Source: Allotamlana fucoidanivorans (GTDB lineage Bacteria; Bacteroidota; Bacteroidia; Flavobacteriales; Flavobacteriaceae). From it: 64,000 bases of DNA. Location: contig NZ_VDCS01000003.1 in NCBI RefSeq assembly GCF_006265225.1, positions 186,001 to 250,000 on the forward strand, read 5' to 3'. Position numbers and translations under genes: made by a program. Of the stretch, positions 1-64,000 are shown one piece after another (position 1 is the first letter of the stretch; each line of letters begins with the position of its first letter). The notes beneath the pieces are model-generated. The model made no database searches. It had not been told where the DNA came from and was given only the letters and a program-made list of their open reading frames with translations.

Positions 1-704
1 AGGTTGTAAAAAAGACCCAGATTGAGCGTTTACAAAACGTTAAAGCCGAAAGAAATACAGAACAGGTTAAAACCGCTTTATCGCATTTAACGGAAGCTGC
101 TCGCTCAGGACAAAATAATTTATTAGCTTTAGCTATTGAAGCTGCCAGACTAAGAGCAACACTCGGTGAGATTAGCGATGCTTTAGAAGTTGTTTTTGGC
201 AGACATAAAGCACAAATAAAATCATTTTCAGGAGTGTATAGCAATGAAATAAAAAATGACGATACCTTTAAAAAAGCGCAAGAGTTAGCCGATATTTTTG
301 CAGAACAAGAAGGCCGAAGACCCCGTATTATGATTGCAAAAATGGGACAAGATGGTCATGACCGCGGTGCTAAGGTTGTAGCCACAGGGTATGCTGATGT
401 GGGTTTTGATGTAGATATAGGGCCGCTTTTTCAAACCCCTCAAGAAGCTGCAAAACAAGCGATTGAAAATGACGTTCATATTCTCGGCATATCCTCACAA
501 GCTGGAGGACACAAAACCTTGGTTCCTCAGGTGATTGACGCACTAAAAAATTATGGTAGAGATGATATTATGGTTATTGTTGGTGGCGTCATTCCAAAGC
601 AAGATTATCAGTTTTTATTTGATGCTGGAGCCATTGCCATATTTGGCCCTGGCACAAAAATAAGTGAAGCAGCCATTAAACTATTAAACATCTTAATAGA
701 TTAA
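1..704 (+). CDS. scpA: Methylmalonyl-CoA mutase, large subunit, C-terminal part (5' end outside window)
   Basis: The frame is open from base 3, with no start in the window, and stops at 702-704, so about the last 233 residues are present. They cover the end of the catalytic barrel and the cobalamin-binding domain. The B12 motif DGHDRG (about bases 349-366) supplies the His that ligates cobalt, followed by the ISSQAGGH and IVGGVIP loops of the Rossmann-like fold. The enzyme interconverts methylmalonyl-CoA and succinyl-CoA in the cytosol, for propionate use. A Met at base 234 lies inside this frame and is not the start. A hairpin with T-tract follows the stop. Confidence 0.93.
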   Translation, partial: VVKKTQIERLQNVKAERNTEQVKTALSHLTEAARSGQNNLLALAIEAARLRATLGEISDALEVVFGRHKAQIKSFSGVYSNEIKNDDTFKKAQELADIFAEQEGRRPRIMIAKMGQDGHDRGAKVVATGYADVGFDVDIGPLFQTPQEAAKQAIENDVHILGISSQAGGHKTLVPQVIDALKNYGRDDIMVIVGGVIPKQDYQFLFDAGAIAIFGPGTKISEAAIKLLNILID

Positions 705-710
705 CAGCAT

Positions 711-751
711 AAAAAAAGCAAGCTAAACGTTGAAGGTTTAACTTGCTTTTT
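711..751. terminator. Bidirectional intrinsic terminator between scpA and the M16 protease
   Basis: A 12-base stem pairs 717-728 with 736-747 around a 7-base loop. There is a T-tract on the + side (747-751) and seven A on the other (T on the - strand). The one mismatch on + becomes a G-U pair on -, so it may work better for the - strand gene. Confidence 0.8.
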
Positions 752-771
752 ATTCTTAAATCAGAAGGGTA

Positions 772-3540
772 TTAATCTACTTTTTTATCTTCAGTATTTA
801 TTTTATTTTCAACAAAATCGCCAGCATTAACCACCGTCCATTTATCAAAAAGTTTAAAGTACTTTTTTATCACCTTGTTTACATCGTCCACGGTTAGATT
901 GGTAACTTTATTCTCTACTTCTTTTTGAAACATCATGTCTCGGTCATAGTACAGATTATTGTTTATAAGCGTAGACAACTCGTTATCTTTTGCCCTTGAA
1001 ACCGCTTCCCCTTGAACCCAACTATTAACGGCAATCTTCAGTTCTTCCTCCGTAATGCCATCGTTTATAAATCGTTCTATTTCTTCTTTAAAGCCACGCT
1101 GTACCTTTAAAGCATTTTCTGGTGCATAAATGGCATACACCACAATAGCCGATCTTTTATCTTTCTCATCGGCATCAACGTTAACATAACCTCCCGCTCC
1201 ATAACTAACACCATCTTGCTGTCTTAGTCTTGTGGTAATTCTGGAATTTAACACCCCTCCACCAAAAATAGAACTTGCTATCTGTAAAGCGCCATAATCA
1301 TCATTATCTTGACTCCCTTCAAAAGCCATTACTCCAATACTTATAGCATTTTTCTTATCTGGTGTTTTTAAACTTTTGTTCACCTCATTGTTTGGTTTAA
1401 AAGGATTTGAGATTGACTCATAAGGCTTATCTACTCTAAAATCGGCAAACGCCTTCTCAAAATAGTCTTTCAGTTCTTCCTCATCAATATTTCCAATAGC
1501 CACTAACGAGGCGTTATTTGAAATTCCATAAAAATCATCATAATACTCTTTAATCCCATCTACGCTAACCGCTTTAATGTCTTCTATATCTTCTTCAATA
1601 GTTGACACATATAACGGATGTCCTTTTGGGTAATTTTGATTTAGTAACCTTAAATTTTTGCTGGCCAGAAACTGTGGTTCTGTTTTATTCTCTTCAATAG
1701 AGGCTAAATCTTGTGTTTTTAGTTTTTCTAGCTCTGCACTATCAAACTTAGGGTTTTTAAGCATCTCTGTCATGAGTGCAATTGTTTCTATCAAATCATC
1801 CTCTGTAGAACTTATACTCGCTACAATTCTTCCGTTTGATCCGGAAAAACGTATAGACGATTTAAGCTCACTCAATTTATCTTCAATCTCTTGTCTTGTA
1901 TAGTTTTGAGTGCCTTTGTTTAACATTCTGGCTGTGAAACTGGCTAACTGACCTTTATTCATAAAGTCATCTACCTTTCCGTTTCTAATCACAAAAGAGA
2001 GGGTGACAGTTTTACCACGATTATCTTTTTTTATAAAGCCATATTCAATAGGTAAACCGTTTAACTCTCCAGTTTTTAGTCTGTTTTGAATATTTTCGTA
2101 CGACACATCAAAAGCTTCCCCTGCATCTAAGCCTTCTTTTCCTTTATAACTTGTAACCAAAGCATCTAAACCTGCCGTATGTTCAATCTCAACGCGTGTT
2201 GGGGTTTTAGAAGGCACGAAATTTCCTATGGTTCTATTTGTGTTTATAAAATAGCGCTGCATCGCTGCATTTACTTTTTCAGCCGTCATGGCTTCAACGC
2301 GGTCTCTTGTAATAAAAGATAACCTCCAGTCTCCTGCCCCTATAAACTCACTCATAAAGGTTCCTAAATAACCCGAGTTTCTAAAAATTTGATCATACTT
2401 TTTCATCAATTTAGACTTAGCGCGTTTAACTTCTTCTTCAGTGACAGGATTTGCCTTTAAATCTTCTAGCACAGATTTCAAAGTTGCCTCTGCTTCTGCT
2501 AACGCCATGTCAGATGGCACATCTACATTGAAGTAAATAAAACCTGGCTCTTTGGTAAATGGCAAAAAAGACCATACACTTGAGGCTTTTTTGCCATCAA
2601 TTAAGGCTTTATACAACCTTCCTGATGGTTGGCTGGTCAATATTTCTTCAGCCACAACAATAGCACTATAATCTTCATGAGAACCTGATGGTGTATGATA
2701 TAACGCCGATACAATTTGTAAATCACCCACTCTACTCAAGGTAACTCGTTTCTCTCCATCTTGTGCTGGCTCAATGGTTGGCACATCACGGAGGGGTTGC
2801 TCAGGATTTTTTAAATCTTTAAATTTTTCTTCAATAAGATTTAAAACGTTTTGCGTTTCAAATTTTCCAGTTACCATTAAAACCGCATTGTCTGGCCTGT
2901 AATACTTCTTATAAAAAGCCTGCAAATTTTCAATAGGTACACGTTCTATATCTGAACGATTTCCAATGGTAGAATTCCCATAATTATGCCATAAAAAAGC
3001 TGCACTAATCACTTTATCCATTAACACCCCAGAAGGTGAGTTCTCCCCGCTTTCAAATTCATTTCTCACCACAGAAAACTCAGATTCTAAATCTTTTTTA
3101 GCGACGTAAGAGTTTAACATTCTGTCAGCCTCTAAATCTAAAGCCCACTCTAAGTTTTCTTTATTGGCATTAAATGTTTCAAAATAATTAGTTCTGTCAT
3201 ACCAAGTGGTTCCATTAGGTCGGGCTCCATGCTCTGTTAATTCCTTCGGGATATCGGGATGCGATGGTGTACCCTTAAACAGCATGTGTTCTAGCAGGTG
3301 AGCCATTCCCTTTTCACCGTAACCTTCATGCCTAGACCCCACTAAATACGTTATATTAACCGTTATGGTTTGTGCCGAATTATCAGGAAACAAAAGCACC
3401 TTAAGACCATTGTCTAGAACATATTGAGTTATCCCTTCAACCTGAGCTGTTTGCTTAATTTGTGATAAACCTGTATATGAAAAACCTACTAAAAAGCAGA
3501 TTACTACACAGCATCTAAAAGCATCGATAAAAATTTTCAT
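772..3540 (-). CDS. M16 family zinc metalloprotease, two-domain, secreted
   Basis: A 922-residue peptidase with an N-terminal signal segment (residues about 1-26, ending near GLSQ), so it is probably exported to the periplasm or outer membrane. The inverted zinc motif HLLEH is at residues 81-85, and the third ligand Glu is in VVRNEFE near 160-162. The second half (about 490-900) is the usual inactive M16 repeat that closes over the substrate. Its length fits a tandem M16A/M16C pair. It stands alone on the - strand and converges with scpA. The exact substrate cannot be read from sequence; family members degrade short peptides. Confidence 0.9.
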   Translation of the reverse strand: MKIFIDAFRCCVVICFLVGFSYTGLSQIKQTAQVEGITQYVLDNGLKVLLFPDNSAQTITVNITYLVGSRHEGYGEKGMAHLLEHMLFKGTPSHPDIPKELTEHGARPNGTTWYDRTNYFETFNANKENLEWALDLEADRMLNSYVAKKDLESEFSVVRNEFESGENSPSGVLMDKVISAAFLWHNYGNSTIGNRSDIERVPIENLQAFYKKYYRPDNAVLMVTGKFETQNVLNLIEEKFKDLKNPEQPLRDVPTIEPAQDGEKRVTLSRVGDLQIVSALYHTPSGSHEDYSAIVVAEEILTSQPSGRLYKALIDGKKASSVWSFLPFTKEPGFIYFNVDVPSDMALAEAEATLKSVLEDLKANPVTEEEVKRAKSKLMKKYDQIFRNSGYLGTFMSEFIGAGDWRLSFITRDRVEAMTAEKVNAAMQRYFINTNRTIGNFVPSKTPTRVEIEHTAGLDALVTSYKGKEGLDAGEAFDVSYENIQNRLKTGELNGLPIEYGFIKKDNRGKTVTLSFVIRNGKVDDFMNKGQLASFTARMLNKGTQNYTRQEIEDKLSELKSSIRFSGSNGRIVASISSTEDDLIETIALMTEMLKNPKFDSAELEKLKTQDLASIEENKTEPQFLASKNLRLLNQNYPKGHPLYVSTIEEDIEDIKAVSVDGIKEYYDDFYGISNNASLVAIGNIDEEELKDYFEKAFADFRVDKPYESISNPFKPNNEVNKSLKTPDKKNAISIGVMAFEGSQDNDDYGALQIASSIFGGGVLNSRITTRLRQQDGVSYGAGGYVNVDADEKDKRSAIVVYAIYAPENALKVQRGFKEEIERFINDGITEEELKIAVNSWVQGEAVSRAKDNELSTLINNNLYYDRDMMFQKEVENKVTNLTVDDVNKVIKKYFKLFDKWTVVNAGDFVENKINTEDKKVD

Positions 3541-3683
3541 AGTGTAAAGTTTTCGTTTTTTTAAAAATAATGTTTTGAAAATAAACTGACTAACGCTTTT
3601 GTATTAAAATTCTATTAAAATAGCTTTGTTTAAAGAATTGAGTCAACTCAAAAAAATCAATTTTTATTCCTAATAATTAATTG

Positions 3684-3691
3684 TATTTTTG
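3684..3691 (+). promoter_or_regulatory. -7 promoter box (TAnnTTTG) for parA
   Basis: TATTTTTG matches the Bacteroidota -7 consensus. A possible TTG start at 3689 lies inside this box and so could not be on the transcript, which supports the ATG at 3716. No good -33 TTG was seen. Confidence 0.55.
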
Positions 3692-3715
3692 GCTCTAATA
3701 AAACCAAATCAATTA

Positions 3716-4480
3716 ATGGGTAAAGTCATTGCAATTGCTAATCAAAAAGGTGGTGTAGGAAAAACAACAACATCTATAAATTTAGCGGCCTCGCTTGGGG
3801 TTTTAGAAAAAAAAGTTTTACTGATAGATGCTGACCCTCAAGCCAATGCAACTTCTGGTATAGGAATAGATGTTGAATCTGTTGAAACAGGAACGTATCA
3901 GCTACTTGAACATTCCAATTTAGCCCAAGAAGCCATTATTCATACAGACACACCTAATTTAGATATCATTCCAGCACATATAGATCTGGTAGCTATTGAA
4001 ATTGAACTTGTTGATAAAGACGAGCGTGAATACATGCTGAAGAAGGCTTTATCAAGCATCAAGGATGAATATGACTATATTTTAATTGATTGTGCGCCTT
4101 CTTTAGGACTATTAACCCTTAATGCGCTTACCGCAGCAGATGCCGTTATTATACCCATTCAGTGTGAGTATTTTGCATTGGAAGGATTAGGCAAACTATT
4201 AAACACTATAAAGAGTGTTCAAAAAATACATAACCCTGATTTAGATATTGAAGGCTTACTTCTTACCATGTATGATTCTCGCTTACGTTTATCAAATCAA
4301 GTGGTTGAAGAGGTGCAGAAGCATTTTAATAATATGGTTTTTCAAACCATTATACAACGTAATGTACGTTTAAGTGAGGCACCTAGTTATGGAGAAACCA
4401 TTATTAACTATGATGCTAGCAGTAAAGGAGCTAATAACTATTTGAGCTTGGCAAAAGAAATTATTACAAAAAACTCTTAA
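3716..4480 (+). CDS. parA: ParA chromosome-partitioning ATPase
   Basis: ParA/Soj-type ATPase that binds DNA non-specifically and drives chromosome origin segregation with ParB. The deviant Walker A KGGVGKTTT starts about residue 11, with LLIDADPQ and DYILIDCAPS as the other nucleotide motifs. I chose the ATG at 3716 over an upstream TTG (3689) because the TTG falls in a -7 promoter box and family members start MGKxIAIANQKGG. parB follows 3 bases after the stop, so the two form an operon with the genes downstream. No parS palindrome was recognised nearby. Confidence 0.95.
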   Translation: MGKVIAIANQKGGVGKTTTSINLAASLGVLEKKVLLIDADPQANATSGIGIDVESVETGTYQLLEHSNLAQEAIIHTDTPNLDIIPAHIDLVAIEIELVDKDEREYMLKKALSSIKDEYDYILIDCAPSLGLLTLNALTAADAVIIPIQCEYFALEGLGKLLNTIKSVQKIHNPDLDIEGLLLTMYDSRLRLSNQVVEEVQKHFNNMVFQTIIQRNVRLSEAPSYGETIINYDASSKGANNYLSLAKEIITKNS

Positions 4481-4483
4481 ATT

Positions 4484-5398
4484 ATGGCCAAGGCAACAAA
4501 AAAACAAGCTTTAGGCAGAGGCTTATCGGCATTACTTAAAGATCCAAGTAACGATATTCAATCGGCTCAAGATAAAAATGCGGATAAAGTAATTGGTAAC
4601 ATTGTTGAGCTCGATCTTGATACCATTGAGGTGAACCCGTTTCAACCTCGAACAAACTTTAGTGAAGAATCTTTGCAAGAATTAGCTTCCTCTATAAAAG
4701 AATTAGGCATTATTCAACCTATTACAGTTAGAAAAATAGGACTTAATAAATACCAATTAGTTTCTGGTGAACGTCGTTTTCGTGCTTCAAAACTTCTAGG
4801 ATTAGAAAGCATAACAGCTTATGTAAGAATAGCCAATGACCAAGAGTCTTTAGAAATGGCCTTAGTTGAAAACATTCAACGCCAGGATTTAGACCCCATT
4901 GAAATTGCCCTGTCCTATCAGCGCTTAATTGACGAAATAAATTTAACCCAAGAACAAATGAGCGAACGTGTTGGAAAAAAGCGTTCAACCATTGCCAATT
5001 ACTTAAGATTATTAAAATTAGACCCTATCATTCAAACAGGTATGCGTGATGGGTTTATTTCTATGGGACATGGACGTGCGCTTATTCCTATTGAAGATCA
5101 AAGCATTCAATTAGATATTTATGAGAAAATATTATCTAATAAATTATCTGTAAGAGAAACAGAACATTTAGTTCGTGGCTATAATACTTCAGATGAGGTA
5201 CAACCCAATGAAGTAAAACATGAAAGTAACGAGGTTCCTAAATACATAAAAAAAGGAATTGCGGCATTTTCAGAATACTTTGGACACAAAATAGACGTTA
5301 AGGTCTCTAAGAATGGAAAAGGAAAAATTACCATTCCGTTTCATTCTGAAGAAGACTTTAATCGGATTAAAAAATTAGTTCAAGGTGATTCCAAATAA
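4484..5398 (+). CDS. parB: ParB/Spo0J chromosome-partitioning protein
   Basis: A 304-residue ParB: an N-terminal LGRGLSALL ParA-contact motif (about 10-18), the ParB/Srx nucleotide domain with NPFQPR (51-56) and GERRFR (95-100), ENIQR (130-134), and a helix-turn-helix at about 155-177 for parS binding. The C-terminal 60 residues would dimerise. It partners with ParA, encoded 3 bases upstream. Its last 14 bases overlap the start of the next gene, indicating translational coupling. Confidence 0.95.
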   Translation: MAKATKKQALGRGLSALLKDPSNDIQSAQDKNADKVIGNIVELDLDTIEVNPFQPRTNFSEESLQELASSIKELGIIQPITVRKIGLNKYQLVSGERRFRASKLLGLESITAYVRIANDQESLEMALVENIQRQDLDPIEIALSYQRLIDEINLTQEQMSERVGKKRSTIANYLRLLKLDPIIQTGMRDGFISMGHGRALIPIEDQSIQLDIYEKILSNKLSVRETEHLVRGYNTSDEVQPNEVKHESNEVPKYIKKGIAAFSEYFGHKIDVKVSKNGKGKITIPFHSEEDFNRIKKLVQGDSK

Positions 5399-6026
5399 CA
5401 CATTAACAGCGGTATTTTTTACAATTCTTTGTTGTTTTTCTCTAATTGCTCAAAATGATGACACCAAAAAATCTGAGCAAAAAGTAATTCAAGAAACAGG
5501 AGAAACAAAACTAATAGCTGCTGATTCTATTTCCAAAGTTAGAAAACCTATTGATCCGTTAGCGCCTTCAAAAGCTGCATTTTACTCGGCGCTTTTACCA
5601 GGTTTAGGTCAAGCATACAATAAAAAGTATTGGAAAATCCCTATTGTTTGGGGCGCTATTGGAACGGGAATATATTTTTACACCAATAACAATAAAGAAT
5701 ATCATAGGTATAGAGATGCGTATAAACGTAGATTAGCTGGTTTTGAGGATGATGAATTCTATTTTGATGGTAACGGAAATAAATTAACCCAACCCCGGGT
5801 AACAACGGAAGGATTAGAACGCGGACAAAAATTTTACAGGAGAAATAAAGAAATATCATTACTGGTTACTTTAGGTCTCTATGCTTTAAATATTATTGAC
5901 GCCAATGTTGATGCCCATTTAATGCAATATAATGTGGATAAGAACTTATCGCTTGCACCACATTATAAAATTGACGAATTTGATGCCTCAACCAGTCTTG
6001 GGCTAACCTTAAATTTTAAATTTTAG
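5385..6026 (+). CDS. DUF5683 membrane-associated protein
   Basis: A 213-residue protein starting at GTG 5385, 14 bases inside parB. A signal segment (residues about 5-22, ending LIAQ) is followed by a charged stretch and then the conserved DUF5683 core, with PSKAAFYSALLPGLGQAYN at about 61-79 and a hydrophobic segment WGAIGTGIYFYT. The placement between parB and dapB is common in this family of bacteria (from memory). Function is unknown. The overlap with parB suggests coupled translation, which I infer only from the arrangement. Confidence 0.8.
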   Translation: MIPNNTLTAVFFTILCCFSLIAQNDDTKKSEQKVIQETGETKLIAADSISKVRKPIDPLAPSKAAFYSALLPGLGQAYNKKYWKIPIVWGAIGTGIYFYTNNNKEYHRYRDAYKRRLAGFEDDEFYFDGNGNKLTQPRVTTEGLERGQKFYRRNKEISLLVTLGLYALNIIDANVDAHLMQYNVDKNLSLAPHYKIDEFDASTSLGLTLNFKF

Positions 6027-6096
6027 CATAAATCATTATACAATCTTTATTAAAAAGAAATTAAGGTGATTTAGCAACAATAAAAAACAGAAATCA

Positions 6097-6801
6097 ATGA
6101 AAATAGCACTATTAGGATACGGAAAAATGGGAAAGACCATAGAACAAATTGCTCTAAAACGCGGGCATGATGTGGTATTAACTATTGACAAAGATGACAC
6201 AGATTATGATATAACTGAGGCGGATGTTGCTATTGATTTTAGCATACCCACGGTAGCATTTAATAATATTTCAAATTGTTTGAATAATAATGTCCCTGTT
6301 ATTTCAGGAACCACGGGTTGGCTTGATAGGTATAATGAAGCGGTGACCTTATGTAAAGAAAAAAAGGGTGCTTTTATTTATGCATCTAATTACAGTTTAG
6401 GCGTTAATATATTTTTTGAGTTGAATAAAACCCTGGCCAAAATGATGAGTGCATTGAAACAATACAACGTTTCTATGGAAGAAATTCATCATACACAAAA
6501 GTTAGATGCGCCTAGCGGAACAGCTATATCTTTAGCTCAAGATATTATTGAACAGCATGGAAGTTATTCAAATTGGAAATTAGATCAAGGCAACGAAACT
6601 ACCATCCCAATTGTTGCTAAACGTATTGAAGATGTTCCAGGAACCCATACCGTTACTTATGAAAGTGAAGTAGACACCATTACTATTGAACATGTGGCAC
6701 ACACTAGACAAGGGTTTGCACTTGGCGCGGTAATTGCCGCAGAATGGATTGTAGGAAAACAAGGTGTTTTTACAATGAATGATGTGTTAAATATTGGTTA
6801 A
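6097..6801 (+). CDS. dapB: 4-hydroxy-tetrahydrodipicolinate reductase
   Basis: NAD(P)H-dependent reductase of the lysine/diaminopimelate pathway, cytosolic. The Rossmann motif GYGKMG is at residues 7-12, the catalytic pair HH at 131-132 with Lys135 in HHTQKLDAPSGTA, and the C-terminal domain closes the tetramer. At 234 residues it is shorter than the E. coli enzyme (273), as is usual in Bacteroidota. It lies 70 bases after DUF5683 and 67 bases before lepB, probably in the same transcription unit. Confidence 0.95.
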   Translation: MKIALLGYGKMGKTIEQIALKRGHDVVLTIDKDDTDYDITEADVAIDFSIPTVAFNNISNCLNNNVPVISGTTGWLDRYNEAVTLCKEKKGAFIYASNYSLGVNIFFELNKTLAKMMSALKQYNVSMEEIHHTQKLDAPSGTAISLAQDIIEQHGSYSNWKLDQGNETTIPIVAKRIEDVPGTHTVTYESEVDTITIEHVAHTRQGFALGAVIAAEWIVGKQGVFTMNDVLNIG

Positions 6802-6868
6802 CAGCAACCTGTTGTGTAACAATACATTTACCTTTAACAACTTACTATCAAATTAAATATTTTAGATT

Positions 6869-8452
6869 ATGACATTATCACAATGGTTTATTTTCATTTT
6901 GATTATTCAAGTAGTTCACGGCCTTGGGACTTGGAAACTCTATATTAAAGCTGGAAGACAAGCTTGGGAAGCCTTTGTACCTATTTACAATGGTTATGTT
7001 TTAATGAAAATAATTAACCGGCCTGTTTGGTGGGTAATCTTATTATTTCTGCCTATTGTTAATTTGATAATGTTCCCCGTAGTTTGGGTTGAAACCGCTA
7101 GAAGTTTTGGAAAAAATATGCCCATAGATACTGTTTTAGCCATTGCTTCACTAGGACTTTATAATTACTACTTAAATTATACAGCTGATGTAAGCTATGT
7201 TGAAAACCGAAGTTTACATCCCAAAACATCGGGTGGTGATTGGTTAAGTTCTATACTTTTTGCTATTGTGGCGGCTACTATTGTGCACACCTATTTTATG
7301 CAACCGTTTACTATACCGTCTTCATCTTTAGAAAAATCGTTATTGGTTGGAGACTTTTTATTTGTTAGTAAATTTCATTACGGCGCTAGAGTACCTATGA
7401 CTACTATTGCTGCCCCTATGGTGCATGATACCATTCCTAAATTAGGAACTAAATCGTATTTATTTGATGACGACTATTCCAAAAGAAAAACATCATGGAA
7501 AAACAAGTTGCAATTACCCTATTTAAGATTTCCTGGTTTTGAAGACATTGAACGCAATGACATTGTAGTGTTCAATCAGCCTGCCGACACCTTATTGGAT
7601 ATGAACGACTTTCATCCAGACCGCAATTACTATAAACCCATTGATAAGAAAACAAACCTTGTAAAACGTTGTGTAGGTATTGCAGGCGATACGCTAGAGG
7701 TTAGAAATGGATTTGTTTATATAAATGGTAAGAAAAATGAATTACCAGACCGCGCCCATTTACAGTTTAGCTATTATGTGCAACCCAAAACAAATCGATT
7801 TAATCCTGTTTTTTTAAAGGAGCGCTATGATATCACCGATGGCTTTGGTATTATTAATAAACAAAACACTTACTATTTCTCGGCTATTTCTGATGAAGCT
7901 TTGGCTAAGTTTAAAAATCATCCCAATGTGGCCAGTATAACGCCTAATATTAAAACAAAGGGCGAAAGAGATCCAGGGATTTTTCCGCATCACCCTGATT
8001 ATCCTTGGAACGTAGACTTTTTTGGTCCGCTTTATATTCCTGAAAAAGGAGCAACTATTGATATCAGTCTTGAAAACCTGCCACTTTATAAACGCGTAAT
8101 CACAGAATACGAAGGTAATACCCTTCAGGTAAAAGGCAATCAAATACTAATAAACGGAAAGGTTACCAATGCGTATACTTTTAAACAAAATTACTATTGG
8201 ATGATGGGTGATAACCGCCATAACTCCATTGATGCCAGAGCTTGGGGCTTTGTGCCTTTTGACCATGTGGTAGGTAAGCCTGTGTTTATTTGGATGAGTT
8301 GGGACGGCCTTAAAAACCCCAGATGGGAACGTTTCTTCACAACAGTAAGTGGTGAAGGAAAGGCTACCTCATTTTTCATCCCATTCTTGGTATTGCTTTT
8401 AGGTTATTATGGGTATTCTAAATGGAAAAAGCGAAAAAAGGAAAACGCTTAA
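6869..8452 (+). CDS. lepB: Signal peptidase I, long Bacteroidota form with N-terminal DUF5684-like membrane domain
   Basis: Type I signal peptidase that removes signal peptides at the outer face of the inner membrane. Residues about 1-105 form a hydrophobic DUF5684-like domain, and another membrane segment is at about 125-143. The catalytic Ser is Ser153 in IPSSSLEKSL and the general base is Lys266 in VKRCVGIAGD; the MMGDNRHNS box comes near 450. A C-terminal membrane segment is followed by a basic tail. At 527 residues it is well above the E. coli length (324), with a long insert between Ser and Lys boxes and another before MMGDNR. Confidence 0.93.
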   Translation: MTLSQWFIFILIIQVVHGLGTWKLYIKAGRQAWEAFVPIYNGYVLMKIINRPVWWVILLFLPIVNLIMFPVVWVETARSFGKNMPIDTVLAIASLGLYNYYLNYTADVSYVENRSLHPKTSGGDWLSSILFAIVAATIVHTYFMQPFTIPSSSLEKSLLVGDFLFVSKFHYGARVPMTTIAAPMVHDTIPKLGTKSYLFDDDYSKRKTSWKNKLQLPYLRFPGFEDIERNDIVVFNQPADTLLDMNDFHPDRNYYKPIDKKTNLVKRCVGIAGDTLEVRNGFVYINGKKNELPDRAHLQFSYYVQPKTNRFNPVFLKERYDITDGFGIINKQNTYYFSAISDEALAKFKNHPNVASITPNIKTKGERDPGIFPHHPDYPWNVDFFGPLYIPEKGATIDISLENLPLYKRVITEYEGNTLQVKGNQILINGKVTNAYTFKQNYYWMMGDNRHNSIDARAWGFVPFDHVVGKPVFIWMSWDGLKNPRWERFFTTVSGEGKATSFFIPFLVLLLGYYGYSKWKKRKKENA

Positions 8453-8502
8453 CCTTGTTCGTTTGCTGATGTAATCTGTTAGCCACTGAAAAACAAAGTT
8501 TG

Positions 8503-9126
8503 ATGACCGTACTTGTTCACCCAACCTATTTTCCTAGCATCTCGACCTTTGTTGCTATTTCGCAGGCAAAACAGGTTATTTTTGAAACCGCCGATAACTT
8601 TGTAAAACAGACGTACAGAAACCGTTGCTATATTTATGGTGCCAATGGTAAAATGGCATTGAATGTTCCTGTAGTATATTCACAAAAAAATCGTCAGAAA
8701 TACAAAGATGTTAAAATTTTTAATGATGAAAATTGGCAGAGCCGGCATTGGAAGTCCTTACTTTCCGCTTACCGAACCTCACCCTTTTTTGAATATTACG
8801 AGGATGAGTTGCAACCTTTATTTGTAAAAAAATTTGATACTATTTTAGACTTCAATTTGAAGTGTATTGAAACTATTTTGGACTGCCTGCAATTGGATAT
8901 TGAGATAGCAACAACCCAAATTTTTGAAAAGACAGTTACTCATGCTGATGATTTCAGATCTCTAGTTCAAGCTAAAAAAGAAATCCCACAACACTTTGAG
9001 CATTACACACAAGTATTTGAAGCCAAGCATGGATTTATACCCAACTTAAGTATTTTAGACTTGCTTTGTAATGAAGGACCTAATACCTTGAATTATTTAG
9101 AATCGCAAAACCTACCTATCTTATAA
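8503..9126 (+). CDS. WbqC family protein
   Basis: A 207-residue WbqC-like protein, with a HPTYFPSISTF opening and the RNRCYI and NWQSRHWKSL motifs of the family. Members are found in glycan loci, but the reaction is not established. The first possible codon is TTG at 8500, directly followed by ATG at 8503, which I prefer. It sits 50 bases after lepB, and its stop TAA shares a base with the ATG of the next gene, so the pair is probably co-translated. Confidence 0.85.
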   Translation: MTVLVHPTYFPSISTFVAISQAKQVIFETADNFVKQTYRNRCYIYGANGKMALNVPVVYSQKNRQKYKDVKIFNDENWQSRHWKSLLSAYRTSPFFEYYEDELQPLFVKKFDTILDFNLKCIETILDCLQLDIEIATTQIFEKTVTHADDFRSLVQAKKEIPQHFEHYTQVFEAKHGFIPNLSILDLLCNEGPNTLNYLESQNLPIL

Positions 9127-9434
9127 TGCTTCAAACTCTGGTTCATTACGGCTGTCATTTATTCATTCCTTTACTAGTAGCCTATGTCTTTTTTACATCG
9201 CATTGGAAAACGGCATTCATCATTATGCTATCTGGCTTGTGGATTGATATAGATCATGTACTTGCCACACCTATTTTTAATCCTGATAGGTGCAGTATCA
9301 ATTTTCACCCCTTACACACCTATTACGCACTGCTTATCTATCTGCTTTTATGTTTGCCTAAAAAAACACGATTGTTTGGTCTTGGACTTGTAATCCATCT
9401 CATATCTGATACCGTTGATTGTGCTATGATGTGA
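9126..9434 (+). CDS. DUF6122 small membrane protein
   Basis: A 102-residue protein with about three to four hydrophobic segments. The conserved polar residues lie in HYGCHL, IDIDH and HPLHTYY, with a further His in VIHLISD. The His/Asp-rich pattern resembles membrane metal-dependent hydrolase families, but this is only an impression. ATG overlaps the WbqC stop by one base. It converges with the exonuclease gene 37 bases away. Confidence 0.78.
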   Translation: MLQTLVHYGCHLFIPLLVAYVFFTSHWKTAFIIMLSGLWIDIDHVLATPIFNPDRCSINFHPLHTYYALLIYLLLCLPKKTRLFGLGLVIHLISDTVDCAMM

Positions 9435-9471
9435 CATATATGACATGTTACGGTTAGGCTGTCAACATCAA

Positions 9472-10497
9472 CTACTGCAACAAATTCAATGTCGCCATAA
9501 TGGGATAATGATCAGAAAAATGCTCATTATAGCTTTTAAATCCGTTTACAGCAAAAGCTTCGTCAGCTAATACAAAGTCAATACGTACTGGAAAAAACTT
9601 AAAGTCATAACTTCTACCAAATCCATTCCCGGCTTCTTTGAACGTATCATTTAAATCGCCTTTAATTTTTCTATAAACGTATGAAAAGGCCGTATTATTA
9701 AAATCTCCACAAATAATCATTTTATAATGGCACGACGCTTTGTGCTTTAAAAACAATTCCGTTTGCGTTTGCTGCATTTTAAAACTAGAACTAATTCTAT
9801 TGAATAAGCGTTCAGAATCTTCTTTTTTCAAATTCTCCATTTTAGCATCAATTTTCAGAGATTCTAAGTGTATATTATAAACACGCAGGGTATCAGAATT
9901 TGTAACAATATCAGCAAAAATGGCATTATTCGCTGTATTTGGAAACTCAATAGAGCCTGAGTTAATTATAGGAAATTGAGAAAATATAGCCTGCCCGTAC
10001 TTTGTTTTCTTACCTGATAACTTTTCATACTTATATTTAAAGAACGACAAATCCACCTTTTCATGCGGGTGATATTCTTGAATACTTAAAATATCGGGGG
10101 ATTCCTGTTTAATAAACTCTACAATTTTGGTTTCTGTATTAGCATCGGGAATCCAATCATATAAATCAAACAACCGAACATTGTAATTCATCACTTTGAA
10201 ATTATTAGGATGCTCAGTCTGTTTTGACGACGTGAATTTATACAAAGACCCAAATGAAACATAACCGAGACATAGTACAACCAAAGAGAGTACAAACTGT
10301 TTTTTTAATCCTATTAACCAATAAATAAAAAACAGTGCATTAAGCAAAATAAGGAATGACACCCCTAAGTTTAAAACGGCTAATATGGAAAATGTTTTGG
10401 GAGGTAAAAACGGCAAAATAAAAGATAACAGAAGCAATAAAGCAACCACAATATTAATGGCGTATATCGCTTTATTTACCATGCTCAACTTTTTCAT
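9472..10497 (-). CDS. Endonuclease/exonuclease/phosphatase family membrane protein
   Basis: A 341-residue protein with an N-terminal block of about three membrane segments (residues 10-85) and a DNase I-like fold after residue 100. Motifs seen: MNYNVRLFD, the metal-binding Glu in SIQEYH, ICGDFNNT, and the C-terminal SDHYPI with the catalytic Asp-His. The membrane anchor suggests an extracytoplasmic phosphodiesterase, but the substrate is unknown. It lies only 4 bases downstream of a rhomboid gene, in a reverse-strand operon with two rhomboids and mutL. Confidence 0.87.
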   Translation of the reverse strand: MKKLSMVNKAIYAINIVVALLLLLSFILPFLPPKTFSILAVLNLGVSFLILLNALFFIYWLIGLKKQFVLSLVVLCLGYVSFGSLYKFTSSKQTEHPNNFKVMNYNVRLFDLYDWIPDANTETKIVEFIKQESPDILSIQEYHPHEKVDLSFFKYKYEKLSGKKTKYGQAIFSQFPIINSGSIEFPNTANNAIFADIVTNSDTLRVYNIHLESLKIDAKMENLKKEDSERLFNRISSSFKMQQTQTELFLKHKASCHYKMIICGDFNNTAFSYVYRKIKGDLNDTFKEAGNGFGRSYDFKFFPVRIDFVLADEAFAVNGFKSYNEHFSDHYPIMATLNLLQ

Positions 10498-10501
10498 GCG
10501 T

Positions 10502-11350
10502 TTACTTGCCAGCTCTGAATAAAAACTCCTTTTCTTCCTCTGTTAAACTATCATAACCACTTTTACCAATCTTATCAAGTATAACGTCAATTTTCTTTTG
10601 ATTGTTAAAGGCATTAAAATCAGATTTTGTATAGCCACCAACCTTACTCTTTCTTTTGTGAACTGTTTTTAAAGGGCCTTTTCTTGAAGATTTAAACAGC
10701 GTCATAAAACCATCTATAAAACGCTCAAAACCTTTACCTATATCCTGGCCTTTGGTTAACTGCTTCGCATATAGATACCCTAAAAGTCCTCCGCCTAAAT
10801 GCGCCAAACTACCGCCAGCATTCCCTCCAAACAAGCCCATAATATCTAATATAATAATAGCTGCACCAATGTACCAAAGCTTTATACTGAAAGTAAAAAA
10901 TCGTATTTCTTGACGAGGCATATAAGCGCATAAAAAAATTAAAAGCGCCCGTACTGCGGCCGAAGCACCAAGTAACCTAGAATACCCACCAAAAAAACTT
11001 GGAAATAACGTATAGGCCAACATAAACAACACGCCACCACTTATAGCGCCTAGAAAGTATACATTAAGTGCAAGTTTTGTGTTAAACAAACTCAAAAACA
11101 TACGTCCTAAAAAATACAGCCATAGCATATTAAACAGGATATGCATAAAATCATAATGCAAAAAGGCATAGGTGATGAGTGTCCAAGGTTTTAAAATAAA
11201 ATCAGAAAAATCACTGGGCAACTCCAACCAATGCGTATAAGACCTCAGCACAAAAGTGAGTAAAAAAATCGCTGTGTTTATCACAATGATCTTTTCTAGA
11301 ACATTAAGATTAGAAAACTTATCCTTGATATCTTGAGCCAATGAATTCAT
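10502..11350 (-). CDS. Rhomboid family intramembrane serine protease (second of tandem pair)
   Basis: A 282-residue polytopic membrane protease. The catalytic Ser130 is in LLGASAAV and His184 is in SLAHLGGG; the HYDFMHILFN loop near 65-75 matches the rhomboid L1/TM2 region. A charged cytoplasmic tail of about 70 residues follows the last membrane segment. The motif reads GASA rather than the common GxSG. Its ATG overlaps the stop of the upstream rhomboid by one base, so the two are coupled. Substrates are not predictable. Confidence 0.9.
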   Translation of the reverse strand: MNSLAQDIKDKFSNLNVLEKIIVINTAIFLLTFVLRSYTHWLELPSDFSDFILKPWTLITYAFLHYDFMHILFNMLWLYFLGRMFLSLFNTKLALNVYFLGAISGGVLFMLAYTLFPSFFGGYSRLLGASAAVRALLIFLCAYMPRQEIRFFTFSIKLWYIGAAIIILDIMGLFGGNAGGSLAHLGGGLLGYLYAKQLTKGQDIGKGFERFIDGFMTLFKSSRKGPLKTVHKRKSKVGGYTKSDFNAFNNQKKIDVILDKIGKSGYDSLTEEEKEFLFRAGK

Positions 11351-12171
11351 TAATACCAGCGGTTTCTATTAAACTGATTTTTTTTCCAATACCACATAAT
11401 AAAAAAGCCTGTTAACGCACCGCCTACGTGCGCCATATATGCTGTGTTACTTGGGCTAAAAAATGATTGCCCCGTTAAGCCTGAAATCAAATCTAAAATA
11501 ATAATTCCTGGAATAAAATACTTGGCTTTAATAGGAATAGGCAAAAATATCAGCATGAGTTCGGCATTCGGATTCATCATCCCAAAAGCAGCCATTACCC
11601 CCATAATACATCCTGACGCACCAACCATAGTATTTCTGGCAATAACATTCATATCAAAAAGTGCTTTAAAATTACTTTGATTGATTGTATTGGCATCAAA
11701 TCCATATTGATTTAAAAGTGGTTCCATTTGCTGTCCTAAAATCTCCCCCTTTATATACTGACCATCACTGGCATCAATAGAGATAATCTTTCTTAATAAT
11801 TCACCATCCATATTAAGATTTGCAATGCCCTGATAAGCTTGATAAAAATCTACATAATAATACCCAACTTGCAGCAATACAGCCCCTAAACCAGCCGATA
11901 TATATAAAAACAAAAAACGCTTGGATCCTAGTGCCCGTTCTACGGGTGTACCAAACATCCAAAGCGCGAACATATTAAAAAAAAGATGCATACCACCACC
12001 ATGCATAAACATATGGGTGACGACTTGCCACGGTTGAAACGCTGTACTTTTTGGAAAATGCATAGCAAACCAATCATAAAACAAAACACCCTGCCCTATT
12101 GTTAATGTCCCGATAAACATGATTGCATTAATGATTATTAAATGTTTAACGGTTTCGGAAATTCGCATCAT
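11350..12171 (-). CDS. Rhomboid family intramembrane serine protease (first of tandem pair)
   Basis: A 273-residue rhomboid with Ser186 in GASGCIMG, His248 in YMAHVGGA, and the HGGGMHLFFNMFALW motif at about 57-71. An insert of roughly 70 mostly soluble residues (about 110-180) separates early and late membrane segments. It begins with two successive ATG codons, and the first is taken. It lies 3 bases after mutL and overlaps the next rhomboid by one base, giving mutL - rhomboid - rhomboid - exonuclease as one reverse operon. Confidence 0.9.
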   Translation of the reverse strand: MMRISETVKHLIIINAIMFIGTLTIGQGVLFYDWFAMHFPKSTAFQPWQVVTHMFMHGGGMHLFFNMFALWMFGTPVERALGSKRFLFLYISAGLGAVLLQVGYYYVDFYQAYQGIANLNMDGELLRKIISIDASDGQYIKGEILGQQMEPLLNQYGFDANTINQSNFKALFDMNVIARNTMVGASGCIMGVMAAFGMMNPNAELMLIFLPIPIKAKYFIPGIIILDLISGLTGQSFFSPSNTAYMAHVGGALTGFFIMWYWKKNQFNRNRWY

Positions 12172-12174
12172 AAT

Positions 12175-14025
12175 TTAAATAAATTTTTTATCTAATTCAT
12201 CAACACTCATGGTGATAAATGTTGTTTTATTGGTAGGTGTAACATGGGGTTCTTTACAGGCAAATAGTTTATTTACTATATGCTCCTGCTCATCTTTTTT
12301 AAGCGCTTGTCCTGTTTTTATAGCTAAGCTTTTTGCCATAGATTTTGCCAATAAATCAGTAGCACTAAAATTAGTATCTGGTACTTCTTGTTCTACATCA
12401 CTAATCAATTGTTCTAAAATTATAGAAACTTCACTTTCTGGAATCCCTACAGGGACACCAGTAACCGACACTAAATCGTCTTCTATAGCCGCAAACACAA
12501 AACCTGTATGCTCTAAATCTACCTTTAGATGTTTTACAATAGCAATATCTTTGGAAGAAAAATGAAGTTGCAGAGGAAATAATAACTGCTGACTAATGCC
12601 TTCTTTTGTGGTCATGGTCTTTAAAAACTCCTCATATAATACACGTTGGTGTGCGCGGTGTTGATCTATAAGCAACATCCCTGATTTAATAGCACTTACT
12701 ATATACTTATTATGAATCTGATAGGTTGAATGTGATGGCTCTACAAGATTATCCACTTCAAAAACGGAAGCTGTTTGTTCTTCGCTCTCAAAGTGCACTT
12801 CACTAAAATCAACAACTGTATCATTACTTTTAGACTCTAAGCCCACGTACAAACTATCCCAGTTATTTGGTGTTGGCTTAAATGCTGTGGTTTGCTTACC
12901 AGAAAATTTCTTTTCTTCTTGAAACGGATTAAAATTGCTATCTACTTCAACCTTAGGGATACTCACACTATTATTTTTGTAGCTGTAAGGCGTATCTAGT
13001 TCAGGATCTCTATCAAAGTCTAAAACTGGCGCTATATTAAACTGTCCTAAACTATGTTTTACTGCCGAACGCAAAATAGCGTAGAGCGTATGTTCATCAT
13101 CAAACTTAATTTCTGTTTTAGTAGGATGTATATTTATATCAATAGTTTGTGGATCAACCCATAAATTTAGAAAATAACTAGCATGGGTACCTGGCTTTAA
13201 TAAGCCTTCAAAAGCCGATGAAATGGCATGATTTAAATAAGCACTTTTTATAAATCTGTTATTTACAAAAAAATACTGTTCACCTCTTGTTTTCTTAGCA
13301 AATTCGGGCTTTCCTACAAAACCTGATATTTTTATTACTTCGGTATCTTCTTCAACAGGAACTAACTTTTCATTAGTTTTGGTTCCAAATATATTTACAA
13401 TACGTTGGCGATAGTTGCTTGCTGGCAAATTAAAACTTTCACTACCATTATTATACATGGCAAATGCAATATTAGGATGCGCAAGTGCCACCCTATGAAA
13501 CTCATCAATTACATGACGTAATTCAACCGTATCAGACTTTAAGAAATTGCGTCTGGCCGGTATATTAAAAAATAAATTTTTCACAGAAACAGAAGTTCCT
13601 GTTGGGGTAACCACAATGTCATGTGATGCTACTTCACTGCCTTCAATGACAATGGCATTTCCAACTTCATCATCAACTTGTTTTGTTTTTAATTCAACAT
13701 GAGCAATGGCGGCGATACTGGCTAGAGCTTCCCCTCTAAATCCCTTGGTATTTAACTGAAATAAGTCTTCGGCGTTTCTAATTTTTGAAGTCGCATGACG
13801 CTCAAAACTCAATCTGGCATCAGTGTGACTCATTCCTTTGCCGTTATCAATAACCTGAACAAGGGTCTTTCCGGCATCTTTTACTATAAGTTTGATAGAA
13901 TCTGCTCCTGCATCAATGGCATTTTCAAGAAGTTCTTTAACCACAGAAGCTGGACGTTGTACAACTTCTCCTGCAGCAATTTGATTTGCAACGTGATCGG
14001 GTAAAAGCTGTATGATGTCTGCCAT
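12175..14025 (-). CDS. mutL: DNA mismatch repair protein MutL
   Basis: A 616-residue MutL that couples MutS mismatch recognition to downstream repair. The GHKL ATPase motifs are present: ELLENAIDAGA, DNGKGM, TKGFRGEAL and GTSV. A variable linker (about 340-430) precedes the C-terminal dimerisation domain. The endonuclease motif, normally DQHAxxE(x4)E, reads DQHRAHQRVLYE: Ala is Arg and the first Glu is Gln, and the late CPHGRP-like box is also altered. The nicking activity may therefore be changed. First gene of the reverse operon with the rhomboids. Confidence 0.95.
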   Translation of the reverse strand: MADIIQLLPDHVANQIAAGEVVQRPASVVKELLENAIDAGADSIKLIVKDAGKTLVQVIDNGKGMSHTDARLSFERHATSKIRNAEDLFQLNTKGFRGEALASIAAIAHVELKTKQVDDEVGNAIVIEGSEVASHDIVVTPTGTSVSVKNLFFNIPARRNFLKSDTVELRHVIDEFHRVALAHPNIAFAMYNNGSESFNLPASNYRQRIVNIFGTKTNEKLVPVEEDTEVIKISGFVGKPEFAKKTRGEQYFFVNNRFIKSAYLNHAISSAFEGLLKPGTHASYFLNLWVDPQTIDINIHPTKTEIKFDDEHTLYAILRSAVKHSLGQFNIAPVLDFDRDPELDTPYSYKNNSVSIPKVEVDSNFNPFQEEKKFSGKQTTAFKPTPNNWDSLYVGLESKSNDTVVDFSEVHFESEEQTASVFEVDNLVEPSHSTYQIHNKYIVSAIKSGMLLIDQHRAHQRVLYEEFLKTMTTKEGISQQLLFPLQLHFSSKDIAIVKHLKVDLEHTGFVFAAIEDDLVSVTGVPVGIPESEVSIILEQLISDVEQEVPDTNFSATDLLAKSMAKSLAIKTGQALKKDEQEHIVNKLFACKEPHVTPTNKTTFITMSVDELDKKFI

Positions 14026-14032
14026 AAATTAT

Positions 14033-14320
14033 TTAAGAAAAGAAAATAGATAAGTCGAAATCAATAATAAACAAAAATATCAAAACGAGAATTGCTATAA
14101 TAATTAAAATACGTCTATTTGCTGCTCTATCTGGATTATTTTTAAAATCATCAAGAGCATCAATAAATTTACCTTTTAAACTTTTATTGGCTCCAACGGT
14201 TTTCCTATACCCATCAAATTTATGCTTTATTTCAAATGGACTTCCTTCTTTCCCATTGTTATCATAATAGCGTGGCGTATAATTAAATTTCTTGTTTTCG
14301 CGTCGTGTTAAAAGGCCCAT
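14033..14320 (-). CDS. Small C-terminally anchored membrane protein (paralogue A, next to ribH)
   Basis: A 95-residue protein with a basic N-terminus, an FNYTPRYY motif at about 13-20, a soluble middle part, and one membrane segment at residues about 71-92. Homologues in this family are often labelled riboflavin synthase beta subunit, which I think is only by proximity to ribH: it has no lumazine-synthase features. It lies 7 bases upstream of mutL and 22 bases after its paralogue. Function unknown. Confidence 0.75.
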   Translation of the reverse strand: MGLLTRRENKKFNYTPRYYDNNGKEGSPFEIKHKFDGYRKTVGANKSLKGKFIDALDDFKNNPDRAANRRILIIIAILVLIFLFIIDFDLSIFFS

Positions 14321-14342
14321 GATTTCTAAGTTGTTTTTTTGA

Positions 14343-14576
14343 TTACAAGTATTTCTTTTCTAATACATACATACCAATCAATAATAATACCAAAATAATC
14401 ACTAATACTTTAATAGACATAGCCCCACGCACCTTGACTTTAGAGTCATGAGATCTTCGCCACCTAGATTTAAAATCTTTAGCTTCAGCACCTTCATTTG
14501 ATTTAGTTTCTAATGAAGGTTCTTTTGAAAACCGTGGCTGATAATTAAACGTTTTATGTTTGCGTTGTTTAAACAA
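14343..14576 (-). CDS. Small C-terminally anchored membrane protein (paralogue B, next to ribH)
   Basis: About 77 residues starting at TTG 14576 (MFKQRKHKTFNYQPRF). The motif FNYQPRF matches FNYTPRY of the next gene, and both end in a single membrane segment. A TTG at 14600 would extend it by 8 codons but lies in a TAnnTTTG promoter box (14598-14605), so I prefer the shorter form. The protein is basic before the membrane segment (RWRRSHDSKVKVR). No function is recognised. The two paralogues and mutL could share a transcript. Confidence 0.65.
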   Translation of the reverse strand: MFKQRKHKTFNYQPRFSKEPSLETKSNEGAEAKDFKSRWRRSHDSKVKVRGAMSIKVLVIILVLLLIGMYVLEKKYL

Positions 14577-14597
14577 AACCTCGTAATGATTGTTCCT

Positions 14598-14605
14598 CAA
14601 AAGTA
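14598..14605 (-). promoter_or_regulatory. -7 promoter box (TAnnTTTG) before the small-protein pair
   Basis: TACTTTTG on the - strand. Transcription would start near 14585-14590, about 10 bases before the TTG at 14576. No clear -33 TTG. Confidence 0.45.
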
Positions 14606-14656
14606 CTTAAAATTAGAGAGAAATACTGATCTGGTATCCTAAAAAATGTTAACAAC

Positions 14657-14673
14657 ACCCCTAACACTGGGGT
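14657..14673 (-). terminator. Possible weak terminator after ribH
   Basis: A 5-bp stem (14657-14661 with 14669-14673) and, on the - strand, a T-rich stretch 10 bases further on. It is the only hairpin between the ribH stop and the next - strand gene; the short stem makes it uncertain. Confidence 0.3.
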
Positions 14674-14726
14674 TAAAAATAACATCTTCAATACTAGAAA
14701 GCATGAAACGACAAAGACAAGTTGAT

Positions 14727-15212
14727 TTAGCTATTTCTTCTAAGTTCAGCCATTTTTATTGCAGCAATGGCTGCTTCCGTACCTTTATTACCGTGTTTCC
14801 CGCCTGAGCGTTCTAACGCTTGTTTCATGGTATTGTCGGTTAACACACAAAATATTACAGGCACTTCATGCATCACATTCAAGTCTTTTATGCCTTGAGT
14901 AACACCTTCGCAGACAAAATCAAAATGCTTTGTTTCTCCTTGAATAACACTACCAATAGCAATAACCGCACTCACCATCTGCTCCTGCATTTTCTTGCAC
15001 CCGTAAATAAGTTCAAAACTACCAGGCACATCCCATTTTACGATATTGTTTGGAGCCACACCATTATCTATAAGCGCCTCATAAGCACCTCTGTACAACC
15101 CTTCTGTAACCGTTTCATTCCATTCAGAAACAACAATCCCAAACCGAAATTTACTTGCGTTTGGGATTGTTGCCTTATCGTATTCTGATAAATTTTTATT
15201 TGCAGTAGCCAT
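14727..15212 (-). CDS. ribH: 6,7-dimethyl-8-ribityllumazine synthase
   Basis: A 161-residue lumazine synthase, the penultimate step of riboflavin synthesis, forming icosahedral or pentameric shells in the cytosol. Motifs: VSEWNETVTEGL near the substrate pocket, VPGSFEL, AIGSVIQGETKHFDF with the catalytic His, and the C-terminal PVIFCVLTDNT. It lies 13 bases downstream of the TPR protein gene, so the two are probably co-transcribed. Confidence 0.95.
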   Translation of the reverse strand: MATANKNLSEYDKATIPNASKFRFGIVVSEWNETVTEGLYRGAYEALIDNGVAPNNIVKWDVPGSFELIYGCKKMQEQMVSAVIAIGSVIQGETKHFDFVCEGVTQGIKDLNVMHEVPVIFCVLTDNTMKQALERSGGKHGNKGTEAAIAAIKMAELRRNS

Positions 15213-15225
15213 AAAAAAGCTATTT

Positions 15226-16002
15226 TTACTTATTTGCTAACACCTGAGCCTTACCTATAAACACTTCAACCTTTCCAGCTTCGGTAGAATTTGAATAATC
15301 TTCTTTTATTCTTTTAAAATAAGATAACGCTTTATCTGGCTGACCTAACTCAAGTGCTATAGTTCCTGCTTTAAATAGGTACATTGGGGTTGTATACTCA
15401 TTATTACGCATTTCAGCAGCTTCCTCATAATACCCTAAAGCATCTTCTGGCTGATTCAATTGTACAAAAGCATCACCTATATTACCTTTTGCTAAAGGTG
15501 CTAAAATTTCGTCTTCACTTTTAAAATTGCTCAAATGTTCAACAGCACTCTTATAATCTTTTAATCTTAAATAAGCTGTTCCTGCGTAGTAACTAGCCAA
15601 ATTTGCTGATGGTGTACCACTGTATTCTTCAATAATATCGAGCATTCCAAACTTACCTTCACCTCCATTTAAAGCCAAATTATACAACGAATCCTTTTGA
15701 GCAGTAGCTGCACTTACAGCTTCATCAAAGTATTTTTGTGCTTGAAACATATCATTCATAGCAGTGGCTTGCTTAGGCTGTGCAATAAACTCTTTATACC
15801 CCAAAGATCCTAATACAATAACAGCAACGAGACCAATAATAACAAAAATATACTTTTGGTTTTTTGCTACAAAATCCTCTGTTTTTGAAGCGGTTTCATC
15901 TAGCGTATTAAATACTTCGGCAGTTGTAGATCCTTCTTCAATATTATGCTCTTTCTCTACTTTAGTTTTTGGTTTATACCCTCTCTTATTATAAGTTGCC
16001 AT
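15226..16002 (-). CDS. Membrane-anchored tetratricopeptide repeat protein
   Basis: A 258-residue protein with a cytoplasmic N-terminal 47 residues, one membrane segment at about 49-68 (IFVIIGLVAVIVLGSLGY), and a periplasmic TPR array from about 90 to the end. The layout resembles the YfgM/TolA-binding type that works beside Sec or outer-membrane assembly, but that role is inference. Its neighbours are ribH (13 bases downstream) and divergent recF. Confidence 0.85.
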   Translation of the reverse strand: MATYNKRGYKPKTKVEKEHNIEEGSTTAEVFNTLDETASKTEDFVAKNQKYIFVIIGLVAVIVLGSLGYKEFIAQPKQATAMNDMFQAQKYFDEAVSAATAQKDSLYNLALNGGEGKFGMLDIIEEYSGTPSANLASYYAGTAYLRLKDYKSAVEHLSNFKSEDEILAPLAKGNIGDAFVQLNQPEDALGYYEEAAEMRNNEYTTPMYLFKAGTIALELGQPDKALSYFKRIKEDYSNSTEAGKVEVFIGKAQVLANK

Positions 16003-16027
16003 TTATTTTTTCTAAATTATTGTCGCG

Positions 16028-16035
16028 CAAAAATA
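16028..16035 (-). promoter_or_regulatory. -7 promoter box (TAnnTTTG) for the TPR-ribH unit
   Basis: TATTTTTG on the - strand, 26 bases before the TPR start codon. No clear -33 TTG. Confidence 0.45.
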
Positions 16036-16139
16036 TAATTTTTCTTCATAACTAAAAGCCTATTTATTTGATATTTTTCAATAATTTGCACTTCTTTTAA
16101 TCCACAAAGCCGTATAGTCCAGCAAAAGTTACTTTTTGT

Positions 16140-17219
16140 ATGATTTTAAAATCACTTTCTTTACTAAACTACAAAAACTTTGGCAGTAAGTCATTCATTT
16201 TCAATAGCAAAATAAATTGTATTGTTGGAAATAACGGCATAGGAAAAACCAATGTACTAGATGCCATTTATCATTTATCATTCGGAAAAAGTTATTTCAA
16301 TCCGGTAGCGACCCAAAATATTAAGCATGATGAAGATTTTTTTGTCATTAATGGTAATTATGCTAAAGAAGAAAAAACAGAAAAAATAGCCATTAGTTTA
16401 AAAAGAGGCCAAAAAAAAGTAATAAAACGCAACGGTAAAGCCTACGATAAGTTTAGTGACCATATAGGTTTTTTACCATTAGTCATTGTATCTCCTGCAG
16501 ATAGTGATTTAATTGTTGAAGGCAGCAGTACCCGAAGAAAATTTATTGATAGCGTTATTTCTCAAAGTGATAAAGATTATTTAATTCAACTTATTAATTA
16601 CAACAAGGTACTAACACAACGTAATGCGCTTTTAAAGTATTTTGCTTTAAACCACACCTTTAACAAGGATACCTTAGATGTGTATAACAGTCAACTTGCT
16701 GAGTACGGCCATATTATTTTTGAAAAACGTGATGCTTTTTTAAAGACTTTTATTCCTATTTTTAAAAAACGCTACAAAGCGATTAGTAACGGCAACGAAT
16801 CTGTAAATTTAATTTACACGAGTGATTTATACGAAGCTAATCTTGACACCCTTTTAAAAAACGTGATTAATAAAGATAAAGCCCTACAATATACTAGCGC
16901 CGGTATTCATAAGGACGACTTACAGTTCAACATTGAGGAACACCCCATTAAAAAATTTGGAAGTCAGGGGCAACAAAAGTCGTTTTTAATTGCTCTAAAA
17001 TTAGCACAGTTTGATTTTATTAAAGCCCAAAGTGGTGAAAACCCTATTTTATTGCTTGATGATATTTTTGACAAACTAGACGAACACCGTGTAGCTCAAA
17101 TTATAAAACTGGTTGATGATGAAAATTTCGGACAATTATTTATAAGTGACACCCATGCTGAGCGTACTGAGCATATAGTAAAGCAGGTACATCAAAGTTA
17201 TGAGATTTTTAGGCTATAA
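16140..17219 (+). CDS. recF: DNA replication/repair protein RecF
   Basis: A 359-residue SMC-like ATPase that loads RecA at single-strand gaps with RecO and RecR. Walker [12 protein letters not shown] is at about 30-40, the ABC signature region [15 protein letters not shown] near 278-292, and Walker [14 protein letters not shown] near 310. The gene diverges from the TPR gene. In many relatives the DUF721 gene follows recF directly; here about 1.3 kb with a hydrolase gene separates them. Confidence 0.95.
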
Positions 17220-17315
17220 AAGTTGGTATTGTATTAAATAAAACCATTTTTTTACCAATTTTTGAACGGTTATATTGTTTAGTTTACAGCTTGATAAAGA
17301 ATTTCCGCTAACTTT

Positions 17316-17395
17316 GTTTATCGTTTGATACAAGTCATTAAAACAACATATAACATTAACGTATAGCATTAAAGTTGGCAAGCATGTAAGCAACC
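17316..17395 (+). repeat. Left degenerate inverted repeat flanking the hydrolase gene
   Basis: Two blocks: an 11-mer GTTTATCGTTT (17316-17326) and a 23-mer (17373-17395). Both recur in reverse complement and in the same relative order at 18318-18360 on the other side of the hydrolase. The spacing between blocks differs (46 bases here, 12 there), so it is an old or loosely conserved repeat. Confidence 0.55.
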
Positions 17396-17415
17396 ACATA
17401 CAAATTGACAATATT

Positions 17416-18207
17416 ATGAGTAAATTTGAACCAATATCCATTCAAATATTTCTAGCAATTTTATTAGTGGTAAACTTTGCACAGGCACAAAATGATTCCA
17501 TAAAAAACACCTCTACTCTTTTGAGCAAAGTAGAAGTTTTTACACCTACAAAAGTTGCCTTACCTATTATCTATGAATCAACTAAAGGGCACACATTGAT
17601 AATAGCTCTTCACGGTTATGGAGATACAGCGGAAAATTTTCAGGATTTGAGTAAACCCTTTACTGATGCTGGATTTATTTTTGCAACACCAGAAGCGCCA
17701 TACGCTATAATGGGACAAAACGGAACCTTAGGATATGAATGGTTCTTATATGATTTTTCATCTTATATAATGTTAGAAAGACCAGCTTCTGAAATAGAAA
17801 AATCTGCTATGCGTTTGACAACTGAAAATCAAATGAATCAAGTGATGAACGATTTAAAAAAATCCTACAACATTGACAAAGTTTATTTTTTAGGTTTTTC
17901 ACAAGGTGGCATAATTACATATTTATCTGGAATCCACCATCACAATAAAGTTGATGGAATGATTATATTCAGTTCGGTTGTTGATGAAGACTGGCTAGGG
18001 AGAGATGATATTAAAGAAGGAAAAGAAGTTAGAACTCTCATTATTCAAGGCAAGTCAGACAAAGCTGTTCCTATTAATTTTGCCGAAAATGGTAGAGACC
18101 TCTTGATAAAAAATGGCTATGATGTTACCTTCAAAAAATTTGACGGTGGACATACAGTACCAAATAATCTTTTAGGATTTGTTGTGAATTGGATAAACAA
18201 AGAATGA
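17416..18207 (+). CDS. Secreted alpha/beta hydrolase, esterase/phospholipase-like
   Basis: A 263-residue hydrolase with an N-terminal signal segment (about 9-24, ending FAQAQ). The nucleophile Ser sits in GFSQGG (about 159-164), the acid is probably the Asp in GKSDKAVP, and His is in FDGGHTVP. This resembles the carboxylesterase/phospholipase family YpfH-EstB. It is probably periplasmic. It is flanked by degenerate inverted repeats and separates recF from DUF721, so it looks like an accessory insertion. No transposase or integrase accompanies it. Confidence 0.85.
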   Translation: MSKFEPISIQIFLAILLVVNFAQAQNDSIKNTSTLLSKVEVFTPTKVALPIIYESTKGHTLIIALHGYGDTAENFQDLSKPFTDAGFIFATPEAPYAIMGQNGTLGYEWFLYDFSSYIMLERPASEIEKSAMRLTTENQMNQVMNDLKKSYNIDKVYFLGFSQGGIITYLSGIHHHNKVDGMIIFSSVVDEDWLGRDDIKEGKEVRTLIIQGKSDKAVPINFAENGRDLLIKNGYDVTFKKFDGGHTVPNNLLGFVVNWINKE

Positions 18208-18317
18208 AACTATAAAAAATACGATTTACCAACAAAGTGTAAAAATAATTGCTTGGTTCTCGCCTATACAGGAAATCATACAGAATTTCTTCTGGTTCGT
18301 TCCATTTCTAGTAAGTT

Positions 18318-18360
18318 GGTTGCTTGCGCATGCAACTATCCTTTCTCATAAACGATAAAC
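18318..18360 (-). repeat. Right degenerate inverted repeat flanking the hydrolase gene
   Basis: Bases 18318-18337 correspond, inverted, to the left 23-mer (shared GGTTGCTT, GCATGC-like core and CAACT), and 18350-18360 is an exact reverse complement of the left 11-mer. The 20-mer itself is close to palindromic. Confidence 0.55.
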
Positions 18361-18414
18361 GAACCTCATAAAAAAATAAAAACCGTTCGATTAAAAACAG
18401 AAGTTAGTAAAAAA

Positions 18415-18506
18415 GGCCGCGTTAGGGATAGCAGTGATTAGCTTTTAGCGAGGCGCGCATCGAGCCAAAACTAGTAACGAATAGCCCGACCCTTGTGGTA
18501 ACGCCC
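18415..18506. ncRNA. Structured repeat-like element, possibly a flavobacterial non-coding RNA
   Basis: A GC-rich island in AT-rich surroundings. An outer stem pairs GCGTTA (18419-18424) with TAACGC (18499-18504). An inner hairpin pairs 18434-18446 with 18467-18478: about ten pairs plus one G-U, one mismatch and one bulge. From memory, sequences with 'GTTAGGGATAGCAGTG' and 'AATAGCCCGACCC' recur between genes in Flavobacteriia; it may correspond to the flavo-1 RNA family, but I cannot confirm that. Orientation is undetermined. Confidence 0.5.
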
Positions 18507-18547
18507 ACTTAAATTTTATACTTTTACGTTTTTAATCACAATTTGAA

Positions 18548-18844
18548 ATGGCCAAAAGACACAATGAACATATGAGCATCAGTGATGCTTTAAAAGAATT
18601 TATTGAAACCAATAAGCTTGAAAAAGGTCTGGACAAAGTGAACATTGCCAAAGCCTGGGAAAACTTAATGGGTAATGGTGTAAACAATTACACTACTTCC
18701 ATAAAATTAGAGCGCGACACCCTTTATGTACAGTTAAGCTCTAGTGTTTTACGTGAAGAATTAAGCTATGGCAAACAAAAAATAATTAACATGCTAAATG
18801 AAGAGGTTGGCAAAGAAATAATTAAAAAACTGGTTTTAAGATAA
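18548..18844 (+). CDS. DUF721 (DciA-like) protein
   Basis: A 98-residue DUF721 protein. The conserved core WENLMGNGVNNYT followed by a basic/hydrophobic C-terminal half matches the family. DciA-type DUF721 proteins help load the replicative helicase in many bacteria; whether this short form does so is inference. Its usual neighbour is recF, from which it is separated here. Confidence 0.82.
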   Translation: MAKRHNEHMSISDALKEFIETNKLEKGLDKVNIAKAWENLMGNGVNNYTTSIKLERDTLYVQLSSSVLREELSYGKQKIINMLNEEVGKEIIKKLVLR

Positions 18845-18906
18845 TTGACCTGAAAATTTAATTTTAAATTAATCTTCAAAAAAACAGATTGTATTGTTAA
18901 TTACCT

Positions 18907-18914
18907 TACCTTTG
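18907..18914 (+). promoter_or_regulatory. -7 promoter box (TAnnTTTG) for the cold-shock gene
   Basis: TACCTTTG, 27 bases before the ATG at 18941. The nearest TTG upstream is only 15 bases away, shorter than the usual -33 spacing. Confidence 0.5.
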
Positions 18915-18940
18915 GCGTTTTAATTATAATACAAATTACA

Positions 18941-19132
18941 ATGAGTAAAGGTACCGTAAAATTCTTTAACGATTCAAAAGGTTTTGGATTCATTATTGAA
19001 GAGGACAACAACAAAGAACATTTCGTACACATTTCAGGATTAATCGATGAAATTCGTGAAGGCGATAATGTTGAATTCGATCTACAAGAAGGTAGAAAAG
19101 GATTAAACGCCGTAAACGTAAAAGTAGTCTAA
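18941..19132 (+). CDS. Cold-shock domain protein
   Basis: A 63-residue single cold-shock domain that binds single-stranded RNA or DNA. RNP1 KGFGFI is at about 13-18 and RNP2 HFVHIS at about 27-32. The length is normal for Csp proteins. It has its own -7 promoter box and its own terminator, so it is monocistronic. Confidence 0.93.
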   Translation: MSKGTVKFFNDSKGFGFIIEEDNNKEHFVHISGLIDEIREGDNVEFDLQEGRKGLNAVNVKVV

Positions 19133-19157
19133 ACATATACTTTAACAATTACAACAA

Positions 19158-19187
19158 AGGCCTATCATTTTTTGATAGGCTTTTTTT
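19158..19187 (+). terminator. Intrinsic terminator of the cold-shock gene
   Basis: Perfect 8-bp stem 19160-19167 with 19173-19180, 5-base loop, then seven T. Confidence 0.9.
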
Positions 19188-19203
19188 GTACCCAATAAAA
19201 ATA

Positions 19204-19239
19204 AACAAGCCCAATGCGATACGTCACAATGGGCTTGTT
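19204..19239 (-). terminator. Intrinsic terminator of ndk
   Basis: 10-bp stem 19204-19213 with 19230-19239, with a T-rich tract on the - strand side. It lies just after the ndk stop. Confidence 0.75.
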
Positions 19240-19260
19240 CAAAAGTATTAAATCTATATT

Positions 19261-19680
19261 TTAAAACTGTTCTCTTCCTGCAAAATGAAACGCGCCTTCA
19301 ATAGCAGCATTCTCATCGCTGTCACTACCGTGAACAGCATTTTCACCGATAGAATCAGCATACATTTTTCTTATAGTACCTTCAGCGGCATCAGCAGGGT
19401 TTGTAGCTCCAATTAAGGTTCTAAAATCCTCAACTGCATTTTCTTTTTCTAAGATAGCCGCTACAATTGGTCCGCGTGTCATATATTCAACCAATTCTGG
19501 GAAAAACGGACGTTCTTTATGAATTGCGTAAAAAGTTTCCGCATCAGCAGTTGTCATTTGAGTCAATTTCATTGCTACAATCCTAAACCCAGAAGCTGAA
19601 ATTTTTTCTAAAATTGCGCCTATGTGTCCTTTTTCAACAGCATCTGGCTTAAGCATGGTAAATGTTCTATTTGTCGCCAT
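19261..19680 (-). CDS. ndk: Nucleoside diphosphate kinase
   Basis: A 139-residue NDK that transfers the gamma phosphate from ATP to other nucleoside diphosphates through a phospho-His. The catalytic His117 is in NAVHGSDS; the N-terminal [13 protein letters not shown] is the standard family opening. Normal length, monocistronic, with its own promoter (19779-19808) and terminator. Confidence 0.97.
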
Positions 19681-19778
19681 TTAAATAATTTTATGTATTC
19701 TAATTTTATTTTTATTAATCCGTTTTACAAACAATGTTCTGTATAAAACTGATATTTAGCTTTATGTGCTTTCGCGTG

Positions 19779-19808
19779 CAAATGTAAAGTATTTATTATT
19801 AATCGCAA
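19779..19808 (-). promoter_or_regulatory. ndk promoter with -33 TTG and -7 TAnnTTTG
   Basis: On the - strand TTG (19808-19806), a 19-base spacer, then TACATTTG (19786-19779). This matches the Bacteroidota housekeeping promoter. The predicted 5' leader is roughly 90 bases. Confidence 0.7.
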
Positions 19809-19845
19809 TTAATCTAAATTTAAAAAAATTGTATCTTCGCCATCT

Positions 19846-20865
19846 ATGAAAAAACAAGACATTTCGAGCATTAAAAAGCTATTATCCACGCCGAAGAACA
19901 TTGTAATTGTTGCGCATAAAAACCCTGATGGAGATGCTATTGGCTCTACACTAGGCTTGCAGCACTATCTCTTGAAAAAACAGCACCAAGTACAAATCAT
20001 TGTTCCTAATGACTATCCTTCATTCTTAAAATGGGTTCCTGGAAACCAACGTATTTTAGTGTATGATTATCAAACAAAATCCTGCAACACCTTAATACAA
20101 GAAGCTGACATTATATTTACCTTAGATTTTAATGCCTTTCATAGAGCTGGTAACATGGAACATGCTTTACAACAAAGCACTGCTTTAAAGATAATGATTG
20201 ACCATCATCAGGCGCCAGATGATTATGCTGCATATACCTATAGTGATGTCTCTATGAGTTCTACCTGCGAAATGGTTTATCATTTTATAAATCTGCTTGG
20301 TGATGATAATTTAGTAGATGTAGATATTGCAACGTGTTTATACTTAGGAATTATGACAGATACAGGCTCTTTTCGTTTCCCTTGTACCACAAGCACCACG
20401 CATCAGGTTGTGGCACACCTTATTGAACGAGGTGCTAACAATGCATTTATACACAATAGCGTTTATGATACCAATAGCTATGAAAGACTGCAGTTATTAG
20501 GTTGCGCGCTGTCTAATTTAAAAGTGATTCCCGAAGCAAGAACAGCCTACATCACCCTATCCCAAGAAGAATTAAATAGATTTAACTACAAAAAAGGTGA
20601 TACAGAAGGCATGGTTAATTACGGCCTTTCGTTAGAAGGTATTGTGCTTGCTGCTATTTTTATAGAAGACCAACAGGAAGGCATCATTAAAATTTCATTA
20701 CGATCAAAGGGTGATTTTTCTGTAAATGACATGTCTAGAATGCACTTTAACGGTGGTGGACATACAAATGCAGCTGGCGGCAGAAGTGAATTACCTCTTA
20801 AAGAGACTGTTGAAAAATTTATTAGTATATTGCCTAGTTATAACAAAGCCCTGATTAATGAATAA
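19846..20865 (+). CDS. DHH/DHHA1 family nanoRNase / PAP phosphatase (NrnA-like)
   Basis: A 339-residue phosphoesterase. The metal-binding motifs are HKNPDGDAIGS near 24-34, an Asp in TLDFN, and IDHHQ at about 118-122. The DHHA1 domain ends in FNGGGHTNAAGG. Family members degrade very short RNAs and 3'-phosphoadenosine 5'-phosphate. Its end overlaps the start of gldI by 8 bases, so the two are translationally coupled. Confidence 0.88.
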   Translation: MKKQDISSIKKLLSTPKNIVIVAHKNPDGDAIGSTLGLQHYLLKKQHQVQIIVPNDYPSFLKWVPGNQRILVYDYQTKSCNTLIQEADIIFTLDFNAFHRAGNMEHALQQSTALKIMIDHHQAPDDYAAYTYSDVSMSSTCEMVYHFINLLGDDNLVDVDIATCLYLGIMTDTGSFRFPCTTSTTHQVVAHLIERGANNAFIHNSVYDTNSYERLQLLGCALSNLKVIPEARTAYITLSQEELNRFNYKKGDTEGMVNYGLSLEGIVLAAIFIEDQQEGIIKISLRSKGDFSVNDMSRMHFNGGGHTNAAGGRSELPLKETVEKFISILPSYNKALINE

Positions 20866-21400
20866 ATTACTATTACTCGTCTTTGTTTTACTAGCGGTTA
20901 GCTGTAAAACACCCGAAGCAAGAAGACCTGTTTCTGTAAAAACAGGCTCCTTCATTGATGAATCTGTTAAGCGAAACAGACAACTCAATGCTAAAGAACA
21001 GACGGCCATTGAAAACCTATTGAAAAAAGAAAAAAAAGAATACATTGCTTCTGAAAATGGCTTTTTGTATTACTACAACAATAAAATAGAGTCTGACACC
21101 TTACAAACACCTCAATTTGGTGATATTGTGAATTATGATTATGATGTAAAATCATTGAATGGCACAGTCATTTACTCTAAAGATGAGTTGCGCATGCAAA
21201 CCTACACCATTGATAAAGAAGAACTCTTTTCTGGCCTTAGAGAAGGTTTAAAACTCATGAAAACAGGAGAAACAGTTACTTTTTTATTCCCTTCTCAAAA
21301 AGCGTATGGCTATTACGGAGACGAAAATAAAATAGGCAGAAACACACCTCTAGTTTGTGAGGTCACTTTACATTCCATCACCCAAAACACCACAAAATAA
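20858..21400 (+). CDS. gldI: Gliding motility-associated peptidyl-prolyl isomerase lipoprotein GldI
   Basis: A 180-residue lipoprotein with signal peptide and lipobox LLAVSC (Cys about 16), followed by an FKBP domain (about 80-176) with the TVTFLFPSQKAYGYYG core. GldI is needed for gliding in Flavobacterium, probably by folding envelope proteins. The assignment rests on domain order, lipoprotein type and neighbourhood. It is followed 2 bases later by another isomerase lipoprotein. Confidence 0.75.
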   Translation: MNKLLLLVFVLLAVSCKTPEARRPVSVKTGSFIDESVKRNRQLNAKEQTAIENLLKKEKKEYIASENGFLYYYNNKIESDTLQTPQFGDIVNYDYDVKSLNGTVIYSKDELRMQTYTIDKEELFSGLREGLKLMKTGETVTFLFPSQKAYGYYGDENKIGRNTPLVCEVTLHSITQNTTK

Positions 21401-21402
21401 CA

Positions 21403-22530
21403 ATGAACCTACTTAACAGTATCTTTAAGACTAGTCTCGTTTTCTTATTGATATTTTTGTCATCCTGTAAGGCGCAATACCCCGAATTAGAAGACGGCTT
21501 ATATGCTGAGTTTATTACCAATAAAGGCACTATGGTTGCTAAACTAGAACAGAATAAAACCCCTATAACAGTGGCTAATTTTGTTTCGCTTGCCGAAGGT
21601 ACAAACACGCTAGTAAAAAAAGAATACAAAAATAAAAAGTATTATAATGGCACCATTTTTCATCGGGTTATTGATGAGTTTATGATTCAAGGGGGAGACC
21701 CTACTGGTACAGGAAAGGGTAATCCTGGTTACAAATTTAAGGATGAAATTCACCCTAGCTTAAAACATGATAAGCCTGGCATTTTATCTATGGCTAACTC
21801 GGGCCCCAACTCAAATGGCAGCCAGTTTTTCATTACCGAAGTACCTAAACCACATTTAGATAACAGCTATAGTATTTTTGGAGAATTGGTTATTGGCCAA
21901 GATGTTCAAGACTCTATTTCAAATGTAAAAACAGATGATAGAGATAAACCTATTGATGACGTTGTTTTGGTAGAGCTTAATATCATTAGAAAAGGAAAAG
22001 CGGCAAAGAACTTTAACGCCAATAGTATTTTTGTTGCACATTTTGCAGAAGAAGAACGCCTTGAAAAAGAACAAGCCGCTAAGGCGCAAGCCATTATCAC
22101 AGCCTCCAAAACCAAATTTGACAAGCAGAAGGCACAGGCCAGCTCATTAGAATCTGGACTTCAATATTACATTTCAAAAAAGGGTAATGGCGAAAAATTA
22201 CCGCCTGATGCTACCGTACTGGTGCACTATGCCGTTTATTTTGACAACGGAAAACTATTAGAAACAAGTAAACTGGAAATAGCAGAAGTACTTGATGCAG
22301 TAAACGAAAAGAGAAAAGCAGCTAACAGATACCAACCAATAACAGCAGATATTGGCCCCAACGCAGGTATGATTCCTGGATTTAAAGAAGGGCTTCAACA
22401 GCTACATGTAGGAGACCAAGCCACTTTATTTATTCCGTATCATTTAGCCTACGGCGAGTCTGGAACACGGGGTATTCCCGGAAAAACAAATATTATTTTT
22501 GAAGTAGACATTTTAAAACTCATAAAGTAA
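21403..22530 (+). CDS. Lipoprotein with fused cyclophilin and FKBP peptidyl-prolyl isomerase domains
   Basis: A 375-residue lipoprotein (lipobox LIFLSSC, Cys about 23). The cyclophilin domain (about 32-195) shows FHRVIDEFMIQGGDP and NGSQFFIT. A charged linker of about 50 residues follows, then an FKBP domain (about 245-375) with the LAYGESG and PGKTNIIFEVDIL motifs. Both catalytic types of prolyl isomerase are in one chain, probably on the periplasmic side of the envelope. Sits between gldI and lgt, 2 bases after gldI. Confidence 0.9.
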   Translation: MNLLNSIFKTSLVFLLIFLSSCKAQYPELEDGLYAEFITNKGTMVAKLEQNKTPITVANFVSLAEGTNTLVKKEYKNKKYYNGTIFHRVIDEFMIQGGDPTGTGKGNPGYKFKDEIHPSLKHDKPGILSMANSGPNSNGSQFFITEVPKPHLDNSYSIFGELVIGQDVQDSISNVKTDDRDKPIDDVVLVELNIIRKGKAAKNFNANSIFVAHFAEEERLEKEQAAKAQAIITASKTKFDKQKAQASSLESGLQYYISKKGNGEKLPPDATVLVHYAVYFDNGKLLETSKLEIAEVLDAVNEKRKAANRYQPITADIGPNAGMIPGFKEGLQQLHVGDQATLFIPYHLAYGESGTRGIPGKTNIIFEVDILKLIK

Positions 22531-22542
22531 CACAAAATACTC

Positions 22543-23481
22543 ATGACGACGCACCTTTTAAAATTTGATTGGAACCCCATAACAGGTATTGACTTGTTGG
22601 GTTTTTTTAAACTCCACTTCTATAGCTTAATGTGGGTTATTGCCTTTATTTTAGGGTGGTATATAATGAAACGTATTTTTACTAAAGAAAAGATTTCATT
22701 AGAATATCTTGATCCCTTATTTATATACACCGTTTTAGCCACCATGTTAGGCGCCAGATTGGGGCATGTTTTATTTTATCAATCTGAATTAATTACCGAA
22801 GATTTTTTCAGCATCTTTTTGCCCTTTAAATTTAAAGGAGGTTTTGAATTCACAGGATTTCAAGGTTTAGCCAGTCATGGTGCCGCCATAGGTATAATAA
22901 TTGGGATGTATCTATACCGACGAAAATACCATTACAAATCTATTTTGTGGATATTAGATCGTGTTGTGATTCCTGTTGCTTCTGGTGCTATTTTCATAAG
23001 AATAGGCAATTTTATTAACTCTGAAATTATAGGTAAGCCATCGGGTGATTTTCCTTTAGGTGTTCGGTTTATTCAAGACCATTATTACAAAAGAGAGATC
23101 ATGCAGCTTACGGGCATCAATGATGTGCAACAAGCTTACAATGCAGTAACAGAGAATCCGCAATTTCAAAATTTATTGGAAGTGGTTCCTTACCGCCACC
23201 CATCGCAACTTTATGAGTCTTTGTGTTATGTGTTTGTATTTTTAATTTTGTTGTATTTCTACACCAAAACAAACAAAAAAGATCAACCTGGTTTTTTATT
23301 TGGTTTATTCTTGGTGTTATTATGGACCATCCGGTTTTTTATTGAATTCACCAAAGAAGCCCAAAACGCAGAACGTGCTGACTGGGTTTTAAACACAGGA
23401 CAGTGGTTAAGCATACCATTTATTCTACTTGGGCTTTATTTTATGTTTATGTACAAACCCAAATCGGTATCCAATAAATGA
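22543..23481 (+). CDS. lgt: Prolipoprotein diacylglyceryl transferase
   Basis: A 312-residue polytopic enzyme that attaches diacylglycerol to the lipobox Cys of prolipoproteins. The essential His is in LASHGAAIG (about 108-116) and the signature reads RIGNFINSEIIGKPSG, where the usual final GR is GK. About seven membrane segments. It sits among genes for lipoproteins (gldI, the double isomerase, DUF192), a fitting context. Its end overlaps the next start by 4 bases. Confidence 0.95.
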   Translation: MTTHLLKFDWNPITGIDLLGFFKLHFYSLMWVIAFILGWYIMKRIFTKEKISLEYLDPLFIYTVLATMLGARLGHVLFYQSELITEDFFSIFLPFKFKGGFEFTGFQGLASHGAAIGIIIGMYLYRRKYHYKSILWILDRVVIPVASGAIFIRIGNFINSEIIGKPSGDFPLGVRFIQDHYYKREIMQLTGINDVQQAYNAVTENPQFQNLLEVVPYRHPSQLYESLCYVFVFLILLYFYTKTNKKDQPGFLFGLFLVLLWTIRFFIEFTKEAQNAERADWVLNTGQWLSIPFILLGLYFMFMYKPKSVSNK

Positions 23482-23960
23482 TTAATCGTTTGGTGTTTAG
23501 TATGCTTTTGTTTGTTTCATTTGCAATGATAAGTTGTAAAGAGCAAAACAAACCTATACCACAAACTAAGGTATCTTTTAAAAAAGAAGGCGATCTTACC
23601 ATTTATAAATCTGACAAAACGCAAGTTCATTTGGATATTGAAATAGCAGACACTGATTTTGATATACAAACAGGACTCATGTACCGAGATGGCATGAAAA
23701 AAAATCAAGGCATGCTATTTGTTTTTAACGATGAAAGTGAACGATTCTTTTATATGAAAAACACAAAGTTTCCTTTAGATTTAATCTATATCAATGCTGA
23801 CAAACATATAGTGAGTTTTCAAAAAAATGCAAAACCTTTTGATGAATCTTCTTTACCTTCAAATGTACCAGCCCAATATGTACTTGAAATGAACGCTGGG
23901 TTAATAGACATTTGGAACCTTAAAGTTGGAGATTCTATAAGCTTCAAAAAGAACAACTAA
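23478..23960 (+). CDS. DUF192 lipoprotein
   Basis: A 160-residue lipoprotein (lipobox AMISC, Cys about 20) with the DUF192 domain, recognised by QTGLMYRDGMKKNQGMLFVF and FYMKNTKFPLDLIYI. The function of DUF192 is not established. The ATGA overlap with lgt shows translational coupling. Confidence 0.87.
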   Translation: MINRLVFSMLLFVSFAMISCKEQNKPIPQTKVSFKKEGDLTIYKSDKTQVHLDIEIADTDFDIQTGLMYRDGMKKNQGMLFVFNDESERFFYMKNTKFPLDLIYINADKHIVSFQKNAKPFDESSLPSNVPAQYVLEMNAGLIDIWNLKVGDSISFKKNN

Positions 23961-24143
23961 AACACCCTGCTCGTTCAATAAACATTATGCTGGATAGGTT
24001 TTAGTTTAACGTAAGTTGAACATAACGTTTTGGATCTATTTCTGATTTTTTGAAATTTAAATGACTATGTCTGCTCGAAGTGACATCATTCATATTTAAT
24101 GACATTAATGCCATAAATTTTAGATTCTCTTATCAAACTTGCG

Positions 24144-24506
24144 TTAGTTTATAGTAACTTTTTCCTTTTTTTCAGGAATACAATAGGCCTCACCATTTTC
24201 TTCTCTTGGCTTTACTTTTACTGTATATTCGCCTGTTGTGGCATACTCATGTGTTGCTGTATTTCCTGTAATAACTTCAACAGCGCCATCTCCAAAATCC
24301 CAAGTTATATTATTACCCATGGCATAATCCCCAGAATATGTTACGGTAAACATAACTAGTTTACTGTTAGTGGCATCAACTTCATGGCTAACATCAAAAT
24401 TTAAACCAGAAAACAAACAATCAATCGTGTTCTTTGCATCATCTTTACTACATGATTCTATTAAGAATACTGTAAGCATCAATAAAACTAATTTCGCTTT
24501 TCTCAT
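24144..24506 (-). CDS. Small lipoprotein with a PKD-like domain
   Basis: A 120-residue lipoprotein (lipobox LIESC, Cys about 19) whose remainder is a single PKD-type beta-sandwich, with the signature ITWDFGDGA at about 64-72 and HEYATTGEYTVKV. PKD domains mediate protein or glycan contacts at the cell surface. It stands alone between convergent DUF192 and divergent DUF2092 genes. Confidence 0.8.
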   Translation of the reverse strand: MRKAKLVLLMLTVFLIESCSKDDAKNTIDCLFSGLNFDVSHEVDATNSKLVMFTVTYSGDYAMGNNITWDFGDGAVEVITGNTATHEYATTGEYTVKVKPREENGEAYCIPEKKEKVTIN

Positions 24507-24718
24507 ACTTTTTTCATTAAATATAAAAAATTAAAATCAACATTTTAAACACGTTTCGTGTTTATTTAAATCTTTCAAACCATGCAAAAGCATCTTAACA
24601 TAAAAATAATCTCCCTCTTGATCAATTTTTACAGTTTTTTCTTATTTTCAATGTCTATATCAAAAATTAAATAACGTACATTTATCTTGCTATCAATACT
24701 TTATTAATCACTTCCGTT

Positions 24719-25447
24719 ATGAAAAAACACATATTACTCCTTGCTCTGCTTTTATCCTATTTTGTTAGCCCTTCCCAAAACGATAAAAAAATGGATTCCA
24801 CAGCCATTTTTATCCTTGACAGAATGAGTACCATTATTGGAGATTTAACTTCAGTAACTTTTGACCTGAATACCTCAATAGACAATTATGACGATTCTAA
24901 AAACATTGTAAAACACTATTTAAAAAGTACTGTTTCTTTTTCGGGGCCAGATAAACTTTTAACAAAAACGGAAGGAACAAAGGGAAAGTATGGTTTTTGG
25001 TATGATGGTGAATATCTAACCTATTACAACGTTGATGAAAACAACTACGTTACCCTTGAAGCACCCGATACAACCATTGAAATGATTGATGAAATGCACA
25101 AAAATTTCGACTTCAAATTTCCAGCAGCAGATTTCTTCTACCCCAGTTTTACTGACGATTTAATGGATATGTTTGATGAAATAAAATTTCTTGGTACTGT
25201 AAATCTATCAGACGAAATATGTTATCACATCATGGCTATTAATAAAGACATGACCGTTCAGTTTTGGATTTCAAACAAAACTTATTTATTGCCAAAACGC
25301 TTTGTCATTATGTATAAAAACGAAGAAAATATGCAATATGAAGCTTCGTTTGAAAATTGGTCTTTAAACCCCAATATACCCGATGCTGTTTTTAGTTTTA
25401 TGGCACCTCCAACAGCCCAGTTAATCAGCATTTTAAAGCAATCTTAA
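24719..25447 (+). CDS. DUF2092 periplasmic protein (LolA-like fold)
   Basis: A 242-residue protein with a signal peptide (about 1-20) and a DUF2092 domain: GPDKLLTKTEGTKGKYGFWYDG and, later, AADFFYPSF. The family is related to outer-membrane lipoprotein carriers, but no function is shown. It begins a run of same-strand envelope genes, with DUF6515 26 bases downstream. Confidence 0.8.
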   Translation: MKKHILLLALLLSYFVSPSQNDKKMDSTAIFILDRMSTIIGDLTSVTFDLNTSIDNYDDSKNIVKHYLKSTVSFSGPDKLLTKTEGTKGKYGFWYDGEYLTYYNVDENNYVTLEAPDTTIEMIDEMHKNFDFKFPAADFFYPSFTDDLMDMFDEIKFLGTVNLSDEICYHIMAINKDMTVQFWISNKTYLLPKRFVIMYKNEENMQYEASFENWSLNPNIPDAVFSFMAPPTAQLISILKQS

Positions 25448-25473
25448 TTAAACACGATGTAATCTTTATCAGC

Positions 25474-26499
25474 ATGAATTCACATAACAACCACATAAAA
25501 AATATAATAGGTCTCATTTTAGTTTGTATTTGCATAGCATTTCCCTCTGAACTAATGGCTCAGCGTATGAGGCCTTCTGGAGGAGCTAGAGGCGGCGGTT
25601 CTATTACAAGGCCAACACAAATGCCCAACAGAAGTAACAGACCTACTGCCAGACCTTCAACAACCAATAGAATGCCTAATAGGTCAATTAATGGCGGAGC
25701 TACTCATAATAAGAGTAGAGATTTTTCAAACAACAAGAATATTCCAAATAAAAGTACTAGGCCATCAACAATAAACAAACCCAATACTGGTCAATCAAAA
25801 TTACCAGACAGAAGAACTTCAAAAGTAAAAGACAGAAGCACCAATAAAGCAGGTAACAAAATAGGCAACAACAATAGAATTGGTAATAAAAATGTAAACG
25901 TTAATATTGATAGAAGTAGAAACGTTAATATTAGAAACACAAGAGTTAGAGGAAGTTCAAGAGCCTATGTAAGGCCACCATACAGATATGGTGGTTATAG
26001 GTATTATTGTCACCTCCCCTACTTTTACTTTCCTTACAGACCATTTTATTGGGGTCCCTATTACCACCCATGGGGGTATTTTGTAACCAGTTTAGCCACT
26101 ACCGCTATCATAGTAAACATTGTAAATGACAATGATAAATCTAACAATGAAGAGTATCATTATGAAAATGGCACCTATTATTTAAAAACAGAAAATGGGT
26201 TTGAAGCTGTACAGGCACCTGTTGGAGCACAAGTTCCTGACATCCCTAAAGATGCCGAAAAGGTTGAAGTTAACAACACTACCAATTACTACTACGGTGG
26301 CGCTTTTTATGAGCAGAATAAAGAGGGCTATATTGTGGTTCCTGCTACAGCGGGCACCATTGTTCCTGGACTTCCTGAAGGAGGCGAAGAAGTAAAAATA
26401 GGAGAAGTTACTTATGTTCAATTTGGAGAAACCTACTACCAACCTATTCAGGTAGATGGTAAAAATATGTATGAAATAGTCGATGTAAAAAAGGAATAA
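25474..26499 (+). CDS. DUF6515 envelope protein with Arg/Asn-rich region
   Basis: A 341-residue protein with a signal peptide (about 12-28). Residues about 29-165 form a low-complexity stretch rich in Arg, Asn, Ser and Pro. Next come a Tyr/Pro-rich hydrophobic patch (YFYFPYRPFYWGPYYHPWGY), a likely membrane segment, and two related repeats of about 50 residues with NYYYGGAFYE and TYVQFGETYY. This matches DUF6515; role unknown. The high Arg content suggests nucleic-acid or cell-wall contact, but that is a guess. Confidence 0.78.
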   Translation: MNSHNNHIKNIIGLILVCICIAFPSELMAQRMRPSGGARGGGSITRPTQMPNRSNRPTARPSTTNRMPNRSINGGATHNKSRDFSNNKNIPNKSTRPSTINKPNTGQSKLPDRRTSKVKDRSTNKAGNKIGNNNRIGNKNVNVNIDRSRNVNIRNTRVRGSSRAYVRPPYRYGGYRYYCHLPYFYFPYRPFYWGPYYHPWGYFVTSLATTAIIVNIVNDNDKSNNEEYHYENGTYYLKTENGFEAVQAPVGAQVPDIPKDAEKVEVNNTTNYYYGGAFYEQNKEGYIVVPATAGTIVPGLPEGGEEVKIGEVTYVQFGETYYQPIQVDGKNMYEIVDVKKE

Positions 26500-26577
26500 G
26501 TTTAGTACGTTACCATTCAAATCAAAACTCATGGTATCAAGAAATGTTTACCCTTTTTTCAAGTCCTTTTGAAAGTC

Positions 26578-28728
26578 ATGAGGAAAAAGTCAAAACTAAT
26601 TTTAGGAATCATACTTGCACTAATTATACTGGTGCTGATTGCCTTACCTTATGTGATAAAGAATTATGCTATCAACCATAGCAAAACGTTATTAGGACGC
26701 CAAATTGATATTGGCAAATTAAGATACAATTACTTTTCAAGCACATTACAGATTTATGATTTTAAAATGCTTGAACAAAATGAATCAGATGAATTTACCT
26801 CCTTTGATACACTCATTGTTAATCTAGAGCCCTTCAAACTGCTTTCAAACAACAAAGTAATTGAGCAATTTTATGTAAAGGGTCTCATGGTAAATATAAT
26901 CATGAAAGATTCTACCTTTAATTTTGATGATCTTATTTCCTTTCACAGCATGCCAGAAGACACCTTGAATGCATCAAAGGAATCCTTTAAATACGCCATT
27001 TCAAATATTGAACTGAAAGATGTCGATTTTATTTTTAACGATCATAACGTAAAAAATGAGCTCTATATAAAAGACTTCTCGTTTAACATACCGCACATAA
27101 GCTGGAATCAGGAAGAAAAAAGCAATGCCGATTTTAAATTTAACTTTGACCGCGGCGGCTATTTTGAATCTACTTTAAATATTAACCCTATTACAGGTGA
27201 TTTTGATGGTTCTTTTACCGTACATCAACTTTATCTTGATAATTTTTTAAATTACGTAAAACCCTATGCTCATGTTAACACGTTTGATGGTGTTGTTGAT
27301 TCAAAAATTAATGTGCACGGAAACACCAAAAACGCCATAAATTCTATACTTTCTGGCACCATTAATGTCTCAGACTTTAAAATGACAGATTTTAATAATA
27401 AAGAATTTCTAGCCGCAAATTCCATAAAATCGAACATTGACAAAATTGATTATGCCAATCAGGAATATGTTTTGAACCGCATTGATATTAGCCACCTGTA
27501 CACCTATTTTCAATTAGATTCTATTTCAAATAACTTTTTTAAAATTTTTAAAATTGACAAAGTGGTTGAAGCTGAAAATCCTGCAGATACAAGCAACACA
27601 GAAAATCTTTTATACACTATTAAAAACCTTTCTGTAAACAATAGTGTTTTAGATTACACCGATAATTTAACAGGAGCCCCTTTTAAATATCACTTGAGCA
27701 ACATAGACATAGATTCAAAAGACATAAAAAGTACTGCAAACTGGTTAGATATTAATGCTACCATGCTATTAAATAATCGCGGTAACCTAAAGGCAAAATT
27801 GGGAATAAATCCACAAAATTATCTCAACTCCACACTCAACATCTCTATTGAAAAATTTCTACTACCCGATCTTAACTTATATACTAACTATTATATGGGG
27901 CATAGTATACTGCAAGGCGACATGTATTACTACTCACAGTCTAAGATTGTAGACGGAACTATTACGAGTGAAAATAAAATGCTTGTAAAAAATGCGTCTT
28001 TAGAAAACGTAAAAGGAGGCTTGTATGACTTACCCTTGAAGTTTGCTTTCTATCTATTAACAGATAAACATGGCGATGTTAACTTAGAAATACCTGTAAG
28101 AGGCAACTTAAATGACCCTAATTATAACATGCGAAAGATAATTTGGCAAACATTTAAAAATGTTATAGGTAAAACCGTTGCTGCACCCGTAAATTTCTTA
28201 GTTAATTTAGTTGGTGGTGACCCTAAAGAACTAGAAGAAATTGAGTTAACCTATACAGACACTATTCCATCAAATAAAAATTTCAGGCAACTAGACAAGC
28301 TCATTGCATTGGAGAACAAAAAACCTGAACTTCAAATAAGTTTAACCTATTATGTTGATAAGGCATTACAAAAACAAGCACTTGGTCAAAATCTAGCTGA
28401 AGCAACATATAGACTAAAAACGGGTGATGTGGATATAAAAGATGAAAAAAAATTTGAAGCCTTTATTTTTAAAGAAATTGACACAGACAGCTTACCATTA
28501 GATAAGGCCATTATACAATTCAGCACCCAAAAGAACTTAGACAGCTTTGCTGAAGTTAGAGACAACCTTATCATTAAAACAACTCAAGATTATTTAAAAG
28601 AACAATCATTTTCATCAAAAATCACTATAAAAAAGTCAACTATTGACGACCCAGAAAACACAGGGGCTTACCCAAAATTTCTGATTACTTATGGCATGAA
28701 AGGCGAAACCAATACGAAAGACCACTGA
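26578..28728 (+). CDS. DUF748 / AsmA-like envelope protein
   Basis: A 716-residue protein with an N-terminal membrane anchor (about 8-25, LILGIILALIILVLIALPYV) and a long beta-rich periplasmic part. The repeated pattern (DFxFNDHNV, SFNIPHISW, and late VRGNLNDPNYNMRKIIW) matches the DUF748/AsmA group implicated in lipid transport between membranes. A TTG at 26569 would add three residues; the ATG at 26578 is preferred. Confidence 0.83.
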   Translation: MRKKSKLILGIILALIILVLIALPYVIKNYAINHSKTLLGRQIDIGKLRYNYFSSTLQIYDFKMLEQNESDEFTSFDTLIVNLEPFKLLSNNKVIEQFYVKGLMVNIIMKDSTFNFDDLISFHSMPEDTLNASKESFKYAISNIELKDVDFIFNDHNVKNELYIKDFSFNIPHISWNQEEKSNADFKFNFDRGGYFESTLNINPITGDFDGSFTVHQLYLDNFLNYVKPYAHVNTFDGVVDSKINVHGNTKNAINSILSGTINVSDFKMTDFNNKEFLAANSIKSNIDKIDYANQEYVLNRIDISHLYTYFQLDSISNNFFKIFKIDKVVEAENPADTSNTENLLYTIKNLSVNNSVLDYTDNLTGAPFKYHLSNIDIDSKDIKSTANWLDINATMLLNNRGNLKAKLGINPQNYLNSTLNISIEKFLLPDLNLYTNYYMGHSILQGDMYYYSQSKIVDGTITSENKMLVKNASLENVKGGLYDLPLKFAFYLLTDKHGDVNLEIPVRGNLNDPNYNMRKIIWQTFKNVIGKTVAAPVNFLVNLVGGDPKELEEIELTYTDTIPSNKNFRQLDKLIALENKKPELQISLTYYVDKALQKQALGQNLAEATYRLKTGDVDIKDEKKFEAFIFKEIDTDSLPLDKAIIQFSTQKNLDSFAEVRDNLIIKTTQDYLKEQSFSSKITIKKSTIDDPENTGAYPKFLITYGMKGETNTKDH

Positions 28729-28789
28729 CTTTCAATCACATATAACACAGCCTTAAATAAAACGCTTAACAATAAAATAATATAATGCT

Positions 28790-28820
28790 TTGTAATGGTA
28801 TAAGAAAAATACTACCTTAG
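28790..28820 (+). promoter_or_regulatory. Promoter of the sulfatase gene
   Basis: TTG (28790-28792), a 20-base spacer, then TACCTTAG (28813-28820), one base off TAnnTTTG. Predicted leader of about 33 bases. Confidence 0.5.
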
Positions 28821-28859
28821 AAACATAGTTATAGTTATTAATCACTTAATCACATTGAA

Positions 28860-30401
28860 ATGAAAAGAATCAGATTACTCGGAGCAATCATGGTATGTTG
28901 TTGTATGACATTCTCTGCCATGGCTCAAAAAAAACCCAATATTTTGGTCTTATGGGGGGATGATATTGGTCAATCAAACATCAGCGCCTATACCATGGGC
29001 ATTACTGGTTACAAAACGCCTAATATTGATAGAATAGCCAAAGAAGGCGCTATATTTACCGATTACTATGCCGAACAAAGTTGTACTGCAGGCCGGTCAT
29101 CTTTTATTTTAGGACAGAGTGTTTTTCGTACGGGCTTAAGTAAAGTAGGGATGCCTGGTGCCGAAGAAGGTATTAGCACAGAAGACCCAACCATTGCAGA
29201 GTTACTTCAACCGCTAGGCTATATTAGCGGACAGTTTGGAAAAAACCATCTGGGAGATCGTGATGAACACCTTCCAACCAATCATGGCTTTGATGAGTTT
29301 TATGGTAATCTTTATCATTTAAATGCAGAAGAAGAGCCTGAGCAAGCAGATTATCCAGACCCTAAAAAATATCCTAACTTTAGAAAAAGGTTTGGTCCAA
29401 GAGGTGTCATTCATTCTACAGCTGATGGCAAAGTGGAAGACACAGGACCTTTAACTAAAAAACGTATGGAAACTATTGATGACGAATCATCAAAAGCGGC
29501 TATGGATTGGATTAGGAAACAACACAAAGCTGGAAAACCATGGTTTTGCTGGTGGAATGGCACCCGTATGCATTTTAGAACACATGTAAAACCCGAACAT
29601 AGAGGTATCTCTGGCCAAAATGAATATGGCGATGGTATGGTAGAACACGACATGCATATTGGCTTGTTCCTAGATTTATTAGACGAATTAGGCATTGCAG
29701 ACAATACCATTGTCATGTATTCAACAGATAATGGTCCACACAAAAACACTTGGCCTGATGCTGGAATTAATCCGTTTAGAGGTGAAAAAAACACCAACTG
29801 GGAAGGTGGTTGGCGCGTACCTGCTATGGTGAAATGGCCTGGACAAATTCCTGAAGGTATGATTTCAAACGAAATTTTTTCAGGCATGGATTGGATGCCT
29901 ACATTCTTAGCTGCCGCTGGAGACAATAAGATTAAAGACAAACTACTTAAAGGCTATAAAGCCAATGGTAAAACATTTAAAGTGCATCTAGACGGTTACA
30001 ATATGCTACCTTATTTAACTGGTAAAGAAAAAGAAGGTAGACGTCATGAAATCTTCTATTTCTCAGATGATGGTGATTTAACCGCTTTACGTTACAATGA
30101 TTGGAAATTAATCTTTATGGAACAAAGATCGCCAGGAACACTACAAGTTTGGGCTGAACCTTTTATTAAATTAAGATTACCTATGATATATAATTTAAGA
30201 AGAGACCCTTATGAGTTTTCTTCAATAACATCTAACACCTATTACGATTGGTTAATAAATCATGCCTTTATGCTTGTTCCTGCTCAAGCTTATGTTGCTA
30301 AATTCTTCGGTACTTTTAAAGATTACCCTCCAAGAATGAAAGCTGCAAGTTTTAGTTTAGACAAAGTTATGGAGAAATTATCAACACCTGGAAACAATTA
30401 A
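28860..30401 (+). CDS. Formylglycine-dependent type I sulfatase (arylsulfatase-like), secreted
   Basis: A 513-residue sulfatase with a signal peptide (cleavage near AMAQ, about 23). The active-site Cys75 in SCTAGRSSF fits the C-x-A-x-R motif that is oxidised to formylglycine. Metal ligands Asp34-Asp35 are in LWGDDIGQ and further ones in STDNGPHK. It removes sulfate esters, typically from algal polysaccharides or aryl sulfates in marine relatives; the substrate is not readable. No sulfatase-maturing enzyme or polysaccharide locus is adjacent. Confidence 0.92.
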   Translation: MKRIRLLGAIMVCCCMTFSAMAQKKPNILVLWGDDIGQSNISAYTMGITGYKTPNIDRIAKEGAIFTDYYAEQSCTAGRSSFILGQSVFRTGLSKVGMPGAEEGISTEDPTIAELLQPLGYISGQFGKNHLGDRDEHLPTNHGFDEFYGNLYHLNAEEEPEQADYPDPKKYPNFRKRFGPRGVIHSTADGKVEDTGPLTKKRMETIDDESSKAAMDWIRKQHKAGKPWFCWWNGTRMHFRTHVKPEHRGISGQNEYGDGMVEHDMHIGLFLDLLDELGIADNTIVMYSTDNGPHKNTWPDAGINPFRGEKNTNWEGGWRVPAMVKWPGQIPEGMISNEIFSGMDWMPTFLAAAGDNKIKDKLLKGYKANGKTFKVHLDGYNMLPYLTGKEKEGRRHEIFYFSDDGDLTALRYNDWKLIFMEQRSPGTLQVWAEPFIKLRLPMIYNLRRDPYEFSSITSNTYYDWLINHAFMLVPAQAYVAKFFGTFKDYPPRMKAASFSLDKVMEKLSTPGNN

Positions 30402-30412
30402 CATAATTTAAT

Positions 30413-30435
30413 AAAGGAGGCATGATGCCTCCTTT
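30413..30435 (+). terminator. Hairpin after the sulfatase gene
   Basis: Perfect 9-bp stem 30413-30421 with 30427-30435, 5-base loop, but only a short T-run. It may be a partial terminator or an mRNA-stabilising hairpin between the sulfatase and the next gene. Confidence 0.55.
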
Positions 30436-30453
30436 ATTCTTAAAAAATACAAT

Positions 30454-30831
30454 ATGAAAAAAGTAATATTATTTACCATAGTTGCATTATGCGCTACGGC
30501 TTCCTCTTTAGTAGCCCAAACATTACCTTCAATAAAATCTTCTGAGTTAACTGAAACAGTTAAAAGTACCGATGTAAGTTCTAAACAAGAAGAGCAGATT
30601 AAACAAGCCTTAATGAAAGATGAAGAACTTCAAGAAAAAACGATAAACCATTTAAAATCTAATCCAGAAACTAAAGATGCTTTCATGAATTTGACAACAA
30701 AAAATTCTGGTGGACTTCAAGGTCTTATGTCATCTGTTTTAGGAGATAAATCATTAACACAAGCGGCTATTGATTACGTAAGTAAGAATCCTGACCTCTT
30801 GCAAAAAGCGTTGAAACTCGTTGGTCTGTAA
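30454..30831 (+). CDS. Small secreted protein of unknown function
   Basis: A 125-residue protein with a signal peptide (about 1-21, cleavage near LVAQ) and an otherwise helical, charged sequence with no Cys or motif I recognise. It begins 52 bases after the sulfatase stop, across a hairpin, and ends before a strong terminator, so it may be transcribed with the sulfatase. No function is assigned. Confidence 0.7.
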   Translation: MKKVILFTIVALCATASSLVAQTLPSIKSSELTETVKSTDVSSKQEEQIKQALMKDEELQEKTINHLKSNPETKDAFMNLTTKNSGGLQGLMSSVLGDKSLTQAAIDYVSKNPDLLQKALKLVGL

Positions 30832-30856
30832 AAGGTCTTCAAATGTAATTATCAAA

Positions 30857-30887
30857 AAGCACAAGCAAATTCCTTGTGCTTTTTTTA
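30857..30887 (+). terminator. Intrinsic terminator after the small secreted protein
   Basis: 9-bp stem 30857-30865 with 30873-30881, 7-base loop, T-run to 30887. Confidence 0.88.
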
Positions 30888-30982
30888 ATATTCATAACCC
30901 AGAGTGCATCTTATTCTTCAAATAAATTTTGACACCATAGATTTAAAAGTTAAGTTTATAGTATTGATTATTCCTGCCTCCC

Positions 30983-32392
30983 ATGATATTATTCAGAAAT
31001 TGTTTTTTTCTTATATGCTTATTCCAAATATGGAAATGCCATTCACAAGAAGGCAACTACAAATTCAATAACTTTGGGAATCGCTCTATCCTTTTAGCAG
31101 GAAATGTTACAGGAAGTGTTTCTGATTTAGGGCTAACCTACTACAATCCTTCTTTTTTGGCAAATAGTGATGATTTAGGGTTTTCATTGAATGCCAAAGC
31201 TTATCAGTTAACCAATATAAAACTAAAAAACCCTTCAAATAAAGCACAATTAAGTAGTTCAAGTTTTGATAATGCTTCAACCATGGCTGGTGGTATTTTT
31301 AAATTGTTTAACAATCGGTTTGCGTATTCTTACTTAACTAAATCTAACTTTAATACAAACTTAAACTATACCACAAATTATTTAAATGATGCCATAAGGA
31401 ATCAATTTCCTGACATTACGAAACACACAACAACCATTACACTAAATAGCAGAATAAAAGACGATTGGAGTGGTGCATCTTGGGCCTATAAAATAAACAA
31501 GCAACTCAATGTAGGTATTTCAACCTTTGTCTCAGTATACAGTTATAAGGCGCATTCTGGTGCTAGTCATATCTTTGAATCGAATAACGAAAATGTATCT
31601 TTTTATCAAAACGTGGTTGGTTTTAGTCAAAAATCATACGGCCTATTTGTTAAAATTGGGGCAAATTATAGATTTCCCAAATTTCATTTAGGCGTCAATA
31701 TTAATGTCCCCTATATAGAAGTTTTGAAAGATGGATCCTTTAATTATTCTAAATTAATCTCTGGTGTAAGTTCTGATGATGATTTATATCTGTCAGGTGA
31801 TTTTAAAGATGTAGACTCTAAACGAAAAGAACCACTAGGGGTTTCCTTAGGTATTGGTGTTCCTATACATAAAGGTAAACTGCACGTAAATATTGATTAT
31901 GTAAGTAGTTTAAATTCATATAGCCGATTAAAAATTCCTGATATTGATTTAGGTCAAGGCACGTTAACACCAATTTATTTTGCTGAGGCTCGTAAAACAG
32001 TAGTTAATTTTGGTGCTGGCATTGAATACACCTTAAGTCAAAACTTAAATTTTTATGCTGGATTTTCTACAGATTTTAATGCTTTTAAGGAAAGTGCTAA
32101 TATTTTTGATTTTTCAGCCAAAGAGAATAAAAATATTGAAATAGGTGAAGATTTTTATCACATGAGTTTGGGTATAGACTGGAAATTAAAATGGTTAAGT
32201 ATTATTTCTGGGATTACCTATGCTGGAAGTTCTAACACATTTTTAAGTCCGTACGCCATCAACGTTACGCCTAGTGTTACTATTAATAACACGCCTGAAA
32301 CACAATTTAACTATAGCCGCTGGCAATTTGTAATTGGCCTGGATATTCCACTTTTAAGTAAAAAAACAAATCAACTTTTAGAATCTTTGTAA
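30983..32392 (+). CDS. Outer-membrane beta-barrel protein, unassigned family
   Basis: A 469-residue protein with a signal peptide (about 1-21). It has regularly alternating beta strands typical of a 14-stranded type barrel, and near the N-terminus GSVSDLGLTYYNPSFLA, which resembles the NPA-containing start of FadL/OMPP1 proteins. A DUF5723-like family is an alternative. It probably transports hydrophobic compounds or is structural; the specificity is unknown. It converges with secDF across a shared terminator. Confidence 0.65.
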   Translation: MILFRNCFFLICLFQIWKCHSQEGNYKFNNFGNRSILLAGNVTGSVSDLGLTYYNPSFLANSDDLGFSLNAKAYQLTNIKLKNPSNKAQLSSSSFDNASTMAGGIFKLFNNRFAYSYLTKSNFNTNLNYTTNYLNDAIRNQFPDITKHTTTITLNSRIKDDWSGASWAYKINKQLNVGISTFVSVYSYKAHSGASHIFESNNENVSFYQNVVGFSQKSYGLFVKIGANYRFPKFHLGVNINVPYIEVLKDGSFNYSKLISGVSSDDDLYLSGDFKDVDSKRKEPLGVSLGIGVPIHKGKLHVNIDYVSSLNSYSRLKIPDIDLGQGTLTPIYFAEARKTVVNFGAGIEYTLSQNLNFYAGFSTDFNAFKESANIFDFSAKENKNIEIGEDFYHMSLGIDWKLKWLSIISGITYAGSSNTFLSPYAINVTPSVTINNTPETQFNYSRWQFVIGLDIPLLSKKTNQLLESL

Positions 32393-32398
32393 TACAAA

Positions 32399-32429
32399 AA
32401 AGCCTATCAATTTTTTATTGACAGGCTTT
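32399..32429. terminator. Bidirectional terminator between the barrel protein and secDF
   Basis: 13-base arms 32399-32411 and 32417-32429 with one mismatch, A-tract before and T-tract after. Confidence 0.85.
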
Positions 32430-32455
32430 TTGTTTTATTGAAAAACAAGGAACTA

Positions 32456-35452
32456 CTAGCTTTTCTTATGTTTCTTTTTGTCTAGTTTATTAATCGTTTC
32501 ATACATAATTGGTGTGGCAATAAACAATGATGAATAGGTACCTACTATTACCCCAACAATTAAAGCAAACATAAACCCTCTAATAGAATCGCCACCAAAA
32601 ATAAATATGGCTAAAAGTACCACTAAAGTCGTTAATGATGTATTCAAAGTTCTACTCAACGTACTGCTTAGTGACGTATTCACTACCTTATCAAAATTCC
32701 ATGAAGTATGCTCGTTGAAGTACTCACGAATTCTATCAAAAACAACCACCGTATCATTCAACGAATAACCAATTACAGTTAATATGGCGGCAATAAAAGC
32801 TTGGTTAATTTCCATATTAAAAGGCATTAACTTATAGGTTAAAGAGAACACCCCTAATACAATTAATACATCATGGAAAACAGCAGCAACAGCACCCAAT
32901 GAATATTGCCATTTTTTAAATCGGAATAAAATGTACAAAAACACAACAATTAACGATCCTAAAACAGCCCAAACAGAAGCTTGTTTAATATCATCAGCAA
33001 TAGTTGGAGACACTTTATAGGTTTCTAATAACCCTACTTGCTTGTTTTCATCATTTAAATCGATGAATTCATCATAAGAAACACCTTCTAAATAAGGCAC
33101 TAACGCATCGTATAATTTCTTTCTAATTTCCTCATCTACAGAAGTTCCAGACTCATTAACCTTATATTTTGTGGTAATCTTTAACTGATTAGCAGCTCCG
33201 AATGTTTTAGCGTCTGCACTTCCATAAACAGCAGCATCAGCTAACACACCTGTAATCTCTGAAGCAGATACATCTTGAGCAAAACGTACTTGGTAAGTTC
33301 TTCCCCCAACAAAATCTACACCTTGATCTAAGCCGTTAGTAAACAATGACCCTAAAGACAATACAATAAATGCACCTGAAACAATATAAGCTACCTTACG
33401 TTTTTTCAAGAACTCAATATTAATATTTCTGAATAGGTTTTTAGTAATTCCTGTAGAGAAATCTAGTTTACCTTTCTTATTGGTGTACCAGTCGATTAAC
33501 AATCTTGTAATGAAGATCGCAGTAAACAATGAGGTTGCTATACCAATTAATAAGGTGGTTGCAAAACCTTTAATAGGCCCCGTACCAAATACAAATAGAA
33601 TTAATGCCGTTAAACCTGTCGTGATATTAGCATCTAAAATAGAGGATAAGGCATTTCCAAAACCATCTTTAATAGCCTCTATCTGCCCTTTTCCTTTTGC
33701 AAGTTCCTCTCTAATACGTTCAAATATCAGTACATTCGCATCCACCGACATACCAATGGTCAATACGATACCAGCAATACCTGGTAAGGTTAACACCGCT
33801 CCTAATCCTGATAAAATTCCAAAGATTAAAAGAATGTTTAACAGCATAGCAATATCAGAGAATACGCCCGCTTTTCCATAGTAGAAAATCATCCAAAGTA
33901 ACACTAACGCCAAAGCGATTAAGAATGACATGGTTCCACTTTCAATAGCCTCTTTCCCTAATGACGGCCCTACTACCTCACTTGAAATAATATCTGCCGA
34001 TGCTGGTAATTTACCTGCTCTAAGTACGTTAGCTAAATCTATAGCTTCATTTAAGCTAAAATCACCAGAAATAGAAGAGCTTCCACCTGCAATTGGTCCT
34101 GAAGTAACACCTGGTGCAGAATACACTACGTTATCTAAAACAATAGCAATTTGACTTTGTTGGTTATAAGCCTTACCAGTCATTTCTTCCCAGATCTTAG
34201 CACCTTTTGCGTTCATTTGCATAGAAACTTCAGATTTACCCATTGGGTTAAATTGGTTTCTTGCATCTGTTACCACATCACCACTTAATGGTGGTACATT
34301 CTCTCTATTACCTACTAGGGCATATAAATCAACCAGTTCACTGTTTTTCTCTGGTTTCCCAAAAGCAAATTTTACGTAACGCTGTTCTGCTGGCAACAAT
34401 GATCTTACTTCTGGAATGTTTAAATATTCTAGAACTTTTGTTTTATCTTTTATTTCAAATTTAGCAATAACAGGACCACCTGGATACCCTTGTCCTCTAA
34501 TTAAATCGAAAATAGGATTTACTGTTTGTACCGAGGTAGAATCTGTTTCAGCATCCCCCAACAAGTCATCAATTTGAGCATCTTTTGCATCTTCTTCATC
34601 TTGTGGTTCTTGAGCACCTGCTTCTTTTTTTGCATCAACAACATCTTTCAACACCTCATTAGCCTGAGCCAAAAACGGAAAGAATTGCTCGCCTTTATAA
34701 GCATCCCAAAACTCTAATTGAGCTGTACTTTGTAACAAGCTAGTAGCACGCTCAACATCTTTCACACCAGGTAATTCTACTAGAATTCTTCCTGATGTTC
34801 CTAAACGTTGAATATTTGGAGAGGTTACACCAAATTCATCAATACGCTTACGTAGTACTTCAAAAGCTGAAACAATAGATTCATCAATCTTTCTTTCAAT
34901 AACCAATTTAACCTCATCGTCTGTCATACTTCCGTCAATTTCCCCATCTAATTCTTTGGTATAAAATATATCTGGAGATGCTAACTTGGTATCGCCCTTT
35001 ATAGCTTCAAAAGCGGTAAAGAAATCTTCGATATAGGTGTTTTGACCATTTCTTTGAAGCTCTGCGGCATCCTCTAAAGCTTTATTAAAAACAGGATCTG
35101 TGGTATTGTTTGCCAATCCTTTTAATAAATCTTCTACTGATACTTGAAGGATAACATTTATACCTCCTTTTAAATCAAGACCAAGATTCATGGCCTTTTG
35201 CTTCACCTCATTATACGTGAATTTGGCAATACCAATATTGAACACAGTATCTGTAGCAATAGATTGTAAATAATCTGCTTCTCTTTGGCTGCGTTTTGCA
35301 TGGTAATTTTCTTCCGTTTCAGGAATTTCGTTTATAGCTATTTCCTGAGCTTCTTTTTCAATTTGACTGCCTTTAAATGTGAATGATAACTGATAAAGAC
35401 TTACCAGACCAAACAAGACAGCAAATAGTTTAACTAGTCCTTTGTTTTGCAT
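32456..35452 (-). CDS. secDF: SecD-SecF fusion, protein-export membrane protein
   Basis: A 998-residue fusion in which SecD (about 1-645) and SecF (about 655-998) are joined, as usual in Bacteroidota. Conserved elements: GLDLKGGINVILQV in SecD, the SVDANVLIFERI motif of the D4/D5 region, FVGGRTYQV at the SecF start, and LNDTVVVFDRIRE. The protein uses the proton gradient to help pull exported proteins through SecYEG. A full promoter with TTG-20-TATATTTG precedes it. Confidence 0.96.
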   Translation of the reverse strand: MQNKGLVKLFAVLFGLVSLYQLSFTFKGSQIEKEAQEIAINEIPETEENYHAKRSQREADYLQSIATDTVFNIGIAKFTYNEVKQKAMNLGLDLKGGINVILQVSVEDLLKGLANNTTDPVFNKALEDAAELQRNGQNTYIEDFFTAFEAIKGDTKLASPDIFYTKELDGEIDGSMTDDEVKLVIERKIDESIVSAFEVLRKRIDEFGVTSPNIQRLGTSGRILVELPGVKDVERATSLLQSTAQLEFWDAYKGEQFFPFLAQANEVLKDVVDAKKEAGAQEPQDEEDAKDAQIDDLLGDAETDSTSVQTVNPIFDLIRGQGYPGGPVIAKFEIKDKTKVLEYLNIPEVRSLLPAEQRYVKFAFGKPEKNSELVDLYALVGNRENVPPLSGDVVTDARNQFNPMGKSEVSMQMNAKGAKIWEEMTGKAYNQQSQIAIVLDNVVYSAPGVTSGPIAGGSSSISGDFSLNEAIDLANVLRAGKLPASADIISSEVVGPSLGKEAIESGTMSFLIALALVLLWMIFYYGKAGVFSDIAMLLNILLIFGILSGLGAVLTLPGIAGIVLTIGMSVDANVLIFERIREELAKGKGQIEAIKDGFGNALSSILDANITTGLTALILFVFGTGPIKGFATTLLIGIATSLFTAIFITRLLIDWYTNKKGKLDFSTGITKNLFRNINIEFLKKRKVAYIVSGAFIVLSLGSLFTNGLDQGVDFVGGRTYQVRFAQDVSASEITGVLADAAVYGSADAKTFGAANQLKITTKYKVNESGTSVDEEIRKKLYDALVPYLEGVSYDEFIDLNDENKQVGLLETYKVSPTIADDIKQASVWAVLGSLIVVFLYILFRFKKWQYSLGAVAAVFHDVLIVLGVFSLTYKLMPFNMEINQAFIAAILTVIGYSLNDTVVVFDRIREYFNEHTSWNFDKVVNTSLSSTLSRTLNTSLTTLVVLLAIFIFGGDSIRGFMFALIVGVIVGTYSSLFIATPIMYETINKLDKKKHKKS

Positions 35453-35486
35453 GTTATAATATTTTTAATCAAATTTTGAAAACGGG

Positions 35487-35517
35487 CAAATATAGAGTTT
35501 CAGCCCAAATTTGACAA
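35487..35517 (-). promoter_or_regulatory. secDF promoter with -33 TTG and -7 TAnnTTTG
   Basis: On the - strand TTG (35517-35515), a 20-base spacer, TATATTTG (35494-35487). Near-ideal Bacteroidota promoter about 35 bases before the start codon. Confidence 0.75.
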
Positions 35518-35633
35518 TTTTAAATAGTTTTTATGATTAGTGGTATAAGCTACAACTCATACCCTTATGAATACGTTGAAACGTTTGATTTAAGTCTGAA
35601 TTTTAAATCAACTTTTCTCTCTTTTAGAATAAA

Positions 35634-36251
35634 TTAACTATTAGGGCCTGCCCTAACTTCCGGAATACTATGTAAAGGTGTATCTAAAGCAATGGCTATG
35701 GTTTGCTGAACACGATAAGACACCTTAACTTGCTTGCTTAGGTGATTATGTACTAAACCGCTGGTGTTTAATTTTAAGCTAGGATCAAGGAAACGATCAC
35801 TTTTATTATCTAATTGTAAAACAACACTACCATTAAAATCCCAACCCGAATAATCTCCAGGTTCAATCTCATAAATATCAAAATGGTATTGAAGAGATTC
35901 ATCATGTGAAGGAATTTCACTTGATTTTTTGGGTGTTGATGCATCTGTTTCAACAGCTAAATACGGATTTTTAGCAAAAGCACGTTTTACACTAGTAACG
36001 TCAGATTCACTAAAGTAGCTAATCTTTAATTTTCCGTCATCAAGCGGCTTTATTTGAACATTAGTAACCCCAACCTCTTGAAGCTGCTCCTTTACTTCCC
36101 CTATGGTTTTTAAAGCCTCTTCTGAAGAAAGTTCAACATGAGCAAATTCTAAAACAATTTCTTGGTTAGGCGCAGGCGTTTGCTGTTGCGAAACAACACC
36201 AAATAAAGTAAGAACTAATACAAAAATACTAATACACCATCTTGCAATCAT
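35634..36251 (-). CDS. Secreted protein of unknown function between mdh and secDF
   Basis: A 205-residue protein with a signal segment (about 1-21) and two parts: a compact alpha/beta region (about 30-90) with VTNVQIKPLDDGKLKISYF, and a C-terminal half with FDIYEIEPGDYSGWDF. I do not recognise a family. A strong terminator separates it from mdh upstream, so it must have its own promoter in the short 72-base gap. Not linked to secDF by overlap. Confidence 0.7.
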   Translation of the reverse strand: MIARWCISIFVLVLTLFGVVSQQQTPAPNQEIVLEFAHVELSSEEALKTIGEVKEQLQEVGVTNVQIKPLDDGKLKISYFSESDVTSVKRAFAKNPYLAVETDASTPKKSSEIPSHDESLQYHFDIYEIEPGDYSGWDFNGSVVLQLDNKSDRFLDPSLKLNTSGLVHNHLSKQVKVSYRVQQTIAIALDTPLHSIPEVRAGPNS

Positions 36252-36270
36252 GCGCCAAATATAAAAAAAT

Positions 36271-36294
36271 AAAGACTGTATTGCTACAGTCTTT
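36271..36294 (-). terminator. Intrinsic terminator of mdh
   Basis: Perfect 10-bp stem 36271-36280 with 36285-36294, 4-base loop, and a T-rich tract on the - strand. Confidence 0.85.
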
Positions 36295-36323
36295 ATATAA
36301 TTATCATATTTAACTTATCTAAA

Positions 36324-37250
36324 TTACAATTCTAGCAATCCATTCGTTTTTGAAACACCTTCTGCACTGGCTTGCATGTGAGCTTTTTCGGCCTCACTTA
36401 AAGGTATATCTACTATCTTTTCAATACCGTTTCTACCTAAAACAACTGGCACTCCAATACAGATATCACTTAATCCGTACTCGCCATCTAACAGCGTAGA
36501 ACATGGGTATATTTTCTTTTGGTCACAAGCAATAGCCTGAACTAAACCACTCACAGCAGCTCCTGGTGCATACCATGCTGATGTTCCTAATAGCTTGGTT
36601 AAGGTAGCACCTCCTACTTTAGTATCGGCAGCAACTTGCTCTAAACGCTCTTCGCTTAAAAATTCTGACACTTTTATACTGTTTCTTGTAGCATGACTAA
36701 TTAACGGCACCATACCTGTATCACTATGTCCGCCAATAACCATTCCGTCAACATCACTAATTGGAGCTTCTAAAGCCTCTGCTAATCTATATTTAAAACG
36801 AGCAGAATCTAAAGCACCACCCATTCCTATTATTCTGTTTTTTGGTAATCCTGTTGCTTTGTGAGCCAAATATGTCATGGTATCCATTGGGTTACTAACC
36901 ACAATTAAAATCATATTTGGAGAATGCTCTAATAAACTTGTTGAAACGGCCTTAACAATACCAGCGTTAATACCAATCAACTCTTCACGTGTCATACCTG
37001 GTTTACGAGGAATACCTGAAGTAATGACGCAAATATCACTTCCTGCTGTTTTGCTATAATCATTGGTAACCCCAGTGATTTTTGTATCAAATCCGTTTAA
37101 TGAGGCACACTGCATTAAATCCATAGCCTTTCCTTCTGCATACCCTTCTTTGATATCTAATAATACCACTTCTGAAGCGAAATTTTTGATAGCAATGTAC
37201 TCTGCACAACTTGCACCAACTGCTCCTGCTCCTACTACTGTTACTTTCAT
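36324..37250 (-). CDS. mdh: Malate dehydrogenase (LDH-like type)
   Basis: A 308-residue NAD-dependent enzyme of the TCA cycle. The Rossmann motif GAGAVGAS is at 7-14, the substrate loop has SGIPRKPGMTREEL with the catalytic Arg residues (about 79-92), and the active-site His is in GGHSDTGMVPL near 173-183. The length and GHSDTGMVP pattern fit the LDH-like MDH group. Monocistronic. Confidence 0.96.
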   Translation of the reverse strand: MKVTVVGAGAVGASCAEYIAIKNFASEVVLLDIKEGYAEGKAMDLMQCASLNGFDTKITGVTNDYSKTAGSDICVITSGIPRKPGMTREELIGINAGIVKAVSTSLLEHSPNMILIVVSNPMDTMTYLAHKATGLPKNRIIGMGGALDSARFKYRLAEALEAPISDVDGMVIGGHSDTGMVPLISHATRNSIKVSEFLSEERLEQVAADTKVGGATLTKLLGTSAWYAPGAAVSGLVQAIACDQKKIYPCSTLLDGEYGLSDICIGVPVVLGRNGIEKIVDIPLSEAEKAHMQASAEGVSKTNGLLEL

Positions 37251-37419
37251 TTTTTTAATATTTATTATTTAGTAATTTGATTCGATATTCTACGCTGCAA
37301 ATTTCAGCCTTTTTGCCCTTTTGTTTTATGATGATTATCATAAATACGCAACGCTGTTATCTAAGCACAAGGCATAAAAACAAACAAATGCGAATTTACG
37401 AATTAAAACCCTCTAAATA

Positions 37420-37451
37420 AAAAAGTACAGAATAAAAATCCCGTACTTTTT
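37420..37451 (-). terminator. Terminator after the DUF6588 gene
   Basis: 9-bp outer stem 37420-37428 with 37443-37451; on the - strand five inner pairs (two G-U) extend it, followed by a T-tract. Confidence 0.75.
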
Positions 37452-37512
37452 CAGAGTAAAATTCAATAAAAACTAAATAAAACTAAGAAATCAATTTTTT
37501 GAAACAGAAGGC

Positions 37513-38538
37513 TTATCTAAACCCAAAATTTATACCCACAGAAAAGGCGTTGTAGTCTGATAAGTGATATTCGGCATTAAGCCTAAAGAACCCTAATTTT
37601 AATTTGGTTCCTAAAGTACCTCTAACGGATGACACTTTACTTGATACTGAGAATGGATCATCAATAGGTTCTGATGGTAAAATACCATTATTTACGATGT
37701 ATGTTCCTAATACATCAGACTTTGACTCACCCGAAATATACCCAATCCCTCCATAAAAATTTATAATGGGTAGCTTCGTTGAGGCTATAAATTGAAACAA
37801 CCAGGTATCTGTATTGTTTTCTAAACGTTGATTTTGTCCATCTACACCCGATGATTCTGTTAAGTCATATCTGGCGTCTAAGGTAGTATATGCCACTAAG
37901 CCAGATAGTGCCACAGGAAGCACCTTATCTGCAGGCAACCACTTTGTAAACTCGGCTTGTAAAGCAGCACCAAACATACTGCCTTCTATATCATCAGCCT
38001 TAATTTTAGGCAAAAATCGCGCTTTAACTTCTAAGCCCTTACTTAAGCCTAAAGCGCCTTGAATAAATGCAGAAGGTACATAATCTAAATCTCCACCCAC
38101 ACCTGAAGGCAAAGTGATTCTATCTGATAAAAGTGAACTAGATTTTGACCGAACAATGATGTCTATATCAGGATTATTTTCTCCCAGTACGGTTGAAACC
38201 ATTTTTGAATTCGCTCCATCCTCAAACTCAACGGTAAAATCATAATCGTCCTGATTATAGTCTGCAATATTCATTTGAAATGCTCTATGCTCGTTCTTTA
38301 CAACGGCAGCATTGGTTATTATAGATATTTCAAAACCTCCAAGCGGTTTTACATCGGCTGTATTAAACCAGTTAGCATTCAAACTATGCACTACTCCATT
38401 TGTTCCAGGCTTTAAAAAATCATTACTAAATCGTTCCGCATTTTCAACACCAGCTCTAAGCAAGCCATTTAAACCTTCTTGTGCTTTTACTGTTAATATG
38501 CTAAAACAAAGTATAGCAAGTAAACTTATCTTTTTCAT
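37513..38538 (-). CDS. DUF6588 outer-membrane-like protein
   Basis: A 341-residue protein with a signal peptide (cleavage near TVKAQ, about 20) and an amphipathic beta-strand pattern ending in an aromatic residue (FGFR), consistent with an outer-membrane barrel. It matches DUF6588. The start is taken at ATG 38538, because the upstream TTG at 38562 lies in the -7 promoter box. Function unknown. Confidence 0.8.
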   Translation of the reverse strand: MKKISLLAILCFSILTVKAQEGLNGLLRAGVENAERFSNDFLKPGTNGVVHSLNANWFNTADVKPLGGFEISIITNAAVVKNEHRAFQMNIADYNQDDYDFTVEFEDGANSKMVSTVLGENNPDIDIIVRSKSSSLLSDRITLPSGVGGDLDYVPSAFIQGALGLSKGLEVKARFLPKIKADDIEGSMFGAALQAEFTKWLPADKVLPVALSGLVAYTTLDARYDLTESSGVDGQNQRLENNTDTWLFQFIASTKLPIINFYGGIGYISGESKSDVLGTYIVNNGILPSEPIDDPFSVSSKVSSVRGTLGTKLKLGFFRLNAEYHLSDYNAFSVGINFGFR

Positions 38539-38559
38539 TTCATTTAAAATTTGGCACAA

Positions 38560-38567
38560 CAAACATA
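38560..38567 (-). promoter_or_regulatory. -7 promoter box (TAnnTTTG) for DUF6588
   Basis: TATGTTTG on the - strand, 22 bases before the ATG. No clear -33 TTG. Confidence 0.5.
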
Positions 38568-38746
38568 AGAAAATATTACTTAAAAACGCATTTTATCGTA
38601 TTTATTTATCTTTTTGTCGTTTAAAATAAACTTAACCTCTATATTTAACTCTGGTTTTGTCCGTTTTTAACAGTATAAAAACTTGTAAAAAAATTTATGC
38701 TAAATTTACCCCAAAAAGTTTAGCCTTGAACCCACGTTTCCCAAAT

Positions 38747-39514
38747 ATGAATTTCCGCCTTTTTTCAACCGCATTAATACTCTTATTTATCCATTCGTGT
38801 ACTAATGACGAACCTCTTGATGATCACCTTACTGGTAGCATAAATAAAGTGCTTAATAGACAAAGTACAGGAAGTTCTGCCAACGACCTTCTGTCTGACA
38901 ACTCTTTTACAAGTATGATCATAGAAATTGTATACGTAGAAGGCCTTGAACCCACACAGAATACCATTAATAACTTTGTAACTTTTTTAAACAATAGAAC
39001 CTATAAACCTTCAGGGATAACAGTGAAGAAAAGAGTAATCCCTTCACCTGGCCAAGCAACTTATACCATAGAAGACATTGCCAATATTGAAAGAGAAGAA
39101 CGCCAAGAATACAATCAGGGATCAAAAATTGCGGTTTGGGCTTTATTTATAGACGGAAAATCAGATAATGATGTTGGCAATGAAGTGGTTTTAGGAACCG
39201 CCTATTGGAATACGTCTTTTGTAATTTATGAAGAAACTGTTCAAGCATTAAGCAATAGTCCTTTTGAACCTGAACGCAGTGTTCTAGAAACTACGGTTAT
39301 TAACCATGAATTTGGTCATATACTTGGCCTAACAAACTTAGGGTCAACCATGCAAACCAATCATGAAGATGTAGATCATCCTAAGCATTGTGATGAAAAA
39401 GATTGTTTAATGTATTGGGAATCTGAATCTTCAGTAGCCCTTACAGGAATGAGCACTATACCTCTACTTGACGCCCAGTGTTTGGCAGATTTAAAAGCCA
39501 ATGGTGGCAAATAA
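38747..39514 (+). CDS. Metzincin-like zinc metalloprotease lipoprotein
   Basis: A 255-residue lipoprotein from ATG 38747 (lipobox LLFIHSC, Cys about 17); the longer frame from 38657 lacks a sensible signal peptide. The zinc site NHEFGHILGLTNLGS gives HExxH plus Gly at the metzincin position, and the later CLMYW resembles the Met-turn. The third ligand may be a His in HEDVDHPKHCD. It is probably a cell-surface protease. The family is not one I can name. Confidence 0.72.
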   Translation: MNFRLFSTALILLFIHSCTNDEPLDDHLTGSINKVLNRQSTGSSANDLLSDNSFTSMIIEIVYVEGLEPTQNTINNFVTFLNNRTYKPSGITVKKRVIPSPGQATYTIEDIANIEREERQEYNQGSKIAVWALFIDGKSDNDVGNEVVLGTAYWNTSFVIYEETVQALSNSPFEPERSVLETTVINHEFGHILGLTNLGSTMQTNHEDVDHPKHCDEKDCLMYWESESSVALTGMSTIPLLDAQCLADLKANGGK

Positions 39515-39526
39515 ATTTTTAAAATT

Positions 39527-39566
39527 ACTCATAAAAAAACGGCTTAAAAGCCGTTTTTTTATGAGT
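39527..39566. terminator. 40-base near-perfect palindrome, bidirectional terminator
   Basis: The two 20-base halves are complementary apart from the centre; a GC core ACGGCTT/AAGCCGT is flanked by seven A and seven T. It ends both the metzincin lipoprotein gene and gyrB. Confidence 0.92.
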
Positions 39567-39578
39567 ATGAATACCTCA

Positions 39579-41522
<1,944 letters not shown>

Positions 41523-41558
41523 CTAAATTATCTTAAATTGAATTTGACTATTAATCAT

Positions 41559-41587
41559 AAAAAAAGATGCCTTTTTAGCATCCTTTT
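41559..41587 (-). promoter_or_regulatory. Terminator-like hairpin in the predicted gyrB leader
   Basis: On the - strand a GATGC/GCATC stem (41566-41582), extended by four A-T pairs past one mismatch, is followed by seven T (41565-41559). It lies between a -7 box and gyrB with no - strand gene before it, so it is either a leader attenuator or the end of a short RNA. Confidence 0.45.
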
Positions 41588-41596
41588 GAACACAAA

Positions 41597-41604
41597 CAAA
41601 TATA
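41597..41604 (-). promoter_or_regulatory. -7 promoter box (TAnnTTTG) for gyrB
   Basis: TATATTTG on the - strand, about 80 bases before the gyrB start. No clear -33 TTG. Confidence 0.5.
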
Positions 41605-41930
41605 CGAAATATTACACCTAAAAGAAAGCTTTTTATCGACTCAACAAGAAAATTATCAACATTTGTTAATTATTTAAAAACGGCTTAAATCGCCTAAAAA
41701 TAGCCTTAAATTACATTTTAGTAATTTTTAATGCATCAGCAAAACATAAAAACACAAAAGTGTCTCTAATCCTCTATTTTAAATTCTATTTTTACCTAAA
41801 ATAACATCAAAATAGTTTTCAAACGTTATAGTTGATAACCCGAAAAAAATATATCTCCAAACATGATGTATGTCACTTTTTAAGGTTATAGTTAATAATA
41901 TTTTTGCCCTATATTTTGAATGAAACAACA
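41605..41930. other. AT-rich intergenic region between gyrB and the porin
   Basis: No credible reading frame. It holds an imperfect palindrome around TTATCAACA (41653-41661) and two copies of GTTATAGTTrATAA upstream of the porin (41825-41838, 41885-41898). Nothing else was recognised. Confidence 0.6.
41825..41898 (+). repeat. Two direct 14-mers 60 bases apart upstream of the porin
   Basis: GTTATAGTTGATAA at 41825-41838 and GTTATAGTTAATAA at 41885-41898 differ at one base and are exactly 60 bases apart. They could be operator sites, though the sequence is AT-rich. Confidence 0.4.
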
Positions 41931-43208
41931 ATGAAGAACAGAAAAAAAACAGTCTTAAACCTGTTAAATGTATTCCTTTTATTAGTTCCTATTTTTATAT
42001 TGGCACAGGAGACAGAAAAACCATTTAAACCAACATTTAAATGGAATGCTACTGCTCAAATATGGCTACGGTATTCCGATTTAAATCAGGGCTCATTGGT
42101 TAACGGCGAACCCACATCTTCATTTACCGATGTTTCTATAAGACGAATTCGAATTCCTATTTCGGCACAAGTCACACCAAGAATATTTGCCTATGCTATT
42201 TTTGGAGGAAATAATTACAACCTTAAAAGCATGCAAAACCCTATTGAAGTTCTAGATTTTTATATGGAATATGCTTTTTCTAAGCACCTAGAGATAGGTC
42301 TTGGAAAATCAGGATGGCAGGGACTAAGCAGATGGAACGTGCGCTCTAGCAGCACACTCATGGGATTAGATTCGCCACTTTTTTCATTAAATACGGTTGA
42401 AAAAAATGATGACTTAGGCCGACAGTTTGGCCTATGGTTAAAAGGACAGGCAGGACATTTTGATTACCGACTCACCTTTAACCAACCTCGAATAATTACT
42501 AAAGCGCCTGCAAACGGTGTGGTTGATTTTGCTAACAACAGACCGCGCTGGAAGACATCATCATACATTAATTATCAATTCTTTGAAAACGAATCAAATA
42601 AGTCAGCCTATCAAACGGGTACCTACTTAGCAAACAAGAAAGTTTTCAATATTGGTGCTGGTTTTCAATATCAGGAAAATGCATTTAGCGATGGTGATTT
42701 CAACAATCCTAATACCACTTTTTACGACATGAAGCATTGGGCTATCGATTCATATTTAAACCTTCCTTTTGCAAATGAAGATGCTATTACAGCCTATCTT
42801 GGCTATTATAGTTTCGATTTTGGTAAAGATTACATTAGAAATGTTGGCGCTAACAACCCTACTAATGGTGTTACGGATCCTGATTTTAATGGTGCTGGCG
42901 TGGCATTCCCAATGATGGGAACAGGCCCTACCTGGTATACTCAATTTGGGTACGCCTTTAGAAAAACCAAACTTATTAACCACCAAGTTGTTATTCAACC
43001 TAATATTGCCATTCAACACTCCAATTATGATGCCTTGGAAGACAGCATGACAGTTTATGATTTTACGGTAAACTTTTTAGTAAATGGAAAACATGGCAAC
43101 AAAATAAGTTTAGGCTATCAATTACGCCCTATTTTTGATGCGGACACCTTATTAGAGAAAGACAGAAAAGGTATGGCCGTTTTACAATATCAAATATCAT
43201 TTAAATAG
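41931..43208 (+). CDS. Outer-membrane porin, OprP/OprO-like
   Basis: A 425-residue barrel porin from ATG 41931 (a TTG at 41904 would give a poor N-terminus). The signal peptide ends near FILAQ (about 26). The sequence then shows short amphipathic strands, with FTDVSIRRIRIPISAQVTPRIFAY and LEIGLGKSGWQGLSRW, as in phosphate-selective porin relatives. The last residue is Lys after an aromatic (ISFK). Substrate unproven. A long 3' gap leads to the gat leader. Confidence 0.78.
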   Translation: MKNRKKTVLNLLNVFLLLVPIFILAQETEKPFKPTFKWNATAQIWLRYSDLNQGSLVNGEPTSSFTDVSIRRIRIPISAQVTPRIFAYAIFGGNNYNLKSMQNPIEVLDFYMEYAFSKHLEIGLGKSGWQGLSRWNVRSSSTLMGLDSPLFSLNTVEKNDDLGRQFGLWLKGQAGHFDYRLTFNQPRIITKAPANGVVDFANNRPRWKTSSYINYQFFENESNKSAYQTGTYLANKKVFNIGAGFQYQENAFSDGDFNNPNTTFYDMKHWAIDSYLNLPFANEDAITAYLGYYSFDFGKDYIRNVGANNPTNGVTDPDFNGAGVAFPMMGTGPTWYTQFGYAFRKTKLINHQVVIQPNIAIQHSNYDALEDSMTVYDFTVNFLVNGKHGNKISLGYQLRPIFDADTLLEKDRKGMAVLQYQISFK

Positions 43209-43304
43209 ACTAAATATATATCAAAATATTTTTGAGTTTTTTAATAATTCTGCAATTATAGTTTAGCTCCAGCAAAAAATAGTGATAAGTCTATTTATTC
43301 TCTA

Positions 43305-43312
43305 TATATTTG
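43305..43312 (+). promoter_or_regulatory. -7 promoter box (TAnnTTTG) of the gat leader
   Basis: TATATTTG, predicted start of transcription near 43317-43320. At the -33 position the sequence is GTG (43282-43284) with 20-base spacing, one base off TTG. Confidence 0.6.
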
Positions 43313-43330
43313 AAGCTGAATTACATCAGA

Positions 43331-43375
43331 ATGATTAATAATAACAATAATAATTTCAATAATCCTAATTTTTAG
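43331..43375 (+). CDS. Asn-rich leader peptide of the gat operon (14 codons)
   Basis: ATG to TAG encodes MINNNNNNFNNPNF: nine Asn of fourteen residues, six consecutive, mostly AAT with one AAC. It contains no Gln codon. It starts about 12 bases after the predicted transcription start, and the terminator begins 30 bases after its stop. It is the expected sensor of charged tRNA(Asn) for an operon that makes Asn-tRNA(Asn). The caveat is that AAT runs can arise as trinucleotide repeats. Confidence 0.75.
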   Translation: MINNNNNNFNNPNF

Positions 43376-43405
43376 GACGGGGAGGTTATTGTTAAAAAAT
43401 ATATA

Positions 43406-43434
43406 AAGCCTTCCGAATTCGGGAGGCTTTTTTT
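43406..43434 (+). terminator. Attenuator terminator before gatC
   Basis: 10-bp stem 43406-43415 with 43420-43429 (one G-U), AATT loop, seven T at 43428-43434. It ends 17 bases before the gatC start codon, so it would block the operon unless antiterminated. Confidence 0.9.
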
Positions 43435-43451
43435 AATTAAAAATCCAGAGC

Positions 43452-43718
43452 ATGAGTAAAATTATGACAGTAGACATTTTGTCGAGTATTAAAGGAGCAC
43501 AGCCTTCAGAGACTGTAAACAAATTATTTCAGGTTATTAAAGCTGCTAATCCTACAGATAATAATTCTTTTAATAGCAGTCATAATTGTGTATCACTAAA
43601 TAATTTAAGGGAAGATATCGTGATTGATAGTTCTGAAATAGAAAAACAAATCATTATTGAAAACTTTCCTAAAGAAAAAAACGGCTACTTAGTTGTTTCA
43701 AAAGTAATTGAAGAATAG
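43452..43718 (+). CDS. gatC: GatC subunit of Asp-tRNA(Asn)/Glu-tRNA(Gln) amidotransferase, divergent N-terminus
   Basis: An 88-residue protein. The C-terminal half (LREDIVIDSSEIEKQIIIENFPKEKNGYLVVSKVIEE split over about 52-88) matches the GatC end, with its LRED and the proline/VxKVIE tail that wraps GatA and GatB. The N-terminal helical part is poorly conserved and Asn-rich (NPTDNNSFNSSHNCVSLNN). GatC stabilises the GatA-GatB complex. It begins 17 bases after the attenuator terminator and ends 3 bases before gatA. Confidence 0.78.
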   Translation: MSKIMTVDILSSIKGAQPSETVNKLFQVIKAANPTDNNSFNSSHNCVSLNNLREDIVIDSSEIEKQIIIENFPKEKNGYLVVSKVIEE

Positions 43719-43721
43719 TTT

Positions 43722-45122
43722 ATGGACTCTCAAATAAGATCAATCCATCAACAGCTAGTGGATAAAAAAATTACGTGTACTGAGCTAGTACAAAGTAAAC
43801 TTAGCAATTTAAAAGAAAACTCGCACAATACGGTAAATGCTTTACTGGATGATATAGCACTTAAATTAGCAGCCAAAGTAGATGCTAAAATTGCTAGCGG
43901 CGAAACTATTGGTTTACTTGAAGGCATTCCTTTTGGCATTAAAGATGTGTATATGCTTCAAGGTACATGTACAACGGCCAGTTCAGATTTACTTAAACAT
44001 TATAAATCGCCATATACCGCTACTGCAATTCAGAAGCTTTTAGATGCTGGCGCTATTCCTTTAGTAAAAGAAAATTGCGATAGCTTTGGTCATGGATCTT
44101 CAAGTGAAAACACCATTTTTGGCCCTGTAAAAAATGCTATTAACCCAGAATTAGTTGGTGGCGGTTCTAGTGGTGGCTCTGCTGTAAATGTAGCTAAAGA
44201 TTACACGGTATTTTCTATTGGTGGTGATACAGGAGGCTCCATTAGACAACCCGCAGGGTATAATCATGTGTATGGTTTAAAACCTACTTATGGCCGTATT
44301 TCTCGCTACGGATTGATGGCTTACGCCTCGTCTACAGACTGTGTAGGCCCTATAGCTAAATCTATTGAAGATATACTAATTGTTTTAAACACCATGAGTG
44401 GTTTAGATCCTAAAGATCAAACTACCTTTACTTCTGAAACTATTCAAGAAGATGCTATTCTGGATACCAAAAGCATTAAAACCGTAGGTTACTTCAAGAA
44501 TTTTATTGACAGTGAAGCTCTTGATCCGAAGATTAAGGCCGATTTCTTGGCATGTATAGAAAAAATAAAAGCAAAAGGTATTTCGGTGAAGGTGTTAGAC
44601 TTTTTTGAATCAGACACTCTGGTGTCTACCTATTACACCTTGGCTATGGCCGAAACTGCCTCTAACCTGTCTCGATTAGACGGAACAAATTACGGCAACC
44701 GTATTGAGGCCGAAAATTTAAAGGAAACCTATGCTGTAACACGTTCTGAAAACTTTTCTGAAGAAACTAAAAGACGTATTGTTGGTGGAAATCAAGTATT
44801 ATCGCAAGGTTTCTCTGATGAAATTTATTTAAAAGGTCTAAACCTAAGAGATCAAATTTCGCAGAATTTTGAAAAAGATTTTTCTGAAGTAGATATCATC
44901 TTATCGCCTGTTACACCAAGTACACCCCCAAAAATTGGAGATAGCTTAAAAGCCCCCTTGGCCATGTATTTATCTGATGCCTATACGGTGGGTTTCAGCC
45001 TAGGGCAGCTACCAACACTTACCGTACCTCAAGGAACGGCTACAGGCTTACAAATTACGGCTGCTAAAAATAATGACGAACTAGTTTTGAAGTTTGCTAA
45101 CTTCTTAAAAGACACGATATAA
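43722..45122 (+). CDS. gatA: GatA, amidase subunit of tRNA-dependent amidotransferase
   Basis: A 466-residue amidase-signature enzyme that hydrolyses glutamine to ammonia for transamidation of mischarged tRNA. The catalytic Lys is in PFGIKDVY (about 70), the cis-Ser in GGGSSGGSAV, and the nucleophile Ser in GDTGGSIRQPA near 170. The stop shares one base with the gatB-aspS ATG, so the three genes are one tightly coupled operon. The final product depends on GatB and the fused AspRS. Confidence 0.95.
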   Translation: MDSQIRSIHQQLVDKKITCTELVQSKLSNLKENSHNTVNALLDDIALKLAAKVDAKIASGETIGLLEGIPFGIKDVYMLQGTCTTASSDLLKHYKSPYTATAIQKLLDAGAIPLVKENCDSFGHGSSSENTIFGPVKNAINPELVGGGSSGGSAVNVAKDYTVFSIGGDTGGSIRQPAGYNHVYGLKPTYGRISRYGLMAYASSTDCVGPIAKSIEDILIVLNTMSGLDPKDQTTFTSETIQEDAILDTKSIKTVGYFKNFIDSEALDPKIKADFLACIEKIKAKGISVKVLDFFESDTLVSTYYTLAMAETASNLSRLDGTNYGNRIEAENLKETYAVTRSENFSEETKRRIVGGNQVLSQGFSDEIYLKGLNLRDQISQNFEKDFSEVDIILSPVTPSTPPKIGDSLKAPLAMYLSDAYTVGFSLGQLPTLTVPQGTATGLQITAAKNNDELVLKFANFLKDTI

Positions 45123-48100
45123 TGGAACTGGAACAATTAAACGAGTTACTAAAAAAACACGAGTTAGAATTAGTCATTGGTCTTGAAACACATGTTAGAT
45201 TAAACACTAAAACAAAATTGTTTTGTTCTTGTGCCAATGCCGGAGATATTGAAACACCTAATCATAATATTTGTTCCGTATGTACAGGTCAAATGGGGGT
45301 GCTACCGTCTATTAATAAAGAAGCTATTACTAAGGCTATTTATTTTGGAAAAGCCGTAAAATCAACCTTTGAAAACGAAGTAATTTCATGGGACAGAAAA
45401 CATTATGAGTACCCTGACAATCCTAAAAACATACAAATAACGCAATTTCATAACCCGATTATTCCTGATGGTCAAGTATCTTGTTTCCGTAACGACGGTT
45501 CTCAATTTACAGTTAATTTAACTCAGGTTCATATTGAGGAAGATGCCGCTAAACTCATCCATGAAAAGAAAATTTCTCTGGTAGATTTTAATAAAGCTGG
45601 GGTGCCTCTTATTGAAATTGTGACCCAGCCCTGTATACGTCATATTGAAGATGCTTCAACATACGCACAATACATTCAGCGTATTGTTCAAAATTTAGGC
45701 ATTTCTGAAGCTAACTTAGAGAAAGGCGAGTTTAAATCGGATGTTTCTGTATCCCTAAGAAAAAAGCATACGTATAATTTGAATCCTCGTACCGAAATAA
45801 AAAACCTCAACTCCTTTAAATTTATGGTTGAGGCTTTAAAAGAAGAGGTTGAAAAACAACTTAATTACTTTTTAGAGCATAAAGAATTTAGACCAGATCA
45901 AACTACTGTACTGTTTGATGCTGAGCTAAAGCAAACCAAAACCATGCGTAAAAAGGAGTTTGAGGCCGACTATCGTTTTATCTCTGAACCAGATTTACCT
46001 TTTGTAAATATCAAAGAGGTGATTGATGCTATTGAAGTTGATAATAGCGCTTTACCTTTTGCTGTTGAATCTATTTTAATAAAAGGCGGCGTATTACCCC
46101 AAGATGCTAAGTTTTTTACAGCTGACGCTTTACGCTCAAAAACGTTCATGACCATAAACAACGTTATAAAAGACCCGTCTTTTGTGGCAAAAACACTAGT
46201 GAACAATATTGGTGCCGATGAGTATGATAGTATCCATAGAATAGAGCATCTCATTGAAATTTTCCAACTATTTAAAGCTGAAAAAATTACTTCGGTTTTG
46301 GTTCAAAATGCCATTACAGCTTATTTAAAAGACCGAAATTTCAATTACAATCAATATTTTGAAGACAATACCATTTCTGAATCCCAGATAGAAGATGCTA
46401 TTGCTAAAGTTATTTCTGAAAACCAAGTAATTGCCGATGATATTAAAAATGGTAACCAAGGAAAAGCGGGGATTTTAGTAGGTAAAGTTATAGGTATTAT
46501 AGGTAAAGGCGCTTCAGGCAAAGTGATAAGAGCACGTATTTTATCAACGCTAGCTAGCCATGCTATTTCAGCACAACCTTCAGACAAGAACGACAAAAGT
46601 GCTGACCAAGCAAATAACCAACCCGTAGTTTCCAAAAAAGATGAAGAAACACTTTCTGAAATTCCTTTAATAATAAAAGACGAATACCGTACTCATGTTA
46701 TTTCTGAAATCTCAGATGATAATATTGGCAACCAAGTAACCTTAGCGGGTTGGGTTTCTAGCGTACGTGACCACGGTGAACTTATGTTTATTGATTTACG
46801 TGATTCTAGTACACAGATTTTTCAGATAAGACTAAGTCGAGAATCATTTGCTAATCTTGACGACCTTATAAAATTAAAACCAGAATCGGTTATTACCGTT
46901 ACAGGCTCTATTGTACAGCGTGACGAAGATGATTACAACCCTGCTTTAAGAACTGGAAAAATAGAACTCGAGGCTAGTGATTTAGATCTATTAAATCTTT
47001 CAAAAACCTTACCTTTTGAAATAAAAAGAGCAACTAAGTCTAACGAAAATGTACGTTTTCAATACAAATATTTAGACCACAGAAATGATGATGTACGACG
47101 TGTTATAGTTAACCGTCATAAGGTGATTAAACTCATGCGAGATATTTTAGACGCACAAGATTTCTTAGAAATTGAAACCCCTATTTTAAGCGCAGGAACA
47201 GATGAAGGCGCGCGTGAGTTTATTGTACCTACTCGTAAACAATCTGGTTCGTTTTACACCTTACCGCAAGCCCCTCAACAGTTTAAACAAATGTTGATGG
47301 TAAGTGGTTATGAAAAGTATTTTCAAATAGCCCGTTGTTTTAGGGATGAAGATTCTCGTGGGGATCGTCAGCCAGAATTCACACAGTTGGATATAGAAAT
47401 GGCGTATGCTAGCATGCAACAAATTATTGATTTGAACACCAACATGTTCAATTCTATTGTAAAAAAAGTGTACGGCAAAAAATGGATTTTACATCCTTTT
47501 GAAGTATTATCCTATCAACAGGCTATGGATGAATACGGTTGTGATCGTCCCGACCTACGCTTTGGGTTAAAACTAAAAGATATTACCAACATTGTAAAAG
47601 ATACAACCTTCCAAGTATTTAGCAAACCTATTGAAGAAGGTGGTATTGTAAAATGCATCAAAGTATCAACTGAAGAACAAGGCAAAAAGCGTTTATCAAA
47701 AGGGCAGATAGAAAAATTAACTGCTTTGGCGCAACAGCACGGCTTAGGAGGATTGGCTTACATCATAGTAAACGAAAACGACTTGCAATCCCCTATTATT
47801 AAGTTTTTAGGTGAAGATATTGCGGCAAGAATTATTGCCGCTACAAAGGCTCAAGTGGGTGATATTGTATTCTTTTCTGCTGCCGATTATGCCACTGCGA
47901 ATAAAGCACTTGATGCCGTACGCCAAGAATTAGGAAAAATGCTTCACTTAATCAATCCAAAAGAGCTAAGACCAGCCTGGGTTATTGACTTTCCTATGTT
48001 TGAGAAAACAGACGAAGGCAACTGGACCTTCACCCACAATCCGTTTTCTATGCCTGCTATTAAAGACGTGGAAAAACACATGAATGGCAAAGAAGAAGAA

Positions 48101-48466
48101 ATTGGCAGCATCATTGCTCAACAATACGACTTAATATTAAACGGTTATGAAATTGGTGGTGGTTCTGTGCGGGCTCATAAACCAGAAATTCTTGAAGCTA
48201 CTTATAAAAACATGGGCTACAATAAGGAGGACATGATGAAAAGTGTTGGCACCATGTATAAAGCATTTCACTATGGCGCTCCTCCTCATGGCGGTATTGC
48301 TTGGGGTGTTGACCGATTGATGATGATTTTAGAAAAGAAAGCGTCTATTAGAGAAGTTATGGCTTTCCCTAAAACAGGAACCAGTGAAGATTTACTCTTT
48401 GGAGCGCCTTCACCCCTTTCTGATAAAAAGGTAGAAGAAATGAACGTTAGAGTGATAAAAAAATAA
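45122..48466 (+). CDS. gatB/aspS: Bifunctional GatB - aspartyl-tRNA synthetase fusion
   Basis: A 1114-residue fusion. Residues about 1-300 are the GatB kinase-like domain (GLETHVRLNTKTKLFC and the CxC...CxxC zinc site), and about 330-480 the helical and YqeY tail domains. A polar linker (about 485-515) leads to a bacterial-type AspRS: OB-fold anticodon domain (WVSSVRDHGELMFIDLRD), class II core with motif 2 FRDEDSRGDRQPEFTQLD, GAD insertion (near 840-900), and motif 3 GIAWGVDRLMMIL. The His in RDHG matches a residue found in non-discriminating AspRS of Pseudomonas (from memory). It would charge tRNA(Asn) with Asp and convert it to Asn. Confidence 0.95.
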   Translation: MELEQLNELLKKHELELVIGLETHVRLNTKTKLFCSCANAGDIETPNHNICSVCTGQMGVLPSINKEAITKAIYFGKAVKSTFENEVISWDRKHYEYPDNPKNIQITQFHNPIIPDGQVSCFRNDGSQFTVNLTQVHIEEDAAKLIHEKKISLVDFNKAGVPLIEIVTQPCIRHIEDASTYAQYIQRIVQNLGISEANLEKGEFKSDVSVSLRKKHTYNLNPRTEIKNLNSFKFMVEALKEEVEKQLNYFLEHKEFRPDQTTVLFDAELKQTKTMRKKEFEADYRFISEPDLPFVNIKEVIDAIEVDNSALPFAVESILIKGGVLPQDAKFFTADALRSKTFMTINNVIKDPSFVAKTLVNNIGADEYDSIHRIEHLIEIFQLFKAEKITSVLVQNAITAYLKDRNFNYNQYFEDNTISESQIEDAIAKVISENQVIADDIKNGNQGKAGILVGKVIGIIGKGASGKVIRARILSTLASHAISAQPSDKNDKSADQANNQPVVSKKDEETLSEIPLIIKDEYRTHVISEISDDNIGNQVTLAGWVSSVRDHGELMFIDLRDSSTQIFQIRLSRESFANLDDLIKLKPESVITVTGSIVQRDEDDYNPALRTGKIELEASDLDLLNLSKTLPFEIKRATKSNENVRFQYKYLDHRNDDVRRVIVNRHKVIKLMRDILDAQDFLEIETPILSAGTDEGAREFIVPTRKQSGSFYTLPQAPQQFKQMLMVSGYEKYFQIARCFRDEDSRGDRQPEFTQLDIEMAYASMQQIIDLNTNMFNSIVKKVYGKKWILHPFEVLSYQQAMDEYGCDRPDLRFGLKLKDITNIVKDTTFQVFSKPIEEGGIVKCIKVSTEEQGKKRLSKGQIEKLTALAQQHGLGGLAYIIVNENDLQSPIIKFLGEDIAARIIAATKAQVGDIVFFSAADYATANKALDAVRQELGKMLHLINPKELRPAWVIDFPMFEKTDEGNWTFTHNPFSMPAIKDVEKHMNGKEEEIGSIIAQQYDLILNGYEIGGGSVRAHKPEILEATYKNMGYNKEDMMKSVGTMYKAFHYGAPPHGGIAWGVDRLMMILEKKASIREVMAFPKTGTSEDLLFGAPSPLSDKKVEEMNVRVIKK

Positions 48467-48486
48467 TCTACCTCACAAATAATCAT

Positions 48487-48517
48487 AAAAGCTTCAGTAA
48501 AAACTGGAGCTTTTTTT
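48487..48517 (+). terminator. Terminator of the gat operon
   Basis: 12-base arms 48487-48498 and 48503-48514 with one G-U pair, 4-base loop, T-run to 48517. Confidence 0.88.
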
Positions 48518-48618
48518 ATTTCGTTACTCAAAACTTTAACAAAACTACGTGCGTTTTATCATTATTTTAAGATGTTTACCTCCTAACTTTAAAGCTTCAT
48601 AAACCTAAAAAACAAAAG

Positions 48619-49146
48619 ATGAAAAAAACCACATGCATTATCACCTCGGTATTTGCTTTTTTGATGCTCATTTCAACTCAGGTACACGCTCAAAAATTCT
48701 CAAAATTAGATAAAAGTCCGCTAGACATTGCATACTACAGAACCGATAGAAAATCACCCCCTATGGCTAAAGTGATATACAGTCGGCCGCAATTAAAAGG
48801 GCGTTCCTTAGAGACATTAGCTCCTAATGGCAAAGTATGGAGAACAGGAGCCAATGAGGCTAGTGAAATTAAATTTTATCAAGATTTGAAATTTGGAGGT
48901 GCTCTGGTAAAAGCTGGCACTTATTCATTATACACCATTCCTAACGAGAGCCAATGGACTATTATTTTAAACAGTGATACAGATGTGTGGGGCGCTTACA
49001 CTTATGATGAGAGCAAAGATGTGCTTAGGGTAAATGCACCCGTATCAAAGGGGGAAAGCATTGAAGCCTTCTCCATAACTTTTGATGCAGACCATATGTA
49101 CTTGGCTTGGGGCACAACTTTAGTTACCGTTCCTATTAGTAAGTAA
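48619..49146 (+). CDS. DUF2911 secreted protein
   Basis: A 175-residue protein with a signal peptide (cleavage near VHAQ, about 25) and the DUF2911 domain: SPPMAKVIYSRPQLKGR, WRTGANEASEIKF and GTYSLYTIPNESQWTIILN. Probably periplasmic or outer-membrane associated; function not established. It converges with queE across a terminator. Confidence 0.85.
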   Translation: MKKTTCIITSVFAFLMLISTQVHAQKFSKLDKSPLDIAYYRTDRKSPPMAKVIYSRPQLKGRSLETLAPNGKVWRTGANEASEIKFYQDLKFGGALVKAGTYSLYTIPNESQWTIILNSDTDVWGAYTYDESKDVLRVNAPVSKGESIEAFSITFDADHMYLAWGTTLVTVPISK

Positions 49147-49166
49147 CCAAAAGCACAACTCAAAAC

Positions 49167-49194
49167 AAAAGCACCTAAATATTGGTGCTTTTTT
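49167..49194. terminator. Bidirectional terminator between DUF2911 and queE
   Basis: 9-bp stem 49167-49175 with 49184-49192 and T-run on +; the A-tract upstream gives T on the - side for queE. Confidence 0.8.
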
Positions 49195-49197
49195 GTT

Positions 49198-49827
49198 TTA
49201 CGGTATATTCAAATACTTGTGTGTTTGAAGTGAGATTTTCCACTTAGGGTTTGCCATAACGTAGTCTACAATTTCAGGAACTACCTTATCTCTTTTGCTC
49301 CATTCTGGTTGCAAATACAAAATACAATCTTGGTTTACTTGTGCTGCTTGTTCTTCAGCAAACCTGAAATCGTCTTTATTGTATACAATAACTTTTAACT
49401 CATTAGCATTTTCATACACCTCTTTGGTGGGCAACTTTATCTTTTTGGGAGACAAGCATATCCAATCCCATTCGCCAGTCAATTTATAGGCGCCAGAGGT
49501 TTCAATATGAACTTTCATGCCTCTGGCTTTAAGTTCTCGAGTTAAAAACGTCATATCCCAAGTAAGCGGTTCCCCTCCAGTAACCACAATGGTATCACTG
49601 TATTTCTTAGCATTCTCAACAATGTTCATCGTATCGGTTGGCGGATGCAGATCGGCATTCCAACTTTCTTTTACATCACACCAATGACATCCCACATCAC
49701 AACCACCAACTCTTATAAAATAAGCGGCTGTCCCCTTATGGTAACCTTCACCTTGAATGGTATAAAATTCTTCCATCAGCGGAAGCATTTCCCCTTTATC
49801 AACCCGTTTTTTTATCTCTTTTTGCAT
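49198..49827 (-). CDS. queE: 7-carboxy-7-deazaguanine synthase
   Basis: A 209-residue radical SAM enzyme of queuosine precursor synthesis that turns 6-carboxy-tetrahydropterin into 7-carboxy-7-deazaguanine. The cluster motif here is CDVGCHWC (CxxxCxxC) after IRVGG, with EEFYTIQGEG before it and VVTGGEPL for SAM binding. The start at 49827 is chosen because the longer form (49845) begins upstream of a -7 promoter box. Transcription would start almost at this ATG. Other queuosine genes are not adjacent. Confidence 0.92.
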   Translation of the reverse strand: MQKEIKKRVDKGEMLPLMEEFYTIQGEGYHKGTAAYFIRVGGCDVGCHWCDVKESWNADLHPPTDTMNIVENAKKYSDTIVVTGGEPLTWDMTFLTRELKARGMKVHIETSGAYKLTGEWDWICLSPKKIKLPTKEVYENANELKVIVYNKDDFRFAEEQAAQVNQDCILYLQPEWSKRDKVVPEIVDYVMANPKWKISLQTHKYLNIP

Positions 49828-49834
49828 AAGAGCG

Positions 49835-49842
49835 CAAAGATA
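49835..49842 (-). promoter_or_regulatory. -7 promoter box (TAnnTTTG) for queE
   Basis: TATCTTTG on the - strand, only 8 bases before the chosen ATG, so the transcript may be nearly leaderless. Confidence 0.5.
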
Positions 49843-50014
49843 CATATTCCTTTAATTATTCTATTCATTTTTAGTTTTCATTAATAGTCATTTATTATTG
49901 ATATTCAGTGAAACTGCAATTCATTTTAATGTCTAAAATCATAAAATAATCAAATTTGTTCCCTGCCATTTTTTCTTCTTTAATTTTCCTGTATTTTTAT
50001 CCAAAATCAAAAGG

Positions 50015-51556
50015 ATGACAACCAAGGAAACGTTTTTCAACTATATCACTGAAGGCAATAAAACCAAAGGCGACTTTATTTCCATAGGAGCAGCTATGTT
50101 AAATGGGGAAACCTTAGCGGGTGCTCATGTAAAGATTCCGTTAAAAACCATGAACCGCCACGGCTTAATTGCTGGAGCAACAGGAACAGGAAAAACAAAA
50201 TCTTTACAAGTATTGGCCGAGAACTTAAGTGACAAAGGTATTCCTGTATTACTCATGGATATAAAAGGGGATTTAAGTGGTTTAGCGCAACCCAGTCCTG
50301 GACACCCTAAAATAGATGAGCGTCATGAAAAAATTGGTTTACCATTTAATGCGAAAGGCTTCCCTGTAGAAATACTCACCTTATCTGAGCAACATGGCGT
50401 TCGTTTAAGAGCCACCATAAGTGAATTTGGACCCGTATTACTTTCAAGAATTCTTGATTTAACAGAAACACAATCTGGTATTGTATCGGTTATTTTTCAG
50501 TATTGTGATGACAACAAATTGCCTCTTTTAGATTTAAAAGATTTTAAAAAGATACTGCAATATGCCACCCAAAAAGGTAAAGAAGAATTCAATGCATCTT
50601 ATGGCAGGATTTCTACAGCTTCCACTGGTGCAATTCTCAGAAAAATTATTGAGCTTGAACAACAAGGTGCGGATCTTTTTTTTGGAGAAACCTCTTTTGA
50701 TACGCAAGATTTACTAAGAATTGACGAACATGGCAGAGGCTATATAAACATCCTTCGATTAACTGATATTCAAGATAAACCCAAACTTTTCTCAACTTTT
50801 ATGTTGAGCCTATTGGCCGAAATATATGCTACTTTTCCTGAACAGGGTGATAGTGATCAGCCAGAACTTATCATGTTTATTGACGAAGCGCATTTAATTT
50901 TTGATGAAGCCTCAAAAGCGTTATTAAATCAAATTGAAAGTATTGTAAAACTCATTAGAAGTAAAGGTGTGGGCTTATATTTTGTAACACAAAATCCCAC
51001 CGATGTCCCTGAAGGTGTTTTAGGCCAGCTTGGTTTAAAAATTCAACATGCCTTAAGAGCCTTTACTGCAAAAGACAGAAAAGCCATAAAGCTCACTGCA
51101 CAAAACTACCCTGATTCTCACTATTATAATACCGAAGAAGTCTTAACATCACTAGGAATTGGAGAAGCCCTTGTTTCTGCTTTGGATGAAAAGGGACGCC
51201 CAACCCCTTTAGCAGCTACTATGATGCGTGCGCCAATGAGTAGAATGGATATTCTTACCGAAACAGAGTTAAACGCATTACTATCAACATCTAAATTGGT
51301 AAAAAAATACAATGAAGAAATTGATCGCGAAAGTGCTTATGAGCTTCTAACGGCAAAAATAAAACAAGTAGAAGCTGAAGAAGCCAAAGAAAAAGCGGAA
51401 AAAGAACGTGAAGCCCTTAAGAAATCGGAAGCTAAAAAAAGTAGTAAATCTACCAAATCACGAGGCACAAGAATGAACCCTATTGTAAAGGTACTCACAA
51501 GTGCTACGTTTATTCGCAGTGTTTTTGGTATATTAAACAAAGTCATGAAAAAATAA
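50015..51556 (+). CDS. HerA-like ATPase, DUF853 family
   Basis: A 513-residue P-loop ATPase of the HerA/FtsK superfamily. Walker A GATGTGKTKS is at about 53-62, Walker B LIMFIDEAHL near 287, and the sensor region FVTQNPTDVPEGVLGQLG follows. A Lys/Glu-rich coiled coil (about 440-485) and a hydrophobic tail complete it. DUF853 (YjgR-like) proteins have no established role; DNA translocation is assumed from the superfamily. No HerA-type nuclease such as NurA is adjacent. Confidence 0.88.
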   Translation: MTTKETFFNYITEGNKTKGDFISIGAAMLNGETLAGAHVKIPLKTMNRHGLIAGATGTGKTKSLQVLAENLSDKGIPVLLMDIKGDLSGLAQPSPGHPKIDERHEKIGLPFNAKGFPVEILTLSEQHGVRLRATISEFGPVLLSRILDLTETQSGIVSVIFQYCDDNKLPLLDLKDFKKILQYATQKGKEEFNASYGRISTASTGAILRKIIELEQQGADLFFGETSFDTQDLLRIDEHGRGYINILRLTDIQDKPKLFSTFMLSLLAEIYATFPEQGDSDQPELIMFIDEAHLIFDEASKALLNQIESIVKLIRSKGVGLYFVTQNPTDVPEGVLGQLGLKIQHALRAFTAKDRKAIKLTAQNYPDSHYYNTEEVLTSLGIGEALVSALDEKGRPTPLAATMMRAPMSRMDILTETELNALLSTSKLVKKYNEEIDRESAYELLTAKIKQVEAEEAKEKAEKEREALKKSEAKKSSKSTKSRGTRMNPIVKVLTSATFIRSVFGILNKVMKK

Positions 51557-51584
51557 TAATCAAACATTTATATATCTCAAATCA

Positions 51585-52142
51585 ATGAAACATTATCTTT
51601 TAAGCACATTAGCCTTAATCCTCTTAATATCTAGTTGTAGTAAAACACCAAACCCTTTTGAGGTTTCAAAACATCATGTTGGCTTATTAACCGATTCAAC
51701 ACAAGTAAAAGATCTAGAAATGGCATTTCCCAATGATTCTGTGGTAAAGTTTATAACGGGTGATGAATTTGTTGGAAACAGTAATGCCATCAACATTTAT
51801 GAAAAAGGTGGTAAAAAGCTGTTAGCATTAACCCCTAAATTCATTTTAGACTCCACTTCGGTAATCAGTAATGTTAGAATTTTTGACGAACGTTACAAAA
51901 CAGAAAAGAACATATCAAGTATAAGTACGTTTAAAGATATTAATGACAACTATAAAATATCAAGAATTAGTAATTTGATTAATTCTATAGTTGTAGCCGT
52001 TGATGATATTAACGCCAGTTTTACTATTGATAAAAAAGAATTACCTGCTAATTTAAGGTTTGATATGGATTTAAAATTTGAACCCACTCATATTCCAGAT
52101 CATGCCAAGGTGAAATACTTTTTTATAAACTGGAATATATAA
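51585..52142 (+). CDS. Lipoprotein of unknown function
   Basis: A 185-residue lipoprotein (lipobox LISSC, Cys about 19). The remainder is rich in beta strands, with a DERYKTEKNISSISTFKDINDNY centre, and no catalytic motif I know. Lies 28 bases after the HerA-like gene and 10 bases before YitT, so it is probably in the same operon. Confidence 0.72.
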   Translation: MKHYLLSTLALILLISSCSKTPNPFEVSKHHVGLLTDSTQVKDLEMAFPNDSVVKFITGDEFVGNSNAINIYEKGGKKLLALTPKFILDSTSVISNVRIFDERYKTEKNISSISTFKDINDNYKISRISNLINSIVVAVDDINASFTIDKKELPANLRFDMDLKFEPTHIPDHAKVKYFFINWNI

Positions 52143-52152
52143 ATACAAGTCT

Positions 52153-53133
52153 ATGAACCCTATCTTATCAAAACTACTGGTAGATATTGCTAAAAAGCAA
52201 TTAAAAAAGCGACAGTCACAAAAGCCTGTCAGCCCTAAGGAAGTAGTGCCCTTGGTAAGAAGTTTTCAAGTTGAATTAACCCATGCTTTAAAAGAATTTT
52301 TATTTATTATCATTGGTGTTTTTTCAGCAGGATTTGGGTTAAAAGGTTTTTTACTCCCTAACAGATTTATTGATGGTGGAGCTACAGGTATATCGTTACT
52401 TTTTGAGAATATAACGTCTTTAAAACTGGGTATTCTACTTGTTATTGTGAATTTACCTTTTATCATTTTAGCCTCTAGAACCATAGGCAAAAAATTTGCT
52501 ATAAAGAGTATTGTGGCTATTACAATGCTTGCACTTGTTGTTCATTTTGTAGAGTATCCAACAGTAACGGAAGACAAACTCCTTATTGCCGTATTTGGTG
52601 GCTTTTTTCTAGGCTTAGGTATAGGCATGTCTATGCGAGGGGGTAGTGTTATTGATGGCACCGAAGTTCTCGCTATATACTTAGGCAGAAAATTATCATT
52701 GACCATTGGAGATGTTCTACTCCTTATAAACATTATCATTTTTTCAGCAGGTGCTTATATCCTATCTGTAGAAACAGCGCTTTATGCTATTTTAACCTAT
52801 CTTGCGGCGGCAAAAACGGTTGATTTTGTGGTTGATGGTGTTGAAGAATATGTAGGGGTTACCATTATTTCAAATAAGCATCAAGAATTAAGATTCATGC
52901 TCACCAAAAAGTTAAGGCGCGCATGTACCATCTATGCAGGTAAAGGAGGCTACGGAACCAGTGGCGATAGTTATAACAAAGACATTATCTACACCGTAGT
53001 TACGAGATTAGAACTGGCCAAACTACAAACGGAAATAGATAAGATTGATAAAAAAGCCTTTATCATTATGGGTATAGTTAAAGACTTACGTGGTGGTATG
53101 ATAAAAAGAAAACCCCTAAAAGATAAGCATTAA
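52153..53133 (+). CDS. YitT family membrane protein with DUF2179 domain
   Basis: A 326-residue protein with about five to six membrane segments (from about 45 to 220), including the conserved FLLPNRFIDGGATGISLL, and a C-terminal soluble DUF2179 domain (about 230-320) with CTIYAGKGGYG. The family is widespread with no proven transport substrate. It is preceded by 10 bases and followed by the cupin gene 28 bases on. Confidence 0.88.
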   Translation: MNPILSKLLVDIAKKQLKKRQSQKPVSPKEVVPLVRSFQVELTHALKEFLFIIIGVFSAGFGLKGFLLPNRFIDGGATGISLLFENITSLKLGILLVIVNLPFIILASRTIGKKFAIKSIVAITMLALVVHFVEYPTVTEDKLLIAVFGGFFLGLGIGMSMRGGSVIDGTEVLAIYLGRKLSLTIGDVLLLINIIIFSAGAYILSVETALYAILTYLAAAKTVDFVVDGVEEYVGVTIISNKHQELRFMLTKKLRRACTIYAGKGGYGTSGDSYNKDIIYTVVTRLELAKLQTEIDKIDKKAFIIMGIVKDLRGGMIKRKPLKDKH

Positions 53134-53161
53134 AAAAGGAGGATTTTAACTGAGATGTAAT

Positions 53162-53530
53162 ATGGCAAAAAAGAAATATACCATTCAAAATAATCCATTT
53201 ATTGTACCTACTACAGATGGCAAAATCATTAAAGAACATTTTGGTCATGCTTCAAATGGTGATTCAAACCTAAGCCTAGCCCATATGATTGCCCCTGCGG
53301 GGTGGAGTGAACCGTTTCAAACCCCTGAATTTGATGAATTCACGTTTATCATCAAGGGCAAAAAACAATTTATAATTGAAGATGATGTCATTGTATTAGA
53401 AGCAGGGCAATCTATAAAAATAGAAAAGAATACCCGAGTACAATATTCCAATCCGTTTACAGAGCCCTGTGAATACCTTGCAATTTGTACACCCGCATTT
53501 TCAATAGATCTTGCTAACCGAGAAGCTTAA
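53162..53530 (+). CDS. Single-domain cupin protein
   Basis: A 122-residue cupin with a beta-barrel pattern: EFDEFTFIIKGKKQFIIEDD (motif 1, with Glu where a His pair is usual) and LEAGQSIKIEKNTRVQYSNP (motif 2). The metal ligands are only partly present, so it may bind a ligand without catalysis. It abuts the hydrolase gene with no spacer. Confidence 0.8.
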   Translation: MAKKKYTIQNNPFIVPTTDGKIIKEHFGHASNGDSNLSLAHMIAPAGWSEPFQTPEFDEFTFIIKGKKQFIIEDDVIVLEAGQSIKIEKNTRVQYSNPFTEPCEYLAICTPAFSIDLANREA

Positions 53531-54364
53531 ATGATACAACCCAAATTAATTGGTAAAGCAATAAATAGCATTGCCGTACTTTCACCTTATCTAGCTGCTA
53601 AATTAGCGGTGTTTTTATTTTCTAAACCAAGAAACGCAAAACTTGACCATGAGGCCAAAACTTATTTAAATACAGCTGATAAGAAAAACATCATACACCA
53701 AGGGTTTCATATAAAAACGTATCACTGGCAAGGAAACGGAGAAACCATTTTATTAGTGCATGGCTGGGATAGTAATTCTTATAGGTGGAAAGACCTTATT
53801 GAATTGTTAAAACAAGAGCATTATAACATTATATCTGTTGATGCGCCAGCACATGGAGCTTCTGGCAATAAAATTTTTAACGCCCCATTATATGCTGAAT
53901 GTTTAAATGAAGTTATTAAAGCATTCAAACCTCAAACTATAGTAGGACATTCTATTGGTGGTACAGCCACCGCTATTGCATTAACAAATCACAACTTACC
54001 TTCTATTTGTAAAATTGTTTTGCTTGGCGCGCCTTCAAACTTAGAAATTTCGGTTAATAATTACATCACTATGATGGGGTATAACACTAAGGTTTCAAAC
54101 GCCATTAACAATTACTATTTCAAACACTTTGGTCAGTTCCCTAAATACTATAATGTAGACAATTTCTTTTCTAAGATTACCGCGAAAGGCTTAATTATTC
54201 ACGATAAAAAAGACAATATCATATCATTTAAAGAAGCCCTTGATATCCATAGAGCCTATAAAAACTCAGAACTTATAAAAACTATTGGTTTAGGACACCG
54301 ATTAAGGTCGGAAACGGTATACCAGCACATACTGTCCTTTATAAAAACTTCAGAAACACATTAA
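53531..54364 (+). CDS. Alpha/beta hydrolase
   Basis: A 277-residue hydrolase. The oxyanion region LLVHGWDSNSYRW comes early, the nucleophile Ser is in VGHSIGGTA near 138-146, an Asp in IIHDKKDNII, and the His in IGLGHRL near 257. A hydrophobic N-terminal stretch suggests membrane association. Its ATG directly follows the cupin stop. Substrate unknown. Confidence 0.86.
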   Translation: MIQPKLIGKAINSIAVLSPYLAAKLAVFLFSKPRNAKLDHEAKTYLNTADKKNIIHQGFHIKTYHWQGNGETILLVHGWDSNSYRWKDLIELLKQEHYNIISVDAPAHGASGNKIFNAPLYAECLNEVIKAFKPQTIVGHSIGGTATAIALTNHNLPSICKIVLLGAPSNLEISVNNYITMMGYNTKVSNAINNYYFKHFGQFPKYYNVDNFFSKITAKGLIIHDKKDNIISFKEALDIHRAYKNSELIKTIGLGHRLRSETVYQHILSFIKTSETH

Positions 54365-54385
54365 TTATTGTCGTATTTTTGAGCC

Positions 54386-55201
54386 ATGGCAGAAGTTACA
54401 TTAAAACGTATAAATAAGTTTTTAAGTGAGGTAGGCTATTGCTCTAGAAGAGAAGCCGATAAACTGATTGACGCAGGACGCGTTACTATTAATGGGGTTG
54501 TTCCTGAAATGGGAACCAAAATTGCGCCCAATGATATTGTGGCCGTAGATGGAGAAGCCATAACAAATACAAAAAATGCTTTTGTTTACCTAGCATTTAA
54601 TAAACCTGTTGGTATTGTTTGTACTACAGACACATCGGTAGAAAAAGACAATATCATTGATTTTATAAACTACCCAAAACGTATCTTTCCTATTGGCAGG
54701 CTAGACAAACCAAGTGAAGGACTTATTCTTTTAACCGATGATGGCGATATAGTCAATAAAATTCTCCGTGCCAGTAATAATCATGAAAAAGAATACATTG
54801 TAACCGTAGATAAGCCTATCTCTCAAACCTTTATTGAGCGTATGGCAGGTGGTATTTATTTAGAAGAATTAAAACAAACCACCAGAAGATGTAAGGTAAC
54901 AAAACTCGGCACTTACAAATTCAAGATTATTTTAACACAGGGACTAAACCGACAAATACGCCGTATGTGCAGTTATTTAAATTATGAGGTTCAAACCCTT
55001 AAACGTGTTAGAATCATGAATATAAAACTAGATATACCCGTTGGGAAATACCGCGAACTTACCCATGAAGAATTTAAAGAACTAAGCACCTTAATAAGTG
55101 GTTCTACAAAAGTTTTTAAACCGAAACCCGATAGACGCCGTGACACTTCTGAAAGACCTCAAAACACAGACAACAGATCACCGAAACATAGAAAGAGATA
55201 A
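54386..55201 (+). CDS. rluF: 23S rRNA pseudouridine(2604) synthase RluF
   Basis: A 271-residue pseudouridine synthase with an N-terminal S4 RNA-binding domain (about 5-50, RINKFLSEVGYCSRREADKLI) and the RsuA/RluB-F catalytic core. The catalytic Asp is in GRLDKPSEG (about 110-118). HEKEYIVTVDKPI is typical of RluF, and the C-terminal tail is basic and disordered. It modifies U2604 of 23S rRNA in E. coli. Confidence 0.88.
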   Translation: MAEVTLKRINKFLSEVGYCSRREADKLIDAGRVTINGVVPEMGTKIAPNDIVAVDGEAITNTKNAFVYLAFNKPVGIVCTTDTSVEKDNIIDFINYPKRIFPIGRLDKPSEGLILLTDDGDIVNKILRASNNHEKEYIVTVDKPISQTFIERMAGGIYLEELKQTTRRCKVTKLGTYKFKIILTQGLNRQIRRMCSYLNYEVQTLKRVRIMNIKLDIPVGKYRELTHEEFKELSTLISGSTKVFKPKPDRRRDTSERPQNTDNRSPKHRKR

Positions 55202-55274
55202 AATTTGTCACAAGTCTTTATTGGTATTTTAAGAAGTACCTAAAACACCTTTACCATAGTTGCTCATATAAAAA

Positions 55275-55298
55275 AGCAGCATTTTTTTTAATGCTGCT
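55275..55298 (-). terminator. Terminator of folD
   Basis: 9-bp stem 55275-55283 with 55290-55298, followed by T-rich sequence on the - strand. Confidence 0.8.
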
Positions 55299-55322
55299 CT
55301 TCAATTTTATTAATATATTTTT

Positions 55323-56198
55323 CTATCCGTGTCTTTCTCTTGCTAGTAACGTGTTCTTAAGCAGCATGGCAATGGTCATAGGGCCAACACCTCCAGGAAC
55401 CGGGGTAATAAAACTTGCTTTTTTACTCACGCTCTTAAAATCAACATCACCAGCTAATCTGTAACCATTCTTTTTGGTAGCATCAGGCACACGGGTTATC
55501 CCTACATCAATAACCACCACATCTTCTTTTACCATATCACCTGTTAAAAACTCCGATATCCCAATGGCTGCTACAATAATATCGGCCTGTTTGGTAATCT
55601 CAGCTAAATTTTTAGTTCTACTATGTACCACGGTAACTGTGGCGTCTCCCGCCTTACGCTTCTGACTCATTAAAATACTCATGGGGCGCCCTACAATATG
55701 ACTTCTTCCCATAACCACAACATTTTTTCCTGAGGTTTCTACTTGATAGCGTTCCAGTAGCTCAAGAATACCATAGGGTGTTGCTGGTAAAAAGGTTGGT
55801 AAATCTAAAGCCATTCGCCCCACATTTACTGGGTGAAACCCATCAACATCTTTATCAGGATCTATAGCCATAAGTACTTTTTGCTCATCAATTTGGTCTG
55901 GCAAAGGTAACTGCACTATAAAACCATCAATATCATCATTGATATTTAACTCGTTTATTTTTTCTAGTAACGCTTCTTCTGAAGTATACTCAGGAAGTTC
56001 TATAAGTGTAGAATTAAAACCAATACGTTCACAAGCCTTCACTTTTGCATTAACGTAAGTCATACTAGCCCCATCAGAACCTACTAAAACAGCTGCTAAA
56101 TGTGGTACTTTTTCACCTTTAGAAACCATCGCCTTTACATGTTCTGCAATTTCCTCTTTTATATCGTTACTAACTTTTTTACCGTCTAAAATTGTCAT
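55323..56198 (-). CDS. folD: Bifunctional methylenetetrahydrofolate dehydrogenase/cyclohydrolase
   Basis: A 291-residue FolD, one-carbon metabolism in the cytosol. The catalytic Lys is in [13 protein letters not shown] (about 50-60), QLPLPDQID is the family signature 1 region, and GRSHIVGRP binds NADP. The C-terminus has [14 protein letters not shown]. The start codon is immediately preceded by four heptamer repeats, with no room for a conventional ribosome site. Confidence 0.96.
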
Positions 56199-56229
56199 GT
56201 TGTTGGTTGTTGGTTGTTGGTTGTTGGTT
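56199..56229. repeat. Heptamer tandem repeat abutting the folD start codon
   Basis: Four exact copies of GTTGTTG plus a partial copy; on the coding strand they read CAACAAC and end directly at the folD ATG. Confidence 0.95.
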
Positions 56230-56244
56230 TAAAATAATAAAACC

Positions 56245-56282
56245 AACTATTAACTATTAACTATTAACTATTAACTATTAAC
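56245..56282. repeat. Second heptamer tandem repeat in the ffh-folD gap
   Basis: Five exact copies of AACTATT plus a partial copy, ending 5 bases from the ffh stop codon. Confidence 0.95.
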
Positions 56283-56286
56283 AAGA

Positions 56287-57615
56287 TTAACGCATATTTT
56301 TCATCATCTGCATCATCTTTTTACCGCCACCGCCTTGCATCATCTTCATCATTTTGCTCATTTGGTTAAATTGCTTTAACAGCTGATTAACCTCTTGTAC
56401 GGAGGTTCCTGAGCCTTTAGCTACACGCTTTTTTCTACTAGCATTTAGCACAGCGGGATTACTACGCTCTTTGGGTGTCATAGAGTGAATAATGGCTTCA
56501 ATACCTTTAAAGGCGTCATCATCAATATCAACATCCTTTAGCATTTTTCCAGCGCCAGGAATCATACCCATGAGGTCTTTCATATTCCCCATCTTTTTTA
56601 TTTGCTGAATCTGCTTTAAGAAATCATCAAAACCAAACTGATTTTTTGCTATTTTCTTTTGAAGTTTCCTAGCCTCTTCTTCATCAAACTGTTCTTGTGC
56701 GCGTTCTACCAAGGATACCACATCCCCCATGCCGAGAATACGATCAGCCATACGTGATGGATAGAATACATCAATAGCTTCCATTTTCTCACCTGTACCA
56801 ATAAACTTAATGGGTTTATTAACAACCGATTTAATAGATATAGCAGCACCTCCACGCGTATCACCATCTAATTTAGTGAGGATAACACCATCAAAATTCA
56901 AAACATCATTAAAAGCCTTAGCGGTATTCACGGCGTCTTGCCCTGTCATTGAATCTACCACAAACAATGTTTCTTGTGGTTGTATGGCTTTATGAATATT
57001 TGATATTTCGGTCATCATGGCTTCATCAACAGCCAATCGACCAGCGGTATCAATAATAACCACATTAAATCCGTTGGCTTTGGCATGTGCAATAGCTGCC
57101 TGTGAAATAGCCACAGGATCATTATTCCCTTTATCACTAAAAACCTCAACCCCAATTTGTTCGCCAACTACATGCAATTGATCTATCGCGGCTGGACGAT
57201 ACACATCACAAGCCACTAATAAAGGTTTCTTAGTTTTTTTATTTTTTAGATAATTAGCAAGCTTACCAGAAAAGGTTGTTTTACCAGACCCCTGTAAACC
57301 AGACATTAAAATAACACTTGGTGTGCCAGATAAGTTGATCCCTTCTGCATCACCTCCCATCAGTTCGGTTAACTCATCCTTAACAATTTTTACCATTAAT
57401 TGTCCTGGTTGTAATGTAGTTAATACATTTTGTCCCAGTGCTTTTTCTTTAACGGTATTGGTAAATTGTTTGGCTATTTTAAAGTTGACATCGGCATCAA
57501 GAAGCGCGCGTCTTACTTCTTTTAAAGTTTCAGCAACATTTACTTCTGTAATACTACCATGTCCCTTTAATACGTGTAAGGCTTTATCTAATTTATCACT
57601 TAAATTATTAAACAT
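56287..57615 (-). CDS. ffh: Signal recognition particle protein Ffh
   Basis: A 442-residue SRP GTPase that targets ribosomes to the membrane. N-domain helices come first, then the G domain with P-loop GLQGSGKTTFSGKLA (about 107-121), DTAGR and TKLDGDTRGG. The Met-rich M domain (about 330-442) has MGMIPG and ends in a run of Met/Lys for signal-peptide and SRP RNA binding. Normal length. Confidence 0.97.
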   Translation of the reverse strand: MFNNLSDKLDKALHVLKGHGSITEVNVAETLKEVRRALLDADVNFKIAKQFTNTVKEKALGQNVLTTLQPGQLMVKIVKDELTELMGGDAEGINLSGTPSVILMSGLQGSGKTTFSGKLANYLKNKKTKKPLLVACDVYRPAAIDQLHVVGEQIGVEVFSDKGNNDPVAISQAAIAHAKANGFNVVIIDTAGRLAVDEAMMTEISNIHKAIQPQETLFVVDSMTGQDAVNTAKAFNDVLNFDGVILTKLDGDTRGGAAISIKSVVNKPIKFIGTGEKMEAIDVFYPSRMADRILGMGDVVSLVERAQEQFDEEEARKLQKKIAKNQFGFDDFLKQIQQIKKMGNMKDLMGMIPGAGKMLKDVDIDDDAFKGIEAIIHSMTPKERSNPAVLNASRKKRVAKGSGTSVQEVNQLLKQFNQMSKMMKMMQGGGGKKMMQMMKNMR

Positions 57616-57722
57616 AATTTCTATTCGAATTTTAAGAAGTGCAAATTTAGTGATTTGCTTGATATTATTGAAGTAACGTGTTTAAAAAGTAATGAGGTAT
57701 TTAGAACTCATAACCAATAAAA

Positions 57723-57750
57723 AAAGCTGCCAATTGATATTGACAGCTTT
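57723..57750 (-). terminator. Terminator after the repeat lipoprotein gene
   Basis: 12-base arms 57723-57734 and 57739-57750 with one mismatch, 4-base loop, T-tract on the - strand. Lies about 75 bases past the lipoprotein stop. Confidence 0.78.
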
Positions 57751-57825
57751 CATAAAAGAAACATTGTTTATTAACCTACCAACCGAACTGGTCTTTTTGT
57801 TTCTTTTTCATTTGATACTTTTTTG

Positions 57826-59577
57826 CTAAATGCGTTTTTCCAGCACCAAGACTCTTTCAATTTCACCTACGGAATTAAAATCTTTCAACTCAATTCTACC
57901 TGAATTAATTTCTTTTATTCTCCAACGGTGTCTCAACTCACTAAATGGTTCATCTAATGTTTTAAAGTTTAGCCCTAAAAACAAACCTTCATTTCGGTAA
58001 GCCAACCAAGATCCGTTATAATTTTTCCCATTACCTTCGGCAAACAACATTCCGTTTTCATTAAATCCTATAACAAAACCTTCATAATTCACCGTTTCAT
58101 TGTTACCTTGATCCATATATTGAGCAACTTCCCATTCTCCATTAGTAAGAACATCAATAATATAATTGATATCTCCATCACCATCTGGACAATGTCTTTC
58201 TAAAATCATTTTATTATTGGCATTGGAAAGTTTGATGAAACCTGGCTCTAAGAAGGTAATTAACCACTCTAATTTCAAATTAGGTCTACCTTCTAAATAT
58301 ATTCTTAAAATAGCTCCTGTATTACGGATTCCAATTTCGTAGGTGCCTTCTAAAAATTCCCCATTCAACCTTAACTTTACTACGTTATTTTCAAAGAACT
58401 TTAATGGTGTGCCTATGTACTCTTTTTCGTTGTCAATGCCATCAACACTTAAACGGGCTACACGCCACAAACATTTTTGAAGGTATTCATTAATTCTTTC
58501 CTTAGTATAATCAATAACAACATCGCAGTTTTTCTTCATTATGATACGGTTACCTCCTACTTCAAAAAGCTTAATTTTTCCGTATTCAATATCGTAAACC
58601 ACCCATTCTAGTGTAAAATCGGCCATGGTTTCAAACTGCATTTTTAAAAGCGCTCCTCTATCAGTCACACGAGTACTCCATGTTCCTGTTAACACATCAC
58701 CACCTCTGGCACGCATTTTCAGGACACCTTCCTCTCTAAAATTAAGAGCATATTCTCTGTATTCTGTTGTATTATCAACTTCATTTCTCATAAATTCATA
58801 AACTATCCAAGGACATGTTTTTAAATACGCATCTAGCCGTTCTTTGGTAAAATCATCATCGCCATAATCGTTATCATCATCTTCATCACACACACCTTTG
58901 GCTTCTCTAATGGTTAATGCCAATTGCTTATTACTGTTTACTTCAACCGTTGACCCATCTGCATAAACCATAGTTACAGGGAAATTTAAGCTTGCAAACA
59001 CTTCAGAGCTTTTAACTCTTTCAATAAAACGGTGTAATTGTCTGTCGCTTTCAATGGTTATCACATCAATAACTTGAAACGCTGAATTATACACTGAAAA
59101 TGATATAGGGTATTGAAAATCGATACACTCAATATCCTCATCTTCTTCGTTCTCACCTCTACAGGCTTCAATCTTAGCGGCTAATTCTGTTTTATTTTGA
59201 ATAACAATCTCTTCATGATTGCTTAAAATAACGGTGATTGGAAAAATAATTTCCAGATTATCTTCATCATCATCAAATTCTTTAAAGATGGCTTCAATTA
59301 CTTTAAAGTCTTCTTTTGAATCAATAATAATTTCTAATCCATTTACTACAACGGTAACTGGAAGTTTTACAGAGGTACAGCTGGCTTTATCAATGATATT
59401 ATCAGCAGATCCATCCATGATAGATGTGGAGTACAATAAATCTGTTAATTCAGATTCGGCAACAAGGGCTTCACTCTCATCAATTTCAGAAATTTCTATT
59501 TTTTCTTCCTGACAAGAAGTGAACAATAAAAGGACAAAAAAAGGCAATAACAATAATGATTTTAATGTAGTTTTCAT
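57826..59577 (-). CDS. Large surface lipoprotein with two kinds of internal repeat
   Basis: A 583-residue lipoprotein from ATG 59577 (lipobox LLLFTSC, Cys about 22). The N-terminal third has about four repeats of a beta-rich unit (FPVTVV-x-G-x-E-x-IxS pattern). The C-terminal part has three lipocalin-like repeats of roughly 110 residues, two starting TKER and each with LxxxxW at the head and a Gly-x-Ile-x-Leu end. An alternative ATG at 59601 adds 8 residues and sits at a fecR-like distance from the shared promoter element. Ligand unknown; divergent from the ECF sigma gene. Confidence 0.75.
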   Translation of the reverse strand: MKTTLKSLLLLPFFVLLLFTSCQEEKIEISEIDESEALVAESELTDLLYSTSIMDGSADNIIDKASCTSVKLPVTVVVNGLEIIIDSKEDFKVIEAIFKEFDDDEDNLEIIFPITVILSNHEEIVIQNKTELAAKIEACRGENEEDEDIECIDFQYPISFSVYNSAFQVIDVITIESDRQLHRFIERVKSSEVFASLNFPVTMVYADGSTVEVNSNKQLALTIREAKGVCDEDDDNDYGDDDFTKERLDAYLKTCPWIVYEFMRNEVDNTTEYREYALNFREEGVLKMRARGGDVLTGTWSTRVTDRGALLKMQFETMADFTLEWVVYDIEYGKIKLFEVGGNRIIMKKNCDVVIDYTKERINEYLQKCLWRVARLSVDGIDNEKEYIGTPLKFFENNVVKLRLNGEFLEGTYEIGIRNTGAILRIYLEGRPNLKLEWLITFLEPGFIKLSNANNKMILERHCPDGDGDINYIIDVLTNGEWEVAQYMDQGNNETVNYEGFVIGFNENGMLFAEGNGKNYNGSWLAYRNEGLFLGLNFKTLDEPFSELRHRWRIKEINSGRIELKDFNSVGEIERVLVLEKRI

Positions 59578-59612
59578 GGTACATGTGTTTGGGTTAAACA
59601 TAGCTTTTTTGT

Positions 59613-59645
59613 TATAAAACAGTTTAACTTTAAAAATTCCTACCC
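59613..59645 (-). promoter_or_regulatory. Candidate ECF-sigma promoter of the repeat lipoprotein
   Basis: A 33-base stretch, read on the - strand from GGGTAGGAA to TGTTTTATA, identical at 26 of 33 positions without gaps to the one upstream of fecR (60248-60280). GGAA followed about 17 bases later by a TGTTnTAT-like box resembles ECF promoters. Confidence 0.65.
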
Positions 59646-59691
59646 CTTGTTTGCATTTTTTTTATTTTAGTGTTGCAAACCACCAATAATA

Positions 59692-60207
59692 ATGGGGAAA
59701 CGATTACATAATAATATTTGTGAAGAACACTTGTTTTCTTCCATATTTAAAAAACATGCCACAGATTTACACAACTTTTTATACTATAAGTTTGGAGACC
59801 TTTTAAATCCCAAAGACAAAGTTCAGGAAGCCTTTATAAAACTTTGGGAAAACTGCGGAAAAATAACTCCCGATAAAGCCAAGAGTTTTGTGTTTACTAC
59901 GGCCAACAATTTAATGCTTAATGAAGCGGCGCATCAAAAGGTGGTTTTAAAGCACCAGCAAACCAAACCCAAAATGTATACTAACGAAAGTCCTGAATTT
60001 TTAATGCGGGAAGCTGAGTACAATGACAAACTGCAACGTGCTTTGACAAATTTAACCGATGCCCAGCGGGTTGCTTTTATGATGAACCGCGTAGAAGGCA
60101 AACGTTTTAAAGAAATTGCTGAACTGCTTAATATTTCAACCAAAGCTGTTGAAAAGCGCATATACGGCGCACTAGAAAAATTAAGACAAGACATTAAGGA
60201 ACTATAA
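59692..60207 (+). CDS. ECF RNA polymerase sigma factor
   Basis: A 171-residue group 4 sigma factor. Region 2 covers about 15-85 (HDLHNFLYYKFGD, DKVQEAFIKLWEN) and region 4 about 110-168, with the helix-turn-helix FKEIAELLNISTKAVEKRIYGALEKLRQ. It is followed by the FecR anti-sigma and a TonB receptor with STN domain, the classic surface-signalling trio. Starts from its own promoter region; no exact TAnnTTTG seen. Confidence 0.93.
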   Translation: MGKRLHNNICEEHLFSSIFKKHATDLHNFLYYKFGDLLNPKDKVQEAFIKLWENCGKITPDKAKSFVFTTANNLMLNEAAHQKVVLKHQQTKPKMYTNESPEFLMREAEYNDKLQRALTNLTDAQRVAFMMNRVEGKRFKEIAELLNISTKAVEKRIYGALEKLRQDIKEL

Positions 60208-60247
60208 CCCCTTTTAAAGACATAAAAATTTATTTTTTTTTAAACTA

Positions 60248-60280
60248 GGGTAGGAAAAATTAAAAGTTAACTGTTATATA
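60248..60280 (+). promoter_or_regulatory. Candidate ECF-sigma promoter of the fecR-TonB receptor operon
   Basis: GGGTAGGAA, then GTTAACTGTTATATA at fixed spacing, 15 bases before the fecR ATG. It matches the element of the divergent lipoprotein. Suggests that the sigma factor drives its anti-sigma and receptor. Confidence 0.65.
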
Positions 60281-60294
60281 TCTGAATACGCATT

Positions 60295-61191
60295 ATGAAC
60301 AGACAAGAACTCATATCAAAATGGCTAGACAACAACCTTACTAGTCAGGAATTAGAGGCCTTTAAAAACCTTGAAGACTATGATGATTTGGTGAAGTTAA
60401 ACCAAAATCTGCAAGCTTTTAAAGCTGAGACTTATAACAGTTCTGAAGAACTTGTAAATACGCTCTCAAAAATTAAAAGTAAGAAGCAGCAGCCAAAACC
60501 ATGGTTTAAACCTATGATGCGTATAGCTGCCATACTAGCTATTTGTTTTGGTTTATATTATTACACAACAACGTTAAACACAACCGTTTCAACTGAATTT
60601 GCTCAAAAAACCACTGTTGAACTTCCTGATGCCTCAAGCGTATTTCTTAATGCTAAATCTCATTTGGTATACAATAAAAAGAGGTGGAAAGATCATAGAG
60701 AGGTTAGTTTACAAGGAGAGGGCTTTTTTAAAGTGGCAAAAGGTTCATCTTTTAAGGTGAAAACAGAATCGGGAATTGTTCAGGTTTATGGCACACAGTT
60801 TAATGTAAAACAAAGAGAACATTATTTTGAAGTTATTTGCTACGAAGGATTAGTTGGTGTCACATTTCAATCTCATGAAACTAAGCTTACCCCTGGAGAA
60901 AGCTTTTTAATTGTTGATGGGAAAAAAATGGCTAAAGAAAAAGAAAATCGCATCATGCCTTCGTGGCTAAATAACGCTAGTGTATTTAGAAGTTTACCTT
61001 ATAAAATGGTTGTTGCCGAATTTGAACGACAATACAATGTAGATGTTACCTTAATAAATGTTGACGCTGAAACATTATTTACAGGAAGTTTCTCTCATGA
61101 CAACTTAGAGGTGGCTTTAAAATCTTTAACGCTCCCTCTTAATTTAAGCTATACAAAAACAGGTCGTAACATAACCTTAAAACGTGACTAA
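60295..61191 (+). CDS. FecR family anti-sigma factor
   Basis: A 298-residue protein with a cytoplasmic anti-sigma N-terminal part (about 1-72), one membrane segment (about 75-88), and a periplasmic FecR domain (about 105-200; VELPDASSVFLNAKSHLVY, VQVYGTQFNVK). The C-terminal DUF4974 region (about 225-298) contains FERQYNVDV and TGSFSHDNLEVAL. It transmits receptor occupancy to the sigma factor. Overlaps the receptor start by 8 bases. Confidence 0.92.
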   Translation: MNRQELISKWLDNNLTSQELEAFKNLEDYDDLVKLNQNLQAFKAETYNSSEELVNTLSKIKSKKQQPKPWFKPMMRIAAILAICFGLYYYTTTLNTTVSTEFAQKTTVELPDASSVFLNAKSHLVYNKKRWKDHREVSLQGEGFFKVAKGSSFKVKTESGIVQVYGTQFNVKQREHYFEVICYEGLVGVTFQSHETKLTPGESFLIVDGKKMAKEKENRIMPSWLNNASVFRSLPYKMVVAEFERQYNVDVTLINVDAETLFTGSFSHDNLEVALKSLTLPLNLSYTKTGRNITLKRD

Positions 61192-63538
61192 TAAACGGTT
61201 TTTTTCTATCATTTCACTTTGTTTTTTATTGTATTCTGTTGCAACTATTAGTCAGAATACCAATAAGAAACAAGAAACACTGAGTTCTATTTTAAAGCGT
61301 TTAGAAAAGAAACATGGTATTCATTTTTCTTATGCTAATAAAACCATTGAAGGAAAACATAGTGCTTCATTAGATGAGCATTTAAGTCTTGAAGCCGCCT
61401 TGCAACGTCTTGAAACTGAAAATCAACTAAACTTTGAATGGCTAGATAACAAATTTGTAGTTATTCGTCCTTCAAAAAAAGATAAATCTGAATTTAAAAT
61501 TCAAAATTTAGAAGAAGTTGTTGTAACCAATTATTTAACCTCTGGAATTACAAAACTCAACGACGGATCTATAACCATAAAACCGCAAGATTTAGGTATT
61601 TTACCAGGCCTTATTGAACCCGACGTATTACAAACTATTCAAGCCATACCAGGGGTAACCAGTGCCGATGAAAAAGTATCAAACATTAATATACGTGGGG
61701 GAACCCACGACCAAAACCTTTTTCTTTGGGATGGTATAAAAATGTACCAGTCTGGTCATTTTTTCGGGTTAATTTCTGCCTTTAACCCTTATACAACCAA
61801 ACAAGTAAACGTTTATAAAAATGGGTCGCTTGCACAATATGGTGATGGGGTTTCTAGTATTGTTGATATGCGCTTATCCAATGATGTTGACAATGAGTTT
61901 AATGCTGGAGCAGGCTTTAATTTTATTAATGCCGATGGCTATGCTAAAATACCACTTTCCAATACTACCGAATTGCAAATTTCAGCGCGTAGATCTATCA
62001 CAGACGTGATTAACACCATAACCTTTGAGCAGTACTCAAAACGTATTTTTCAGGATTCAGATTTTACTAAATCAAAAGGCAACGACCAGAGCATTTCAAC
62101 CAATGAAAATTTTTATTTCTATGATGTTACAGCGAAATTTCTCTATGATGTTTCTCCAAAAGACAAATTGCGTTTTAATTTTTTGCACGTTGACAACAAT
62201 CTTGATTATGACGAGCAATCTACCATAAACCAAAGGGATGAGGCTCTAAACAGTAAGCTTTCTCAGAGGAATACAGCCATAGGCTTAACGTATATTAGAG
62301 ATTGGAATTCGCGACTCTCAACAACCAGTCAATTTTATGTTTCAAATTATGATTTAGATGCTACAAACCACGATATTATTAACAATCAACGTTTAATTCA
62401 AGAAAACGAAGTTTATGATGGTGCAGCAAAAATGGATATTAATTATAAAGTAAATAATCAACTCAATATAAATGGAGGTTACCAGTTTACCGAGGTTGGT
62501 ATAAGCAATTTAGAAGACCTTAACAACCCGCCCTTCAGGCGTTATATAAAAGAAGTTATAAGAACACGCGCCATTTATACTGAACTAAGTTTTTTATCGC
62601 AAAATACCAAAACCAGAATCAATTTAGGCGGCAGACTAAACTACATAAACAAGTTTGATATGCTTATTCCTGAACCCAGACTAAGTTTTAGTCAGCGTTT
62701 TTTAAATCACTTCAGATTTGAAGTTTTAGGGGAATTTAAAAGTCAGACGACCTCACAAATTATAGATTTACAAAATGACTTTTTAGGCATTGAAAAACGC
62801 CGATGGGTACTAGCAAACAACAACAAAACCGTTATTACCAATGACAACCAAACCATTTTTCCTGTACCTGTACTAAAAAGCAAGCAACTCTCTGCAGGGG
62901 TTCACTTTAAGAAAAACGGTTTTTTGGTAAGTACGGAAGCTTTTATAAAACAGGTAAACGGTATTACCACCCGTAGTCAAGGGTTTCAAAATCAATACCA
63001 ATTCGTTAACAGCATAGGAAGCTACCAAATTAAAGGGATTGATGTGCTCTTAAATAAAGAGATTAGCAATACCATAACAAGCTGGATATCGTACTCATAT
63101 AGCAAGAACACCTATACGTTCTCAAATTTAAACCAAGGAAATTCTTTCCCCAACAACGTTGACCTTACGCACATTTTAAATATTGCAGGTAGCTATACCT
63201 ATAAAAATTTTAAGTGGGCAGCGGGTTTAAATTATCATTCAGGAAAACCAATCACAAAACCCGATCCTAGTACACCTCCAGAAGACGGCATCATTACTTA
63301 TTTAAGTCCAAATAGTAGTCGCCTTAATGATTATTTAAGAGTTGATTGCTCCATTATTTATAGTTTTAGTATTTCAAATGAAACAAAAGCCTCCTTTGGT
63401 GCTTCTATTTGGAACCTACTGAACAAGAAAAATATTTTGAACCGCTATTACACCCTAAATTCTGAAAACAATCTAAATCAAATTGAAAATGAATCACTTG
63501 GTATCACTCCAAATGTAAGTTTTAGAATATTTTTATAG
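61184..63538 (+). CDS. TonB-dependent receptor with STN signalling domain
   Basis: A 784-residue outer-membrane receptor starting at GTG 61184, inside the end of fecR. It has a signal peptide (to about 23), an STN domain (about 28-100; ILKRLEKKHGIHFSYANKTIE in part), a TonB-box-like EEVVVT (about 109-114), a plug domain to about 235, and a barrel ending in a C-terminal aromatic (FRIFL). The STN domain would signal to FecR. Short for a SusC-type receptor; no SusD partner follows, so the substrate is unclear. Confidence 0.92.
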   Translation: MTNKRFFSIISLCFLLYSVATISQNTNKKQETLSSILKRLEKKHGIHFSYANKTIEGKHSASLDEHLSLEAALQRLETENQLNFEWLDNKFVVIRPSKKDKSEFKIQNLEEVVVTNYLTSGITKLNDGSITIKPQDLGILPGLIEPDVLQTIQAIPGVTSADEKVSNINIRGGTHDQNLFLWDGIKMYQSGHFFGLISAFNPYTTKQVNVYKNGSLAQYGDGVSSIVDMRLSNDVDNEFNAGAGFNFINADGYAKIPLSNTTELQISARRSITDVINTITFEQYSKRIFQDSDFTKSKGNDQSISTNENFYFYDVTAKFLYDVSPKDKLRFNFLHVDNNLDYDEQSTINQRDEALNSKLSQRNTAIGLTYIRDWNSRLSTTSQFYVSNYDLDATNHDIINNQRLIQENEVYDGAAKMDINYKVNNQLNINGGYQFTEVGISNLEDLNNPPFRRYIKEVIRTRAIYTELSFLSQNTKTRINLGGRLNYINKFDMLIPEPRLSFSQRFLNHFRFEVLGEFKSQTTSQIIDLQNDFLGIEKRRWVLANNNKTVITNDNQTIFPVPVLKSKQLSAGVHFKKNGFLVSTEAFIKQVNGITTRSQGFQNQYQFVNSIGSYQIKGIDVLLNKEISNTITSWISYSYSKNTYTFSNLNQGNSFPNNVDLTHILNIAGSYTYKNFKWAAGLNYHSGKPITKPDPSTPPEDGIITYLSPNSSRLNDYLRVDCSIIYSFSISNETKASFGASIWNLLNKKNILNRYYTLNSENNLNQIENESLGITPNVSFRIFL

Positions 63539-63641
63539 ATATAGTACCCTTCTAATAAGTTAAAAACTTGTTTTTTATCGAAAAAAATTAAGTTTGAGAT
63601 ACTTCAGCTATTCTTTTTCCTAATTTACCAAAAATTATAAT

Positions 63642-64000
63642 ATGGCATCATTAACCCCACTTGGTTCTAATTTAGATTTAAGAAAAGCTAAACATCTATT
63701 AAGACGTGCTACTTTTAAGTTTACAAAAGCGCAGCTGGATACTTTTGTAGGCATGTCAGCCTCTGATGCAGTTAACAGTTTAACAACAGCTCCTTCCAAC
63801 ATCTTATCAGAACCATACGATCCGTTACCAATAGAAGCTCCTGATGGCTTCTGGATCTCTTCGCCTGAACTTCCAAATTCATTTGAAGGTCAAGGCAGAA
63901 AACGTGCTCATATTGCAGGTTGGTGATGGTATAATGCCATACAGCACACTACCCTAAAACATAAGCTATCTTTCTTTTTACATACCAATTTTGTGGTTGG
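63642..64000 (+). pseudogene. DUF1800 protein, interrupted by an in-frame TGA and cut by the window end
   Basis: The frame opens at ATG 63642 with the DUF1800 opening (LRKAKHLLRRATFKFT). It meets TGA at 63924-63926 between two TGG codons, but the same frame stays open after it and reads WYNAIQHTTLKHKLSFFLHTNF, the conserved continuation of the family (WWYN...LFLHTHF). A single G-to-A change from TGG would explain it. It may be a nonsense mutation or a sequencing error; readthrough is less likely. DUF1800 genes are usually followed by DUF1501, outside this window. Confidence 0.6.

Follow-up and report, generated by a model that had tools for sequence, protein, structure and literature searches.

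The his, trp and leu leaders are leader-peptide attenuators of amino-acid operons, and the locus described here shares the plan of the amino-acid leader attenuators (Phe_leader RF01859, Thr_leader RF00506): a frame rich in codons for the operon's product, a region 2 just past the stop of that frame, mutually exclusive 1:2, 2:3 and 3:4 pairings, and an intrinsic terminator before the first gene. What sets it apart is that its codons are Asn codons and that its operon would make asparagine on the cognate tRNA.

The closest precedent for such a target is reportedly an Asn T-box on the gatCAB/aspS2 operon of Clostridium acetobutylicum (said to have been described by Saad in 2012 and 2013). Its logic is reportedly the same, with uncharged tRNA(Asn) turning on a tRNA-dependent Asn operon that includes an extra AspRS; a T-box, however, binds the tRNA directly and needs no translation, whereas here there is a conserved leader frame and no T-box was found in 42000-46000. 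A first-pass annotation of this DNA knew of no described Asn-responsive attenuator on an amidotransferase operon in Bacteroidota. We found none either in the open-access literature searched, but the regulatory logic has, in the reported Clostridium T-box, this precedent outside the phylum.

Leader-peptide attenuation has been proposed upstream of amino-acid biosynthesis operons in Flavobacterium psychrophilum, a member of the same family as the organism studied here, with elements that include pheA, hisG and alaS (PMC9723704); no Asn leader or gatCAB is named in the section on those elements, and 'asparagin' is absent from the main text. Synthesis of asparagine on tRNA beside an AsnRS is described for Deinococcus radiodurans, Thermus thermophilus and Bdellovibrio in PMC4206432, where, as appears to be the case here, AsnRS and GlnRS are present and GatCAB is partnered by a tRNA(Asn)-charging AspRS. 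Bdellovibrio, like the genomes with GatB considered below, lacks both AsnA and AsnB. The survey of 18 genera in that source gives a second AspRS in five, all from Deinococcus-Thermus and of archaeal type, whereas here a second AspRS of the bacterial type forms a fusion with GatB. No Asn leader-peptide attenuator, and no leader-peptide attenuator on any tRNA-dependent biosynthesis operon, was found in the open-access library searched. This type of attenuation is classical, and its Asn version on these genes appears undescribed in the open-access literature searched.

We consider it very probable that the DNA upstream of gatC encodes a ribosome-mediated transcription attenuator specific for Asn-tRNA(Asn), which controls the tRNA-dependent Asn biosynthesis operon gatC-gatA-gatB/aspS. 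This reading is based on anatomy, conservation, predicted foldings and gene co-occurrence, from which we infer promoter use, translation, stalling, termination and enzyme activities.

Anatomy of the leader and its operon

The window, that is, the whole stretch of 64,000 nucleotides analysed, carries all of the following features on its forward strand. A putative -7 promoter box, TATATTTG, lies at 43305-43312 and matches TAnnTTTG, which we take to be the Bacteroidota -7 consensus; no clear -33 box was found by eye upstream of the leader. The leader peptide MINNNNNNFNNPNF* is encoded at 43331-43375 by 14 codons, and the frame, read off the sequence and backed by 58 homologous frames, runs ATG, ATT, two AAT, one AAC, three AAT, TTC, two AAT, CCT, AAT, TTT and the stop TAG. 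Nine of the 14 codons are therefore Asn, six of them consecutive, and none is Gln. Promoter box, frame length, Asn run and lack of Gln codons had all been claimed in the first-pass annotation and are base-exact.

Four regions that could pair in alternative ways span and follow this frame. Region 1 is the Asn-codon stretch at 43346-43357, defined by the minimum free energy (MFE) fold of the window leader, in which it pairs with 43382-43393, and by the 58 homologues. A small predicted hairpin, TCCTAA/TTAGGA, spans the leader stop codon at 43363-43377. Region 2, CGGGGAGGTTATTGTT, occupies 43378-43393 and opens with CGGGGAGG (43378-43385), two bases past the leader stop; its GGGAGG (43380-43385) resembles the terminator 3' arm and is fully complementary to CCTTCC (43409-43414) in region 3, with which it can pair. 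Region 3, the terminator 5' arm AAAGCCTTCCG, lies at 43405-43415 (assigned from sequence, fold, energy and homologues), and region 4, the 3' arm CGGGAGGCTTT with its T run, at 43420-43434; the hairpin they form has a predicted energy of -17.1 kcal/mol. The terminator stem thus extends over 43405-43430, with the T run reaching 43434, 17 nt 5' of the gatC ATG (43452). Both the offset of two bases from the stop and the distance of 17 nt had been given correctly, and the accompanying statement that CGGGGAGG copies the terminator 3' arm holds as a near copy, since the element has one G more than CGGGAGG (43420-43426).

Neither the frame nor the fold is ordinary for this DNA. The leader RNA has an MFE z-score of -3.47, with 0 of 200 shuffles equally stable. 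A frame made of M, at most six residues and at least six Asn is found a single time in the 64-kb window, at this leader, and never in 100 first-order Markov imitations of that sequence; a chance Asn run was rejected on these imitations together with the 58 homologues.

The operon begins with a divergent gatC (43452-43718, 88 aa), which matches TIGR00135 at 8.3e-5 and PF02686 at 4.5e-4, both under the curated cut-offs. It continues with gatA (43722-45122, 466 aa; TIGR00132 at 1.3e-128 with 429.8 bits, short of the cut-off at 481.1, and PF01425 above its cut-off). gatC falls below both cut-offs and gatA below that of NCBIfam; the two identities rest on profile matches and operon position. The third gene (45122-48466, 1,114 aa) encodes a GatB-AspRS fusion, with NF004012 and NF001750 above their cut-offs, GatB at residues ~13-478, AspRS at ~521-1114, and the Pfam domains PF02934, PF02637, PF01336, PF00152 and PF02938. 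A DUF2911 protein is encoded directly downstream of the operon, at 48619-49146.

In its RDHG motif the fused AspRS carries a His, presumably the mark of relaxed specificity in non-discriminating bacterial AspRS, and on this feature it would be classed among those enzymes. The His occurs in 80 of 80 related fusions as well as in the window, and likewise in 4rmf (named an Asp/Asn ligase); Thermus 1efw has Leu, and the other AspRS of this genome has Lys at the position. The tRNA(Asn) of this genome has U1-A72, the pair that bacterial GatCAB requires according to PMC4206432.

GatB is present in 23 of 149 Flavobacteriaceae genomes, each time in a frame of ~1,120 aa. Elsewhere in the class, 306 of 395 genomes have GatB, among the matches listed mostly as free proteins of ~490 aa with a few longer frames, and in another family of the class all eight genomes searched (L283-L290) have GatB frames of 1,109-1,121 aa. 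None of these eight has the leader within 350 nt upstream of the fusion operon. Since the fusion occurs in this other family as well, it may represent a covalent transamidosome that predates the leader.

From this anatomy, regulation would proceed as follows. RNA polymerase would start just past TATATTTG and transcribe the Asn-rich frame. With Asn-tRNA(Asn) plentiful, the ribosome would reach the TAG and cover region 2, which lies 3-5 nt downstream, leaving the 3:4 terminator to halt transcription before gatC. With Asn-tRNA(Asn) scarce, it would stall in the Asn run and cover region 1, so that region 2 would be free to pair with region 3 and transcription would enter the operon. There, the AspRS half of the fusion would charge tRNA(Asn) with Asp, and GatCAB would amidate the product to Asn-tRNA(Asn). 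Were the leader not translated at all, the 1:2 hairpin would form first and the terminator would still form.

Conservation and predicted folding among relatives

We compared 101 upstream regions: 21 from whole family genomes, 79 from genome-contig loci (nearly all Flavobacteriaceae by title) and the window; L117, whose contig starts inside gatA, and G140, at a contig end, were omitted. A homologous leader precedes gatC in 65 of them (12 of the 21 whole genomes, 52 of the 79 contig loci, and the window), recognised by its peptide pattern, so that a leader quite unlike these would go undetected. As seven of the 65 duplicate a genome counted twice, 58 distinct sequences remain.

These 58 frames have 14-16 codons with 6-10 Asn. 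ATG opens 57 of them and GTG one; 57 end in TAG and one in TAA. In all 58, a TAnnTTTG box stands 10-20 nt 5' of the start codon and the six-base core of region 2 lies 3-5 nt past the stop, and in 57 a run of at least five T follows the terminator stem. The sole exception is L088, in which that run is interrupted (TTTAC). A check for leaders that keep the AAT repeat and have lost the frame, the stop position or the hairpins, as suggested in the first-pass annotation, found the 58 homologues to keep all three.

Codon usage differs along the run. Its upstream part mixes AAT and AAC, with 30 AAT and 24 AAC at codon -12 from the stop and 42 and nine at codon -13; downstream AAT is nearly fixed, and codon -8 is AAT in 58 of 58. 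Because some of the Asn codons hardly ever depart from AAT, nucleotide constraint contributes to the conservation. Within the run, non-Asn codons occur at -9 (Arg in nine leaders, Leu in two, Thr in one), at -11 in one, at -12 in four and at -13, the run edge, in seven of the 58.

The leader is also distinctive by search. On both strands of 80 contig loci (1.0 Mb), 49 of the 50 short frames with at least four consecutive Asn are this leader. A covariance model of it returned 37 matches of at least 97 bits from 397 family genomes, the next scoring 49.8, in a search that used Infernal's stricter filters and included some genomes from which the model was built. gatC and gatA are present at all of the 30 best loci.

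Forced folding of the 58 sequences supports the exclusive pairings. In a transcript ending at region 2, the 1:2 hairpin (at least 6 bp) forms in 58 of 58. When a ribosome is placed over the Asn codons, 2:3 forms in 57, and when it is placed at the stop, 3:4 forms in 58. Terminator and antiterminator are thus predicted to exclude each other in 57-58 of the 58 leaders, with mean energies of -13.1 (1:2), -12.1 (2:3) and -16.5 kcal/mol (3:4). Equilibrium folding without a ribosome, once region 3 has been transcribed, gives 2:3 as well in 49 of the 58; the untranslated state therefore depends on the co-transcriptional order of folding, in which 1:2 comes first.

Covariation, which the first-pass annotation had hoped to see, supports these pairings weakly. 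In the antiterminator 98.8% of 2:3 cells are paired and no covariation was detected among the 58 leaders (500 of 500 shuffles equal the observed value), because regions 2, 3 and 4 are nearly invariant. In the terminator, 23 cells carry changes on both sides where the shuffles give 10.8, and 21 of the 23 belong to one apical pair; the number of pairs with double-sided change, three, is attained by 114 of 500 shuffles and is not unusual. Invariance extends to the five-pair stop-codon hairpin (TCCTA:TAGGA), in which four pairs are identical in all, or all but one, of the 58, and the outer pair is T-A in 40 and T-G in 18. This near-invariant hairpin (43363-43377) and the preceding TTTCAATAATCCTAAT are not explained by a simple attenuation model.

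No leader was recognised by peptide pattern in 36 of the 101 regions, 33 of which were read directly. In 16 of these 36 an exact TAnnTTTG stands no more than 100 nt from gatC, with near matches by eye in others, so a general TAATTTTG promoter in leaderless regions would be too strong a claim. The leader is absent from Algibacter onchidii, the window's neighbour in the tree, and present at L058, the closest sequence by identity. A quick tree built from 80 fusions, of which 53 have a leader and 27 lack one, shows 12 changes of the trait, and well supported branches force at least eight gains or losses.

Asparagine and tryptophan leaders at other operons

Relatives without the gatCAB operon offer a comparison at the genes for other asparagine enzymes. 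Eight of the ten asnA loci found in such relatives were examined, and an Asn-rich frame followed by a terminator precedes asnA in three, two of these with tandem terminators. For asnB, 72 loci were taken from the 109 genomes with a match and 70 were read, the start not being found in two. An Asn-rich frame and then a terminator precede asnB in five of the 70 (L166, L269, L279, L281 and L282); a sixth Asn-dense stretch, at L264, has no terminator and was excluded from this count. A terminator-like hairpin is present in eight of the 70 asnB regions, in five of them together with an Asn-dense frame.

The asnB leaders are unlike the gatC leader in sequence and share its plan, with a possible antiterminator of their own in each of the four inspected for one. 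In L166, L269 and L281, GAAACTTG after the stop could form a helix with the CAAGTTTC of the terminator 5' arm, and in L282 both sides differ in concert, AAAACTTG with CAAGTTTT. The asnA regions with tandem terminators and Asn-rich frames are L169 (G033) and L168 (G007). The second frame of L168, which begins with MTTTRKNNQNNND, meets no stop codon upstream of its terminator, and the simple model does not explain this.

Covariance-model matches of up to 50 bits were treated as chance or as other attenuators, and two, from sister genomes, were read. Both, L235 (G043, ~718-852) and L236 (G263), have a leader frame with two or three Trp codons, a terminator and then a trpE-like gene; the best family for the one such gene scanned is TIGR00564 trpE, at 3e-128 and under its cut-off. 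These Trp leaders are a natural control, in which codon choice follows the operon's product.

Taken with the gatC leader, the asnA and asnB leaders lead us to favour, with some reserve, the view that Flavobacteriaceae have repeatedly and separately put Asn-sensing attenuators before the route to asparagine that they carry, one of three: GatCAB with AspRS, AsnA, or AsnB. At gatCAB, the product, Asn-tRNA(Asn), would be the very molecule that is counted, with no separate synthetase between.

Product of the operon and rival readings

The attenuator may be real and the operon may nevertheless serve mainly to charge tRNA(Asn) or tRNA(Gln), not to supply the cell with asparagine. GatCAB with a non-discriminating AspRS does make Asn-tRNA(Asn) in many bacteria, according to PMC4206432, and two other proteins of this genome score above the cut-off of TIGR01536 (asparagine synthase), at 448.4 and 380.2 against 267.1 bits. 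The same genome, however, encodes AsnRS, a second AspRS, LysRS, GlnRS and GluRS, each above its curated NCBIfam cut-off, and AsnRS is above cut-off in all 22 GatB genomes tested (of 23; G140 was left out). With AsnRS present, and GlnRS here, the operon is not needed for charging tRNA(Asn), nor tRNA(Gln) in this genome; a glutamine route for GatCAB was rejected on the presence of GlnRS. GatB moreover excludes the other asparagine enzymes. Across the 149 family genomes, AsnB was found in 109 (E <=1e-100) and AsnA in ten, with none of the three proteins in 11; AsnB or AsnA occurs in 0 of the 23 GatB genomes and in 115 of the 126 others (Fisher p ~5e-19, uncorrected for the relatedness of the genomes). 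The AsnB threshold was set after seeing the scores of this genome's two Asn-synthase-like proteins (E 6.5e-92 and 2.2e-75), and 108 of the 109 AsnB matches pass the curated cut-off. As those two proteins lie far below the AsnB model NF006949 (308.8 and 254.2 against 499 bits), a second Asn route in this genome seems unlikely. We therefore regard charging as the main role as unlikely. Because AsnRS is present and GatB excludes AsnA and AsnB, tRNA-dependent asparagine biosynthesis fits better, and this, not the cell's route for charging tRNA(Asn), is probably what the operon performs. The earlier label of an indirect Asn-tRNA(Asn) operon probably misplaces its main role. As judged from sequence and co-occurrence, the operon would make the amino acid that its leader is proposed to sense, or charge the tRNA for it.

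Two further readings would dispense with Asn-codon sensing. Control could be independent of translation, through an RNA that binds a tRNA, protein or metabolite in the manner of a T-box or riboswitch, with the Asn frame incidental. The strong nucleotide conservation of the leader and the small variation of TTTCAATAATCCTAAT would suit such an RNA, but an Rfam scan of 42000-46000 returned no family above its gathering score. Its best match was Phe_leader RF01859 (36.4 bits against a gathering score of 55), and none of the four matches up to E 1 was to the T-box covariance model. The frame and stop are, moreover, kept although AAT and AAC replace each other along part of the run, and Asn-rich frames of different sequence stand before asnA and asnB; we hold this reading to be very improbable. 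The other reading, in which the frame encodes a small peptide that has its own function and the terminator behind it is an ordinary one, strikes us as scarcely credible. Conservation of its non-Asn residues (F, NNP) speaks for it, but the promoter box, the spacing from stop to region 2 and the terminator are conserved as a set, and it sits poorly with the Asn-dense frames in most of the terminator-bearing asnB regions.

If this attenuator operates as proposed, Asn joins the amino acids sensed by leader-peptide attenuation, and leader-peptide control reaches a tRNA-dependent biosynthesis operon. The loop at gatCAB would be unusually short, and one regulatory logic could be compared in two forms, executed by a T-box in Firmicutes and by the ribosome here. 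The reading predicts Asn auxotrophy upon loss of the operon, and it would explain why GatCAB has been retained in Flavobacteriaceae that already own AsnRS and GlnRS.
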